Positions 1 through 64,000 of a DNA stretch of 64,000 nt are shown here, piece after piece (position 1 is the first letter of the stretch; the number at the start of each line of letters is the position of its first letter). A program made the position numbers and the translations under genes. Source of the stretch: Methanolobus sp. (GTDB taxonomy: Archaea > Halobacteriota > Methanosarcinia > Methanosarcinales > Methanosarcinaceae). The stretch spans positions 1 through 64,000 of the forward strand of contig NZ_JAUXNK010000046.1 of assembly GCF_030682845.1 (NCBI RefSeq), given 5' to 3'. Below the pieces are notes generated by a model. The model saw only the letters and a program-made list of their open reading frames with translations, was not told the origin of the DNA and ran no database searches.

Positions 1-218
1 TGGTTACCGTAGCTTCCTATTATGGGATAGAGAGCCTGAAACATCTGCTGGAGTAGTCATCTTCCTATCTATCTTTCTACGACCTGTGCCAGTTTCCCTT
101 TCGCATGAAAACCCAAAACCACTTTCCACCTCACAGGACGAAGCATTTTCTACCATCAAAACCTTTATCTCCCACTCCTCATATATGAGATTCTACTCAT
201 ATTTGAGATGGCAATACT

Positions 219-890
219 ATGTACAGGACCGAATCCCTCAAAAAACTGGCATTGCTTGGGGCAATTGGAAAGCCGGTCAAGATATCCTCCAGCGAGTTCA
301 CAAGGTACACCTCAACCAGCTCCAAGACGGCTGCCAGGGTCCTCAAACAGCTTGAGGATGAGCAGTATATAGAGAGGCAGATGGTGGCCGGAGGGCAGAT
401 GGTCCAGCTCAGGGAAAAAGGTGTGGACCTGCTCAAAAATGAGTATGTCGAATACAGTACCATCTTTTGCAGGGACCACAATGATATTGATCTTTACGGA
501 AATATCATTACAGGGCTTGGAGAAGGTCAATATTACATATCCAGGGAAGGTTACATGTCCCAGTTCAGGGACAAGCTGGGTTTTAAACCCTACCCGGGAA
601 CCCTTAATGTCAGACTCGATGGCCCGAGTGCGGAGATGAGGGACAGAATGGCTTTCATAAGGCCTGTAGTTGTCCACGGCTTCAGTGACGGCGAGCGCAG
701 TTTCGGGGGAGGCAAATGTTATCAGATAGAGATAGAGGGCATCAAGGGAGCGGTCATTATCCCGGACCGGACACATTACCCTGCGGACCTGCTTGAGATA
801 ATAGCCCCTGTGAAGCTGCGGGAAATGCTACGGATAAACGATGGCGACAAGGTCAGGATAGTGGTAAGGGACCCACAAAGGTGTGAATGA
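219..890 (+). CDS. ribK: CTP-dependent riboflavin kinase with N-terminal HTH (DUF120 family)
   Basis: 223 aa; N-terminal winged-helix region, then GLGEGQYYISREGYMSQFRDKLGFKPYPGTLNVRL typical of archaeal RibK; start of next gene overlaps its stop. Confidence 0.93.
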   Translation: MYRTESLKKLALLGAIGKPVKISSSEFTRYTSTSSKTAARVLKQLEDEQYIERQMVAGGQMVQLREKGVDLLKNEYVEYSTIFCRDHNDIDLYGNIITGLGEGQYYISREGYMSQFRDKLGFKPYPGTLNVRLDGPSAEMRDRMAFIRPVVVHGFSDGERSFGGGKCYQIEIEGIKGAVIIPDRTHYPADLLEIIAPVKLREMLRINDGDKVRIVVRDPQRCE

Positions 891-1618
891 AGATGAGTTC
901 GGTTACAAACGGATACAGCGATAATATAAGCAAGGCTATCGAAGCCTTGCAAAATGGCAGAATGATACTTCTTTTCGATCTGGAAGGACGTGAGGCTGAG
1001 ACCGACTTCACGATCCCTGCAAAATCTGTCACCCCGGCTGATGTGAAATGGATGCGCAAGGATGCAGGCGGCCTTATATGTGTGGCTCTCGACCCCCACG
1101 CTTCAGAGAAACTAGGCCTGCCTTTCATGGCTGATATCCTTCGCGATGCAAGTCAGCGCAGTGAATCCCTGAACAACATCGTTGAAAAGGGCGGAGACCT
1201 CAAATACGATTCACGCTCCTCATTTTCAATCTGGGTCAATCACAGGGACACCCGCACAGGCATCCCTGACAACGACAGGGCGCTGACCATCAACAAACTG
1301 GGAGAGATAGTCGATCGGGCGCTGGATGGGGAAATTCCTGATTTTGGAAAAGAGTTCCGCACACCAGGACATGTTGCAACCCTGCGTGCAGCAAGGACTC
1401 TTGTTCATGAACGCATGGGTCAGACCGAACTATCCATTGCTCTTGCAAAGATCGCTGGCATAACTCCAGCCATGGTCGTATGCGAGATGCTGGACGATAA
1501 TACCGGACGTGCGCTTTCAAAAGAAGATGCTATTAAGTATGGAAAGGATCAGGACCTGGTCTTTGTCGAAGGCGGGGAAGTCGTTAAGGCTTATGATTTG
1601 TGGCTGAGCAGGGCCTAA
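887..1618 (+). CDS. ribB: 3,4-dihydroxy-2-butanone 4-phosphate synthase
   Basis: 243 aa; AIEALQNGRMILLFDLEGREAETDF, FRTPGHVATLRA and RTLVHERMGQTELSIALA motifs; 4-nt overlap with ribK. Confidence 0.95.
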   Translation: MKMSSVTNGYSDNISKAIEALQNGRMILLFDLEGREAETDFTIPAKSVTPADVKWMRKDAGGLICVALDPHASEKLGLPFMADILRDASQRSESLNNIVEKGGDLKYDSRSSFSIWVNHRDTRTGIPDNDRALTINKLGEIVDRALDGEIPDFGKEFRTPGHVATLRAARTLVHERMGQTELSIALAKIAGITPAMVVCEMLDDNTGRALSKEDAIKYGKDQDLVFVEGGEVVKAYDLWLSRA

Positions 1619-1667
1619 GCATCAGAAAGAGTGAAATACTGGTACGCGTATTAAGTATCATTCCCGC

Positions 1668-1745
1668 GGGATCGTAGGGTAGCCTGGTCCATCCTGTTAG
1701 GCTGGGGGTCTAGCGACCGGAGTTCAAATCTCCGCGGTCCCACCA
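1668..1745 (+). tRNA. tRNA-Pro (anticodon GGG), CCA encoded
   Basis: Acceptor gggatcg/cggtccc, T-arm cggag-ttcaaat-ctccg, anticodon loop ctggggg, 3' a-cca. Confidence 0.9.
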
Positions 1746-1825
1746 TTTTAATCATTGGCTGTTGAGGTGTTACACGCAGTGTTACACCTCTTCTCGCGCT
1801 CCAGAAGCGTTATCTGGGTTGTAAA

Positions 1826-1851
1826 TCTCCGCGGTCCCACCATTTATTCAC
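1826..1851 (+). repeat. Direct duplicate of the tRNA-Pro 3' end (aaatctccgcggtcccaccattt)
   Basis: The same string lies at the tRNA 3' end (about 1723-1748), about 100 bp upstream. Confidence 0.85.
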
Positions 1852-1879
1852 AAAAAATCCTGCTCAAAAAAGTATACTA

Positions 1880-1902
1880 TAAGCCAGAAGTATACTGGCT
1901 TA
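1880..1902. terminator. Hairpin taagccag-N7-ctggctta, terminator-like
   Basis: Perfect 8-bp inverted repeat followed by a T-rich tract. Confidence 0.45.
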
Positions 1903-1997
1903 AGATTTTGTCTTAAATTGTTCCCTTTTAATATATCCTGCTTTTCAATCCTGAAATACAACGCCAATGGCCCTGTACAGCAGTGATCTCCTGCTTA

Positions 1998-2177
1998 TCA
2001 ATACCTATTAGGCTTGCTGGGTTTATGGCTCTGGTAACATTCCCTGCAATACACGGGTCTGTCGGGATCCGGTAGAAAAGGAACTTCCGTTTCCTGGCCA
2101 CAGTCTGCGCACTTTGCCTTGTGCATCTCTCTTGGACCGCTCGGTCTGAAACCGCCACCACTTCTTCTGTCACTCAT
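1998..2177 (-). CDS. Small zinc-ribbon protein, CxxC-x17-CxxC type (59 aa)
   Basis: Manual translation: MSDRRSGGGFRPSGPREMHKAKCADCGQETEVPFLPDPDRPVYCRECYQSHKPSKPNRY*; absent from the ORF track (below cutoff). Confidence 0.88.
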   Translation of the reverse strand: MSDRRSGGGFRPSGPREMHKAKCADCGQETEVPFLPDPDRPVYCRECYQSHKPSKPNRY

Positions 2178-2313
2178 TATTTAATCCACCTATTTGATCG
2201 ACCGGTCAAAAAGAGCGCTATTAGGTGTATATTGTCCTGATGCATTCTGTAAGATCGATCGGTAATACTATTTAGACACCTCTGACTTAAAGAACTATTG
2301 TTACAGTGTCTAT

Positions 2314-2721
2314 TTAGGGTATAAGTATCTCATCAATCGCATGGATGATGCCGTTAGTGCACTCGATATCTGCTTCTATTATTTTCGCGCTATCTATTTT
2401 GAATACGCCGTTTGATGTTATCTTTAGTACCTTTCCGCTAACAGTCTCAAGCGAAGTAAGGCTCTGCAGGTCATTTGTTGTGTATTTACCTTTCACTATA
2501 TGATAATTGATTATCCCCAGCAGATACGGATGATCTTCGAACGATTCGTCTATCACTTCGGCAGGGATTGCTTCAAAAGCCGACTCTACAGGTGCGAACA
2601 CCGTATATGGTCCTTCCTTACTGTACTTTCCAGTAAGCTCAAGCACTTCTGCAGCTTTAACAAGGGTTGAGAATGAACCTTTCTTTCTGGCGGTGTCTAT
2701 CAGGTTATTCAATTCAGCCAT
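2314..2721 (-). CDS. Fasciclin (FAS1) domain protein
   Basis: 135 aa; YTVFAPVESAFEAIPAEVI, HIVKGKYT, NGIIHAIDEILIP. Confidence 0.93.
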   Translation of the reverse strand: MAELNNLIDTARKKGSFSTLVKAAEVLELTGKYSKEGPYTVFAPVESAFEAIPAEVIDESFEDHPYLLGIINYHIVKGKYTTNDLQSLTSLETVSGKVLKITSNGVFKIDSAKIIEADIECTNGIIHAIDEILIP

Positions 2722-2844
2722 TTTGTTTCTCCGGTTCTTAATTGTACCTTTACATTAAAAACCGGTTCGCTTTCAGTGCAGTTACAGACCAGACATCGAA
2801 AAGAATAAGAACGTTCCCCACAACTTCCATAAGGGTGATGATTT

Positions 2845-3753
2845 ATAGCAGCGGTTATAGTTGCCAGGGAGCTTGTCAAGAAATATAAGGACCTTGTTGC
2901 AGTAGACAATGTCAGCTTCACTATTGAGGAAGGTGAAATGTTTGGTTTCTTGGGGCCAAACGGCGCCGGCAAGACCACTACCATGCGCATGATCCAGTGT
3001 GTCTCTCCTCTTACATCAGGAAGCCTGGAGATATTCGGGCTGGATACCATGTCGCATCCCAGTGAAATAAAATCCCATATGGGCGTGGTTCCCCAGGAAA
3101 ACAATCTCGATATGGATTTCACCGTGTATGAGAACCTCCTTGTATTCTCAAGGTATTTTGACATACCCCGCGATGAAGCTGAAAGAAGGGCCAATGAACT
3201 GCTGGAATTCGTCCACCTGGAAGACAAGAAGGACACAATGACAGAGAGTCTTTCCGGAGGCATGAAACGCCGTCTTATCCTTGCCCGCGCACTTATAAAT
3301 CGTCCTAAAATGCTCATACTCGATGAACCTACGGTGGGTCTTGATCCCCAGGCACGCCATATGATCTGGGACAAGCTCCGTTCCCTCAAGAAGCAGGGAG
3401 TGACAATAGTACTGACCTCACACTATCTTGACGAAATAGAGAAGCTATGTGACAGGCTGGTTGTGATGGACTATGGTAAGATCCTCGTGGAAGGCAGTCC
3501 TGCGCAGGTCATTGAGAAATATGTTGGTTCAGGCATTGTGGAAGCTGAGCACAACCCGGAACTTATCGATTGCCTGGAGAAGAAGGAGGCAAACTATGAG
3601 GTTATAGGTGACCTTGTGCATATCTACACAGACAACCCTAAACAGATAGCAGAGTACCTGACAATGGAGTGCTCCCTTTCAAAGCTGAGTGCAAGGCCGG
3701 CAACCCTTGAAGACGTCTTTCTCAAACTTACGGGCAGGAGGCTCCGGGAATGA
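2845..3753 (+). CDS. ABC transporter ATP-binding protein (DrrA/NodI-like); probable non-ATG start at ATA 2845 (track start 2938 is truncated)
   Basis: Walker A GPNGAGKTTT, signature LSGGMKRR, Walker B LILDEPT; frame extends upstream as AAVIVARELVKKYKDLVAVDNVSFTIEEGE. Confidence 0.9.
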   Translation: MAAVIVARELVKKYKDLVAVDNVSFTIEEGEMFGFLGPNGAGKTTTMRMIQCVSPLTSGSLEIFGLDTMSHPSEIKSHMGVVPQENNLDMDFTVYENLLVFSRYFDIPRDEAERRANELLEFVHLEDKKDTMTESLSGGMKRRLILARALINRPKMLILDEPTVGLDPQARHMIWDKLRSLKKQGVTIVLTSHYLDEIEKLCDRLVVMDYGKILVEGSPAQVIEKYVGSGIVEAEHNPELIDCLEKKEANYEVIGDLVHIYTDNPKQIAEYLTMECSLSKLSARPATLEDVFLKLTGRRLRE

Positions 3754-4541
3754 GGATTTCCGAGTATTTCAGTCTCCCCAAAGTCAGCTCTAAGTCCTAC
3801 AAGGTCTGGCAGCGGAACAAGGACGTTTTCATGAAGGACATCAAGCTGAACTTCCTTCCTCCTTTCCTCGAACCTCTGCTCTACCTGGCGGCTCTTGGAT
3901 TCGGGCTTGGCAGGTTTGTCGAGGACATCGACGGCGTGCCATATGCAAATTTCATCGCTCCTGCACTCATAGCTATTTCCGTGATGTACGCATCGTTCTT
4001 TGAATGCAGTTACAGTTCCTATGTGCGTATGTACTACCAGAAGACTTTCGATGCTATTATCGCAACCCCTGTAACTATTGAGGATGTGATTGCCGGAGAG
4101 TTGCTCTGGGGCGCTACCAGGAGCATGATCAATGCGGCGGTGATGATACCTGTGATAGCACTGTTTGGCCTGATAGATATAAGGTATGCACTGTTGATAA
4201 TACCCTTCGCCTTCCTGGGAGGCCTGCTCTTTGCAGCAATAGGCATGTGTTTCACCGCAGTTACTCCCAATATAATGTCTATCAATTATCCTGTACTGCT
4301 TTTTATCACTCCTATGTTCCTGTTCAGCGGTACTTTCTTCCCCCTCAGCGCACTGCCTCTGCCCGTACAGTATTTTGCCATCGCCTTCCTTCCGCTTACA
4401 CACATAGTCAACGGTATCCGCCTGATCGGGTACGGGACACTTGAGCCTGTGCTCCTGTTCGATCTCGCATGGATTATAGTTGTCTGTGCAATCCTGCTCC
4501 TGGTGTCAATAAATATGATGAAGAAGAGACTTATCGTTTGA
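3750..4541 (+). CDS. ABC-2 type transporter permease
   Basis: 263 aa; multiple TM segments, FLFSGTFFPLSALP; overlaps the ATPase stop. Confidence 0.9.
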   Translation: MRISEYFSLPKVSSKSYKVWQRNKDVFMKDIKLNFLPPFLEPLLYLAALGFGLGRFVEDIDGVPYANFIAPALIAISVMYASFFECSYSSYVRMYYQKTFDAIIATPVTIEDVIAGELLWGATRSMINAAVMIPVIALFGLIDIRYALLIIPFAFLGGLLFAAIGMCFTAVTPNIMSINYPVLLFITPMFLFSGTFFPLSALPLPVQYFAIAFLPLTHIVNGIRLIGYGTLEPVLLFDLAWIIVVCAILLLVSINMMKKRLIV

Positions 4542-4618
4542 GCCTTTATTTATGGGAAGAATACTCCATTTCCATGAAACGTAGCGATATCTTGATAAAA
4601 TACATCACCGATTGTGTA

Positions 4619-5545
4619 ATGATGAAAAAAAGGATCACACTGGCATTTTGCATCCTTATGTTCGTTTTCCTTGCAGGGGGATGTATCGACGAGCTTGTTC
4701 CCGTTGATCAGCAGACCAGCATGGGAGACATATCTGTATATGAATTTGAAGCCTTTACCAATTATAGTTTTATCGATGAGGAGTTTATACCCACCTCCAC
4801 TTTCTATCTCACAGGAGAAGGACTCACAAAAGCAGTCTATATGGTAGAGAATGAGTCTGTGATAGATATAATCCCTCTTGAGGACCTGCGTTCTTCAAAT
4901 GAGGACCCTGTAAACAATATCGTGGTATTGGGTGATTATTCAAGTAACCTGGAAGCATCTGTCACGACCTTTATGAACCTTTCAAGCTCAGTTGAGCCTG
5001 CTTATATCAATTATACTCTTTCTGAGGACGTGATACGCGGACAAAAGCATATTTATATTACCTTCAGCGAACCAATTACCGGCTTTGTAGCGTTCACAAT
5101 GACCACCCCGCGCGGACAGGACTTTCTGCATATCACAACACCGCCTTCTGTCGTGCGCTTTGTTCTCCCTGAAGGATACACTACCGGTAATCCCCTTATC
5201 GGAAAGACAACCCCCGGACCTGATGATACTTACTATGATTCCTCTGGCAGGAAGAATCTGGTATGGGTGAATCAGGGGACAGCTACAGGCAGTATCACTG
5301 AAAGGTTACAGATCTTCTCTAACAATACTATCTCCCAGGTAAATCAGGCGCCAAGGGCAATAAGTATCAAGTACTACTCAGAGTCAGCTCCCATGGGCCT
5401 GATGGCTGCAGGCGGTATCCTTGGTCTGGCGGCATTCCTTGTACTTTCCAGGAGCAGACGGGAAAGAAAACGCCTTGCCAGAATAAGGGAAAGTGTTGAG
5501 GAAAGTTTCCCCGGTAAGGATAAAAATAAAAAAGGTAAGAATTGA
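4619..5545 (+). CDS. Archaeal membrane-anchored lipoprotein-like protein (possibly DUF5803 family)
   Basis: From ATG at 4619: MMKKRITLAFCILMFVFLAGGC lipobox-like start; C-terminal TM and basic tail. Confidence 0.65.
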   Translation: MMKKRITLAFCILMFVFLAGGCIDELVPVDQQTSMGDISVYEFEAFTNYSFIDEEFIPTSTFYLTGEGLTKAVYMVENESVIDIIPLEDLRSSNEDPVNNIVVLGDYSSNLEASVTTFMNLSSSVEPAYINYTLSEDVIRGQKHIYITFSEPITGFVAFTMTTPRGQDFLHITTPPSVVRFVLPEGYTTGNPLIGKTTPGPDDTYYDSSGRKNLVWVNQGTATGSITERLQIFSNNTISQVNQAPRAISIKYYSESAPMGLMAAGGILGLAAFLVLSRSRRERKRLARIRESVEESFPGKDKNKKGKN

Positions 5546-5572
5546 TGAATTAATATCTTCAATTTGCTTTTT

Positions 5573-6322
5573 CTATAGTTCAAAGACCATTCCGTCATAG
5601 GCCAGAGGATAGTCCTCTACGGCCTCATCATGTGGTTTAAAGAAATGGCTCAGATGCGTGAACACCACATCCTTTGCTCCAGTCTCCCGGGCAAGGTCCA
5701 TTGCTTCGTCGGTGTTCATGTGCTTTTTGACCCCGACCGTCGGAGGTACTATCGCATCTGCTATAAGGAGGTCTGGGTTCATGATGTGCTGCATGCTTTT
5801 CTGTGGTATGTTCCTTTGGCAATCTCCCGTGATGACTACCTTCTTTCCTGCATGCCTGATGATAATCCCCACAGGTTTTTTTGCAGGCGGGTGCACCACT
5901 TCAAAGAGTGTGAATTCCAGTCCTATCAGATTAAAAGGCTTATACAATGGTATATTGTGCCTTTTGGGATGCATGAATTTCAGGTACTCGAAAATGTAAT
6001 CAAGGGTTTCCACTAATCCATAGACATCCACATTGTACTGTACCCTGTGGAATTCGGCAAAACCTGCAAAGTGGTCATAGTGGCCGTGTGTCCATATTAC
6101 ACCATCGATACGTCCTATATTGTTTTTCAGCATCTGGGTGCGAAGGTCGGGCCCGGTATCTATCAGGACCGCGCCCCTGTCAGACTCGACCAGTATTGCA
6201 GATCTGGTCCTCTGACTTCTCCCTCCCCGATATCCATCCTGGCATGTCGGGCAGTTGCATCCGATAACAGGTGTCCCTGTAGCATCGCCTGTGCCCAGAA
6301 GCGTTATTCTCATGGGCACCAC
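5573..6322 (-). CDS. MBL-fold metallo-hydrolase (PhnP-like)
   Basis: 249 aa; THGHYDHFAGF, CNCPTC, ITGDC, HLSHFFKPH; TAG stop. Confidence 0.88.
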   Translation of the reverse strand: MVPMRITLLGTGDATGTPVIGCNCPTCQDGYRGGRSQRTRSAILVESDRGAVLIDTGPDLRTQMLKNNIGRIDGVIWTHGHYDHFAGFAEFHRVQYNVDVYGLVETLDYIFEYLKFMHPKRHNIPLYKPFNLIGLEFTLFEVVHPPAKKPVGIIIRHAGKKVVITGDCQRNIPQKSMQHIMNPDLLIADAIVPPTVGVKKHMNTDEAMDLARETGAKDVVFTHLSHFFKPHDEAVEDYPLAYDGMVFEL

Positions 6323-6324
6323 AT

Positions 6325-7602
6325 TTACATCGTAGCATCGTATTCGTTGGTCTTCAGCACAGCTCGCTCGTCAAACTTTGCAACAGCACTGATCAGGTCT
6401 TTCTGTGTAAGCTCCATGCGTTCGGTCATCAGCGCACTGAGCACACATTCCCGGATTATCATGCGAAGGTCGGAGCCGCTGTAGCCATGTGTGAGAGAGG
6501 CGACCTCGTGTGTGTCAAATTCTCCCTGAATCTCTTTCATAACGATGTCAAGTATCTTCTTGCGCATGTCCGTGTCCGGAAGCGGGAATTGCATAATGTC
6601 GTCAAAGCGCCTCCATGCAGCCGAATCAAGCATCTTGGGATGGTTGGTCGCAGCCAGCAGGAGCACACCGTCATTTGTAAGGCTGATGCCATCTATGGCC
6701 TTGAGCAATGTATTGACAGCTCTCTTAAGGGCAGCGTGCTCATCTGAAGAGCGGGTCTTTGCGATAAAGTCGAACTCATCAATGAAAAGTATGCAGGGGC
6801 TTAATCTTTTTGCAAGTGCGAACACTCTGTCGATGTTTTTGGCAGTCTCGCCGAGGTACTGGTCGGTTATCATGGACAGCCGCACTTCCACAAAGGGGAT
6901 GGCAAGATGCTCTGACATTGCCTTTGCCAGTGAGGTTTTTCCTGTCCCCGGCGGCCCTACCATGAGGATCTTGCCCACATCATAGAGGCCGATACGTTTC
7001 AGATATTCCCTGTATTGGATAGCCTTTACTATTTTTTTGACATCTTCTTCCTGGGCAGGTGTAAGGATAAATTCCTTAAGTGTCTGTCTGATGTCTTCGG
7101 GAGCGCTTATCTCGGCAAGTTTGACCATGTCCTCGCCACCCTCTTCCTTCTGTATTTCCATTATGAGGGATTCTATCCATTCCCTGTCAACTTCCTTGGG
7201 TCTGGCCTTAGACTTGGCAGTACCATAATCTGCACCCTGGACATGTTTCTTTTCGTAGTAAAAAGCAAGAGTGGGATTTTGGGCGATCTTATCCATTGCA
7301 TCTTCCTTTTTCTGGAACCAGTCCGCTCCGACTTCAAGGGCTGTGATCTTCACCGAGAATTCCATGTCGTCTATACTGACGAATGGCAGTGAGTTCAGCA
7401 TGCCATTGACCTTGCTGATCTCAAACATCTTTTCAATATCCAGTGTTTTCACCCTGATGGGTTTTGGGACCGTTCTCTGCTCCCTGCTCCAGTAATATTT
7501 ACGGATGTTCTTGGGGAGGTCATTTACATCCAGTTCCAGGTACTTGTTATATATTTGTGCAGTAAGCAGCAGTTCAATGATATCAGACGTTGTATCGGAC
7601 AT
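6325..7602 (-). CDS. AAA ATPase (CDC48/FtsH-like single AAA domain)
   Basis: 425 aa; Walker [10 protein letters not shown], Walker B ILFIDEFD, sensor AATNHP; immediately upstream of the MBL gene. Confidence 0.9.
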   Translation of the reverse strand: MSDTTSDIIELLLTAQIYNKYLELDVNDLPKNIRKYYWSREQRTVPKPIRVKTLDIEKMFEISKVNGMLNSLPFVSIDDMEFSVKITALEVGADWFQKKEDAMDKIAQNPTLAFYYEKKHVQGADYGTAKSKARPKEVDREWIESLIMEIQKEEGGEDMVKLAEISAPEDIRQTLKEFILTPAQEEDVKKIVKAIQYREYLKRIGLYDVGKILMVGPPGTGKTSLAKAMSEHLAIPFVEVRLSMITDQYLGETAKNIDRVFALAKRLSPCILFIDEFDFIAKTRSSDEHAALKRAVNTLLKAIDGISLTNDGVLLLAATNHPKMLDSAAWRRFDDIMQFPLPDTDMRKKILDIVMKEIQGEFDTHEVASLTHGYSGSDLRMIIRECVLSALMTERMELTQKDLISAVAKFDERAVLKTNEYDATM

Positions 7603-7754
7603 GTTCTTACCTATAGAATGAACTTAAACTATGGATATGCAGGGTTTTGCAATCGTTGAGACATTATATATAAGGTCTCATTTCAAATATATCTTTTGTA
7701 TAGTAATTTAATACAATTTTTAATATCCCAAAACACGGACATCTTATTTTATTC

Positions 7755-8252
7755 CTATGCAAGGCAGAGCTTTCCTGTGAAGGGCTCGTAGATCTCTCCA
7801 GTGCTTTTGAGTTTTTCAAGAATGGCTTCCAGTTTCTGCTCATCTATACCCTGCTCTTTTGCCAGGGATATCAAAAAACCGGTCTCTATTTCTCCCCCAT
7901 TTGACCTCAGTAACCGAAGAATCACTTGCAAAGGGCTTCTTTTTGGAGGCGGTCTTTTGTCCTGCCAGACCACGGGAGGCGCCTCAGTCTCTTCTTTTGT
8001 CACAGTGACTCTCTTTCCTTCCACTGCAAGCACGCTTTCCATCTCTTCCTCCAGCTTATGCACCCTCGCCTGAAGGAGCGTCCTTGCGGATACTGCCTCT
8101 TCAAGGCTGTCGGATGAGAACAGAACTCGCAGTTTCCTTACTTCAAGGGATGCCCCGCATTTCTGGCATCTTGTCTTTTTCGCGCAGGCAAGTTCAAGTA
8201 TCTGCGCATGTTCCCTGCATCTGGGACAGACTATAACTCCAAAGGGTGGCAT
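7755..8252 (-). CDS. Zinc-ribbon/winged-helix archaeal protein (DUF5817-like)
   Basis: 165 aa; N-terminal CPRC...CQKC zinc ribbon, C-terminal wHTH-like region; TAG stop. Confidence 0.65.
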   Translation of the reverse strand: MPPFGVIVCPRCREHAQILELACAKKTRCQKCGASLEVRKLRVLFSSDSLEEAVSARTLLQARVHKLEEEMESVLAVEGKRVTVTKEETEAPPVVWQDKRPPPKRSPLQVILRLLRSNGGEIETGFLISLAKEQGIDEQKLEAILEKLKSTGEIYEPFTGKLCLA

Positions 8253-8336
8253 GCTTGCTCCTTATTCATAATGTATCCAGTAGGTATTACCTATATATAC
8301 TAGCTGTATAAATGATTCAGCGTCCGGGATGAGAAT

Positions 8337-8756
8337 ATGATACGCAGGGTGACCTTAGACGATGTTCCTTTTTTAGTGAAGGTCGAAGAACTGTCTTTTG
8401 ATGTGCCATGGCCTGACTTTCTTTTCAAGGCCCATCTTAACAATCCGGGCTTTGTGGTATACGAGCGGGAAGGCAATATCCTGGGCTATGCCATGATCGG
8501 TGATTCCAAAGGGAAGGCTCATCTCCAGAACATTGCCGTACACCCTCAGTTTCGCAGGCAGGGCATTGGTACGGAGCTCCTTGAGTGGTGCATAGATCTT
8601 GTTAAGTTATATGGATATCGCGTGATGGTTCTGGAGGTTGGGCAAAAGAACACAAGCTCACAGGCTTTTTACGCAAACTACGGCTTTAAAAAAAGTGGCA
8701 CCGTTGCAGGTTACTATCTGGATGACGATGCGATCATTATGACCAGGAAAATATGA
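8337..8756 (+). CDS. rimI: Ribosomal protein S18 alanine N-acetyltransferase (RimI-type GNAT)
   Basis: 139 aa; LQNIAVHPQFRRQGIGTELL acetyl-CoA motif, EVGQKNTSSQAFYANYGF. Confidence 0.88.
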   Translation: MIRRVTLDDVPFLVKVEELSFDVPWPDFLFKAHLNNPGFVVYEREGNILGYAMIGDSKGKAHLQNIAVHPQFRRQGIGTELLEWCIDLVKLYGYRVMVLEVGQKNTSSQAFYANYGFKKSGTVAGYYLDDDAIIMTRKI

Positions 8757-8788
8757 TCCTATATCTGTTTGCGGGATGTTCATTGATT

Positions 8789-9454
8789 TTATCTGCCAAA
8801 CCGCCTCTGTCTTTTCTGGAAGTCCCTGATTATTCTCAGGATGTCTAATTTCCTCATGTTACGCCAGTTAACGTCCGTAAAATAGAGCTCTGAATATACT
8901 GCCTGCCAGATCAGGAAATCTGACAGGTGCTTGCCGCCGGAACGGATGAATATGTCCGGCTCGTGCTTTACCTTCAGCCGGGATTCGATAGTTGCTTCCG
9001 TGATATCTGAAGGCGATATCCTGCCTTCCTTCACATCCGAAAGGACGGACAGTACAGCTTTAGTGACCTCTTCCCTCCCCCCGAATCCTACGGAGATGTA
9101 CACCAGCAGTTCTGTGGCATCTCTTCTGGCACTGAGTTCGCCATCGGCGGTGTAAATCTCAAAACCGAGTCCCTGAGGCATTTTTGACAGCACTTCGGAG
9201 AGTTTCCGTGTGAGCTGTCCGATAATCTCTGTCCTGAGTTGCTCTTCCGTATCCAGCACATCCACATAGATACTTGTGATCCTGATGTCAAGCTGCCTGC
9301 ACCAGGATATGTAGTCCCTGAGCTTTACAAAACCTCCCGGATGAAGAAGGTCAGTCTCGGAAAGTACCAGGGACACATGCTCCGGTACTTTTGCCGAGGT
9401 TCTGGTTATCTGTTCCAGGAGGTACTTTTCGTAGAAAGAGGTGATAATGTTCAT
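8789..9454 (-). CDS. cis-prenyltransferase family protein, divergent (lacks canonical MDGN catalytic motif)
   Basis: 221 aa; DIFIRSGGKHLSDFLIWQAVYSELYFTD matches UppS C-terminal region; N-terminus VPEHVSLVLSETD replaces HVAIIMDGN. Confidence 0.8.
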   Translation of the reverse strand: MNIITSFYEKYLLEQITRTSAKVPEHVSLVLSETDLLHPGGFVKLRDYISWCRQLDIRITSIYVDVLDTEEQLRTEIIGQLTRKLSEVLSKMPQGLGFEIYTADGELSARRDATELLVYISVGFGGREEVTKAVLSVLSDVKEGRISPSDITEATIESRLKVKHEPDIFIRSGGKHLSDFLIWQAVYSELYFTDVNWRNMRKLDILRIIRDFQKRQRRFGR

Positions 9455-9488
9455 AGTGTCCTGAAGATGCTATCTCATCTTAAGCCGG

Positions 9489-10670
9489 TCATTTTGCAGT
9501 GGAAACTATCTTTACGACATCGCCGTTGTTAAGCTCGTGTTTTTCCCCAAGGCGCATCTTGGTCTTCGCATCGACTGCGTAGAGGAACCTGTCGCCTATG
9601 TCCGAGTGTATCTTATAGGCAAGGTCATGGGCTGTTGAGCCTTTCTTCATGAGGAATGCATCCGGCAGCACCCTGTCATTCTTATCTGACCACTTTCCTT
9701 CATCTTCCACGGGATATACGATTATGAGCTCAAGCAGTTCGAACACAGCTCTGTTGATACATTCCTGGACGCCTGTGCCGCCTGTCTTTTTGAGTAGCGA
9801 GCGCACGCTTTCCAGACCTTTTTTCTGTGCTGGTGTGAGGTTTTCCTTGAGTATGACGAAGTCTTCATCCCCGGAGTTGTATTTGATGGCTCCGCCTTTT
9901 GATGCGGATTTGAGTACGATCTCGGCGGCAGCGCTTGTAGGGACTACTATCTGGTCCAGTGCCTTGAGGTTGCTGACAAACTTCTCCGGTGCTATGTCCT
10001 CTTTGTTGGCTGCGATCATCATGGGCTTGCTGATCATGCGCATGACGTCACAGAGGCTGATGAGGTCTTCGTCGGTCCATTTGATGTGGCTGTGGTCAAG
10101 CTTGCACTCTGAAAGCGAGCATATGACCTGGTATTCGTCCACTCCTGCTCCTGCAAGCTGGTCGGCGAGTACTTTCTCGATCTTGAGACCTTCGGCCTGG
10201 ATCTTGCGTGAGAGCTTTTCCCAGTTGCGTTTGAGGATGCCGAACATCCACATGGTTATCTCGTGGTTCAGGAAGTCGATATCTTCCAGAGGGTCATGGC
10301 TTCCGATGTCTATGGGATTACCTTCGATATCGGTACCTCCGGATGCATCTATCACGTGGATGATGGCTTGCGCCTGCCTCAGGTCGTCCAGGAATGTGTT
10401 CCCAAGCCCCTTGCCCAGATGTGCATCCGGTACGAGTCCTGCTACATCGATGAGTTCTACGGGTACGTATCGAATGCCTTCAACACAGTGTCCGCAGCGT
10501 TTGGGCCGTGCGACACAGGGACATTGTGCACGTACATAAGTGACTCCGCGGTTGGCGTGGATGGTGGTGAAAGGGTAATTCGCTATCTCCACGTCCGCCA
10601 TTGTGGCGGCCTTGAAGAATGTGGATTTTCCCGAATTGGGTTTTCCTGCAAGTCCTATGGTCATTGACAT
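9489..10670 (-). CDS. Redox-regulated ATPase / OBG-type GTPase, YchF family
   Basis: 393 aa; GLAGKPNSGKSTFF, NYPFTTI, DVAGLVPDAHLGKGLGN, C-terminal TGS-like domain. Confidence 0.92.
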   Translation of the reverse strand: MSMTIGLAGKPNSGKSTFFKAATMADVEIANYPFTTIHANRGVTYVRAQCPCVARPKRCGHCVEGIRYVPVELIDVAGLVPDAHLGKGLGNTFLDDLRQAQAIIHVIDASGGTDIEGNPIDIGSHDPLEDIDFLNHEITMWMFGILKRNWEKLSRKIQAEGLKIEKVLADQLAGAGVDEYQVICSLSECKLDHSHIKWTDEDLISLCDVMRMISKPMMIAANKEDIAPEKFVSNLKALDQIVVPTSAAAEIVLKSASKGGAIKYNSGDEDFVILKENLTPAQKKGLESVRSLLKKTGGTGVQECINRAVFELLELIIVYPVEDEGKWSDKNDRVLPDAFLMKKGSTAHDLAYKIHSDIGDRFLYAVDAKTKMRLGEKHELNNGDVVKIVSTAK

Positions 10671-10794
10671 GCTTAACTAATCACTGTTGCAGGATTTAAC
10701 TGTTATCAATGCTTTCCCCTCTCACCCGCAAGTTCAATATCCTCTCAGGCAATAATCTTTATATCTAAGCAGGACATTAGAACACGAACCAAGT

Positions 10795-10866
10795 GTCCCG
10801 GTAGGGTAGCGGATATCCTTGAGGCCTGCGGAGCCTTAGACCCGAGTTCGATCCTCGGTCGGGACG
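10795..10866 (+). tRNA. tRNA-Arg (anticodon GCG), CCA not encoded
   Basis: Acceptor gtcccgg/tcgggac, anticodon arm gaggc-ctgcgga-gcctt, T-arm ccgag-ttcgatc-ctcgg. Confidence 0.9.
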
Positions 10867-11001
10867 TAAATTTCTTCTTATTTTTGTTAAGGAAATAGTT
10901 TTTTGAGTTTATAAGCTACTTATTCTATATCTAAAAATGATACCTCATATTCAAACTAAGTGAAGAAATAAATATAAATGTTGAATTAAATATTGTGAAA
11001 A

Positions 11002-11898
11002 ATGCTAAAAGGTATTAGGCCTTACTTTGAATTGCTATTGTCAATGCATTTGTTTACAGCTAATTGGAAAAAACATGATTAGCTGTCCTATTTTGTGCTA
11101 ATTCCGTCACTACTTTTCTTCATTTTTAAGCTTCCAACTAACTTGAAAGAATCATATTTCATTTTAAATCCATCTAATGTAAGTTTTTTCACACTTTTTT
11201 TATCTAACTATGTTCACAGCAGTTCACAACACTTCGCTGGCAATTTTTTATCTTATTTTATTGTCTGTTTTTTAATTTTCAATTTCGAGACAAAAAAACG
11301 TGATTTCTACGCATATTCCATTTTTATGTTTCTAATTCTACCTTGGTTAATATCAATAATCTCCTTAAACACAATTGTTCTACAAACAACTTATCAGGGA
11401 TTTTCAGGAATAGTTAGCTCTATGTTTGGCTATTTGGCATATTCGTTGTATAAATTCTTGAAAAAATATTGCTGTGGAACTATAAAGATTACTTCTCTTT
11501 ATTTACTCGTTATCCTGAACCTTTATATGATTCTCGGAAATATTCCCTCTGAAATGTTTCACTCTATATTGATACTAACAATTGCTGTATTTTTAATCTT
11601 TCTACAAAAGGAAACCTTTAAAGAAATAGTGCAAAATCGTTTTAAGATTAAAAATTGGTTGAGAAAACTATCTATGTTTCAGCAGTTATATCTTACTTTG
11701 GTATTGCCTTTCACTATAGTTTCTATATTTGTTCTTCCAATTTTAGTTCCTCAGAATATCCTACAAAACGGTGTCATAATTAACTCACTCGCTCACTATA
11801 TAGGTTATTTTTTTGGAGTTTTTGTACCTTTGGTTTTTTGTGCTATTACAAGAATCCTATCGCTTAGAAAAAATTCATCGATTGGAACGTCAAAATAA
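11002..11898 (+). CDS. Rhomboid-like intramembrane serine protease; ORF continues upstream to ATG 11002 through in-frame TAG at 11080-11082 (track ORF begins GTG 11095)
   Basis: Multi-TM; HSSSQHFAGNF, GFSG (Ser) and AHYIGYFFG (His) rhomboid motifs; upstream in-frame MLKGIRPYFELLLSMHLFTANWKKHD-TAG-LSYFVLIPSLLFF. Confidence 0.72.
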
Positions 11899-12071
11899 AG
11901 TGAGTAGGCTTGATTTGAGTTGAACCCTATATAACAATCCCTGCTCAATTCTAAGAAAAGACTGGCTTGGGAAAGACACCGCTAATAACGCTCTTTTTAT
12001 GGGATATCCTCTCTAAGCAAAATCTTGCCAATTCCGTTTATTTATATAGATTTTTCACTATTCTACTACGC

Positions 12072-12875
12072 ATGAACGATCCAGACATTGACACATATAT
12101 TCAAGAGGCCGAAGAGATCGAAGAAATGTACATGGACCTGCTGGAAGGTACGACCCAGAAAAGGATGAGGTGTGTTGATGACGGTTCTTCGGGATTGCCG
12201 AATGTCGAATATAAGGTCTGTATCATCAATTCCAAGAACGAGCTGCTGCAACATGCCCTTTTGAGGAAATATGAGGTCTGGTATGAAGCCTGCCGAAAGC
12301 TTGCTCTTCAATATTTGGGCAGGGGCAGGGGAGCGAAGTATGAGAGTTTCACGGGGATGTACGGGAGGATATTGAGCCTGATCGATCTGAAAGACCCTGA
12401 CACCAACTCTAATGAGAAAAAGCACTTAAAAGAAGGATTCACCTCCGGTTTTGATGCCCAGGTCCGCATGCTGCACACAATAGAGCCTATTATCACCTTA
12501 AGTAAGAACAACTACAAGAGAATGATAACGGCAGATCTGGTGAATTCCGGACTTGAAGAAGCTGAAAGTTTATATCAGCAAGGATCTATCCGCCAGGCAG
12601 GTATTATTGCAGGTTTTGGTCTTGAAAGATACTTAAGGGCATTGTGCGAAGTGAACGGGATTGTATTGGAACCTGAAGACACAATGGTCACAATGGCTCA
12701 AAAACTTCTTGGATCCAATAAGCTGCATGACCATGATTCACAAATCCTCGGATCTATGGATCATCTCGCAACTTTAAGGGATAAATGCACCCATCCGGAT
12801 GAAGAGCCGCAGGAAGACGAAGTCCGGGAATTGATCGAAAGGACCAGGGAAATAATGTTCCTGGCTTTTTGCTGA
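12072..12875 (+). CDS. Hypothetical protein with C-terminal HEPN/DUF4145-like region
   Basis: 267 aa from ATG 12072; C-terminal helical GIIAGFGLERYLRALCE...LRDKCTHPDEEP resembles HEPN-like folds. Confidence 0.55.
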   Translation: MNDPDIDTYIQEAEEIEEMYMDLLEGTTQKRMRCVDDGSSGLPNVEYKVCIINSKNELLQHALLRKYEVWYEACRKLALQYLGRGRGAKYESFTGMYGRILSLIDLKDPDTNSNEKKHLKEGFTSGFDAQVRMLHTIEPIITLSKNNYKRMITADLVNSGLEEAESLYQQGSIRQAGIIAGFGLERYLRALCEVNGIVLEPEDTMVTMAQKLLGSNKLHDHDSQILGSMDHLATLRDKCTHPDEEPQEDEVRELIERTREIMFLAFC

Positions 12876-13024
12876 ATAGAATTATATTTTCCCCGCCACC
12901 TCTAACATATATACTCCTCCATATTTCCCATACCTCACATTAATATCTAATTAACTCAATATAATATTTCAAGGGATTATTATCCTGTGTACGGCTGAAG
13001 ATGATTCATACCAGTACGAAAGAC

Positions 13025-13894
13025 ATGGATGCAATAACCTTTGACGGCTCATGCACACCGAATCCGGGAGGTTGCATGGGGTTAGGTTGGGTTGTAACTT
13101 TACAGAACAACTCCTTCTCAATACTCGGAAACGACCGGCTTGATAAAGACAACAGCAACAGCGCTCTTTTTGCAGAATATCTCGCCCTTAAGAAGGGCAT
13201 GCTTGAATATGTCAGGGCTGAGGGGCAGGGACCTCTGGTTGTTATGGGGGACAGCCAGACGGTGATCTACCAGCTGCGGGGTATTTACCCTGTCATGAAT
13301 GATGACATCTGGAATATCTACCGGGATATTGTCGCTATCATCCGGGAGTATGAGCTCGATGTTCATTTCCGCTGGGTGCCCAGAGCACAGAACCAGCAGG
13401 CTGACCGGCTGTCAAAGACCAAGGGGAAGGTTCGCATACTCTACCCGGATGACCGGGAGTTTCTCATCTCTTTGGAGGACGCTCCGGTATCGGGAAATCT
13501 CAGGCAGAAGATAGCCCGGATGAACTCCATACCATTTCCCGCTAATTCCATGTTCAAAGGCTTACATACGGCCTCAAGGGACATACTATCCGACAAGGGC
13601 CTCTTCGAACTGCAGGCAATGGCCGGGGACAAGGCTGTGAGGATGGTTGCTGAAGCATTCCCTGGAAAAAAGGAGAGAAGCAAACATTATCAGGCGCAGG
13701 CACTCCGGTGGATGCTCAGGGGCCTTGCAATGGACCTTGCAATCCATAAAATGAGATTCGATATCCTGAATAACAAGAAACAAGGCAGCAACAGCAGCGC
13801 CGACAAGACTAAAAACCGCAACTCCCGGTCCAAAAAGAAGGTGAAAGCCTCTGGAGCCAAATACTATCTGAACAGGAGAACTTACGCATTCTAA
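13025..13894 (+). CDS. RNase HI-like domain protein with C-terminal extension
   Basis: ITFDGSCTPNPGGCMGLGWVV, EYLALKKG, VMGDSQTVIYQL, WVPRAQNQQAD; basic C-terminal tail. Confidence 0.85.
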   Translation: MDAITFDGSCTPNPGGCMGLGWVVTLQNNSFSILGNDRLDKDNSNSALFAEYLALKKGMLEYVRAEGQGPLVVMGDSQTVIYQLRGIYPVMNDDIWNIYRDIVAIIREYELDVHFRWVPRAQNQQADRLSKTKGKVRILYPDDREFLISLEDAPVSGNLRQKIARMNSIPFPANSMFKGLHTASRDILSDKGLFELQAMAGDKAVRMVAEAFPGKKERSKHYQAQALRWMLRGLAMDLAIHKMRFDILNNKKQGSNSSADKTKNRNSRSKKKVKASGAKYYLNRRTYAF

Positions 13895-13940
13895 ATAACC
13901 TTCAAGTATGATCCCAAAATCAAAAAAATGAGTGCCGAAC

Positions 13941-14507
13941 TCACTCATTCCTGCGCCTGAAGATAAATGCCAGTCCTATTATCGCAGCCATGGGCAAGGC
14001 GATTGTCGGGAACTCCGGTATATCGTTTGTCATACGCACCAGGCCGGCATCCCAGGTATAGTCTTCTTCACAGTTTGCAAGGTTTGTGCATTCTGTCAGG
14101 CCTGTTACTGGATCAGCATCACTGTCAGTGGCATAGTGTCCTATGTCTGCAAGAGTGAATTTCCATCCGGCCGGGAGCACGAACTCTATGTAATAACTCT
14201 GGTAATTGGCAGGTATGTCTTCAAAACAATAGGATCCATTTTCATCGGTTGTAGCTGTTGCAACAGGGATCATTGTACAACATTTATAAAGGTTCACCGT
14301 CACGCCTTCCACGCCAGGCTCTCCCTCATCCTGTATCCCATTGAAGTTTATGTCTTCCCACACACGATCGCCAATCTTTCCAACTTCGCATGGTCCGGAA
14401 TTAGCCAAAGCCTGGGATGCTGATGCTATCAGCAAGGTTATGACGATCAATGCAATCCCGAGTGATCTCAATCTATACGTTACACTATTCGTACTATTTT
14501 TCATCAT
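13941..14507 (-). CDS. Secreted SdrD B-like repeat protein with PEF-CTERM sorting signal
   Basis: Signal peptide; GDRVWEDINFNGIQDEGEPGVEGVTVNLY; C-terminus IPEFPTIALPMAAIIGLAFIFRRRNE. Confidence 0.88.
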   Translation of the reverse strand: MMKNSTNSVTYRLRSLGIALIVITLLIASASQALANSGPCEVGKIGDRVWEDINFNGIQDEGEPGVEGVTVNLYKCCTMIPVATATTDENGSYCFEDIPANYQSYYIEFVLPAGWKFTLADIGHYATDSDADPVTGLTECTNLANCEEDYTWDAGLVRMTNDIPEFPTIALPMAAIIGLAFIFRRRNE

Positions 14508-14796
14508 ATTTCACCACCACTTTTTAGGAAATAGGATATTTCCCATTAATTTGCAAGGCGTTCTTCTATAAGAATGTTCCTAAATTAAGTTAAGTAACAG
14601 CGTTACATAGGCTTGATCTGTCCCGGCTCAGAATCTTTTGATTGCCATATATCTGGGGGCTTTGTTCACCCGACTTCCCGATATTTATGGAATCAATATT
14701 CTCTGACGTGAATAAGTGCGAACTGCACTGAAGTTTACACAATTCTTTAATAAGTACACTCCCTAGATGTACTGAGAACAACAAGAGGTGTGATTT

Positions 14797-16146
14797 ATGA
14801 AGAAATCCTTGATCTATATTTCAATAGGGCTGCTGGTTATCAGTTCGCTCTTTGTATCAGGTGCAATGGCAGATGGCAGAATGCCTTTGATCCAATCGCT
14901 CAACACAGAAGTAAAGATGGTCTCCTCTGCAGGCTCCGGTGTATCTTCCGAGCCTGCAAATGCAGGAGACATGGCCATCTCCACGGATATGGTGATCTAT
15001 CCTTATCCTTACGGGGAAATGAGCAAAATTGTCGTAAAACCAAGTTATACTAATGTGAGGCTGCAGCCCGGCGAGAGCAGGGAGATAAAGGTCAGTGTCA
15101 CCAACAGGGGAGATGAAACCGCTTCCATCGATCCGACACTGGTCATCCAGCCCTACACCCAGAACTATCTCAAGGATGAATGGGTAGTCGTAACACCAGC
15201 ATCCTCTGAACTTGCGCCGGATGCAAAACAGGAGTTCCTTGTCAGGATAAGCATTCCCAAAAATGCAGACCTGGGGTACTATTATGCAACCCTGGTCTTT
15301 GGGGAGTTTGATGCACAGAACTACACTATGTATCCTGTGTACGGCGGCTCCCTGGAGATGTCAATAGATGTCTGGACCCCTCCAAGCGTCCAGATCGGGA
15401 CAACCTACATCAATGACCGTGTTGAGGCAGGCAGCAGTTATGACTATGAAGTCAAGATAACCAACGTGGGTAAGCAGGATATTGCAATGGACCCCGAAGT
15501 ACTCATAAACAATATCTATTATGCTGAGGCTGTGTCTTCTGTCAGGTATGGAGGTGCTTCAATGGCTGTAATTGATGAGAGTGCCATCACGGTGGATGCC
15601 CCTTCTGTAATCAAGGCCGGTGAAACGGTAATTGTAAAAGTAAGGCTGGACGTACCTCAGGATGCAACTGGCTCTTTCAGCGGTACCATTGATCTTGGGA
15701 TAGACGATCCGGCCCTGCGTGACTGGCAAGGCCAGGTGCAGCTGTACTTCACAGTATGGGAGCAGCCCTCTGAAGCTTTCGTCAGGGAGTTCACCACTTA
15801 CACTGACGGTACAATGAGGATAGAGATCACGACAAGCGTATATGATTATGGTATCTATGGTACCAGGTCATCCAGTCTGTCTCCTTCGTTCGAAGTCTCA
15901 ATGATGCAGGGTGGCCAGCAGGTAGATATGCAGCTCGTCAGGACAACTACAAAGGGACAGGTCACCTACGGTACAAGCCCTATGGAGCCGATGACCTCCC
16001 CCGCATCCTTTGGTTATCAGAGCACTGGTACTGTTTATACTGAAGTCTATGAGGTCTCAGGTGCCGCAGGCGAATGGACACTGAGCATACTTCCTGTAAA
16101 TGCAGATAACTTTGAGTACAGCATTACCACGGGTGATATGGACTGA
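14797..16146 (+). CDS. Secreted protein with beta-sandwich (NEW3/CARDB-like) repeats
   Basis: 449 aa; signal peptide MKKSLIYISIGLLVISSLFVSGAMA; VRLQPGESREIKVSVTNRGDETASIDP. Confidence 0.65.
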   Translation: MKKSLIYISIGLLVISSLFVSGAMADGRMPLIQSLNTEVKMVSSAGSGVSSEPANAGDMAISTDMVIYPYPYGEMSKIVVKPSYTNVRLQPGESREIKVSVTNRGDETASIDPTLVIQPYTQNYLKDEWVVVTPASSELAPDAKQEFLVRISIPKNADLGYYYATLVFGEFDAQNYTMYPVYGGSLEMSIDVWTPPSVQIGTTYINDRVEAGSSYDYEVKITNVGKQDIAMDPEVLINNIYYAEAVSSVRYGGASMAVIDESAITVDAPSVIKAGETVIVKVRLDVPQDATGSFSGTIDLGIDDPALRDWQGQVQLYFTVWEQPSEAFVREFTTYTDGTMRIEITTSVYDYGIYGTRSSSLSPSFEVSMMQGGQQVDMQLVRTTTKGQVTYGTSPMEPMTSPASFGYQSTGTVYTEVYEVSGAAGEWTLSILPVNADNFEYSITTGDMD

Positions 16147-16243
16147 GACGGGGTAGATGACCCTGTCCTCTCTCCTTCATCCTCTTTTTTGATGTGGTTC
16201 ATTCTGACTTTAATTGATATTGTTTTCAACAGGAGATGGCCTG

Positions 16244-16348
16244 ATGAGCAGATATGTATGTCCCGGAAATGTGAGAATAATGATTGTTTTTACTATATAT
16301 TTATTTATAATAATGTCTGTGGTTTTTGCAGGATTGATAACTAATTAA
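16244..16348 (+). CDS. Putative small single-TM membrane protein (34 aa)
   Basis: SD aggag upstream; MSRYVCPGNVRIMIVFTIYLFIIMSVVFAGLITN*; below track cutoff. Confidence 0.45.
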   Translation: MSRYVCPGNVRIMIVFTIYLFIIMSVVFAGLITN

Positions 16349-16477
16349 AAATATTAGTTCTATTCTTTCAGTCATGAATTTTTATGTTTTTGATGATGCG
16401 CAGCTATTATAATAGATAAGTATTTATATTTATTTTTCTAATTAGATATTATAAATTGTTCATTTCAGGAGTATTGC

Positions 16478-16633
16478 ATGAACAAAAAAGATGAAACTAC
16501 TTTCAATGAGTTTAAGGAAATATTCCATCGGTATCTTGACACAGATAATCTTTCTGACCAGGAATTCCTTCTCCGGCACGATATGATCCAGTTCATCAAG
16601 AATGCTTGTATAAGGAGTCTCGTGGTCTGCTAG
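16478..16633 (+). CDS. Putative small hypothetical protein (51 aa), TAG stop
   Basis: SD caggag; MNKKDETTFNEFKEIFHRYLDTDNLSDQEFLLRHDMIQFIKNACIRSLVVC*. Confidence 0.5.
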   Translation: MNKKDETTFNEFKEIFHRYLDTDNLSDQEFLLRHDMIQFIKNACIRSLVVC

Positions 16634-16840
16634 GCCTGGCTTCATCCGGGTAATGGCAGGTCCTGGGAAATTTTAAGGGGATAAATATCCTAGTCCCTGG
16701 AGGGTCTATAGCTCCTGCAGCCCTTCTTTAACTTTTACTGATGTACTGAAACCAACAAGAGTACTTTCGGACAAAATGCTTATTTGCATTGCCTACCATC
16801 TTTTAATCAGAATAAACTTCATGCAACGGGGTATATTATT

Positions 16841-17281
16841 ATGGGTAAGCCAGCTATCTTTCTTGAGAAATCAAAGAATAATACGTTCAGATCATACGAC
16901 ATTCCTCTGCTGATGAAGAGCCTGCATCAGGATGCGAGGCAGGGTGTCATAGATCTGAATGATGATGATGTCCAGTGGTTCAGGACATATAGTTTTGCTC
17001 TGCAGCAACTGGAGCTTAATACGGGCGGCAAGTCTCCGAACTTTAATGAAAGTGAAAGGGGAGGGACCATCGAAGATTTCGGTAAAGTCAAGGCCATGGT
17101 GGATGAAATGGAAAGTTCGCTCGTGATAACTAACGTAGGCTGGAATGCGGGAGCTAATTCTCTTTTCAATGCCCCGAATCCAGGTATGTCCTTTTTCAAC
17201 ATCCCTGATCCGGCACGTTACAGGCAGCATGTGTATTGCCTTATAGGTGCACATCTGGACAAGTTATACAACAGGCCCTGA
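16841..17281 (+). CDS. Conserved hypothetical protein
   Basis: Start MGKPAIFLEKSKNNTFRSYDIPLLMK; uninterrupted ORF of about 146 aa. Confidence 0.55.
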   Translation: MGKPAIFLEKSKNNTFRSYDIPLLMKSLHQDARQGVIDLNDDDVQWFRTYSFALQQLELNTGGKSPNFNESERGGTIEDFGKVKAMVDEMESSLVITNVGWNAGANSLFNAPNPGMSFFNIPDPARYRQHVYCLIGAHLDKLYNRP

Positions 17282-17450
17282 TCTATTTTATCTTCTATTT
17301 CTTATTTTAGTCTTGGATACTGACCGGTTATCTTTATATAGAACTGCTTGCATTTAGATTGAGCAGCATGAGTATCCCGGATACTTGATGGCAACTAACA
17401 CTAACTTTCTACAGCGGTAGAATGATTCATGATTATAAGGAGGTTATAAT

Positions 17451-19067
17451 TTGGCAGGACAGCCCAGGTTCGTTTCAGGAAGCAACAGCAGGAGATCAGG
17501 CGGAAGAGATGCGCAAAGCATGAATATCCTTGCAGGTAAAGCCGTAGCAAAGGCAGTAAGGACCACCCTTGGCCCCAAGGGTATGGACAAGATGCTTGTA
17601 GACTCATTAGGTGACATTGTGATCACTAATGATGGTGCAACGATTCTCAGGGAAATGGATATCGAACACCCGGCAGCAAAAATGGTGGTCGAGGTCTCAA
17701 AGACCCAGGACGACGAGGTCGGCGACGGTACTACTACAGCAGCCGTGCTTACAGGAGAACTTCTCGCAAAAGCTGAAGAGCTTCTCGAGAAAGGCATCCA
17801 TCCCACAATAATCGCCTCAGGATACAGGCACGCTGCAAAGAAATGCGCTGAGATCCTCGAAACGATCACAATAGACGTTTCCAAGGATGACAGGGAAACA
17901 CTGAAAAAACTTGCCAAGACCGCCCTTACAGGTAAAGGCGAAGGCGAGTACAAGGAATTCCTTGCAGATATCGTTCTCGATGCTGTTATCTCGGTTGCCG
18001 AGGAAACAGATGATGGTACCAAGGTCGATGTCAGTGACATAACCATCGAGAAGAAGGAAGGTGGAAGTATTCTTGACACGGAACTGGTTCCTGGTCTTAT
18101 TATTGACAAAGAGCGTGTCAGGCCAAACATGCCAAAGAAGATCGAAAATGCGAAGATCCTGCTGGCGAGCTTTGCAATAGAGTTCCATAAGATCGAAAAG
18201 GATGCAGAGATCAAGATCACCTCTCCAAACCAGATGCAGCTCTTCGTAGAGCAGGAAGAGAGAATGGTCAAGGAGATGGTTGACAAGATCATCGCAAGCG
18301 GCGCAAATGTTGTGTTCTGCCAGAAGGCCATTGACGACCTTGCACAGTACTATCTTGAGAAGGCTGGTATCTATGCATGCAGAAGGATTAAGAAGAGCGA
18401 CCTCCAGAAGCTGGCAAAGGCAACAGGAGCGACCCTCTTCCAGGATGTCACTGACATCAGGCCCAGTGACCTTGGAGCTGCCGAAATTGTAGAAGAGCGT
18501 GACGTTAACGGTGCCAAGATGACCATCCTCACCGGATGCAGGGAAGAGAAAACAGTCTCCCTTATACTCCACGGTGGTACAACGCACATCGTTGATTCAC
18601 TCAAACGCGCACTCAATGATGCATTATGTGTTGTGGGTGTAGCGCTGGAAGACCGGAAGATTGTCGCAGGCGGTGGCGCTCCGGAGATCGAGCTTGCACT
18701 CCGGCTCAGGGAATACGCAGCAACTCTCAAGGGCAGGGAACAGCTTGCTGTCAGCAAGTTTGCAGAAGCCTTCGAGATCATTCCTCAAACCCTTGCTGAA
18801 AATGCAGGTCTGGACGCTATTGATATGCTTATCGAACTGCGTTCCCAGCACGAGCAGGGCAACAAGAATGCAGGTCTTAATGTTTACACCGGTCAGGTAG
18901 TGAACATGTACGATATGGATGTCCTTGAACCTCTCAGGATCAAGACCCAGGCTATCAATGCTGCAACAGAGGCAACCGTAATGATTCTCAGGATTGATGA
19001 TGTGGTTGCAAGCTCCAGGAAGTCAGGAATGCCTCCTGGAATGCCCCAGCCTGACATGGGTATGTAA
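17451..19067 (+). CDS. Thermosome (group II chaperonin) subunit
   Basis: 538 aa; [42 protein letters not shown]-terminal [16 protein letters not shown] start. Confidence 0.97.
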
Positions 19068-19093
19068 TTTTCCAAAAAGTCCATTTGTATATA

Positions 19094-19124
19094 GTGCCGG
19101 TACTCCGGCACACTTATATTTTTT
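19094..19124 (+). terminator. Hairpin gtgccgg-tact-ccggcac followed by T-tract
   Basis: Perfect 7-bp stem just downstream of the thermosome stop, then ttatatttttt. Confidence 0.6.
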
Positions 19125-19181
19125 GATTCCGGCTGTTTTGTTTTGATTTTCACAAATCCTTTTCAGACCTTTTCAGGTTGT

Positions 19182-19343
19182 ATTGTAAACCCATATCTTT
19201 CTATTTTGTTTCAGAGATAAGTTTTTTATACCATGTAAACCATGTGAAAAAAAAGGTTGACAATGCTTGCGTACTCTGTATTGCCTGTGTTCAGATGAAG
19301 CTTTGCAGTTTTATGCAGTCTGTGTTGCTCCTTATTGTAAACC
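19182..19343. promoter_or_regulatory. Three TGTAAACC elements upstream of bioY (19182, 19232, 19334), one paired with inverted ggttgacaa
   Basis: attgtaaacc at 19182-19191 and 19334-19343; atgtaaacc-N13-ggttgacaa at 19233-19263. Confidence 0.45.
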
Positions 19344-19441
19344 TCTGTGAGATGTATCGTACCGAACCTGGGAACCAGGAAGACGATGGACCGGAGGTAG
19401 GCAGAAGGAGTGAAAGGAACATATAAAAAAGGAGCATAACT

Positions 19442-19996
19442 GTGAATGAAAGTTACCTTCAAGAAAATCACTATCAGAGCGACATAAGGAAAATGGCACT
19501 GGCCTCCCTTTTTGCTGCGCTGATAGCTGTAGGGGCATTTATAAGGATACCCATTCCCATCAGCCCTGTCCCGGTAACTCTGCAGGTACTTTTCATATTC
19601 CTTGCAGGGGCAATGCTCGGTGCACGATGGGGTCTTGTGAGTGTAATAGTCTACCTGCTGCTGGGTATTGTAGGACTGCCCGTATTCTCAGGTGGTTCCT
19701 CGGGTATTGGCGTGCTTTTAGGGCCCACAGGTGGCTATCTGGTGGGTTTTGCAGTTGCTGCTCTTGTTATCGGTGCATTCTCTGAGAAGTTAGGCACTTC
19801 CAGTGTACTCAAAAATGCTGTATTCATGTTTGCAGGGCTGCTTATAATATATCTGTTCGGTGCAAGTTACCTTATGTATGTTGCACAGATATCAATGGAC
19901 AGCGCGATAGTATTGGGTGTTCTCCCCTACCTGCCAGGGGATCTGCTGAAACTGGCCCTCTCTTCATTTATAGTTGCAAAATACCCGGTTGAATGA
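19442..19996 (+). CDS. bioY: Biotin transporter BioY (ECF S-component)
   Basis: PIPISPVPVTLQVLFIFLAGAMLGARWG, GLPVFSGGSSGIGVLLGPTGGYLVGF. Confidence 0.95.
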   Translation: MNESYLQENHYQSDIRKMALASLFAALIAVGAFIRIPIPISPVPVTLQVLFIFLAGAMLGARWGLVSVIVYLLLGIVGLPVFSGGSSGIGVLLGPTGGYLVGFAVAALVIGAFSEKLGTSSVLKNAVFMFAGLLIIYLFGASYLMYVAQISMDSAIVLGVLPYLPGDLLKLALSSFIVAKYPVE

Positions 19997-20808
19997 CCCT
20001 TATGATTGAGATAAGCAACCTTCTCCACAGTTACCCGGATGGGACTCCTGCGCTGAATTCAGTGAACCTGCACATTGGCAGAGGGGAATTCGTTGTAATT
20101 GCAGGCAGGAACGGCAGCGGTAAGTCTTCTCTGGTCCGGCATATCAACGCTTTGCTCCTGCCGTCCGGAGGTTGTGTATCTGTCAATGGGTTGTGTACAT
20201 CACAGAAGAAACACCATCCTGACATTCGCAGGACAGTTGGCATGGTCTTCCAGAATCCGGATTCGCAGTTTGTCGGGATGACCGCTGAAGAGGATGTAGC
20301 TTTTGGCCCGGAGAATCTGGGTCTTCCTCCTTCTGAAATAAGGGAGCTTGTGGAAATGTCCCTGGAGACGCTAGGTATTTCCGAACTTCGGTCCCATTCC
20401 CCAAGATCCCTGAGCGGTGGACAGAAACAGAAAGTTGCAATTGCAGGCGTGCTTGCAATGGAACCTGAGTGTATTATCTTTGATGAAGTCACCTCCATGC
20501 TCGACCCATTCTCAAGAAAAGAAGTGCTTGATACTGTAAAGCGCATCCATGCAAAAGGCACTACTGTAATTTATGTTACTCACCGGCTTGAAGAAGCTAT
20601 GAATGCTGATCGTCTGGTCATCATGGACTCAGGCAGGGTTGTAGCAGATGCATCTCCGCGTGATGTGTTCCTACATCATGATCTTGAAAAGTATGGCATT
20701 GAACTGCCCCCGGTTGTGGCACTTTCACTGATGCTTTCAAAAGCTGGTTTTCCTGACATCGGACTGGCTCTTACAAAGGATGAACTGCTGGAGGCTCTGT
20801 GTCCATAG
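19993..20808 (+). CDS. ecfA1: ECF transporter ATPase (EcfA1/BioM-like)
   Basis: [38 protein letters not shown] stop overlapping next start. Confidence 0.92.
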   Translation: MTLMIEISNLLHSYPDGTPALNSVNLHIGRGEFVVIAGRNGSGKSSLVRHINALLLPSGGCVSVNGLCTSQKKHHPDIRRTVGMVFQNPDSQFVGMTAEEDVAFGPENLGLPPSEIRELVEMSLETLGISELRSHSPRSLSGGQKQKVAIAGVLAMEPECIIFDEVTSMLDPFSRKEVLDTVKRIHAKGTTVIYVTHRLEEAMNADRLVIMDSGRVVADASPRDVFLHHDLEKYGIELPPVVALSLMLSKAGFPDIGLALTKDELLEALCP

Positions 20809-21629
20809 ATGTCAGGAATCTGACCTTTAGATACGATCGGGGTACTTCTCTTGAGAAGACCTCTCTTGAAGATGTCAGTCTTTCCATCGACAAAGGTGAG
20901 TTTGTTCTCATTGGCGGTGAGATCGGCTCTGGCAAATCGACACTTGTCCGACATTTCAACGGTCTGCTCAAACCTTTTTCAGGGCAGGTGACAGTCGATG
21001 GCATGGCCGCACACGAGAAAAAAGTGAAGGCCCGGGTAGGTGTGCTTTTCCAGTTCCCGCAGCAACAACTGTTTGGTAGGACCGTTTTTGAGGATGTGGC
21101 CTTCGGACCGCGGAATTTTGGATACAGGGGTAATGAACTGGACTTGCAGGTGCATTCTGCCCTGGAGCTCCTCGGGCTTGGCAAAGAAATATATTCCGTT
21201 TCCCCTTTTCGCCTGAGCGGAGGCCAGATGAGGTTGGTTGCCATAGCAGGCGTTCTGGCCTCCAGGCTGGACTACATTGTCCTGGATGAGCCTTTCTCCG
21301 GACTTGACGCTGAGAACAAAAAAATCCTTTTGTCTGCGTTAAGGCACCTGAATTCAAGGGGAACCTCTGTTATCGTGGTATCCCACAGGATGTCCGACCT
21401 GCTCTCTGTTGCAGACCGGGTTTTCCTGCTCGATCAGGGAAATCTTGTATTTGGCGGAACCCCTGCTGAATATGTAAAACATGCACCTTCTCATCTTCCC
21501 GAAATAACATGCCTTATGAAAGAATTGCGCAGGAAGGGTTTTGACGTAAGGGGTGACATTTTCAATATAGATGATGCCTTCAGTGAGATTTCCCGCGTTT
21601 TAAACACAAAGGAGGCAGTGAGGAGATGA
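20799..21629 (+). CDS. ecfA2: ECF transporter ATPase (EcfA2-like)
   Basis: GEIGSGKSTLVRHFNGLLKP, LSGGQMRLVAIAG, IVLDEPFSGLD; GTG start. Confidence 0.92.
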   Translation: MSIDVRNLTFRYDRGTSLEKTSLEDVSLSIDKGEFVLIGGEIGSGKSTLVRHFNGLLKPFSGQVTVDGMAAHEKKVKARVGVLFQFPQQQLFGRTVFEDVAFGPRNFGYRGNELDLQVHSALELLGLGKEIYSVSPFRLSGGQMRLVAIAGVLASRLDYIVLDEPFSGLDAENKKILLSALRHLNSRGTSVIVVSHRMSDLLSVADRVFLLDQGNLVFGGTPAEYVKHAPSHLPEITCLMKELRRKGFDVRGDIFNIDDAFSEISRVLNTKEAVRR

Positions 21630-22393
21630 ACACTCTTTTCTTCAGGTACGTTCCGGGTAACTCTATAGTTCACAGGCTCGACCCCCGGGTAAAAATAGCC
21701 GGAATGCTGATAGCAAGTATCAGTATCTTCATCTCTTCATCTCTCAGGGAAATGGCTGTCGTAGCCCTTGTATTCTTTTTACTGGCCCTGATTTCATCCA
21801 TATCTGTCAGGGTCATCCTCAGTGCAGTCAGGCCGATGTTAATGTTCCTGGGTATTATTTTCATCCTACAGCTTTTCCTTACTGAAGGGAATCCTCTGTT
21901 CTCCCTGGTGGGCCTTGATGCCACCTACGAAGGACTTGCCCTTGGAGTTCTAATGAGCATGCGATTCCTTTTCCTGCTGATGTTCGCTTCACTTCTCACG
22001 GCCACCACAGCTCCATCGTTAATGACAACGGGAATAGAAAAAATGCTCCGCCCTCTGCCTCTGAAGAGGCTGGGGATCTCATCTTTTGACCTTGCAACCA
22101 TGATGTTCCTGTCATTACATTTTGTACCCCTTCTTTATGGAAGTTTCAGTCATCTCCGGGATGCACAGGTCTCACGTGGCCTGGATATGGCTCGAAATCC
22201 TTTCAAAGCTGTGTATTCTCTCTCTGTCCCGATGGTCCGCACCGCTTTCATCTCTGCAGAAGAAGTGGCTGTGGCCATGGAAAGCCGCTGCTATCAGGGG
22301 GTAAACCGCAGTTCCCTTAATGAGCCTGTGATGCAGAAAAATGATCTTGCAGCTTTACTCGTTTTTGGTATTGTGATGTTCTTACTGGTTTAA
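21626..22393 (+). CDS. ecfT: ECF transporter T-component
   Basis: 255 aa; HRLDPRVKI, multi-TM, QVSRGLDMARNPFKAV, AMESRCYQG. Confidence 0.92.
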   Translation: MNTLFFRYVPGNSIVHRLDPRVKIAGMLIASISIFISSSLREMAVVALVFFLLALISSISVRVILSAVRPMLMFLGIIFILQLFLTEGNPLFSLVGLDATYEGLALGVLMSMRFLFLLMFASLLTATTAPSLMTTGIEKMLRPLPLKRLGISSFDLATMMFLSLHFVPLLYGSFSHLRDAQVSRGLDMARNPFKAVYSLSVPMVRTAFISAEEVAVAMESRCYQGVNRSSLNEPVMQKNDLAALLVFGIVMFLLV

Positions 22394-22463
22394 GGGCCAT
22401 TTTGCCTGCATGCCTGTTTATGCCCCGGTACACATAAATACATGCACATATGTTCATATATTC

Positions 22464-22817
22464 ATGGCTGAAAATGTCGAGCATGTATGTGCTGATAAAA
22501 AATCGATATCCCTTTTATCGCAAAACGTTCCTTCCGAAGAGGAACTTTGCAGGATGTGCAATATCTTTAGTGCCCTCCAGTCCGAAACCCGCCTGAAGAT
22601 ACTGTTCCTGCTTTCCCGGGGCGGCCTCTGTGTCAAGGAACTTGAACAGGCACTCAGTATCTCCCAGCCCGCCATCTCCCACAGCCTGCGGACACTTCGC
22701 CAGCTTGATCTGGTGCGTGTGAAAAAAGAAGGCAGATTTGCAGTCTACCATATTGCTGACGAACATGTGCAGACCTTTGTTGAAATGTGCAGGAAGCACG
22801 TCTCTGAGTGTGAATGA
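22464..22817 (+). CDS. ArsR-family transcriptional regulator
   Basis: LCRMCNIFSALQSETRLKILFLLSRGGLCVKELEQALSISQPAISHSLRTLRQLDLVRVKKEGRFAVYHI. Confidence 0.9.
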   Translation: MAENVEHVCADKKSISLLSQNVPSEEELCRMCNIFSALQSETRLKILFLLSRGGLCVKELEQALSISQPAISHSLRTLRQLDLVRVKKEGRFAVYHIADEHVQTFVEMCRKHVSECE

Positions 22818-23938
22818 TCATGATGGGAACTATCTTCGCTGCATTTACAGGAATTGCGATGGAATCCTGGCGCCTCTTTGTGGAAATGGCTCCATATCTC
22901 TTTCTTGGATTTGTGATAGCAGGTATTCTGCATGTGTACATTCCTGAAAGACAAATCATGAAGTATCTTGGCAATTCCGCGGGAAAGATCAGGTCGGCGT
23001 TGCATGCAACATTGCTGGGTATTCCTATACCTCTCTGTTCGTGCGGTGTAGTTCCCACTGCGCTATCCCTGCAGAAGAAGGGTGCTACAAAGGGTGCCAC
23101 TTTGTCCTTCCTTATATCCACTCCTGAAACCGGTGTGGATTCAATTACTATAACCTATGCCCTGCTTGACCCTATAATGACAGTGTTCCGCCCGCTGGCA
23201 ACTCTTGTAACAGCTCTCTCGGCAGGGATTGCAGAGAATTTCCTCAATCACGAAGAACCTCATCTCCCTGAAAAAAAAGTAGCTGATAAAAAGAACATCC
23301 TAATGATGCAGCCTTCAGTACCTTTGACTGCATGCAGTGATGCATCCTGCTCCTGCCAGCCTTCTTCTGTAAAAGATAGTGTCCTTTCCGGACCTGCCCG
23401 CTTTAAAGAAGGCCTGAGATATGCCTTTGTCGAGCTTCTGGGCGACATCTCAAAATGGCTGGTAGTTGGCATAATTCTTGCAGGCATCATATCATATGCA
23501 GTTCCCTATGAGCTTGTGAGCTCTTACCTGGGCGGTGGCATTACCTCTATGATGTTCATGCTAATAGTTGGTATCCCCCTCTACATCTGCGCCACGGCCT
23601 CCACACCGCTGGCTGCAGCTCTCATAGCAAAAGGAATGAGCCCTGGAACAGCATTCGTTTTCCTGCTTGCCGGACCTGCAACCAACGCGGCAACTATTAC
23701 AATGGTAACGAAATTTCTCGGCAAAAAAAGTGCTGCAATCTACCTTGGAACAATAGCAATTTGCTCATTGGGCTTTGGGCTACTGCTTGACCTGGTATAT
23801 TTCAGAATGGGCATCGAGGCAAGTGCTGTGGTCGGCAGTGCAAGCGAGATATTACCGGAACCGGTGAAGATTGCATTCGCACTGGCACTTATTCCGTTCA
23901 TCGTGTACGGTATATCCAGAAAGCAGTGCAGGCAGTAA
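22814..23938 (+). CDS. Permease, SO_0444/ArsP-type efflux family
   Basis: 374 aa; GIPIPLCSCGVVPTALSLQKKGATKGATLSFLISTPETGVDS; Cys-rich loop CSDASCSCQP; overlaps the ArsR gene. Confidence 0.88.
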   Translation: MIMMGTIFAAFTGIAMESWRLFVEMAPYLFLGFVIAGILHVYIPERQIMKYLGNSAGKIRSALHATLLGIPIPLCSCGVVPTALSLQKKGATKGATLSFLISTPETGVDSITITYALLDPIMTVFRPLATLVTALSAGIAENFLNHEEPHLPEKKVADKKNILMMQPSVPLTACSDASCSCQPSSVKDSVLSGPARFKEGLRYAFVELLGDISKWLVVGIILAGIISYAVPYELVSSYLGGGITSMMFMLIVGIPLYICATASTPLAAALIAKGMSPGTAFVFLLAGPATNAATITMVTKFLGKKSAAIYLGTIAICSLGFGLLLDLVYFRMGIEASAVVGSASEILPEPVKIAFALALIPFIVYGISRKQCRQ

Positions 23939-23953
23939 AGCTGCATTAAGGCT

Positions 23954-24496
23954 TTACTTTTTTCCGATAAGGACCTCGGTAGATTTAACTATTGCAAAGA
24001 CCTTGTCCCCCGGCTGGATATCAAGCCTTTCGACAGCCTCGCTGGTAATGATGGATGTCAGGACAGAGGACTCGATCTCAAGTGTTATCTTTGAGACTAG
24101 TCCTTCACGCTCCACCTTAGTCACTTTACCCGGTATCCTGTTACGTGCGGATATCTTCAGCCCGATATTCTCCCAGGAGCCTTCGTCTTTCATAGTATCT
24201 TCAAGGAACTCCCTGTTGTGCTCATACTCCCGGATAAGATGGCGCCCATCCTCTGTCAGGAAAGTGCCCTGGTCCTTACCTCCTCGTACGGTTGTCACAA
24301 CGTCCTTTCCCAGTCTTTCGCTCATTGTATTGAGCACATTCCATGCATGCTTGTAGGAGATATCCAGTTTCCCGCAGGCTTTTCTGAGAGATCGTTCCTC
24401 ATCAATTGCTTTGAGCAAAGCTACTTTCCCTGCACCGATAAGCGGCTTCCCTTCCGATGTCAGCCATACCTTTGTTTTTGTTTCCATATCCTTCAT
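23954..24496 (-). CDS. modE: ModE-family molybdate-responsive regulator (HTH + TOBE)
   Basis: LLKAIDEERSLRKACGKLDISYKHAWNVLNTM; C-terminal TOBE-like ISARNRIPGKVTKVEREGLVSKITLEI. Confidence 0.88.
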   Translation of the reverse strand: MKDMETKTKVWLTSEGKPLIGAGKVALLKAIDEERSLRKACGKLDISYKHAWNVLNTMSERLGKDVVTTVRGGKDQGTFLTEDGRHLIREYEHNREFLEDTMKDEGSWENIGLKISARNRIPGKVTKVEREGLVSKITLEIESSVLTSIITSEAVERLDIQPGDKVFAIVKSTEVLIGKK

Positions 24497-24507
24497 CTAA
24501 CACTCTT

Positions 24508-24714
24508 TCATTTGAGGTCTTCTTCCTCGAATATAAATAGTTCGTCAATGCTCGTTTGCAGGCATCTTGCAACCTTGCAGGCAAGTTTGAGTGAGGGATT
24601 ATATTTGCCTTTCTCAAGGAATCCAATGGTTTCCCTTCTTACCCCCACAAGAGTGGCCAGATCTTCCTGTGTCATATCGTATCTCGCCCTCAGTTCTTTT
24701 ATCCTGGTCTTCAT
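24508..24714 (-). CDS. XRE-family small HTH regulator
   Basis: [49 protein letters not shown]. Confidence 0.9.
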
Positions 24715-24727
24715 CTTTGCCTCTTGA

Positions 24728-24838
24728 TCACTCAACATCACCTTTTCTGAAGAGGTACCACTGGAAACCTTTTGCAGTGATCGCCATTACAAGGATAAGC
24801 ATTCCCAGTACCCTATTCAGAAAAAAGGCAGTCCACAC
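24728..24838 (-). pseudogene. C-terminal fragment of a membrane protein formerly paired with the XRE regulator
   Basis: Minus-strand translation [36 protein letters not shown]; no 5' portion. Confidence 0.6.
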
Positions 24839-24846
24839 TTTCTGAG

Positions 24847-24999
24847 ATCACAGGTGGCAGTCCTTACGGGGCCTCAACCATTGCAGGCAGCGGCCCGGAC
24901 ACACGGCTCCCGAGCGAGAATGAGCTGGCGATAGCGCGTTTCCAGGGTAGGCACGTGGCGGAGATCACGAAGAGGCTGGTGGGGGAGTGGCAGCCCTAA
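24847..24999 (+). pseudogene. C-terminal fragment of WrbA-type NAD(P)H:quinone oxidoreductase
   Basis: Translation [50 protein letters not shown]; matches WrbA C-terminus, 5' part absent. Confidence 0.8.
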
Positions 25000-25165
25000 A
25001 ATACTTAGTTTTAAAAACGTACAACTCTTTTTAATTCCAGATTAGATGTGCATTGTCTTTTATAACTTCAGACATCCTTGAAGTTTAAGCAAAGTATATA
25101 CCGTCCTGTTCCATTCTTTCTATCATAAACAATATTCCTGATATAATGTCGGGTGTGGTAGAAAA

Positions 25166-28100
25166 ATGATACTAAAAATGAAAGGAACCAGACTTAAGTC
25201 CCAGTTACTTTGCATACTGATATTATTCTCCCTTTTCTCAGGGTGTATAGCTAACCAAAGCGAACTCTCCTCCAACCTCGCCGGTCCGTGCACCGGCCAG
25301 CTTGCAGACGCAGGTGATGAGTTCTTCATACTCGCTCCCAAAGTGCTCTTCTCCGGCGGTGAGAGCTCCATAACCATGGCGGCCTTTGAGAATGGCCAGC
25401 CAGTCAGCCGCTGCATCGAATATACCCTTGTGGATGAGGATAACAATGAGGTCCCGCTTGTCACCGCATCCACCACGGGTGCAGGAAACTCCGTAGCTTC
25501 CTTTGAAGTGCCTGATGTGAAGGAGGGGCGCTATGTGCTCACAGCAAGGCCGGCGGGCTATGAGCGCAATTTCACCGCCACGGTGGAAGTGGTAAGGAAC
25601 AACCCGCTCTTCATCGAAACCGACAAACCTATCTACAAACCGGGACAGGCCATCCACGGCAGGATACTGTCCCTCAACAACAATCTGGTGCCTGTGGAAC
25701 AGGACATCCTGGTCGAGATAACGGATGCAAAGGGCATCAAAGTGTTCAAGGAGGAAATGAGCTCGAACGAATACGGAGTTGCCTCCTTTGACCTGCCCCT
25801 GGCCTCAGAGCTTAACCTGGGCACCTGGAAGATAAAGGCAAGTGCCGGAGATTCAATATCTAATGTGGATGTTCAGGTTGACAAGTATGTGCTTCCGAAG
25901 TTCGATGTCACTGTAACCACTCCGCAGGAATGGTTCCTTGTGTCGGATAAGATTACAGGCACTGTATCCTCTTCATACTTCTTCGGCAAGGATGTGGAAG
26001 GGGAAGTGCTTGTGGAAGCTTCCCGATATGTAGGTGAGTGGGAGCAGTATGCCACATATAATGCAAAGCTCAGCAACGGCTCCGTGGATTTCGAACTTCC
26101 CGCAGTGGGGTATGCTGCGGGCACTTACGGTGCAGGCGGGCAGGCAAGCCTGATGCTCAACGTGACTGTCACGGACACGGGCAACCATAGCGAGATCAGC
26201 AACAAGCTGCTGACCATAGCCGGGTCTCCCCTGTTGCTCCAGATCATTCCCGAATCAGATTACATCAAGCCAGGTATGCCATTGCAGGTGCTTGTGGTGA
26301 CGAAGGACCCTGGAGGAAAGCCGGTGGACACTCAGGTAACCGTTGATATGACTTTCAGGGACGATTCCTATCGCGATACTGCAGACCAGCAAACCGTATC
26401 TACCAAAAACGGTGTTGCGCTCCTTACATACGATGTGCCTGAGTCCGCAATGCAGTGCTATCTCAACGCAGACGCAGACAATGCATATGCATACAAGGAA
26501 TTGAACGCGGTTTATTCCCCAAGTGCAAGTTTCATCCATGTAAGCCAGGTCAGTGACGGTATCCCGGAAGTAGGGGATGTCATCACCTTCAGGGTGTATT
26601 CAACCAATCCGGGAACTGTGTTCTATGATGTGTTCGCTAACGGCAGGACTGTGTATTCAGGAACCAGCAAGGAACAGGATATCAATATACCTGTGACAAT
26701 GCAGATGAGCCCGCAGGCAAAGGTCGTGGCTTACATGATCAACCCCAACAGCGAGGTTTCCGTGGATTTGCTGCCCTTTGACGTGCAGTTCTCTGCACAA
26801 CTGGACCTGAAAAGCTCTTTTGACAGCGAGTCCGTGGAGCCGGGGAAAAACGTGAGCGTTGACTTTGATGCAGGAAGCAGGTCAATGATAGGCTTTTCTA
26901 TCGTTGATGAGTCGGTATATGCACTGAGTGAAGGCAGGCTCAACCTGAAGCAGGTATTTGATGAACTCGAAAAGCGCTTCATGGTACCCCAGGTGGAATC
27001 CCATCCCTACTGGTACCGTGAGGGTGCCTATGAGATGCTGGAAAATGCCGGTGTGACAGTGATGGCATCCCCCGGAATCAGTGTCCCCAAATCTCAGAAC
27101 AGCGCCGGGTGGGAGGCAGGTAATTTTGCAGGTTTTTTTGTTGACATGGATAAAGCCATGGCAGTTGAGATGGAAGCCCCTATGATGGAAGCTCCCATGG
27201 ATGGAGGCATAGTTCTTGATGAAGCTGCTGCAGAAGATACAGGTTCAGGCGCTTCCCTTACTGAAGTCCAAAGGGTGCGCCAGTTCTTCCCCGAGACATG
27301 GGTGTGGATGCCTGACATGCTTACCGATGAGGAAGGACGTGCCAGTATTGAACTGACGGCGCCTGACAGTATCACTACATGGAGAGTGCATGCAGTTTCC
27401 TCGGGTCCTGAAGGCATAGGTATTTCAGAGGCAAAGCTGAGAGTGTTCCAGGACTTCTTCATCGACCCTGACCTGCCGTATTCGGTTATCCGGGGTGAGG
27501 AGTTCCCGGTGCAGATACAGGTCTATAATTACCTTGACAGGGAGCAGAATGTGAGGCTTACTCTCTCGGACGCCGAATGGTTCGATATAGTAGGTGATGA
27601 TGTTCAGGAAGTGACAGTTGAGGCCAACAGTGTCGGTTATGCAAGTTTCACTATCCGGCCCACCGAGGCTGGGAGGAAGATTATCGAGATAACGGGCCAG
27701 ACCACAGAGAAGGCAGATGCTGTCAGGAAGGATATTATCGTTGAGCCCGAAGGTGCCACGAGGGAGCTTGTGGAAAACGGTATCTTCAAGAATGGTTCTG
27801 TGATGCTGGATGTTACTCTTCCTGAAGGAATAGTACCGGATTCAGGAAAGGTGCTCGTGAGCTTCAGTCCGAGCATAGTGGCCCAGACCATCAACGGTGT
27901 TGACAACTTGCTGGGTATGCCCTATGGATGCGGGGAACAGAATATGATGCTCTTTTCCACTGATGTTGAAGTGCTCCGCTACCTTGAGGCCACAGGACAG
28001 GACAACCCCGGACTCAAAGCCAAGGCAGAGATGTACATAGTCACAGGCTACCAGCGGCAGCTGACCTACAGGCACAGTGATGGCTCCTTCTCCGCTTTCG

Positions 28101-29392
28101 GTGAAAGCGACCCTGAAGGCAGTCTCTGGCTGACGGCATTCGTGCTTTCCCAGTTCAGCGGGGCAAGGGACCTTACTACCATCGATGAAGGTATTCTTGC
28201 AGACTCAGATGGCTGGATAGAATCTCATCAGCTGGCCGACGGTTCCTGGGAGCCAGTGGGTTTTGTGATACACCAGGATATGATGGGTGGGGTCAGTGGC
28301 ACCTATGCACTGACAGCCTATGTCACCCTGGCGCTTGATGATTATGGCTCAGCCAATCCGGCAGTGATGGCCGATGCCCGTAAGTATCTAGAGGACAACC
28401 TTGCAGGCCAGAAAGACCCCTATGCTCTTGCCATCGGTACTCTGGCTCTGCAGAAGTTAGACAGCCCGCTTGCGGATAAAGCCCTGAATGACCTGCTCGC
28501 CATCTCAAAACAGGACGACCATGGTACATACTGGGGTTATGGCGATGGACCAGTGTCAATGCCATACCAGCATCGCGGTTATGATTTCATGGTGCCGTCC
28601 AGCAAGAATGTCGAGACCACAGCCTACGCCACCCTTGCTCTGATAGATGCAAGGAACCCGGTAGCCAGTTCTTCACTGAAATGGATATCCGCACAGCGCA
28701 ATTCCAACGGTGGCTTTTCCAGTACCCAGGATACTGTCATGGCCTTCAGGGCCTTAATGAGTGCCGCGACATCAGCAGGCAGGGATGTCGATGCAACGGT
28801 AAAGGTCATTGCAGACAACACTACTGTCAGGTCGATAGATGTGAACTCCCGGAACTTCGATGTAGTGCAGATCGTCGGGATCCCTGAGAATGCTTCACAG
28901 GTCAGGCTCGAAATGGAGGGCACAGGCGAGCTGAGTTACCAGCTGGTGAGGCGTTTCAATGTGATACTGCCGGAAGTCACACCGCAGAAAGAGATCGAAC
29001 TTGATGTGAAGTACGACTCCACAAATGTAGCTGTGAATGATATCGTGAATGTGCAGACCCGTGTGAAGTACAACGGCATACGAGGCATCGACGGCCGGGA
29101 GACATCCAGCGGAATGATGGTCGTTGACATCGCAGTTCCCACAGGCTTCACTCCTGTGACATCAAGCCTCACGGCCCTTAAGGACGAAGGCGTGATAACC
29201 CGCTATGAAGTCGCAGGCCGCAAAGTGATACTCTACATCGATGACATGCAGCCGGGCGAGGAAATAAATTTCAGCATCCGGATGAAGGCATTGTTCCCGG
29301 TGAAGGCTATCGCACAGGAGAGCAGGGCGTATTCGTACTACAACCCGCAGGTGAGTGCAGAGGCAAGTGGGATGGATATGACCGTGGGGTGA
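25166..29392 (+). CDS. Alpha-2-macroglobulin/complement-like thioester lipoprotein
   Basis: 1408 aa; lipobox LFSGC; ETDKPIYKPGQ, YVLPKFDVTV, VRQFFPETWVW, thioester YGCGEQNM (GCGEQ at 27926-27940), thioester-domain helices. Confidence 0.93.
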   Translation: MILKMKGTRLKSQLLCILILFSLFSGCIANQSELSSNLAGPCTGQLADAGDEFFILAPKVLFSGGESSITMAAFENGQPVSRCIEYTLVDEDNNEVPLVTASTTGAGNSVASFEVPDVKEGRYVLTARPAGYERNFTATVEVVRNNPLFIETDKPIYKPGQAIHGRILSLNNNLVPVEQDILVEITDAKGIKVFKEEMSSNEYGVASFDLPLASELNLGTWKIKASAGDSISNVDVQVDKYVLPKFDVTVTTPQEWFLVSDKITGTVSSSYFFGKDVEGEVLVEASRYVGEWEQYATYNAKLSNGSVDFELPAVGYAAGTYGAGGQASLMLNVTVTDTGNHSEISNKLLTIAGSPLLLQIIPESDYIKPGMPLQVLVVTKDPGGKPVDTQVTVDMTFRDDSYRDTADQQTVSTKNGVALLTYDVPESAMQCYLNADADNAYAYKELNAVYSPSASFIHVSQVSDGIPEVGDVITFRVYSTNPGTVFYDVFANGRTVYSGTSKEQDINIPVTMQMSPQAKVVAYMINPNSEVSVDLLPFDVQFSAQLDLKSSFDSESVEPGKNVSVDFDAGSRSMIGFSIVDESVYALSEGRLNLKQVFDELEKRFMVPQVESHPYWYREGAYEMLENAGVTVMASPGISVPKSQNSAGWEAGNFAGFFVDMDKAMAVEMEAPMMEAPMDGGIVLDEAAAEDTGSGASLTEVQRVRQFFPETWVWMPDMLTDEEGRASIELTAPDSITTWRVHAVSSGPEGIGISEAKLRVFQDFFIDPDLPYSVIRGEEFPVQIQVYNYLDREQNVRLTLSDAEWFDIVGDDVQEVTVEANSVGYASFTIRPTEAGRKIIEITGQTTEKADAVRKDIIVEPEGATRELVENGIFKNGSVMLDVTLPEGIVPDSGKVLVSFSPSIVAQTINGVDNLLGMPYGCGEQNMMLFSTDVEVLRYLEATGQDNPGLKAKAEMYIVTGYQRQLTYRHSDGSFSAFGESDPEGSLWLTAFVLSQFSGARDLTTIDEGILADSDGWIESHQLADGSWEPVGFVIHQDMMGGVSGTYALTAYVTLALDDYGSANPAVMADARKYLEDNLAGQKDPYALAIGTLALQKLDSPLADKALNDLLAISKQDDHGTYWGYGDGPVSMPYQHRGYDFMVPSSKNVETTAYATLALIDARNPVASSSLKWISAQRNSNGGFSSTQDTVMAFRALMSAATSAGRDVDATVKVIADNTTVRSIDVNSRNFDVVQIVGIPENASQVRLEMEGTGELSYQLVRRFNVILPEVTPQKEIELDVKYDSTNVAVNDIVNVQTRVKYNGIRGIDGRETSSGMMVVDIAVPTGFTPVTSSLTALKDEGVITRYEVAGRKVILYIDDMQPGEEINFSIRMKALFPVKAIAQESRAYSYYNPQVSAEASGMDMTVG

Positions 29393-29448
29393 ATGATAAG
29401 AAGAGGGGGAAATCCCTTCTCCTACAAATTTATTAACAGCACTATTTC

Positions 29449-30264
29449 TCAATAAGTTTCATCGTCGCATACCCATCCTTTCCTGATCCACAGCAGGGTA
29501 TGGGATATGATTCCCAGCACAGGCAACTCTATCAAAGGACCTATGACCAGTGCCAATGCTATCAGCGGCTCCTCCGGAAAGGCCGTGAGTGCGATTGCAA
29601 GCACTATCGGGGAGTTGCGTGCAAGAGTTGTGAGGTTCAGGCTGGCAGTGTCCTGGTAGGAAAAACGAAGATATCTTCCAACTATTTGACCTACAATGAA
29701 CACTATTACAAAGAAGAGCAACACGGGAGTTATGAGCTTGAGCAATATCAGGGGATTCTGGACCAGGTATTCTCCCTGCGAAGCGAACATGGATATGATC
29801 GCAAGGTTCAGAAAAGAGAACTGCACATGATCCAGTTTCGGGAAAACCTTTTCTTCAAGCCAGTATTCTCCCTTTGCTTTTGGCAAGACAACTTTTGAGA
29901 CCAGAGACAGAATAAAAGGGATAAAGAGCACAAGGATCACACTTTCAACCAGCAGGGAGGAATCGATGCTTGCAATGGTCCCTGCGAAGATAAACAGGTA
30001 TAATGGTAGCAACGCCAGCTGCAGGATAAGGTTCATAGGTAAGATGGATGCGGAAAGTGATACATTACCGCGTGCAATACCTGTAAAAAGAAGGTACCAG
30101 TCAGTACAGGGTGTAACCATCAGCATGATAAAGCCAATCCATAAGGCGGGTGTATCCCTTAAGAACAGGAACCCGAGGGCAAAGGCCAGCAGAGGATTGA
30201 ATATGAAATTAATGCTCCCGCTGACACCTGCAAATTTCCAGTTCCTGAAGGAATTCTGTAACAA
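29449..30264 (-). CDS. ACR3/bile acid:sodium symporter family transporter, apparently lacking N-terminal TM segments
   Basis: WIGFIMLMVTPCTDWYLLFTGIARGNVSLSASILPMNLILQLALLPLYLF; ORF begins abruptly at LQNSFRNWKFAG. Confidence 0.7.
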   Translation of the reverse strand: MLQNSFRNWKFAGVSGSINFIFNPLLAFALGFLFLRDTPALWIGFIMLMVTPCTDWYLLFTGIARGNVSLSASILPMNLILQLALLPLYLFIFAGTIASIDSSLLVESVILVLFIPFILSLVSKVVLPKAKGEYWLEEKVFPKLDHVQFSFLNLAIISMFASQGEYLVQNPLILLKLITPVLLFFVIVFIVGQIVGRYLRFSYQDTASLNLTTLARNSPIVLAIALTAFPEEPLIALALVIGPLIELPVLGIISHTLLWIRKGWVCDDETY

Positions 30265-30436
30265 CAGACGCTAATATGATGAAAGATTGGTATTTTTCAA
30301 TAGAGGCCATTAATTACACCCTGTTATTAGAATATTTGATATCTTACGACCAAAGTATCTATTTTCTTTAATCCTTCCCAGTTTTAAATAGCTTCTGCTG
30401 TCCTTGATTAATTGTCTTACAACAGAATGGGTGACA

Positions 30437-30815
30437 CCTGCGGGTCTGTTGACACGCTTGTGCTGATCTTCATATTCCAGGGTGATAAGATAATCAATTA
30501 TCCGCTGCACATCCTGCTAATAGCCATACCTTTGATACTCCATACATACTTTAATTCTTCATTGGATACATGGGAGCCAGGAAGCTCAGGATACTCTACC
30601 AGGAAGCTGCACCTTCTACATTCATTGGTGCCAGCAACTTCTTCGAACTGGCGGTGGCAGTGGCCCTGATATTGTTCGGCATAGATTCGGGGGCTACACT
30701 GGCAACGGTTGTAGGCGTGCTGGTGGAGGTACCTGTGATGCTGCATTTTGTAAGTATCATGAAAAGGAACAAGGCTAAGTTCCAGTTTGGGACAGGGTCT
30801 GACCTAAATACATAA
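30437..30815 (+). pseudogene. Degraded ACR3 arsenite transporter (C-terminal part, frameshifted)
   Basis: Frame 1 LVLIFIFQGDKIINYPLHILLIAIPLILHTYF, then another frame [63 protein letters not shown]. Confidence 0.82.
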
Positions 30816-30906
30816 AAATATTTGGAGCATGGTGTCTGTCCCCAATGCAAACACAAAAATAGTAACAGCCAGATAATTTGGGAAACAAACCATTCAACAG
30901 ATCACC

Positions 30907-33570
30907 ATGAACCAGATAACGCCTGCCATGCAGCAGTTTTACTCAGCCAAGGAGGAGCATGGGGATGCCCTTATATTTTTCAGGATGGGGGATTTCTATG
31001 AATCTTTCGGCGAGGATGCAAAGACCATTGCAAGAGAGCTGGAGATAACTCTCACTACCAGGGGAAGGGACAAGGATGGAAAGGACATGCCACTTGCGGG
31101 AATTCCTTATCATGCTATTGACAATTACCTGCCCCGGCTTATAAAAAAAGGCTACAAGGTCGCAATATGTGAGCAACTCGAAGACCCTAAACTGGCTAAG
31201 GGTGTCGTGAAAAGAGGTGTCGTACGCGTTGTCACGCCTGGTACTGCCATGGACCCTTCTATGTTTCCGGATGCCTCGAATAACTACCTTATGGCGCTGT
31301 ACGGGGAAGGAAAGGATTTCGGTATCGCGTTCCTGGACATCTCTACAGGTGAGTTCCTGACTACCCAGCTTGCAGACAGTTCGCCCTATGACAGGATAGC
31401 AAGCGAAGCTGCACGCATGGGTCCCTCTGAGTGCATCATGCCGGCTGCCATGCTTGCCGATGAGAAACTGGTGGAGCGCATCAGGGAACTGAAGATAATC
31501 ATTCACAAATACGAAGAAGACGCTTTCGTTCATGACTCTGCTGAGAAGGTGCTCAGGGAACATTTCAAAGTTTCCACACTTGAAGGTATGGGATGCAGCA
31601 GGCTTTCATTTGCTGTAAGTTCCGCGGGCGCAGCTCTTCAGTATGCCATAGACACGCAGATGAGGGAGCTATCACAGGTACAGCATCTCAAAACCTATTT
31701 TGATTCGGAGTTCATGGTGCTGGATGCCATCACCCTGCGCAATCTGGAGATAGTAAAGAATGTCAGGGGTGAAGGCAGCGACTCCACCCTGCTGAACGTG
31801 CTTGACTCGACAAGGACACCTATGGGTGGCAGGGTGTTGCAGAAATGGCTGCTCAAGCCTCTTGTATCCGTTGATGATATCAATTACCGGCTGGATGCAG
31901 TTTCACAGCTTCTTGGTAATACTCTTGTGAGGTTTGATCTCAGGTCACACCTGTCTTATGTGAAGGACATGGAGAGACTCGTGGGAAGAGTGCTGTATGG
32001 CAATTCCAATGCAAGGGACCTGGTTGCGCTGAGGCGGTCCATGGAGGCCGTGCCGCAAATAGTAGATTCAATGAGAGGATGCGGGAAATCCGAACTTCTG
32101 GATGATATTGTTTCACAGCTCTCTTCCTTCAAAGAACTGGGAGAGCTTACGGAACTGATAGGCAGGGCAATAGTGGATGAGCCACCGGTGAGTGTCAGGG
32201 ATGGCGGAATGATAAAGTCCGGCTATAATGAGAGGCTGGATGAGCTTAGGGGTCTGTCAAAGAGCGGCAAGCACTGGATAGCGGAATTCCAGCAGAAAGA
32301 GCGTGACAGGACCGGCATCAAGTCGTTGAAGGTGGGTTATAACAAGGTATTCGGTTATTACCTGGAGATCACCAAAGCCAATATCGCCCAGGTTCCGGAC
32401 GATTACATACGCAAGCAGACCATGACCAATGCAGAGAGGTTCTATACACCCCAACTTAAGGAGCGGGAGAGTGACATTCTTTCTGCTGACGAGAAGATGG
32501 TTGCTCTTGAATACGAATTGCTGTGCGAGGTTAACGCAGTGGTGGCTTCTCATTCAAAACAATTGCAGGACACTGCTGCAACCCTAGGTATGCTGGATGT
32601 GCTCGCCAATTTTGCGGAAGTGGCTGCAAATAACAATTACATCAGGCCGGGCATCACGAACGACTGCAAATTGCTTATCAGGGACGGAAGGCACCCTGTG
32701 GTGGAGAGCGCTGTCCGGGGTGGTTTCGTTCCCAACGATACTGACATGGATTGCCAGAACAACCAGTTCATGCTTATCACAGGCCCGAACATGGCCGGTA
32801 AGTCCACTTATATGCGCCAGATAGCGATGATAGTCATCATGGCGCAGGCAGGCTCATTTGTGCCTGTTTCACATGCATCCATTGGCATAGTTGACAGGGT
32901 GTTCACAAGGGTCGGAGCCTTTGACGACCTTGCCAGCGGGCAGAGCACTTTCATGGTGGAGATGGTGGAGCTTGCCAATATCCTGAACAATGCCACACCC
33001 AGAAGCCTGGTGCTGCTGGATGAGATCGGCAGGGGTACCAGCACCTACGATGGTTACAGCATAGCAAAGGCCGTGGTGGAGTATATCCATAACAAGGGCC
33101 GTGTCGGCGTGAGGTCGCTCTTTGCCACCCACTACCACCAGCTCACTGAGATTGCAGGTAACCTGAAAAGGGTGAAGAACTTCCACATCGCAGTAAAAGA
33201 GGAAGGTGACGATCTGGTCTTCCTCAGGAAGATCGTGCCAGGTGCCACAGACAAGAGTTATGGTATCCACGTGGCAAGGATTGCCGGTGTCCCCCTCAGC
33301 GTAACCAAGAGGGCCAGGGAAATACTGGAGGATATCGAGAACGAGAGCGCCATCAGCATGAACGATGCCAAGGCAGGCAGGAAGCATCGCAACAATGCGA
33401 AGTACACCCAGCTGATACTCTTTGACCAGGATGCCTCTGAAAAGGAAAGCAAACCACATCCTGTTGTGGAGGAACTGAGGGAGCTGGATGTGAACTCACT
33501 CACACCTCTTGAGGCGCTCAATAAGTTGAGCCAGATGAAGAGTCGGCTCTCAGGGAAAAGTAGCAAGTGA
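30907..33570 (+). CDS. mutS: DNA mismatch repair protein MutS
   Basis: 887 aa; MQQFYSAKEEHGDALIFFRMGDFYESF, TGPNMAGKSTYMRQ, DEIGRGTSTYDG. Confidence 0.98.
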   Translation: MNQITPAMQQFYSAKEEHGDALIFFRMGDFYESFGEDAKTIARELEITLTTRGRDKDGKDMPLAGIPYHAIDNYLPRLIKKGYKVAICEQLEDPKLAKGVVKRGVVRVVTPGTAMDPSMFPDASNNYLMALYGEGKDFGIAFLDISTGEFLTTQLADSSPYDRIASEAARMGPSECIMPAAMLADEKLVERIRELKIIIHKYEEDAFVHDSAEKVLREHFKVSTLEGMGCSRLSFAVSSAGAALQYAIDTQMRELSQVQHLKTYFDSEFMVLDAITLRNLEIVKNVRGEGSDSTLLNVLDSTRTPMGGRVLQKWLLKPLVSVDDINYRLDAVSQLLGNTLVRFDLRSHLSYVKDMERLVGRVLYGNSNARDLVALRRSMEAVPQIVDSMRGCGKSELLDDIVSQLSSFKELGELTELIGRAIVDEPPVSVRDGGMIKSGYNERLDELRGLSKSGKHWIAEFQQKERDRTGIKSLKVGYNKVFGYYLEITKANIAQVPDDYIRKQTMTNAERFYTPQLKERESDILSADEKMVALEYELLCEVNAVVASHSKQLQDTAATLGMLDVLANFAEVAANNNYIRPGITNDCKLLIRDGRHPVVESAVRGGFVPNDTDMDCQNNQFMLITGPNMAGKSTYMRQIAMIVIMAQAGSFVPVSHASIGIVDRVFTRVGAFDDLASGQSTFMVEMVELANILNNATPRSLVLLDEIGRGTSTYDGYSIAKAVVEYIHNKGRVGVRSLFATHYHQLTEIAGNLKRVKNFHIAVKEEGDDLVFLRKIVPGATDKSYGIHVARIAGVPLSVTKRAREILEDIENESAISMNDAKAGRKHRNNAKYTQLILFDQDASEKESKPHPVVEELRELDVNSLTPLEALNKLSQMKSRLSGKSSK

Positions 33571-35463
33571 GTGAGAAATGAAGGGAAGAAAATGACGGAC
33601 AAAGCGTGTGATTTGAAGGGTTCCAGGATACATGTGCTGGACGAGTCCACGATAAATAAAATAGCTGCAGGAGAAGTCATCGAGCGCCCTGCATCCGTGG
33701 TAAAGGAGCTTATCGACAACTCAATTGACGCCTATGCAAGCGATATTCGAGTGGAAATAAAGGGGTCTGGCACGAAAAGCATACTTGTTGCTGACAATGG
33801 TTCGGGAATGAGTCATCAGGATGCCTCTCTGGCTTTCACCAAGCACGCCACTAGCAAGATAAGCAGTATCGAGGACCTTGACCGTGTCCTTACTCTGGGA
33901 TTCAGGGGGGAAGCGCTCGCATCCATAGCCTCGGTCTCGAAGGTCGAACTCGTCACAAGGCAGGAAAGCGACATCTCTGGCACGAAGGTTATCGTGGACA
34001 GCAGCGGTATCAAAAGCATCTCTTCGGCAGGTTCGGTCGTGGGGACCTCTATATCCGTGACCGACCTCTTTTACAGCACTCCGGCGCGGAAAAAGTACCT
34101 GAAGAGCCTGCGCACCGAACTTGCCAATATAACTGACGTGGTCACCAGGCATGCAGTAGCGCATCCGGAAATATCTTTCACGCTTTTAAGCGATGGCAAG
34201 GTAATCATGAGGTCCCCGAGCTCAGGAGACCTTTTTGGCAGCATAGTGCATCTTTACGGTGCAGATGTTGCGCGCTCATTAGTTCCAGTGGAACTACAGT
34301 CAGAGTTTGTATCCATATCCGGATACATATCAAAACCCGAACTTACCAGAAGCGGAACGGACCTGCAGGCTTTCTTCATCAATGGCAGGAGTATTTATTC
34401 AAGGGTTATAAGTAATGCTGTGAGGCTGGGTTACTATACGCTCCTTCCCAAAGGGCGCTACCCGGCTGCCTTCCTTAAGTTTGATATCGACCCCGCCAGC
34501 GTTGATGTTAATGTACACCCTACAAAGAGAGAAGTTCGGCTGAGTCATGAAAAGGAGATCGAATCTGCTATTATCGCGGCAGTTGAACAGGCTCTCAGCA
34601 CAGCAGACCTCATCCCTGAGCTCAGGGTGACGAAGGAGAGCACCCTCCAGTCAAAGATATATGATCCGGAGCCAGCGGGACTTCCGATGGAAAAGGAAGA
34701 GGTTGGGGATTATTATCCGGAAGCCCGTGAACAGCGCACTGAAGGGTACAGGCAGGAACCGCATCAGGAAGAGCCTGCTCTTATTAAAGAGAACAGCCAG
34801 CCTTACCGGTATCCCATGAAGGATACCCAGAAGCGACTGATGAAGAGTGAGAGGCTTCAGGCGCAGCATGTACCTCCTGTGAGGAAAGGTGAGGTCCCGG
34901 ATGTGAAGGTGCTTGGGCAGTTCTTCGATCTTTACATAATAACAGAAACAGAAGGGAAACTTGTGCTGGTGGACCAGCACGCAGCCCACGAGCGTATCAT
35001 GTACGAGCAGGTCCTGAAAATGCGGGACATGGGCTGGCAGGAGCTTATCACTCCTGTGACCCTTGAGCTCAGTACAAAGGAAATGGCCATTATAGAGGAT
35101 TACATACCTTTTCTGGAGCAGATCGGCTTTTCCATATCCGAGTTCGGGCCCGGCAGCTATGTGGTCACGACAGTGCCAAGTATTTTTGGCAGGCTGGAGG
35201 AGCCGGAAATCGTTCACGATATCATCTCGGACCTGGTATCAGGCGGGAGGATCAAAGAGGACACACAGGTGTATGACCGCCTGTGCAGCACCATGGCCTG
35301 CAGGGCGGCGATAAAAGCAGGCGCGGTGTGCACCCAGGAGCAGATGCTCGGGCTTTTGAGGCAACTGATGTTATGCGACAATCCATATACATGTCCGCAT
35401 GGAAGGCCTACGATGGTATCCTTCACAAAGGAGGAGCTGGGTAAGATGTTTGGAAGGACATGA
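33571..35463 (+). CDS. mutL: DNA mismatch repair protein MutL
   Basis: IAAGEVIERPASVVKELIDNSIDA, FRGEALASIASV; C-terminal LVDQHAAHERIMYE; alternative ATG at 33592. Confidence 0.98.
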   Translation: MRNEGKKMTDKACDLKGSRIHVLDESTINKIAAGEVIERPASVVKELIDNSIDAYASDIRVEIKGSGTKSILVADNGSGMSHQDASLAFTKHATSKISSIEDLDRVLTLGFRGEALASIASVSKVELVTRQESDISGTKVIVDSSGIKSISSAGSVVGTSISVTDLFYSTPARKKYLKSLRTELANITDVVTRHAVAHPEISFTLLSDGKVIMRSPSSGDLFGSIVHLYGADVARSLVPVELQSEFVSISGYISKPELTRSGTDLQAFFINGRSIYSRVISNAVRLGYYTLLPKGRYPAAFLKFDIDPASVDVNVHPTKREVRLSHEKEIESAIIAAVEQALSTADLIPELRVTKESTLQSKIYDPEPAGLPMEKEEVGDYYPEAREQRTEGYRQEPHQEEPALIKENSQPYRYPMKDTQKRLMKSERLQAQHVPPVRKGEVPDVKVLGQFFDLYIITETEGKLVLVDQHAAHERIMYEQVLKMRDMGWQELITPVTLELSTKEMAIIEDYIPFLEQIGFSISEFGPGSYVVTTVPSIFGRLEEPEIVHDIISDLVSGGRIKEDTQVYDRLCSTMACRAAIKAGAVCTQEQMLGLLRQLMLCDNPYTCPHGRPTMVSFTKEELGKMFGRT

Positions 35464-35506
35464 CTTGTCGGTAAATTTTAAAAGTATGAACTACAATTGA
35501 CCTGAG

Positions 35507-36523
35507 ATGATCGACCCGGTAAACAAATCCAAGATCCCAGAAGAATGGCTTGAACGCTCGCAAATGCCCCGCAAGGAACTGGAAGAAGGCATAAGGAGCG
35601 GAATGCTGGTTGTACTTAGCAATGGCTCGGTGTTAAGGAGAGGTTATACTACCGGGACAACGGCTGCAATTGCCGCAAAGGCTGCGGTGCTCTCACTTGG
35701 AGCGGATGTGACACATGTATCCGTGCCCACTCCGGTAGGTTTGCGGGCCAAACTCGATGTCAAAGCAAGCAAGGGGCATGCTGTTGCAGTCAAGATCAAT
35801 AACGATCATGAATCTGATATCACCCGCGGGCTTGAATTCGCTGCCGACGCCAAGGAAACCGATGGCATTGTGGTGAATGCCGGCCAGGGTGTCGGTATCG
35901 TCACACGCAGCGGGCTTGAATCCAAGAAAGGGCACCCTGCCATCAATCCGCGGCCCATGGAGCAAATAGTTGCCTCCATAACAGAGGCTGTGGAAGAGCT
36001 GAACCTCAGGGGTGCTGAAGTTACCATCTATCTCCCGCAGGGAAAGGAAATCGCGAAGCAGACTCTCAACAATCGAATAGGTATCGTTGATGGCATATCA
36101 ATCCTCGGGACCACCGGTTTTGTGGAGCCCTGGAACGACCATCTTGGAGAGATGAAAGGGGACCTGATAAGGGAGTCCGATAAAGTGGTACTTACCACCG
36201 GCAGGATAGGCATCAGGTATTCCACCATGCTATTCCCGGAATATACTGTAGTGCTTGCCGGTAGCCGTATCGATGAGGCTCTTGAGGCTGCAACCGGGGA
36301 CGTTGTTATATGCGGCCTGCCAGGTCTTGTCCTGAAGTGGGGAAACCCTGACATGCTCAAAGACAGCGGGTTTGCCACCGTTGTTGAGATGCTTGAACTT
36401 GACCCCGGCAACGAGCGGCTCAGGAAAGCCTTTGAGATGGCAATAGGGAAAGGCAAAGGAGCACGCATCGTCGTTGTTGACCGCGACGGAACAGTCCTCA
36501 TGGACAACGGGGATGGAATATGA
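35507..36523 (+). CDS. cbiD: Cobalt-precorrin-5B (C1)-methyltransferase CbiD
   Basis: 338 aa; [22 protein letters not shown]-like central region, [12 protein letters not shown]. Confidence 0.95.
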
Positions 36524-37101
36524 TAATCGTAGGTGTGGGTGTCGGTCCGAAGATGCTGACACAGGAGGCAATAGAAGTTATCAGTGCCGCAGCTGTGGTC
36601 TATGGTTCTGAAAGAGCCATAGAGCTTGCCAGGGATCACATTAAGTGTGAAGCCCACCCTATCAAGAGTTTCAAGAACCTGCATCTTTTGCCTGCGGATG
36701 CAGTTGTACTCTCTACCGGAGATCCCATGTTCTCAGGGCTGGGAAAATTCGCAGGAGAACATGATAGAGTGGTCACCGGCGTTTCATCAATACAGGCGTC
36801 ATGCGCACGCTTCCATGTGGAGATGTCAAATCTCGCCATGATAACAGCTCACGGCAGGGATCCGGCTCCGGCAAAAGAATCTCTCATCCGTGAACTGTCT
36901 CTGGGAAAGAATATTTTCCTGTTACCTGCTGACAACTTCGGGCCGGCTGAAGTCGCAGGGATTCTGAAAGAGATGGGTATCGATGCGAAAATATGCATCT
37001 ATGAGGATATTGGCTACCCGGATGAACGGTCCGCGGTTGGCACTGTGAGCGAGCCGCCTCTGAACAAGTCGGATGTGTACTGTTTGATGGTTGTCAGATA
37101 A
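36520..37101 (+). CDS. cbiE: Cobalt-precorrin-7 (C5)-methyltransferase CbiE
   Basis: 193 aa; [47 protein letters not shown]. Confidence 0.9.
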
Positions 37102-37373
37102 TATCAAGTAAAGTTACTTTTTTTAAGCTCTGTTTTATAATTATATGTGCGGTTTTGAAGGACTGTATTAGCTGAATTTTCTCATATCAGTCTATTATCA
37201 ACAGATGTGTGAGTATATAAGTTATTTCAACACGGACGGCTGTTAGCATAAGCACTAACATAACTTAACTTCAATCTCTATCGTTATGTTTATTTACCAT
37301 AACATAATACCTGATATACGTCTACTCAATTATACTTGATTTAGTGGTGTTATAAAAAGGAAGGTGATCTTAG

Positions 37374-38066
37374 TTGCATATATTTGAAGGTTTTCTACCC
37401 TCTCCCTGGTGGCAGATATGGTTTGCCGTTTCCATTCCTGTTATAATGTATGGTATCTATCAGATGAACAAATTGGTGAGCCAAAGACGTGAAATCGTGC
37501 CTTTGCTTGCTGTTGCAGGTGCGTTTATATTCGTGATGTCGTCCCTGAAACTTCCTTCTGTGACTGGCAGTTCCTCACATCCTACCGGTACCGGAATGGC
37601 AGCTATCCTCTTCGGACCGGCTGTTACTTCTGTTCTAAGTGTGATCGTGCTATTGTATCAGTCCCTGTTCCTGGCACATGGCGGTCTGACTACTCTGGGC
37701 GCCAACGTGTTCTCAATGGGTATCGCAGGTCCTTTTGTTGCTTATGCATTCTATAAGATGGCATCAAAGGCAGGTATGAATTTCTACCTGAACGTATTCC
37801 TTGCCACTGCAATTGCCAACTGGGTAACGTATGTCGTAACCTCCTTACAGCTTGCTTTAGCCTTTCCCTTCGAAGGCAGCGTATTTGCATCATTCAAAAT
37901 GTTTGCCCTTGTATTTGCAACAACCCAGGTCCCTCTTGCTATCATGGAAGGAGCTCTGACAGCACTGATAATGAAATATGTGGTGCAGATCAAGGGCGAT
38001 GTGCTGGTGGGCCTTAATGTGCTCACTTCTTCAGCAGCCACAAAACTAAGGGAGGCCATGGAATGA
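37374..38066 (+). CDS. cbiM: Cobalt ECF transporter S-component CbiM
   Basis: MHIFEGFLPSPWWQIWF, VTGSSSHPTGTGMAAILFGP; TTG start. Confidence 0.95.
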   Translation: MHIFEGFLPSPWWQIWFAVSIPVIMYGIYQMNKLVSQRREIVPLLAVAGAFIFVMSSLKLPSVTGSSSHPTGTGMAAILFGPAVTSVLSVIVLLYQSLFLAHGGLTTLGANVFSMGIAGPFVAYAFYKMASKAGMNFYLNVFLATAIANWVTYVVTSLQLALAFPFEGSVFASFKMFALVFATTQVPLAIMEGALTALIMKYVVQIKGDVLVGLNVLTSSAATKLREAME

Positions 38067-38347
38067 AGCTTGAATACCTTGTTGCCATAGTCGTGATACT
38101 CTTTGCAGCACAGTTCTTCTATGGTGTAGCCAATAATCCTGATTCGGAATTCGGCGGTGCGGATGGTGAGGCTGCAGACATGATAGCTGAGATGAATCCT
38201 GACTATGAACCGTGGTTCGGAGGCATTGGCTTTGAACCACCAGGAGGCGAGACAGAAAGCCTGCTCTTTGCTCTTCAGGCCGCGTTCGGTGCTGTTGTGA
38301 TCGGATACACGATTGGCTACTATAAGGGAAAAGGCGAGAAGAATTGA
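38063..38347 (+). CDS. cbiN: Cobalt transport protein CbiN
   Basis: 94 aa; FGGADGEAADMIAEMNPDYEPWFGGIGFEPPGGETESLLFALQAAFGAVVIGYTIGYYKG. Confidence 0.95.
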   Translation: MKLEYLVAIVVILFAAQFFYGVANNPDSEFGGADGEAADMIAEMNPDYEPWFGGIGFEPPGGETESLLFALQAAFGAVVIGYTIGYYKGKGEKN

Positions 38348-38354
38348 ATGACGT

Positions 38355-38396
38355 TGTGCTTTCCCCGGGAAAGGCACAAATTCTTTTCTTTTTTTT
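38355..38396 (+). terminator. Hairpin tgtgctttcccc/gggaaaggcaca plus T-rich tract after cbiN
   Basis: Inverted repeat just after the cbiN stop, then ttcttttctttttttt. Confidence 0.6.
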
Positions 38397-38602
38397 CCTT
38401 TCTCTTTTTTCATTTTCATGCTCGATCTATACTGGCACTGGAGATGTCCACTTGTCCGATGCAAATATCTCTTGAGCTCCCTGATATCCTGTAAACATCA
38501 CAGTTCTTATCGATGTTGATTCATAACGAAATGCTTATCTAGAAGGTACTGTATTTCCTTTCTTTATATTTGTACAATAGCAGGTAAGATCCGTTCTATT
38601 TA

Positions 38603-39412
38603 TTGGTTAGTTTTAAGCTGGTTTGGAAAATGACACATATCCTGGATGACTATGCCGTATCGAGCCCTCTCAGGTACAGGAACAACTGGCTCAAATTAAC
38701 TGTTGTTGCATTTGGCATCCTTGCAGGTGTTTCCTCCAACTCTCCATTTGTCCCTCTTGTAATAGCTGTGTGCATGAGTTTCGCAACAGTTTATTTTGGC
38801 AAGGTCCCTGCAGGTCCATATTTCCGAATACTGGCAGCACCTGCAGGTTTTGTCATGGTGAGTGCTGTAATAATAGCATTTTTCTTTGGAGAGGGGGAGA
38901 AGTTATTTTCCTTTGAGGTTCTGGGCTTTACCCTTGGTGTGGGCTCTGCCGGTCTCAATATGGCCCTGCTGGTACTTGCACGGACCCTGGGAGGTATGTC
39001 CTGCCTGCTCTTCCTGTCCCTTACCACGCCTATGATAGAACTGTTCTCGGTCCTAAAGGCGACAAGAATTCCTGACTCGTTCATTGAGATATCGATGATG
39101 ATGTATCGCTATATCTTTGTCTTCCTGGAGGTGGCTATGGGTGTGAAGTATGCTCAGACTGTCCGGCTGGGATATAAGGATTTCAGGACATCCTTCCGGT
39201 CTGTGGCCATGCTTGCGACTAACCTTTTCATCAGGTCATGGGAGCAGGGGGAAAAACTATATGTGTCAATGAACTCAAGGTGCTATGACGGGAAGCTGAC
39301 CATGCTTGATGAGAAAAGACCAGTCCGGCTACTCGAGATCGTGCTGACATGCGGTTATTTTACGCTTGTGCTGGCTGTTTTCTATTTTACAAGAGGTATA
39401 TCCTTTATCTGA
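38603..39412 (+). CDS. cbiQ: Cobalt ECF transporter T-component CbiQ
   Basis: 269 aa; multi-TM, AQTVRLGYKDFRTSFRSV, MNSRCYDGKL. Confidence 0.93.
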   Translation: MVSFKLVWKMTHILDDYAVSSPLRYRNNWLKLTVVAFGILAGVSSNSPFVPLVIAVCMSFATVYFGKVPAGPYFRILAAPAGFVMVSAVIIAFFFGEGEKLFSFEVLGFTLGVGSAGLNMALLVLARTLGGMSCLLFLSLTTPMIELFSVLKATRIPDSFIEISMMMYRYIFVFLEVAMGVKYAQTVRLGYKDFRTSFRSVAMLATNLFIRSWEQGEKLYVSMNSRCYDGKLTMLDEKRPVRLLEIVLTCGYFTLVLAVFYFTRGISFI

Positions 39413-39421
39413 GGTAAAAAC

Positions 39422-40753
39422 ATGGTCGTTCTGGAAACAAAGGATCTCAGTTACTCTTACCCTGATGGCACCCTCGCTCTTGAGGATATCAATATAAAGA
39501 TCGAAAAGGGAAAGAAAATAGCATTTGTCGGTCGCAACGGCTCTGGCAAATCCACGCTTTTCCTTGCCCTTAACGGGACCCACCGCCCTCAGAAAGGCCA
39601 GGTGCTCTATCACGGGGAGCCCCTGAAATATGATTCAAAGTCCCTGCGCGAAGTACGAAAGAATGTAGGTATTGTTTTCCAGAATTCCGATGATCAGATA
39701 TTTGCGCCCACGATCTACCAGGATGTCGCTTTCGGACCTACTAACCTGGGTTATCCCAAAGAGAAGGTCGAAAAGATAGTCACTGACACCCTGGAGTATG
39801 TGGGGCTGACCCATCTCAGGAACAAACCTCCTCACCACCTCAGCGGAGGGCAGAAAAAGAGGGTTGCAATTGCCGGCATAGTCGCCATGGACCCGGAAGT
39901 TATCATTCTTGATGAGCCACTTTCCAACCTTGATCCTGTGGGCGCTGATGAAGTAATGGACCTGCTAAATGAGCTAAATTATTTCGGCAAGACAATCGTG
40001 ATCTCCACCCATAATGTCGACCTTGCATACAGCTGGGCAGATTATGTCTTCCTTATGAACAACCGCAGGGTAATCAGTGAAGGTGTTCCTGAGGAAATAT
40101 TCAGGCAGACTGAGAATCTCAAGACAGCTTATCTCAAGAGGCCTGTTACGCTGGAGATATACGAGGAGATCAAAAAGAGAGGTCTTGCGAAAATAAAAAG
40201 CTGCCCCCGTGATATTCCCGACCTGGTGCAGACCCTGCGTCCTCAGCATCTGATGTGGGTCGATGTCCCTCCCGAGGTTAAGGAAGGGGATACTATAAAC
40301 CTGGGGATACTTTACGGGGAATATGCTATGGATTCGATGTATGAGGCCATTAACTGTCGTGTACTGCACATCCACGAAGATGGTCTTGCGATAGTCGAGA
40401 TGGACAGAAAAGCTCTCAGGGCCGGCTCTATTGGTATCTATGACACTTCCAGATATTCCCATGATGAACTGATACGTATCATTTCAAGGGACGGCATTGA
40501 ATGCGTGGGTGCTATGGGCAAGAAAAGCAAACTCATAGCGGAAGAAAACGACCTTTACATTCATGTTACTTCCGGGGTGATCGACCGTTCGATACTTAAT
40601 GCACTGTCAGGCCAAAGATGTCTTATTCTGACGCACGGTGGAATGGTTGACCACGCCATGGACCGGATAAAATGCTATATGGAAAAAAGTGGAATAAATA
40701 TTCCTGTAAGTGTTGCTAATCAGGTAACGGAAAAGCAGACAAATCATTTATAA
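39422..40753 (+). CDS. cbiO: Cobalt ECF transporter ATPase CbiO with long C-terminal extension
   Basis: 443 aa; [40 protein letters not shown]; extra ~165 aa C-terminal domain. Confidence 0.93.
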
Positions 40754-41183
40754 TGAAATATCTGCTGATCTAGGCAAATACCTCTCTTGATTGTGCATCC
40801 GGGGACTATACTCCATTCGGTAATTTTTACAGTTATACTCTCGCAGAGCAAAAGTCATCCATTGAATAAAAATGTAATAGCAAGCATAATATATAGTGCA
40901 AATAAAAGAATTATGTATTTTTCTTTCATCAGATATTAACTTATTTTATAATTATATAAACGTTGTGTTTTATAAATGCAGCCTGCATGTGGTATCTTCT
41001 CTTTTTTAAGACTCTACAAGAGTGAACATCGTATACATATTGCGGCTGCATTGCATATAGAAACCAATCTTATCTGCTTGGTTTCGTCCAATTCCTACGT
41101 AGCCCTGAATAATCTGGTGCTACTTTAGCACGTACTTAGGACATACTTGCTCATAACGCTTATATAGCTTATATCCTTCTATG

Positions 41184-41201
41184 TAGTATTAAGTAATACT
41201 A
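41184..41201. promoter_or_regulatory. Perfect inverted repeat tagtatta-ag-taatacta upstream of NicO transporter
   Basis: Two 8-bp arms, 2-nt spacer, 46 bp before the ORF start. Confidence 0.4.
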
Positions 41202-41247
41202 AAAGATTCTGGAGTTAAATAGTAGTATCATACGGGGATTAAAAATC

Positions 41248-41934
41248 ATGGAATTATTGCCGCCGGGAATGAGTGTATTGTCTTCGGATCTTAACTTCTT
41301 GATAATTCTCTCTGCATTCCTCCTTGGTGCATTACATGCACTCGAACCAGGTCATGGAAAATCGATCATGGCAGTTTTTGTCATGGGTACGGATGCAGAT
41401 CTAAAAGATGCTCTTCTCCTTGGACTTACAATAGTTATTTCTCATGTCATTGTAGTAATGGCATTGGGTGTTGCTTCCATTTATCTGGTCGAGGCCTTGA
41501 ATGTCGATCCGACCCACGATATCATGAGCCTGGTCGGTGGGCTCATACTGATAGGTGTGGGAGTATGGATATTAAGGAAATTCTATCACCCCCATGAGCA
41601 CACTATCGATACAAGGAAAGGGGTAATTGCAATAGGGCTTTCCACAGGGCTGATACCATGCCCGGCAGCGCTTGCGATATTGCTCTTCAGCATATCCAAT
41701 GATCAGGTATATAAAGGTCTTTTCTATGTGCTCGTATTCAGCGCCGGTCTGGCAATATCTATAACTCTCCTCTCGATAGTATTTGTTAAAGGAAAGGGTT
41801 TTATAGAGGGCTATGTAAGCAGCAAGAGCATTAGCAAGCTTCCCCTGGTCAGCGGTTCATTCATAATTATCATAGGGGTGCTGACACTGCTGCATCCGAT
41901 ACTGGAACACCTGGCACCGGGTATACATATCTGA
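41248..41934 (+). CDS. NicO/RcnA-type nickel/cobalt transporter
   Basis: LGALHALEPGHGKSIMAVFVMGTDADLKDALLLGLTIVISHVIVV; STGLIPCPAALAILL. Confidence 0.85.
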   Translation: MELLPPGMSVLSSDLNFLIILSAFLLGALHALEPGHGKSIMAVFVMGTDADLKDALLLGLTIVISHVIVVMALGVASIYLVEALNVDPTHDIMSLVGGLILIGVGVWILRKFYHPHEHTIDTRKGVIAIGLSTGLIPCPAALAILLFSISNDQVYKGLFYVLVFSAGLAISITLLSIVFVKGKGFIEGYVSSKSISKLPLVSGSFIIIIGVLTLLHPILEHLAPGIHI

Positions 41935-41944
41935 AAAGGAGTGT

Positions 41945-42790
41945 TCAAATGCCCTCATAGGTTCTTTTCAACAGCAGTGCGTCGCCTTCATTGTCCGGGC
42001 TTTCACATATCAGAAGACCTTTCACCCTGAAGTCTTTCAATGCCTTCATAAGTTCTGCATATTGAAGGTCTGAATCCTCCAGATTGAGGTGGTTCTTCTC
42101 CCCCTTTTCTCCGTACTCTATCCCCGAAACATGCATGTGCATATCGCACAGGGCTTCTTTTCCGAGTGTTTCTTCAATCATTGCAAGTACACGGCAGAAT
42201 TCCTCTTCGGAGTTCTCAGCTCCGTTGCTCCTGGCATGCAGGTGTGCAAAATCAATGCAAGGCAGCACTCCTTCTATCTCGCTGCTCAGTCTCAGTGTTT
42301 CATTCAGGGACCCGAATTGAGAAGGTTTGCCGGTAGTTTCTGGCCGCAGGATAACATGTATGCTGTCGTCCTCAAGTCTTGCTGTCAGTGTTTTGAGAAG
42401 AGTTGAAACTCTCTCGTGCACTTTTTCCGTGGTGTCTTCATGATAATATGCAGGATGGAATACGATGTTCCTTGCCCCGCACAGGCTACCTGTCCTTGAG
42501 GCTGCATATATCCTTCCGATACTGGCATCTATTTTCTCGGATTCGGCAGAGTTAAGGTTGATGTAATATGGTGCATGCGCGCTCAGGACCACTTCCAGTT
42601 CATTTGCCCTTCCAAAAACGCTTCTTGCACCCTTCTCTCCCATTTTCACTCCGCGGACGAACTCAAGTTCCATGCAGCCAAGCCCCAGTTCCCTTATCCT
42701 TTCGATCCCGCTGACACTTGTGCCTTTAAGAGAGCCTCCGGGTGTGCCTGCTGTCCCGAAAAGTAATTCATGAGGCATTTTTTGGGTCAT
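41945..42790 (-). CDS. TIM-barrel protein, endonuclease IV/xylose isomerase-like
   Basis: LSAHAPYYINLNSAESEKIDASIGRIYAASR, NIVFHPAYY, LRPETTGKPSQFGS, CIDFAHLHAR. Confidence 0.85.
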   Translation of the reverse strand: MTQKMPHELLFGTAGTPGGSLKGTSVSGIERIRELGLGCMELEFVRGVKMGEKGARSVFGRANELEVVLSAHAPYYINLNSAESEKIDASIGRIYAASRTGSLCGARNIVFHPAYYHEDTTEKVHERVSTLLKTLTARLEDDSIHVILRPETTGKPSQFGSLNETLRLSSEIEGVLPCIDFAHLHARSNGAENSEEEFCRVLAMIEETLGKEALCDMHMHVSGIEYGEKGEKNHLNLEDSDLQYAELMKALKDFRVKGLLICESPDNEGDALLLKRTYEGI

Positions 42791-43119
42791 GCGAACCCGA
42801 GTTTTGCCTTCAGTTCCTTTTCCCTCTCGGGAGAGAGCTTGTTCCTGACAAGTTCCATGAACGAATCAACATCTTCTTCTTCCAGGGAGCGGATATCTTC
42901 TTTCTCTTCCATGGCAAGCCCTACGAGATAATCAATCTCGGTGGCATCAAGCCTTTCCAGCCTTTCCCTGAAATCCTCCGCAGACTGTGCTATCTTGTGG
43001 GATATAGGTCTGAGGATGAACGGGTAACTGTGCCCCATCTTGGACATTGTACTTCCGCCGGCTTCAGGTGCCAGCTTGTCAAATATCTGTTTATCCATCT
43101 GCGAGAATTCTCTGCTCAT
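42787..43119 (-). CDS. Conserved archaeal hypothetical protein
   Basis: 110 aa ORF overlapping the TIM-barrel gene by 4 nt; charged C-terminus. Confidence 0.6.
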   Translation of the reverse strand: MSREFSQMDKQIFDKLAPEAGGSTMSKMGHSYPFILRPISHKIAQSAEDFRERLERLDATEIDYLVGLAMEEKEDIRSLEEEDVDSFMELVRNKLSPEREKELKAKLGFA

Positions 43120-43166
43120 GGAGATTAGTTGTAAAAGGAGGTTAATAAAATTATGTACTTTTGACC

Positions 43167-43643
43167 TCAGCGCAGGATGCGCCCATGTATATCTATTTCT
43201 CCACTGACGATCCTGGTCGAGGAGATACGTTCGCTGTCCTGCGCAAGCACGAATCCGATCCTGACTATCTCTATAGGCTTCATGCCTTTATCTTTGCGGA
43301 TGCTGTTGATCTTAAGTGCTACCGGGTGTGTTTCCGGTGAAACCACAATATAATCATAGTCTTCGTCGAGTGTCTTGCCATAAGGGTCATTGAGTTCTAT
43401 CAGTCTGTACTCTGCTTTTTTCGGGATTTCCTTAATGTATCTCAGGAGTTGTAACTCGCGATAGGGATAGTCCGGTATCTTACGACTTCGTTTGTTTGCC
43501 ATTGCATTTGATGTCAGGCCTATGTCTACCTGTCCGCTGTCTGCAAGCTCGAATGCCTTCCTGAGAAGTTCCCTGTGCCCGTCGTGCAAGCATTCGAAAG
43601 TACCACCGATCGCTACTTTTGCCATCGGGATGTTAATTATCAT
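43167..43643 (-). CDS. coaD: Phosphopantetheine adenylyltransferase (archaeal CoaD)
   Basis: VAIGGTFECLHDGHRELLRKAFELAD, GLTSNAMANKRSRKIPDY, VSPETHPVALKIN. Confidence 0.92.
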   Translation of the reverse strand: MIINIPMAKVAIGGTFECLHDGHRELLRKAFELADSGQVDIGLTSNAMANKRSRKIPDYPYRELQLLRYIKEIPKKAEYRLIELNDPYGKTLDEDYDYIVVSPETHPVALKINSIRKDKGMKPIEIVRIGFVLAQDSERISSTRIVSGEIDIHGRILR

Positions 43644-43791
43644 TTTCTTTGATAAGGTTTTTGTTGCAGGAACCTCTCCTGAGTATTGAATACTTTCACC
43701 ATGCTTGGTCTATGTATATATACTCCAGTCGCTATAGAATAGCACAATTGTGCACGAAATGGATAGCATGTGCACCTATGGAGTAACAAGA

Positions 43792-44769
43792 ATGACTGAA
43801 GTGTTATTAGAAGAACTGGACCATGTTGGTCCCGCAACCGCACAGAAACTGATGGATGCAGGGTTCACGACAGTAGAAGCGATAGCTGTTTCATCTCCTG
43901 CGGAACTTGCAACTGCAGCAGATATAGGTGAATCCACTGCCGCCAAGATCATCCTGGCTGCCCGGCAATCGGCGGATATCGGAGGTTTTGAGACCGGGGA
44001 TGTTGTAATGGAACGCAGGAAGCACGTGGGAAAACTTTCCACGGGCTGTGTGGAGTTCAATGAGATGATGGGAGGCGGGATCGAGACCCAATCGATAACT
44101 GAGATGTACGGTGAGTTCGGCTCCGGGAAGACCCAGGTTGCACACCAGCTTGCAGTCAATGTACAGCTTCCCCGGGAGCAGGGCGGCCTTAACGGCTCTG
44201 TGATCATCATCGACACTGAGAACACTTTCAGACCGGAGAGAATCCAGCAGATGGTGGAAGGGCTATCCGAAAAGTATGGCCAGGAGTACGACCATGCAGA
44301 GTTCCTGAAGAACATACATGTTGCCCGTGCCTTCAATTCCAACCACCAGATATTGCTTGTGGATTCAGCAATGGAACTTGCTAATGAACTCAAAAACACC
44401 GAAAAACCTGTAAGGCTTTTCATTGTGGACTCCCTGACAGCCCATTTCAGGGCTGAGTATATAGGCAGAGGCACCCTTGCTGACAGGCAGCAGAAACTCA
44501 ACAAGCACCTTCATGGGCTGCAAAGGTTCGGGGACCTTTTAAACGCATGTGTTGTTGTGACGAACCAGGTAATGTCAAAACCGGATGCTTTCTTCGGTGA
44601 TCCTACAAAACCAATTGGCGGGCATATTGTGGGTCATACGGCCACTTTCAGGTTATACCTGCGCAAATCCAAAGGGGACAAGAGAATAGTCCGGCTTGTG
44701 GACTCGCCTAACCTTCCGGATGCCGAGTCTATAATCTCCGTCACTACTGCAGGATTGCGAGATCCATGA
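43792..44769 (+). CDS. radA: DNA repair and recombination protein RadA
   Basis: [74 protein letters not shown]. Confidence 0.98.
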
Positions 44770-44809
44770 TCAGGGAAATGTTTTAATTGTTTCCCTTTAT
44801 CTACTTTTT

Positions 44810-45493
44810 ATGAAATTCAAGGCCCTTGCCATTGACATAGACGGCACGATCACAGATACGGATCGCCGGCTCAGCCTGAAAGCGGTTGAAAAACTGCGCA
44901 TCCTTGATGTTCCGGTTGTTCTTGCAACGGGTAATGTACTCTGTTATGCCAGAGCTGCCTCAAAACTCATAGGGGTATGTTGTCGCATAATAGCCGAGAA
45001 TGGTGGTATTATCACAGATGGCTTTGATAAGGAACCCATAGTGTCGGATCATATACACGAGTGTGAGCAGGCCTTCAGTTTTCTTTCGCAGGTAGTACCG
45101 GACATGGAGAAACTTGACTCGTCCCTGCGAAGAACGGAGATAGTGCTCAGAAGGAACTTTGATATTGAGAGCGCGAGAGCTTTGCTGGAAACCACCGGAT
45201 TTGATGTTGAGATCATCGACACCCATTTTGCTATCCATATCAAGAGCAAAAAGATAAACAAAGGCACAGGCCTTGTAAAAATGGCTGAACTTATGGGTCT
45301 GGAAGTATCTGATTTTGTTGCAATAGGCGATTCTGTGAATGACGTCGAAATGCTTGATGTGGCAGGCTTCTCTGTCGCTGTAGGGAATGCCGATAGTGTG
45401 ACTAAAAGCGCTGCAGATCATGTTACAGGCACTACATATGGCGACGGAACAGCAGAAGCTATTGACTACCTACTTTCAAAGGGTATGCTGTGA
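44810..45493 (+). CDS. Phosphoglycolate phosphatase (HAD family)
   Basis: LAIDIDGTITDTDRRLSLKAVEKLR, VLATGNVLCYARA, GDSVNDVEMLDVAGFSVAVGNA. Confidence 0.93.
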   Translation: MKFKALAIDIDGTITDTDRRLSLKAVEKLRILDVPVVLATGNVLCYARAASKLIGVCCRIIAENGGIITDGFDKEPIVSDHIHECEQAFSFLSQVVPDMEKLDSSLRRTEIVLRRNFDIESARALLETTGFDVEIIDTHFAIHIKSKKINKGTGLVKMAELMGLEVSDFVAIGDSVNDVEMLDVAGFSVAVGNADSVTKSAADHVTGTTYGDGTAEAIDYLLSKGML

Positions 45494-45573
45494 CCTTTTA
45501 AGCCTGAAGTGAATGGGTATAAAAAAGGCTGTAAAAAGGCTGTAAAGCCCGGGGTGAACTTGTATCCGTGGCT

Positions 45574-45879
45574 TTACAAACCTGCTTTATCTTTTAGGCT
45601 CTTGGCAAGGTTCTTGTCGACAACTATGTAGTCCTTGATAGCCCTGACAGACTCAAACGGTAACAATATGTACTGGTCATCGGTCAGGTATTTGGATGTA
45701 TCTAGACTCATATCCGGCTTTACTATCAGGTTTATCAGGTCTCCTGTTTTTACGTCCATCACTATATTGAAAAGGACACCTATTTCTGTACCATCGGTTG
45801 CCATTACCTGTTTGCTTGAAAGGTTTTTTGCAAAGACATTTGCCATTATTTCATTCACCCCTGAATATAAAAGCGACAC
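45574..45879 (-). CDS. PRC-barrel domain protein
   Basis: FAKNLSSKQVMATDGTEIGVLFNIVMDVKTGDLINLIVKP. Confidence 0.9.
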   Translation of the reverse strand: MSLLYSGVNEIMANVFAKNLSSKQVMATDGTEIGVLFNIVMDVKTGDLINLIVKPDMSLDTSKYLTDDQYILLPFESVRAIKDYIVVDKNLAKSLKDKAGL

Positions 45880-45896
45880 TTAAATTTTTCATATAT

Positions 45897-48143
45897 TTAT
45901 CTGTATCCTATATAAGAACTTGGTTCCTCTTTCTTTATGCCACCTTTGAACTGTGCCTGTATTCTCTCATAATACTCTACCATGTTCTCTGACAGCGTTG
46001 GTCTGACCTTGGCCAGAGCTTCCCTGAAATACTTCATGCCGACCTTCTCGCTCTCGAAGTTTTCGCGCAGTGCCAGCATCACCGCTTCTCTGCATACGGC
46101 TTCTATGTCTGAGCCAACAAAGCCTTCGGTAAGGATTGCGAGGTCATCTATACTGACGTCATCTCCCATGGGGATATTCCGGGTGTGTATCCGGAATATG
46201 TCTTTCCTGCCGGTAAGTGTGGACTGCCCTACAAGCACCAGCCTGTCAAAGCGCCCGGACCTAAGAAGTGCAGGGTCCAGCATATCGGGGCGGTTGGTGG
46301 CGGCTATCACGACTATCTCTTTCAGGGGTTCCAGGCCGTCCAGTTCTGTGAGCAACTGGTTGACTATCCTTTCAGAAACCTTGCCGTCCTCAGTCATCGC
46401 ACTGCGCATGGGTGCTATTGAATCGATCTCATCGAAGAATACTATGCAAGGAGCTACCTGTCTTGCTTTCTTGAATGTTTCGCGGATGGCTTTTTCAGAC
46501 TCGCCCACCCACTTGGAGAGCATCTGCGGTCCCTTCACACTGATGAAGTTCGCGTTAGATTCATTAGCAACTGCCTGTGCAATAAGCGTCTTTCCGGTGC
46601 CCGGCGGGCCGAACAGCAAAATACCTTTTGGGGGCCTGATGCCCATCTGAACGAACTTTTCAGGCCTTGTAAGAGGCCATTCCACTGCCTCTACAATTTC
46701 CTGCTTCGCTTTATCAAGCCCTCCCACGTCGCTCCATTTAACGGCGGGCACTTCCACAAGCACTTCTCTCATGGCAGACGGTTCTATCTCGCGAAGCGCA
46801 CCCTCAAAGTCCTCCCTGCATACATTGATGGTATCCAGGATCTCCGGCGGTATTTCTTCGTCCTCCAGGTTGATGTCAGGCAGTGCGCGCCTGAGTGACT
46901 TCATAGCAGCTTCCTGCACCAGTGCAAGAAGGTCTGCACCTACAAAGCCCTGGGTGTGCTTTGCAAGATACTCCAGCATCTCAGGTGTGACATCCTCGCG
47001 AAGTGGTACTCCCCTGGTATGGATCTGCAGTATCTCCAGACGGTCATCCGTGTCCGGGACTCCTATCTCGATTTCCCTGTCAAACCTTCCAGGCCTGCGC
47101 AGGGCCGGGTCTATGGCGTCCACACGGTTGGTGGCTCCGATGACAACTACCTGTCCTCTTTCCTCAAGGCCGTCCATCATTGTGAGGAGCTGGGCGACAA
47201 CCCTCCTTTCCACTTCACCTGTAACGTTCTGCCTCTTGGGTGCAATGGAGTCTATCTCATCAATGAATATAATAGAGGGAGCCTCTTCCTCTGCCTCCTC
47301 GAATATCTTGCGTATGCGCTCCTCGCTCTCACCATAGTATTTACCCATGATCTCGGGACCCGCAATGTAGAGGAAGTTGGCACGGGATTCATTTGCCACA
47401 GCTTTTGCAATAAGCGTCTTTCCGGTGCCCGGTGGTCCGAACAGTATGATGCCTTTGGGTGGCTCAATGTTAAGTCTCTGGAACAGCTCCGGGTGCTTCA
47501 GGGGCAACTCTATCATTTCCCTTACACGCTGTATCTCAGTGCCAAGACCTCCGATGTCCTCATAGGTGATTCCTCTTGCCGCACCGTCATATCCCCTTAC
47601 GGGTTTTTGCCTCAGTTCTATTTCAGTGAATTCACCTATTATCACAATGGTCTCGGTAGGTTCGACCTCGACGGCTATAAGCGGTATAGCCTGCCCTCCG
47701 CCCACCTGGCTGGACATTGGCTGGGTCATGGAACTGATGATGGGTATGACATCCCCTTCCACAAGAGGCCGCTTCATTATGTTCCTTTTGATTATCTCGC
47801 TAATGTGATCCCCGAATTCCATGGTCACGCCTTCCGGCGGGGCCAGGATGACCTTGGTAGCTGTTTCAACATCAGCTTTCCTGATCGTAACCCGCTCTCC
47901 AATCCCCACACCGGCATTCTGGCGGATGAATCCGTCTATGCGGACTATGCCCTGCCCCCAGTCCTGCCTCTCGGCTCTCCACACCTTGGCCGCAGTCTTT
48001 CTCTTACCCTCTATCTCCACTATGTCTCCGGGAGACAACTGCAAACTAAGAAGGGTTGTGGGGTCAAGCCTTACAATGCCCCTGCCGAAGTCGTTCGGAT
48101 GTGCTTTCTCTACTTTGATCTGTACTTCGTCCATTGAGTTCAT
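45897..48143 (-). CDS. CDC48/VAT family AAA ATPase
   Basis: 748 aa; two AAA domains ([34 protein letters not shown]), N-terminal double-psi barrel. Confidence 0.98.
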
Positions 48144-48397
48144 CCTGAATATTATTTCAAATCAATAATTTGATTGTGATTGCTAGGTACTTATTTTATT
48201 TCATAGTTAAAATAGATGTGGTCTATGATCTACCCGGCAGCTTGTATTATCACTAAAAAGATTTAAATATGGATTTGTATGTATTATGCCTGAGATAAGA
48301 AACTATTCTGCGGATTCTCTATAAATTCCTTATTTATGGTGGCTCTTCAGCAGTATGGTTGAAGATCTTATTTTTCAAATAAAGGACGTGCATTGTT

Positions 48398-48607
48398 TTG
48401 TTTAACAATAATCAAGAGTCAACAGCTCCTGTAGCTGCTGGAGAAACATACGAAGTAACGATTCAGGACATCGCAAAAGAAGGCGACGGCATTGCCAGGA
48501 TAGAGGGCTTTGTTATCTTTGTGCCTCAGACCGAAGTCGGCGAGACTGTAAACATCAAGATCACCAAAGTACTGCGTAAATTTGCATTTGCAGAAAAGGA
48601 AGAATAA
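48398..48607 (+). CDS. TRAM-domain small protein
   Basis: 69 aa; [52 protein letters not shown]. Confidence 0.93.
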
Positions 48608-48850
48608 ACTTTTATGATGGGCCAGAGCCCATCTTATTTATATTCAATTTTATATTTTAATTTTATATCCTTATTTACCCTTTCTTTTCAGAGAACGGAT
48701 AGTCGTCTGGTGCTTAAACAGGCATACCTCTTTTCTCCGTTGAAATTCCACGCTTCATGACTGATTCTTAAAATTGTTACTCCACATTTTAATAACCATC
48801 ACCCACATAAAGAAAATTAATATTTAGGGGAGTTTTTAGGAGGTGACAAA

Positions 48851-49099
48851 TTGGCAACAAGAATGAACGCTCTTGACTGGTTATCTCTTGCACTTGTGAT
48901 AATTGGTGGTCTCAACTGGGGTCTGATTGGTGCACTCAGGTTTGACCTTGTAGCAGCAATCTTTGGCGAGATGACTCTGCTCTCAAGAATAATCTACATC
49001 CTTGTAGGTCTGGCAGCGCTATACATGCTGTATTTCGCAACACGGGTAGGCAGCTCTGACAGGGCAGATGAAACCAGAACAACGACAGCACGCAAGTGA
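48851..49099 (+). CDS. DUF378 family membrane protein
   Basis: LDWLSLALVIIGGLNWGLIGALRFDLVAAIFGEMTLLSRIIYILVGLAALYML. Confidence 0.92.
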   Translation: MATRMNALDWLSLALVIIGGLNWGLIGALRFDLVAAIFGEMTLLSRIIYILVGLAALYMLYFATRVGSSDRADETRTTTARK

Positions 49100-49132
49100 G
49101 TTGTACTTATGTGTTTGAATTGATGATGGATT

Positions 49133-51280
49133 TTACTCCATCATCAGTTTTGTGAGGCTCTCTTCTGCCTCTTTTATTTCCTCAAGCTGAACAGATATGC
49201 CAAATCCGTTTCCTGTTACCTTCAGTTCGCTGCCACCTGCCGTCCCAATGACTGTATGGGGAATGTTCCCAAGCAATTTTTCAACAGCTTCAGGATCAGA
49301 GGTTGTAATGATGGCTCTGGCGTATGATTCCGAAAACAGCACGTCATCAACCCTCATCTCCTGTCCTGTGGATGTCAGGTCTACACTAGCACCCATATTC
49401 ATGCACATTTTACACAGCGCTGCTGCAAGCCCTCCAAGAGAAATATCGTGTGAAGCTGTCACCTTCCCACTTTCTACTGTCCTGATCACAGCATCGATGA
49501 TATCAGAAGCATTCTCCGGTACCCGGGGCACTTTCCCGTTCTTCTTCTTTCCTGCAAGGCTGTAGTACTCGGAACCTCCCATCTCATCCTTTGTTGTCCC
49601 GACCAGGATGATGGTATCCCCTTCGTTCACGAACACAGACCGAGGTGCGATATTCACATCGCTGATGTAGCCTATGACGCCAATGGATGGTGTGGGTGGA
49701 ATGGCAGTTCTGAACTCCTCGCTTTCGTTGTACAGGGAGACATTACCTCCCACAACCGGAATGGAAAGTTCCCTGCAGCCATCTCCTAATCCAAGGATGG
49801 CATATTTGAACTGCCAGTAGATGTCGGGTTTTTCTGGATTGCCGAAATTGAGGCAGTCTACAACGGCTATCCCCCGGGAGCCCTTAACAGCAAGGTTCAT
49901 GGCATTCTCGACCAGTGTGCCTTTTCCTCCCTGGTAGGGGTCAAGCAGCGTGTGTCTCGGGTTGCAGCCGCAGGACATTGCAATACCCTCGTTGCCGCTG
50001 ATCCTAAGAATTCCCGCATCATCTCCGGGTTTCATTACTGTCCTTAACTGGACTTCATGGTCATACTGTCTGTATATCCATTTTTTTGAAGCCACGTTGT
50101 GGGATGAGAGGACTTTGAGTACTGTTTCTTTGAGGTCTTTCGGTATTTCCGGCTTGTCGCCTTCCTCGCGGGGCGCAGGGGCCCGGGAAGGGCGCTCGAA
50201 GGTAGGTGCACCTTCAGTGAGCAGTTTTATGGGAATATCAGCGACTATATCTTCCTTGAACTCAACAGTATACTTGAGTTCTTTAGTGAGCTCTCCTATC
50301 ATACTTGCATTGAGGTCATATTTCTTTGCGACATCAAGGACTGCCTGGACATTCTGGGGTTCAACCTCAAACAGCATGCGCTCCTGTGATTCTGCTATCA
50401 GTATCTCATAGGGGACCATGCCATCCTCGCGGAGTATCACATTATCAGCGATGATGTACATCCCCAGGTTGCCCTTTGAAGCCATTTCTGAACTGGCTCC
50501 GGCAAGCCCTGCAGCTCCAAGGTCCCTGCAGGCTTTGACATATCCTTTCCTGATTATCTCAAGGGTTGCTTCTATCACCAGTTTCTCTGTAAACGGATCA
50601 CCTATCTGTATGCTTGGCCTGTCCTCTGCCTCTGATTCTTCTGAAAGGTCCCTGGACGCAAAGGATGCACCGCCAAGTCCGTCCCTGCCTGTGGTCGAAC
50701 CCATGAGGACGAGTTTGTTGCCTGCCTTTTGTGCGCATGCTGTGACTATGTCCTCTTCGCGTGCAAGACCTACGGCCACCACATTGACAAGAGGGTTACC
50801 GCTGTATGCCTCGTCAAAGAAAGCCTCTCCACGAACAACAGGCACTCCGATACAGTTTCCATATCCTGCGATGCCCTTGATGATGTGTTCGAAGAGATAC
50901 AGGTTCTTGGGACTGTTAAGCGGCCCGAAATAGAGAGGATCCATCAATGCGATGGGGCGTGCGCCCATGGATATTATGTCGCGTACAATTCCTCCAACGC
51001 CGGTAGCTGCCCCGTTATACGGGTCCACATATGAAGGATGGTTGTGACTTTCCATTCCTATGGCAAGTACCCATCCATTACCAAAACTCACAATGGCAGC
51101 ATCGTCCCCCGGTCCGATGATCACACGTTCGCCTGTGGTTGTAAAGGTTCTGAGCAGCGGCGCACTTGAGCGGTATGAGCAATGTTCGCTCCAGAGGTTC
51201 AGGAAGCACCCCTGTTCCACTAGGTTAGGTTCCCTTCCCATCTTTTCAGTAACGATCTTAAAATCATTTTCAGATAACAT
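49133..51280 (-). CDS. purL: Phosphoribosylformylglycinamidine synthase subunit PurL
   Basis: 715 aa; [11 protein letters not shown]-type motif ([30 protein letters not shown]), [10 protein letters not shown]. Confidence 0.97.
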
Positions 51281-51432
51281 TCATGTGCCTCGGTATTTAA
51301 ACTCAAGATTAACTAGGCTTTTAAAGCACCCGGAAACTAATAAACGTTTCTTTAAGGAATCCGGGGACAGTCAGATATCCTTGTGAAAATGTCATCAGAT
51401 ATCCGAAAAATACGTGATGAAGCCATCTATTT

Positions 51433-51789
51433 TTAGCACTCATTCCTGAAAGTAAGCATGTCGCCAACTTTAAGGCATGCTTTTTTTGCTTTACCTGTGT
51501 TTGTCTCGATTATGTATTTTACCTTTGTTCCGGATGAACACAGGCCTGTCCATGGACGAAGTCCGCAGATTTTAACTATCCTTTTGTCCTCATCAAGGAA
51601 TAGGACATCTATTTCAAAATTAACAAAAAGCATGTGCAACGACACTTTTTTGCTTTTATTCATAACAAAGATAAGGGCATATCCTTCCGGAATATTCTTT
51701 CTGAACATCAGGCCAAGGGCCTGCTTATATATGCTGCATGCAAATTCGGTACTTGTAGCGACATATTCACCACTAGGTTTTAATATCAT
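51433..51789 (-). CDS. DUF192 family protein
   Basis: LGLMFRKNIPEGYALIFVMNKSKKVSLHMLFVNFEIDVLFLDEDKRIV. Confidence 0.9.
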   Translation of the reverse strand: MILKPSGEYVATSTEFACSIYKQALGLMFRKNIPEGYALIFVMNKSKKVSLHMLFVNFEIDVLFLDEDKRIVKICGLRPWTGLCSSGTKVKYIIETNTGKAKKACLKVGDMLTFRNEC

Positions 51790-51872
51790 TGTTGTTTACT
51801 TTAATCATCTATTTTAATTTAAAACTATGTAGAGTTTAAAATAGGTAATAATCCCGGAGGATAAGTCAAAAG

Positions 51873-52181
51873 ATGAGTTCTGAAATGTGTTCGGTATGTG
51901 GCCTGCCAAAGGAACTTTGCATATGCGAAGAAGTAGCGAAGGAGCAGCAAAGGATAACGGTAAAGGTAAATAGAAGGCGTTATGGGAAAGAGGTCACTGT
52001 TGTGGAAGGTTTTGATGCCCATGAGATAGATCTTCACGAACTCTCTACGTACCTGAAGTCCAAATTCGCATGTGGAGGGACTGTCAAGGGCACTGGTGTG
52101 GAACTGCAAGGTAACCACATAGGACGCATGAAGGATGTTCTGGTTGAGCGGGGTTTCTCTCCGGATCAGATAAAGGATTGA
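51873..52181 (+). CDS. Translation initiation factor aIF1 (SUI1)
   Basis: [61 protein letters not shown]. Confidence 0.96.
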
Positions 52182-52310
52182 GTATCCTATTCCTTGATAT
52201 TTCTATATAACTTGTTTTCAGGACAGGGATTGTGTTCCCTGTCTTTACATTTAGTGTCTGTGTGCAGGGTATTTATTTGTTAAACACCTCTTCTATTCAT
52301 GATGGATATT

Positions 52311-53471
52311 ATGAAGCGCATATATATGGACCACAGTGCAACCACGCCGGTCGATCCCCGGGTTGTGGATGCTATGCTTCCTTATTTTACGGAAAAGTTC
52401 GGTAATTCATCAAGTCTTCACTCATTCGGACAGGAAGCCGCTGAGGCGCTTTCCATGGCACGCGGCCATGTTGCAGATTCCATTGGTGCCCGGGAAGAGG
52501 AGATCATATTCACTTCAGGGGGTACTGAGTCTGATAACCTTGCTCTCCAGGGTGTCCTTTCGCGGGAACCGGGAAAAAGGCAGCATATCATCACATCGGT
52601 TCTGGAACATCCTGCCGTTCTCAGCACATGTGATTTTCTCAAGAGCATAGGACATGATGTCACATATGTGCCAGTAAGCAGTGAAGGTATTGTGGATGTG
52701 GGCGATATCGAGAGGGCCATCAGGGATGACACTGTAATCATAAGTATAATGCATGCAAACAATGAGATAGGCACCATACAGCCTATAGAAGAGATTGCGA
52801 AGATAGCAAAGGATAATGATGTGTATCTGCACACTGATGCTGTACAGTCGGTCGGCAAGATACCTGTGGATGTGGACCAGCTCGGCGTGGATATGCTCTC
52901 GATATCCTCTCACAAATTGCACGGGCCAAAAGGCGTGGGCGCCCTGTATGTGCGTGAAGGTACCAGCCTGACACCTGTCATTTTTGGTGGGGGGCATGAA
53001 TCGGGCCTGCGCCCTGGAACAGAGAACATTGCTGGTATTGTGGGCTTTGCAAAAGCCTCCTCTATTGCAAAAGAGCGCCTTGGGACTGACCCGGCCCGGA
53101 TGGGCAGACTTCGTGATGCCCTTATTAAAAAAGTATTTAATACTATTGATGATGTCCGTCTTAACGGTCATGCCACACAGAGGCTGCCGAATAATGCCAA
53201 TCTCAGTTTCAGGCACGTAGAAGGGGAATCAATGCTTATGCTGCTTGATATCGCAGGCATTGCCGTGTCTACAGGTTCTGCATGTTCTTCAAGATCCCAG
53301 CATGCATCCCATGTGTTAGACTCTATCGGGCTTGACCCGGATTACATCCATGGCTCTATCAGGATAAGTCTGGGAAGGGAAAACACCATGGATGAGGTCG
53401 ATTATCTTGCAGAGGCATTGCAGGAAACAGTGGCAAAGCTTAGGCAGATATCCTCCCCGGTAGAATGCTGA
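52311..53471 (+). CDS. nifS: Cysteine desulfurase NifS/IscS
   Basis: IYMDHSATTPVDPRVVDAMLPYF, SSHKLHGPKGVGALYVR, STGSACSSRSQHASHVL. Confidence 0.96.
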   Translation: MKRIYMDHSATTPVDPRVVDAMLPYFTEKFGNSSSLHSFGQEAAEALSMARGHVADSIGAREEEIIFTSGGTESDNLALQGVLSREPGKRQHIITSVLEHPAVLSTCDFLKSIGHDVTYVPVSSEGIVDVGDIERAIRDDTVIISIMHANNEIGTIQPIEEIAKIAKDNDVYLHTDAVQSVGKIPVDVDQLGVDMLSISSHKLHGPKGVGALYVREGTSLTPVIFGGGHESGLRPGTENIAGIVGFAKASSIAKERLGTDPARMGRLRDALIKKVFNTIDDVRLNGHATQRLPNNANLSFRHVEGESMLMLLDIAGIAVSTGSACSSRSQHASHVLDSIGLDPDYIHGSIRISLGRENTMDEVDYLAEALQETVAKLRQISSPVEC

Positions 53472-53492
53472 ATATACACCCGGAGAAATTAC

Positions 53493-53858
53493 ATGTATTC
53501 AAAGAAGATAATTGAAGAATTCACAAATCCAAAGAACGTCGGGATAATTGAGGATGCTGATGGCGTCGGTGAGATAGGCAGTACTATCGATGGCGATGTC
53601 ATTACTGTATATATCAAGGTGGACGACGACGTGCTCAAGGATGTAAAATTCAAAACATTCGGGTGCGTCGTGGCAATCTCGACTTCCACGATGGTCACCC
53701 AGCTTGCAAAGGGGAAGACCGTTGAAGAAGCTCTTGCAATTTCCAATGAGGATGTCCAGGATGCATTGGGAGGCCTCCCAAAGGGAAAGGACAGATGCTC
53801 TGGGTTTGCTCTGGATGCATTGCATAAAGCGATTGAAGATTACCGCAATAAGTCATGA
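53493..53858 (+). CDS. nifU: Fe-S scaffold NifU/IscU-like
   Basis: MYSKKIIEEFTNPKNVGIIEDADGVGEIG, FKTFGCVVAISTSTMVTQLAKGKT. Confidence 0.93.
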   Translation: MYSKKIIEEFTNPKNVGIIEDADGVGEIGSTIDGDVITVYIKVDDDVLKDVKFKTFGCVVAISTSTMVTQLAKGKTVEEALAISNEDVQDALGGLPKGKDRCSGFALDALHKAIEDYRNKS

Positions 53859-53885
53859 ACAATTGAAAGAACAGGGGAAATTCCA

Positions 53886-54248
53886 GTGAAAACTACATGT
53901 GAGATCATGGTGCAAAGGGTGCTGCCTGCCATACGTGCAGAGATAGCTCGTATTATCATATCTGAGCGTGGCCGTACTCAACAGGAAGCGGCCGAGGTCC
54001 TGGGCCTCTCAAGGGCGGCCGTATCCCAGTATCTGAGTGAGAAAAGAGGAGCTGAAGTTGGCCTTTCGGAAGACACTCAGGAAGAAATACGTAAATTCAC
54101 TTTCCGGCTCATGCAGGGCTTAAGCCCTAAGGAACAGGTTGCAGGCATGTGCAATATATGTAAATATGTCCAGATGTCCGGCTGGTTGAACAAGAATGAG
54201 CCTGATGCAGGCTATTGTATCCTTTGTGGAGATTCGGAAAGTCTTTGA
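53886..54248 (+). CDS. HTH regulator with C-terminal Cys cluster (COG2522-like)
   Basis: RTQQEAAEVLGLSRAAVSQYLSEKRG; CNICKYVQ...CILCGD. Confidence 0.85.
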   Translation: MKTTCEIMVQRVLPAIRAEIARIIISERGRTQQEAAEVLGLSRAAVSQYLSEKRGAEVGLSEDTQEEIRKFTFRLMQGLSPKEQVAGMCNICKYVQMSGWLNKNEPDAGYCILCGDSESL

Positions 54249-55468
54249 ACAGCAGTCTCTGTGTTAAATGCAAGGGTAAAGGACTTTGTGGCCGCCCGTT
54301 CTGCCCGATCCTTGAGAAATTCAGGTCTGTAGAATCGTCTTTTTCCGGCATTACTGGCGAGACCTCTATTTTTGGTGCGTCCCCTCCTGCAGTGTTCGTA
54401 GGCAGGCACAATTACCCGGAGGTCAGGGCCGGACCCATGATCCCTCCTCAGCTTGGAGGAGATGAGGCTATCCTGCTTGAAGACCCCAAAGCTCTGTTGA
54501 AAATGGGGATACAGGATATCATCTCGTCGCGTTCAAGGCTTGTCAGGGCAAGCACCGGTGTAAATGTCAGAAACGCCCGCAATACTGCTAATCCTCTAAT
54601 TGAAAAGTCACAGGAGTTGGCCCTGTCGAAAAAACCGGTGGACACTGAAGCGTGGTTCAGTAAGCCTATCCGGAATAAACTTAAGTTCGATAATGTCCTG
54701 ACTCCCATGGGTCCTTCCGGTGAACTGAAGGATTTCGATATAACTGAGAACCCCAAGGTTCCCCGGAAAGTGGACTCTTTAGTTTATGATACCGATGCTC
54801 TTGCAAAGGACGCCATCTCCGAACTGTGGGGCAGCAACATACCTGCTGAACATATAACTCGCCTTCTTTCCATAGGCCTTCTGGGACAGGAGAGGCGCCT
54901 GGTACCGACCCGCTGGTCTATCACTGCTGTGGATGACATGGTCGGGAAGCAACTGCTCATGAAAATAAGGGACTACCAGCAGGTAAGCGATGTGTGCGTT
55001 TTCAGCGGTGGGGCTTTTGGCAACCATTTTGAGATCATGATAATCCCAAGGAGCTTCACTTTTGAACTTATAGAGGTATGGATGCCGCAGGCAGTCTGGA
55101 CCGGGGGCACTACATGGATCGAATCAGATAGTGAGGATCTCAGCGGAAAGAAGGGCTATTCAAATCTTGCCGGCGGCTACTATGCAGCAAGGCTGGCAGC
55201 TCTGGAACACATGAGTTCTATACGCAAGCAGGCGTCGGTTTTCATGGTGCGCGAGATTAGGCCTGATTACTGGGCCCCTCTGGGTGTCTGGGTTGTGCGT
55301 GAGGCAGCCCGTGCGGCCCTAAAAGCACAGCCACAGGTATTCGGGTCTGTGGAAGAGGCACTCAGGGATATGTCCTCGCGTCTGCGTACTCCTTCGGGTC
55401 AGTGGATGGAAAAAGCAAAGATGCTCTGCAATATAAGGGCGCAGCGCACTCTTGATTCCTTTTTTTGA
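54245..55468 (+). CDS. Nre-family DNA repair protein with C-terminal PIP box
   Basis: CVKCKGKGLCGRPFCPILEKF; PPAVFVGRHNYPEVRAGPM; C-terminus QRTLDSFF; TTG start inferred at 54245. Confidence 0.9.
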   Translation: MNSSLCVKCKGKGLCGRPFCPILEKFRSVESSFSGITGETSIFGASPPAVFVGRHNYPEVRAGPMIPPQLGGDEAILLEDPKALLKMGIQDIISSRSRLVRASTGVNVRNARNTANPLIEKSQELALSKKPVDTEAWFSKPIRNKLKFDNVLTPMGPSGELKDFDITENPKVPRKVDSLVYDTDALAKDAISELWGSNIPAEHITRLLSIGLLGQERRLVPTRWSITAVDDMVGKQLLMKIRDYQQVSDVCVFSGGAFGNHFEIMIIPRSFTFELIEVWMPQAVWTGGTTWIESDSEDLSGKKGYSNLAGGYYAARLAALEHMSSIRKQASVFMVREIRPDYWAPLGVWVVREAARAALKAQPQVFGSVEEALRDMSSRLRTPSGQWMEKAKMLCNIRAQRTLDSFF

Positions 55469-55511
55469 TGGCAGTTCATATTTAGTTCAGTCTAGATGTG
55501 CATATATATTC

Positions 55512-55529
55512 CTATATAGTGATATATAG
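55512..55529. promoter_or_regulatory. Inverted repeat ctatata-gtga-tatatag upstream of Pit transporter
   Basis: Perfect 7-bp arms, 4-nt spacer, about 70 bp before pitA. Confidence 0.3.
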
Positions 55530-55601
55530 TTTAAATAAGGCACCTTTATCTATATATGGTCCGTAGCCGTACTAAAAAATCATATTGAGGAATCTCACAA
55601 A

Positions 55602-56639
55602 ATGGAATTATTTGATCCACTTGTAATTATGCTTATCATCGCAGGCCTATATATGGCATGGAACATTGGTGCCAACGACCTGGCCAATGCCATGGGAACA
55701 TCAGTAGGCAGCGGTGCTCTATCAATAAAGCAGGTTATTATCGTTGCAGCCGTCTTTGAGTTCGCAGGTGCCGTTTTCTTCGGAAAGCGGGTTACTTCCA
55801 CTATTGCCAAAGGCATAGTACCTATTGATTCGATAGCCATGACTGATACTCATCTTGTAGCTATCGGAATGCTTGCCGCCATCCTTGCGGCAGGTTTCTG
55901 GATCACCCTTGCGACCTTTTACAATCTCCCCGTCTCAACAACTCACTCTATTGTTGGTGCTGTATTAGGTTTTGGCCTGATAGCAGCATACAATGGTATC
56001 ATAGGATTTAATGAGATAAACTGGCCAGTCCTTTTCAAGATCGTTGCCAGTTGGCTGATTTCTCCTGTACTGGGCGCCCTGCTTGCCTACATCATCTTTT
56101 CCCTGATAAGATATTTCATATTGCAGAAAAGCGATGATCCCTACAGGATAGAGAACAAGTTTGTCTTCCTGCAGGTAGCCACTGCATGTTTTATTGCTTT
56201 CGCACACGGCTCAAACGACGTGGCAAACGCTGTGGGCCCTCTGTATGCGGCCCTTCATGCACTTGACATGGCAGGAGTAACAGTTCCCCTCTGGGTAATG
56301 ATCATGGGGGGCCTTGGCATGGTATTCGGCCTTGCGACATGGGGCTACCGTGTTATAGAAACCATTGGGACAAAAATAACAGAACTCACCCCTACAAGAG
56401 GCTTCTCTGCTGAATTTGCCACCGCAACAGTTGTGGTAATGCATAGCTATATTGCTCTTCCCATCTCCACCACGCATACTCTTGTAGGCTCCGTTATAGG
56501 TGTAGGCTTGGCAGGAGGACTTGCAGCGGTTGATTTAAGTGTTATAGGGAAGATATTTCTCTCCTGGATAATCACTGTGCCTGTGGCAGCATTGACATCC
56601 GCGCTGATATTTGTAGGACTGTTAGGGATTGGAATATGA
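55602..56639 (+). CDS. pitA: Inorganic phosphate transporter (PiT family)
   Basis: [57 protein letters not shown]. Confidence 0.96.
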
Positions 56640-57325
56640 AGAAAGAATACATTCGCTCGGTTTTGAATATATTTGCAAGTTCCCCATTCAAGCCCCTGTG
56701 CATACATGCAAACAAGGGCGGAGATTGCGTTAGGAAATTAAGTGAATCTGTATACGCCTTCTGTGAGGGCGACATGGAAACGGTTGAGAGGCTCAACCAT
56801 GAGATCGATGACATTGAGCACGAAGCGGATGTCATCAAGCAGACCATCCGGGGTGAACTCTCCTCCTCTATAATGCTTCCTGTACATGCTACAGACTTGC
56901 TCAATTTCCTCAAACCACAGGATTCTATTTCAGATGAGGCTCAGGAAGTCTCTTACTGGCTAACGCTTCGCAGGTTCGAGGCCCCTCCCGAGATAAGCAC
57001 AGGATTCCTGGAACTGATGGACAAGACACTTGCAACCGTTGAGCAGTACGAGAAGTTGGTTGACACCCTTAGTGAACTGCTTGAATCCTCTTTCAGTAAA
57101 AGGGATGTTGACGACACTCTTTCACTGGTTGTGGAAGTTGAGGAAATGGAGCATCAGGTCGATGTTATAGAAAAGGATATGGTGAGGAAAATCTTCCGTA
57201 ATGAGGATGTGCTCGGAGGTGTGGGTGTTTTCCACCTCACTCGTCTGGTAATGGGCATTGGGAAAATAGCAGACAATGCGGAGCATGCTGCTGACAGGTT
57301 AAGGACCATGGTCCTGAGGAGATGA
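56636..57325 (+). CDS. TIGR00153/DUF47 family phosphate transport accessory protein
   Basis: PhoU-like helical protein; [22 protein letters not shown]; overlaps pitA. Confidence 0.92.
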
Positions 57326-57345
57326 TCCTCCCTGCCCTTTATTCT

Positions 57346-58794
57346 TTATTTGTGAAGGTTACGGTCCTCATTCATTTTCTGAAGCAACTCGATGACCGAG
57401 TAGGCTGCGCGGGTGATGCCCATGCTGCGGTTATCGGTATCTGTACCTGCAACATACAGATTATTGATCGGCGTCCTTGCATCTGCGAAATACCCGTTAA
57501 TAGTCACTGCTGCCTTCTCCGGGATTGTGATCTGTTCATGCTTCATCTGGATATGGTCTTCAATACGGGGGATAGCACGGTAAATAGTCTCATAGGCATT
57601 TTTGATCTCTGAGCTTTCACTCTTTCCCTCTTTGATGATGAAGGTGAAGCCTACAAGCTGCTTGCCCTTGGGTGCAAGGGACGAGTCGTAGTTAGTGATG
57701 GGCATTGCCCAATAAGGATGGTTCTTGAACCATATCTCTGATCCGATATAGTTGAATTCCCCCATCATGGAATCAAGTCCCAGCCATAAAGTCAGGCTTT
57801 TGGTATGGTGCACGCCTTTAAGATCCTGTATGTACGAACTTGGCAGCGTCTCGACCATTTTAGGCAGGTCCGTAACAAAGCCGGTGTAAACGACGGTATT
57901 TGCATAGTACGTTTCACCTGCTTCAACACCGACAACCTTTCCGTTACTGGTAAGTATCTTCTTGACCTCGTATCCTGTCTTGATCTCCACGCTCTTTGGA
58001 AGAGAAAATAACACTGCATTGAGAAGTGATTTCAATCCTTTTCGAGGATATCCCTGGGAATAACTGACTTTGTTGGTGGCAAGCCTTCCAAGGGTTGTGA
58101 GCGGCTTGGATGCCTTGTTCATTCTTGTCTGCAGGGATGTGTGCAGGTTAGATGTCAATATGGATTTGAGAACTGGCTCAGTTTGCGGCTTTTCATGAAC
58201 CTTCATAATGCTTTCCATCTGTTCCTGAAGGACGCTGTCCCTGACAAAACTGCTGCCTGAGAGAACTCTTTGCACAGATGTTTCTTTCATGTCTCTTCCC
58301 GAGAGGAAATATGAAATTGCATCCACAAAATCATAAGTGTCTTTTGATAGGTTATCAGACATGAACTCGTACACAGACTGTTTTGAGAGGTCAATGCCGA
58401 ATGTGGAGAGTGTCAGAGCTTTGGTGATGGCCTGTGAAACGACTATCCTGTCTTTTCTGGGAAGCACATCGAATGTAACAAAGTCTCTTACATTTGAGGG
58501 AACTTTGAGGAACTGATCTTCGGTCCTTACATAATAATGCCCATAGTCCTCAAAAACAGGCATATAATCAAAATAGTTGTCCATCAGCCTTCTCAGCGGT
58601 CCCACTTCGAGATGTGTGATGGCGTGTGCACCTGTATCCACCTGGAATCCATCCACAACATAACTGTTGCAGTTTCCACCGATGAAATTGCTCTTTTCAA
58701 GGACCAGTACCTTGTTACCGTGTTTTGACAGTGTGAGTGCGGTAAGCAGTCCGCTTATACCTGCACCTACAACTATGACGTCGTATTTCTCCAT
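57346..58794 (-). CDS. FAD-dependent oxidoreductase (phytoene desaturase-like)
   Basis: MEKYDVIVVGAGISGLLTALTLSKHGNKVLVLEKSNFIGGNCNSY dinucleotide-binding fold; C-terminal LYVAGTDTDNRSMGITRAAYS. Confidence 0.9.
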   Translation of the reverse strand: MEKYDVIVVGAGISGLLTALTLSKHGNKVLVLEKSNFIGGNCNSYVVDGFQVDTGAHAITHLEVGPLRRLMDNYFDYMPVFEDYGHYYVRTEDQFLKVPSNVRDFVTFDVLPRKDRIVVSQAITKALTLSTFGIDLSKQSVYEFMSDNLSKDTYDFVDAISYFLSGRDMKETSVQRVLSGSSFVRDSVLQEQMESIMKVHEKPQTEPVLKSILTSNLHTSLQTRMNKASKPLTTLGRLATNKVSYSQGYPRKGLKSLLNAVLFSLPKSVEIKTGYEVKKILTSNGKVVGVEAGETYYANTVVYTGFVTDLPKMVETLPSSYIQDLKGVHHTKSLTLWLGLDSMMGEFNYIGSEIWFKNHPYWAMPITNYDSSLAPKGKQLVGFTFIIKEGKSESSEIKNAYETIYRAIPRIEDHIQMKHEQITIPEKAAVTINGYFADARTPINNLYVAGTDTDNRSMGITRAAYSVIELLQKMNEDRNLHK

Positions 58795-58840
58795 TCTTTC
58801 CCCTCAGAATGCGTTTAAAATCAAAATAGTGAGGGAGATA

Positions 58841-59554
58841 TTACCCGAATATCTCCGGTACAATGCGTCTTGCGACTTCCTCATATGTCTTGGAAAGGTC
58901 TCCCTTGTCAAAGCGGAATATATCCTTATCCATAGACTTCCCTGTGCTCTTGTCCCATAGTCTGCAGGTATCACAGGATATCTCATCAGCCAGCACGATT
59001 TCTCCATCCTTCCTTCCAAACTCAAGCTTAAAGTCAGGAAGCAGGAACCCTTTTGAATCAAAGTACTTTACAAGGATATCGTTGATCTTAAGGGCCATGC
59101 TGCGTATCTGGGCTATCTCCTCATATGTGGCAATTCCCATTGCAACGGCTATATCCTCATTGAGCATCGGATCTCCGTGTTCATCGCTCTTATAGTCCAG
59201 GACAATGACCGGCTTCTTGAAAACAGTCCCCTCTTTAATCGGATATTTACGGGTTATGGAGCCGGCTGCGATATTACGTGGTATGACCTCGATGAGGATT
59301 ATCTCGACGGCATCGACAAGCATCTCTGTATCAGATATCATCTCAATATAGTGGGTCTTAATGCCTTCTTCTTCAAGCATTTCAAAGATCTTTCTTGAGA
59401 TTTGGGCATTATAATATCCTTTATTTGCAGCTTCGCTTTTTTTCTTGCCATCAAAAGCTGTCAGGCTGTCCCTGAATTCGGCTATGAGCCTTTTAGGATT
59501 CTCGGTCCTGTATATGGTCTTTGCTTTCCCTGAGTATAATTGTTCTTTTTTCAT
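58841..59554 (-). CDS. purC: SAICAR synthetase PurC
   Basis: [55 protein letters not shown]. Confidence 0.97.
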
Positions 59555-59717
59555 AACATCACTCCACTAAGGTATTCTATGTTTTAATGTTTTATGCCTG
59601 GTATCGTATAACTATTTATGTCTTAATTTATGTACTATAAGTGATACAAAATGTTATTGTACAATACATGTTGTTATTATTTCAGACTAACACATATCAT
59701 TTAAGGTGAATTTAACA

Positions 59718-60140
59718 ATGGACCAGGAACTTATGCGTATAGGTGTATCGCTTCCGGAAAACCTTCTGACCAAATTCGATTCGATCATAGAGAAAAGAGG
59801 CTATTCATCGCGGTCCGAAGGCATCAGGGATGCTATCAGGAATTATATCACCCATTATGAATGGATGAGCGATGTGAAAGGTAGACGAGTGGGTACTATC
59901 ACATTGATATATGATCATACCAAGCGTGGGCTATCCAGTGCCCTGACAGACATTCAGCATGATCACTCCCATCTTATCAAATCCGGGATACATATCCATC
60001 TTGACCATGACAATTGTCTCGAGGTTATCATCCTTGACGGTGAAGGTGAGGAAGTCAAGACCGTCGCAGAGAAGATCATGGCTCTTAAGGGCGTTACTTA
60101 CGTAAAGCTCAATACTGCCCTGCCCTCAGAAAGCCTATAA
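59718..60140 (+). CDS. nikR: Nickel-responsive regulator NikR
   Basis: [41 protein letters not shown]-like C-terminal domain with [23 protein letters not shown]. Confidence 0.95.
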
Positions 60141-60506
60141 CTCCTTCTGGAATCTCTCATTGATAGAGTATTCTATGGTCTGCAAAAGGGATCTTCCAAA
60201 ACCTGTAAGCGAGTAGGTCTGGAAATTCCTTTCCCTTTTTGATTCCACCAAATTCGCATCCTTGAGAAGCTTAAGATGATATGAGAGTGCAGAATGCTTG
60301 TAGTCGGTTATTTCCACAAGCACACAGACACAGAGCTCACTGACTTCAAGGGCTCTCAGGATGTGTATCCTCACAGGGTCAGACAGGACTTTAAAAATGG
60401 ATACCAACGGGCCGACATCCTCCTGCATCGTCTCACGGACCCTCAAGGTCACATCGTCAGGAAGAATATAAGGCTCCGGGCATTCTGCAGTTGTTTCTAC
60501 TTTCAT
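60135..60506 (-). CDS. ArsR-family regulator with CVC motif
   Basis: [53 protein letters not shown] stop overlapping nikR end. Confidence 0.9.
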
Positions 60507-60572
60507 TAATTGATTATTGTCTTTGTGGGTTAATAAGTTTTGTAATGACTGTGAGATAACTTACAAGAAAAA

Positions 60573-60980
60573 TCAGTTCAAGCCTTTAGAATTAAAGAAC
60601 GGGGCGTATTTTTTATCAGTTGATTCAATATGATTGACCAGCCAATCTTTGAGGAAGTTCATCAGTTCATAGCTGAGCCCCGCTTTTCCATTTTCGTAGT
60701 CTTTTTTGAAGTTGCCGACCTGCTCGATGAATTTCTCATGTTCCTTTTTATGAGCTGCGTACTGTGGGTATCCATACTGCTTCATATAATTTTCCTCAGT
60801 AGTGAAATGTTTCTGAGTGTACTCCGCCATCTTAGTGATTATATCCAGGGTTATTTGCTTGCTTTTTGCATTCAACATAGCATCGTGAAGTTCGTTGATC
60901 ATTTTCACAAGTTGCTGATGCTGCCCATCAATCTCTTTTATGTTCATGCTGTATTTGTCAGACCAGGTTATCAGTGCCAT
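60573..60980 (-). CDS. Bacteriohemerythrin
   Basis: MALITWSDKYSMNIKEIDGQHQQLVKMINELHDAM; HFTTEENYMKQYGYPQYAAHKKEHEKFIEQV; start at MALITW. Confidence 0.93.
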   Translation of the reverse strand: MALITWSDKYSMNIKEIDGQHQQLVKMINELHDAMLNAKSKQITLDIITKMAEYTQKHFTTEENYMKQYGYPQYAAHKKEHEKFIEQVGNFKKDYENGKAGLSYELMNFLKDWLVNHIESTDKKYAPFFNSKGLN

Positions 60981-61232
60981 ATTAATCACCATGAATAAAT
61001 ATATTTGGAAGTATAAATATAAACTGGTCTGGTTCCGGATCAAATTCTGTATAGGATGTTCAGTTCCTGGATATGGGCCTATATACTTCCTTTTCAAAAC
61101 AAATAAGTATTCATCTTCTCAATTAGAGTCGTGGCGCAGAATGTTGTATCGTTTGACATAATAACCCCTCTATCCCGTCCTGTCCTTATAATACATACGT
61201 GCGCCACATGATGATTCTCTGCCAGTTCAATT

Positions 61233-63941
61233 TTATTTTACATTCCGGACAGCAATCTTTATCCCTTCAGCAAATATCAGTGTCACAAAAGCAACTCCCA
61301 GCGGCAGTATCCACTGCATAGGTGTGAGTGGCACAAGTTCAAATATATTGTTCAGGAAAGGAATATACATTACAGAGAGTGTCAGCAGGACCGTGCTGAG
61401 CACACCTACTATCATCAGCTTATTGCTAAAGATGCCTATCTTTGTTATAGATTCTTCAAGGGACCTGAAGGAGAATGGTATGAAAAGTATCATGCTGACA
61501 ATGGTTGCAAATGTAAGCGTCCTCGCAATTGTAGTATTCTCTGCAGGGTCATTGAGCACAAACACAAGAAAAGCAGACGAAGCCATTACTGCAGCCATGC
61601 TTACCATGATCATCACATTCCTCTTCTTCAGCAGGCTCTCATTGGGATCGCGTGGCATCTTGTCCATTATCTTTTCCCGGGCAGGGTCAAGACCAAGGGC
61701 AATAGCAGGCATTATCTCATCGAACATATTGATGAATAAAATCTGCAGTGCAAGCAGGGGTATAAGGTCAAACCCCAGCAACAGGAGACCCAGCATAATA
61801 AGCGTGACCTCTGTGAAATTTCTGGAGATAAGATAGGTCGTGAACTTTTCTATATTCTCGTAAATGGACCTGCCTCTTTTCACTGCTTCCACGATGGTGG
61901 CGAAGTTGTCATCCTGCAGGACCATGAGACTGGACTGCTGTGCCACATCAGTTCCCTTGAGTCCCATCGCAATGCCGATGTCCGCCTTCTTCAGGGCCGG
62001 TGCATCGTTCACACCATCGCCGGTCATCGCTACAATATGCCCTTTTTTTTGCAGGGCTTCTACTATTCTCAGCTTCTGCTCAGGCATGGTCCTTGCATAA
62101 ACGCTTATTTTGTCAACGATCTTCTCTAACTCCTCATTGTCCAGTTCATCAAGCTCCGGGCCTGTCACAACGCAGTCTGTTATGATACGCTGCACTTTCT
62201 TATCGCTCTCATTCAGTATTTCTGCATCGGACCCACAGGCACTCCCACTATCCAGGAGTCCTATGTGCCTGGCTATCGCCTTGGCTGTATCCGGGTTATC
62301 GCCGGTTATCATCAGTACCTTGATGCCGGCCTGCCGGGAGAGCTCCACAGCATTCTTCACCTCGTCACGCGGGGGATCTATCATGCCGATAAGCCCCAGG
62401 AATGTCATATTTTGCTCGATGTCTTCTTTGGAGGGATCTCCGGGGTCTTCAGTGCAGGCAATCCCAAGCACACGGTAGGCGGAGGATGCCATCTCCCGGT
62501 TCATGTCAAGTATGCTCCTGCGGTCATCATCGCTGATGTCCGTGACCTTTCCATCCTTCTCGATACGGGTACAGCGCTCAAGGACATACTCAGGAGCCCC
62601 TTTTGTGTACGATACCCTTCCATCTTCCCGGGTGTGCACGGTAGTCATCAACTTCCTCTCGGAAGTGAAGGCTATCTCATCGATCATCGGGTACTCTTTC
62701 TCGAGATCATCTTTCCACAGTCCCGCCTTTGCAGCGGCAACCACAAGAGCTATCTCTGTAGGATCTCCCACAGTGTCCCATTTGCCGTCTCTCTTCTCGA
62801 TAGATGAGGCGTTGCAAAGTGCTGCAGCCCTGAGCAGCTTCATGGCAGTATCACCCTGTCCGATATCCGCCTTCCCTCCTTCTACCAGGAACTCTCCGTC
62901 AGGTGCATATCCCGACCCGCTGACCTCAAAAGTTTTATTGCTAACGAATACCTTTTCGACCGTCATCTCATTACGTGTGAGGGTTCCGGTCTTGTCGGTA
63001 CATATCACAGTTGTGGATCCCAGTGTCTCAACTGCCAGCATCTTCCGGATTATCGCATTGTGCTGGGCCATCCGTCTCATCCCGTAAGCAAGGGTGATTG
63101 TCATGACAAGCGGAAGTCCCTGAGGCACTGCGGCCACAGCCAGCGCCAGTGCCACCAGCAGGATCTCGGTAAGAGGTGCTCCTATGAACAGCCCCAGCAC
63201 AAAAGTGGCCAGTGAAGCCAGCAGTGCTATTACAGCAAGATTCTTTGACAAATTTGCAACCTTTTTCTGAAGGGGTGTGGGTTCATCCTCCACCTGAATA
63301 AGGCCTGCTATTTCACCTATCTTGGTCTCCATCCCGGTGGAAACGACAACAGCCCTGCACTTTCCGTGAACGATCTGCGTACCGGCAAATATCTGGTCTC
63401 CTACATCCTTCCAGACCGGCTCGCTCTCGCCCGTAAGGGCCGCCTCTTCAATCCTGAGGCCATCCGATTTGAAAACAACCGCATCGGCAGGGATATTATC
63501 TCCCACCTCAAGAACCAGGACATCTCCGGGCACAACTCCCCTTGTCTGCACATTCCTGGGTTTATTATCCCGTATAACTGTCGTCTCAGGCTTGACTATG
63601 TCCTTCAGGGACTCCATTGCCTTCTCTGCCCTGTACTCCTGGATAAATCCCAGTATGATCACAAGGGCAATGATAAAGACAATGACCCAGAAATTGATAA
63701 CTTCGTCTGCCAGCAGGGAGATTATTGCTGCAGCGATAAGCACCCACACAATGAAATCAGCAAACTGCCTGGTGAATATCTTCCATGCAGTTGTTTTTTT
63801 TGTTTCTGTCAGCTCATTGTTTCCATATTTTTCCAGTCGCTCAGATATCTGCTGCTCAGAAAGTCCTTTTTCCGATGTTCCAAGCCTGGCAAATGTATCC
63901 TCGACGGCCGGAAGGTCCCCTTCCACTATATTCTCCTCCAC
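61233..63941 (-). CDS. Cation (Ca2+-type) P-type ATPase
   Basis: 902 aa; ALTGESEPV, CTDKTGTLTRNEMTV, MTGDGVNDAPALKKADIGIAMG. Confidence 0.96.
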   Translation of the reverse strand: MEENIVEGDLPAVEDTFARLGTSEKGLSEQQISERLEKYGNNELTETKKTTAWKIFTRQFADFIVWVLIAAAIISLLADEVINFWVIVFIIALVIILGFIQEYRAEKAMESLKDIVKPETTVIRDNKPRNVQTRGVVPGDVLVLEVGDNIPADAVVFKSDGLRIEEAALTGESEPVWKDVGDQIFAGTQIVHGKCRAVVVSTGMETKIGEIAGLIQVEDEPTPLQKKVANLSKNLAVIALLASLATFVLGLFIGAPLTEILLVALALAVAAVPQGLPLVMTITLAYGMRRMAQHNAIIRKMLAVETLGSTTVICTDKTGTLTRNEMTVEKVFVSNKTFEVSGSGYAPDGEFLVEGGKADIGQGDTAMKLLRAAALCNASSIEKRDGKWDTVGDPTEIALVVAAAKAGLWKDDLEKEYPMIDEIAFTSERKLMTTVHTREDGRVSYTKGAPEYVLERCTRIEKDGKVTDISDDDRRSILDMNREMASSAYRVLGIACTEDPGDPSKEDIEQNMTFLGLIGMIDPPRDEVKNAVELSRQAGIKVLMITGDNPDTAKAIARHIGLLDSGSACGSDAEILNESDKKVQRIITDCVVTGPELDELDNEELEKIVDKISVYARTMPEQKLRIVEALQKKGHIVAMTGDGVNDAPALKKADIGIAMGLKGTDVAQQSSLMVLQDDNFATIVEAVKRGRSIYENIEKFTTYLISRNFTEVTLIMLGLLLLGFDLIPLLALQILFINMFDEIMPAIALGLDPAREKIMDKMPRDPNESLLKKRNVMIMVSMAAVMASSAFLVFVLNDPAENTTIARTLTFATIVSMILFIPFSFRSLEESITKIGIFSNKLMIVGVLSTVLLTLSVMYIPFLNNIFELVPLTPMQWILPLGVAFVTLIFAEGIKIAVRNVK

Positions 63942-64000
63942 CGAACTTTCCCCCTATATGCATTTGAAGGATTAGCATTTATAGATATTTGTATGAGGTA

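Follow-up and report, generated by a model that had tools for sequence, protein, structure and literature searches.

A predicted membrane-anchored, CD109-like alpha-macroglobulin of the animal type in Methanolobus

We analyzed a window of 64,000 nt of Methanolobus sp. DNA (contig NZ_JAUXNK010000046.1), in which an ORF at 25166-29392 (+), open throughout, codes for a protein of 1408 aa. This is the sole A2M-family gene of the genome (2.87 Mb, 99.8% complete). An earlier note had described the product as a lipoprotein of the thioester family with strings typical of metazoan TEPs, and the four strings that it quoted (TDKPIYKPGQ, YVLPKFDVTV, FFPETWVW, and GCGEQNM) are all present in the translation. 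The features of the gene are as follows.

25166..29392, +, animal-type (CD109-like) alpha-macroglobulin, predicted lipoprotein, 1408 aa (ORF, Pfam, structure matches)
25166..25246, +, signal sequence with lipobox FSGC, Cys27 the predicted lipid anchor (pattern, 13/16 orthologues)
25319..25594, +, probable MG1-like beta domain, aa 52-143 (strands in the model, no Pfam match)
25607..25879, +, MG2, aa 148-238, containing TDKPIYKPGQ (Pfam)
25883..26089, +, MG3, aa 240-308 (Pfam)
25886..25897, +, YVLP linker of MG2-MG3, aa 241-244, roof of the plug channel (equivalent to A2ML1 Tyr214-Pro217)
26255..26470, +, MG4, aa 364-435 (Pfam)
26552..26926, +, A2M_BRD, aa 463-587 (Pfam)
27101..27256, +, predicted bait, aa 646-697, Met/Ala/Glu/Gly-rich (hypervariable, disordered in the model)
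27278..27292, +, RQFFP plug, aa 705-709, directly after the bait (equivalent to A2ML1 Arg730-Pro734)
27296..27565, +, A2M/MG7, aa 711-800 (Pfam)
27875..28759, +, thioester domain (TED), aa 904-1198 (Pfam)
27926..27946, +, GCGEQNM thioester motif, Cys922 and Gln925 (sequence, conservation)
28271..28273, +, predicted catalytic His1036, in FVIHQDMMGG (alignment with C3 and CD109)
29105..29362, +, MG8/A2M_recep, aa 1314-1399 (Pfam)

The Pfam domains follow one another as MG2, MG3, MG4, A2M_BRD, A2M, TED_complement, and A2M_recep, with E values from 2e-9 to 2e-75 and every domain above its gathering score. This MG2-MG3-MG4-BRD-MG7-TED-MG8 order is the animal order. For the CUB domain that flanks the TED in the animal family, Pfam gave only a weak match (TEP1_CUB2, E=0.07); aa 810-900 and aa 1200-1310 lie where it would be expected. 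Pfam matched neither anaphylatoxin (ANATO) nor C345C domains in the protein, and none of the bMG1, A2M_bMG2, bMG3, bMG5, bMG6, and bMG10 domains of Escherichia coli YfhM; NCBIfam and PADLOC searches returned no match. A lipobox, FSGC, follows the hydrophobic N-terminus, and Cys27 is the lipid anchor site predicted from this pattern, which recurs in 13 of 16 orthologues, a fourteenth (GSGC) falling narrowly outside it. The predicted lipoprotein signal is common to YfhM-type A2Ms and not diagnostic for class.

Among solved structures, the best relative was human A2M (400 bits, E=3e-118, over 1270 residues), and CD109 scored 383 bits. YfhM scored 28 bits against human A2M in the same comparison, and an HMM of the archaeal family gave YfhM 26 bits. 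We modeled aa 45-1205 with AlphaFold (moderate confidence; pLDDT 79.6, pTM 0.53) and submitted the result to Foldseek: active CD109 came first (E=9e-66), native CD109, A2ML1, A2M, and TEP1 were also leading, and YfhM ranked 50th. Domain layout, the score against human A2M, and the structure prediction recommended in the earlier note all place the protein in the animal class and not with YfhM.

Conservation was scored in 16 Methanosarcinales orthologues (56-85% identical), which were found by domain search with no motif selection. The protein is highly conserved except at the N-terminus, in part of MG4, and above all at aa 641-697. This segment varies in length from 49 to 64 aa and retains only its Met/Glu/Ala/Gly-rich composition; pooled over the orthologues, Met makes up 9.2% of it versus 2.2% elsewhere, so the Met/Ala/Glu-rich stretch singled out earlier is real. 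At aa 641-680, pairwise identity averages just 0.30 and gaps reach 31%, whereas most blocks have identities of 0.6-0.8. The variable segment is disordered in the model (pLDDT ∼30) and immediately precedes the RQFFPETW strand, which is the bait position of animal A2Ms. Hypervariability and disorder at aa 641-697 match what is expected of a bait.

The trigger of A2ML1 requires Tyr214-Pro217 and Arg730, Phe733, and Pro734 (PMC9156758). The corresponding plug-in-channel residues (Y241, P244, R705, F708, and P709) were conserved in 60/60 homologues, as were Cys922 and Gln925, and His1036 in 59/60; these counts are partly circular because the contig scan picked loci by GCGEQNM or R[QK][FL]FPETW. The Cys922/Gln925 thioester motif was also invariant in the 16 orthologues chosen independently of it. 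Within the TED, FVIHQDMMGG lies 114 residues past GCGEQNM, and its His1036 aligns with the His of C3 (PVIHQEMIGG), CD109 (RVIHSELQGG), and A2ML1 (NLLHTAMKGG); human A2M has Asn at this position. In A2ML1, C3, and C4B the His leads to an acyl-imidazole, and hydroxyls react as well as amines (PMC9156758).

The earlier note had remarked on a missing PBP1C partner. We found no PBP1C-like gene within the window and no PF00912 transglycosylase in the whole Methanolobus genome. PBP1C is likewise missing beside the prokaryotic animal-type A2M genes, with one exception: on a Sedimentisphaerales contig (L204:3438-15247), a YfhM-type A2M, PBP1C, and an animal-type A2M are consecutive. A conserved operon partner was rejected, as the neighbors within 7 kb vary freely across relatives. 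An upstream flavodoxin/WrbA-like gene, ArsR/ArsP-type genes, and mutS recur, with no functional link, and the neighboring genes gave no hint of function.

The gene is present in 25/27 genomes of the genus Methanolobus, which suggests a long-held function, and the nearest relatives among the matches listed were all Methanolobus proteins (identity up to 87%). Methanococcoides, Methanomethylovorans, ANME-2, Methanoperedens, and Altiarchaeales also carry it, and a more distant form occurs in Archaeoglobales-like genomes (a group name we infer from neighboring genes); in several other genera of Methanosarcinaceae, no genome searched had it. A contig scan of 84,980 species yielded 179 relatives, the best 80 of which include full-length bacterial proteins, 41-48% identical, from Dehalococcoidia and other Chloroflexota, Phycisphaerae/Sedimentisphaerales, Omnitrophota, Hydrogenedentota, and Actinobacteria. 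The Pfam architecture was identical in the bacterial relatives checked. About 13/251 sampled Chloroflexota have a full-length copy, and Planctomycetota display a continuum from animal-type to very distant A2Ms. The idea of a peculiarity of a methanogen is therefore not supported: the gene is specific to neither a strain nor the archaea, since nearly all Methanolobus and many other archaea and bacteria share it.

In twenty Planctomycetota A2M cousins, the very codon of the thioester Cys is TGA (PGG/PYG/PHG-TGA-[FM]EQ), flanked in both directions by long open frames. A strong tRNA-Sec (67-81 bits) was detected in 9/12 such genomes tested versus 3/8 comparison genomes. At the bacterial SECIS position, 71% of cells of a hairpin pair, versus 36-49% when the position is slid, and the hairpin near the TGA showed both-sided changes in 7/10 pairs. 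These sequence patterns predict a selenoester that would replace the thioester; our literature search found no paper linking selenocysteine to macroglobulins. Seeming in-frame TGAs in two Methanolobus genomes (G026 and G006) were terminal stop codons.

We rooted the trees on bacterial intermediates, and the data sets concurred on the main points. The window protein fell in a crown clade with the animal proteins, separated from the bacterial intermediates with support of 100/100. Methanosarcinia and Altiarchaeales form a clade (100/99) that is sister, at full length, to Planctomycetota, Omnitrophota, and Hydrogenedentota (96/86); Archaeoglobales-like archaea cluster instead with Chloroflexota. 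Archaeal monophyly of the family was rejected (AU p=1.2e-5), so archaea gained the gene at least twice. The Methanosarcinia/Altiarchaeales gene was probably acquired from, or shared with, the Planctomycetota/Omnitrophota group, and this clade has probably kept it since early Methanosarcinales. Nesting among ordinary bacterial A2Ms, which the earlier note had named as evidence against its reading, is thus seen in part: the protein does group with Planctomycetota and Omnitrophota, but their A2Ms are of the animal type and not of the YfhM/PBP1C type. A 2021 paper judged the A2M homologue of Methanolobus psychrophilus (WP_015053894.1, presumably an orthologue) to be close to bacterial A2Ms and probably transferred from bacteria; the available part of that text does not discuss animal-type architecture, trigger, or phylogeny (PMC8416519). 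The paper is correct on the bacterial kinship, yet the kin are not of the E. coli type. We found no description of an animal-type prokaryotic A2M clade in the literature covered, most subscription papers and preprints lying outside the search.

Animal A2M, A2ML1, and CD109 form one clade, joined by C3 in one tree, inside the prokaryotic family; the C3 thioester-domain sequence used is database entry u110249 (275/275 residues identical to the seed query). At full length, this clade stands beside Chloroflexota, Actinobacteria, and Archaeoglobales-like proteins (100/100). Forcing the animals outside the prokaryotic family gave AU p=0.246 for the TED region, p=0.063 at full length with one complete animal sequence, and p=0.0038 for the fullest data with three near-complete animal sequences. 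A clear trend runs through these values, but with vertebrates as the only animals sampled (TEP1 not included), long branches, and three runs of the test, these sequence trees are only suggestive of animal proteins nesting inside the prokaryotic family as neighbors of the Chloroflexota branch. A grouping of the window clade with animals was rejected (AU p=0.003). The phylogeny thus upholds the animal-type clade but not the window clade as the closest kin of animals.

How does the protein function? What the data show directly is the order of the domains, the sequence motifs, the way conservation is distributed, the class of fold, the lipobox, and the phylogenetic position. The lipobox at Cys27 together with this anatomy makes a membrane-tethered, protease-triggered covalent trap the parsimonious reading. 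We think it likely that the protein is a CD109-like trap of this kind at the cell surface, probably monomeric; the archaeal surface trap proposed earlier is, from anatomy, still the best functional reading, whereas predators as its target are speculation. Thioester chemistry, triggering by cleavage, trapping, and outward orientation would work together as follows. Cleavage of the exposed, fast-evolving bait loop by a foreign protease would draw the RQFFP plug, which lies behind the cleavage site, from its MG2/MG3 channel and let the thioester domain swing free. With His1036 as its activator, the thioester of Cys922 and Gln925 would then acylate the protease or a surface nearby, at either a hydroxyl or an amine, so that the protease becomes fixed and shielded. 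Several points speak against this scheme: the motif counts are partly circular, the neighboring genes are uninformative, the model is of moderate confidence, and the shielding of large proteases is less obvious with a lipid anchor than with the human tetramer.

Known systems frame this reading. Human CD109 resembles the archaeal protein in being its top structural match, in its catalytic His, in its lipid membrane anchor, and in its comparable length, and the MG7-TED regions are 36% identical; unlike the archaeal protein with its N-terminal lipobox, CD109 is an animal protein anchored by GPI. Human A2ML1 and A2M share the domain order, the bait insertion, and the plug-in-channel residues, and A2ML1 also the His, but both are soluble with unrelated bait sequences, and A2M is tetrameric and lacks the His. 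Complement C3 and insect TEP1 share the thioester domain, but the archaeal protein is without an ANATO or C345C domain. YfhM/ECAM, a type I bacterial A2M, is likewise a lipoprotein with bait and thioester that traps proteases, yet it is longer (1653 aa), has additional N-terminal and bacterial-specific MG domains, and adjoins pbpC.

Other functions were weighed. The near identity of FVIHQDMMGG to the C3 motif, together with the hydroxyl reactivity of His-type thioesters (PMC9156758), would suit a complement-like surface tagger, in which cleavage exposes the thioester so that it tags the sugars of invaders (cells or viruses) or of the cell's own S-layer and no protease is inhibited. The anaphylatoxin and C345C domains are absent, however, cleavage would fall in a long hypervariable bait rather than at a fixed convertase site, A2ML1 has the His as well and is a proven inhibitor, and downstream effector genes were not found nearby; we regard tagging as unlikely. 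Still less probable is a thioester adhesin or envelope cross-linker that would bind neighbors, surfaces, or the S-layer, the variable segment being a mere linker. ANME-2 and many other carriers live in anaerobic consortia and biofilms, where a large lipid-anchored protein with repeat-like MG domains might serve adhesion; but the fully conserved YVLP and RxFFP plug, a proteolytic trigger, would then be unneeded, and the bait-like variability sits exactly at the A2M bait position.

Two further explanations concern origin rather than function. A score of 400 bits against human A2M could point to capture from an animal or to animal contamination of the assembly. Vertical conservation throughout the genus and order (56-87% identity, in recognizable neighborhoods) argues against both, and capture also disagrees with the bacterial clades that lie between the window clade and animals, with the rejection of their joint grouping, and with that of animals outside the prokaryotic family in the fullest data (p=0.004); we hold this origin to be very improbable. 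Slimmer yet is the chance that archaea took up an ordinary YfhM-type A2M: the protein is a lipoprotein like YfhM, and PMC8416519 places the protein from Methanolobus among the A2M homologues of bacteria, but the domain content contradicts this, PBP1C is absent, and the HMM score for YfhM is low.

The bearing on the origin of animal A2M and complement suggested in the earlier note gains from these trees, in which animals appear to branch inside the prokaryotic family. Bacterial A2Ms are commonly called loans from animals that are structurally distinct from the animal proteins (PMC9156758; Budd 2004, cited in PMC3328433). PMC9156758 traces the animal proteins to a CD109-like ancestor that originated in animals and derives bacterial A2Ms from animals. 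Our tree points in the opposite direction. We see an even chance that animal A2M, CD109, and complement branched off, through prokaryote-to-early-animal transfer, from a more ancient family of prokaryotic thioester traps that are anchored in the membrane, triggered at a bait, and catalyzed by His. Its present carriers would be Chloroflexota, Planctomycetota with their relatives, and several archaea, Methanolobus among them.

If so, a complete complement-type mechanism would be older than animals and the textbook direction would be reversed; microbes may be the source of the A2M/complement part of animal immunity. With a prokaryotic family that has the full animal layout, the trigger, and a C3-type His, and within which the animals are placed, the question of where complement and A2M came from becomes directly testable. 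Methanolobus and Methanococcoides are simple, culturable models for a CD109-like membrane trap, and the keeping of a 1400-aa trap suggests that anaerobic archaea meet enough extracellular proteolysis to make it worthwhile.

In 11 relatives, an intact flavodoxin/WrbA-like gene lies upstream of the A2M gene. In the window genome, unlike these relatives, the gene is degraded, and we found the following remnant of it:

24808-24987, + strand: final 60 codons of the flavodoxin/WrbA-like gene, 88% identical

In Methanolobus Soudan_28, a break in the reading frame close to residue 1086 splits the A2M gene (L089, at G016:C4:146692-150911), which may be a pseudogene or the result of an assembly error.

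The animal-type A2Ms of Omnitrophota and of one related bacterium carry an N-terminal extension:

Loci L121, L124, L126, L134 and L138, Omnitrophota and related bacterium: animal-type A2Ms extended by 300-400 aa

On a Sedimentisphaerales contig (L204:3438-15247), the genes for a YfhM-type A2M, a PBP1C and an animal-type A2M adjoin one another; the PBP1C shares 36% identity with PbpC of E. coli, and locus L125 holds the same region.

Among distant A2M cousins from Planctomycetota, an in-frame TGA precisely replaces the thioester Cys codon (G-TGA-[FM]EQ):

Loci L226-L229 and L247-L262, Planctomycetota (n=20): A2Ms with in-frame TGA at the thioester Cys codon

Alignment of these genes revealed a covarying hairpin immediately 3' of the TGA (the last codon is wrong in a few rows, at a position outside the helix), and tRNA-Sec was present in 9 of the 12 tested genomes with a TGA-type A2M. 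We predict that the TGA-type cousins are selenocysteine (selenoester) alpha-macroglobulins, a kind of protein that is apparently new to the literature.
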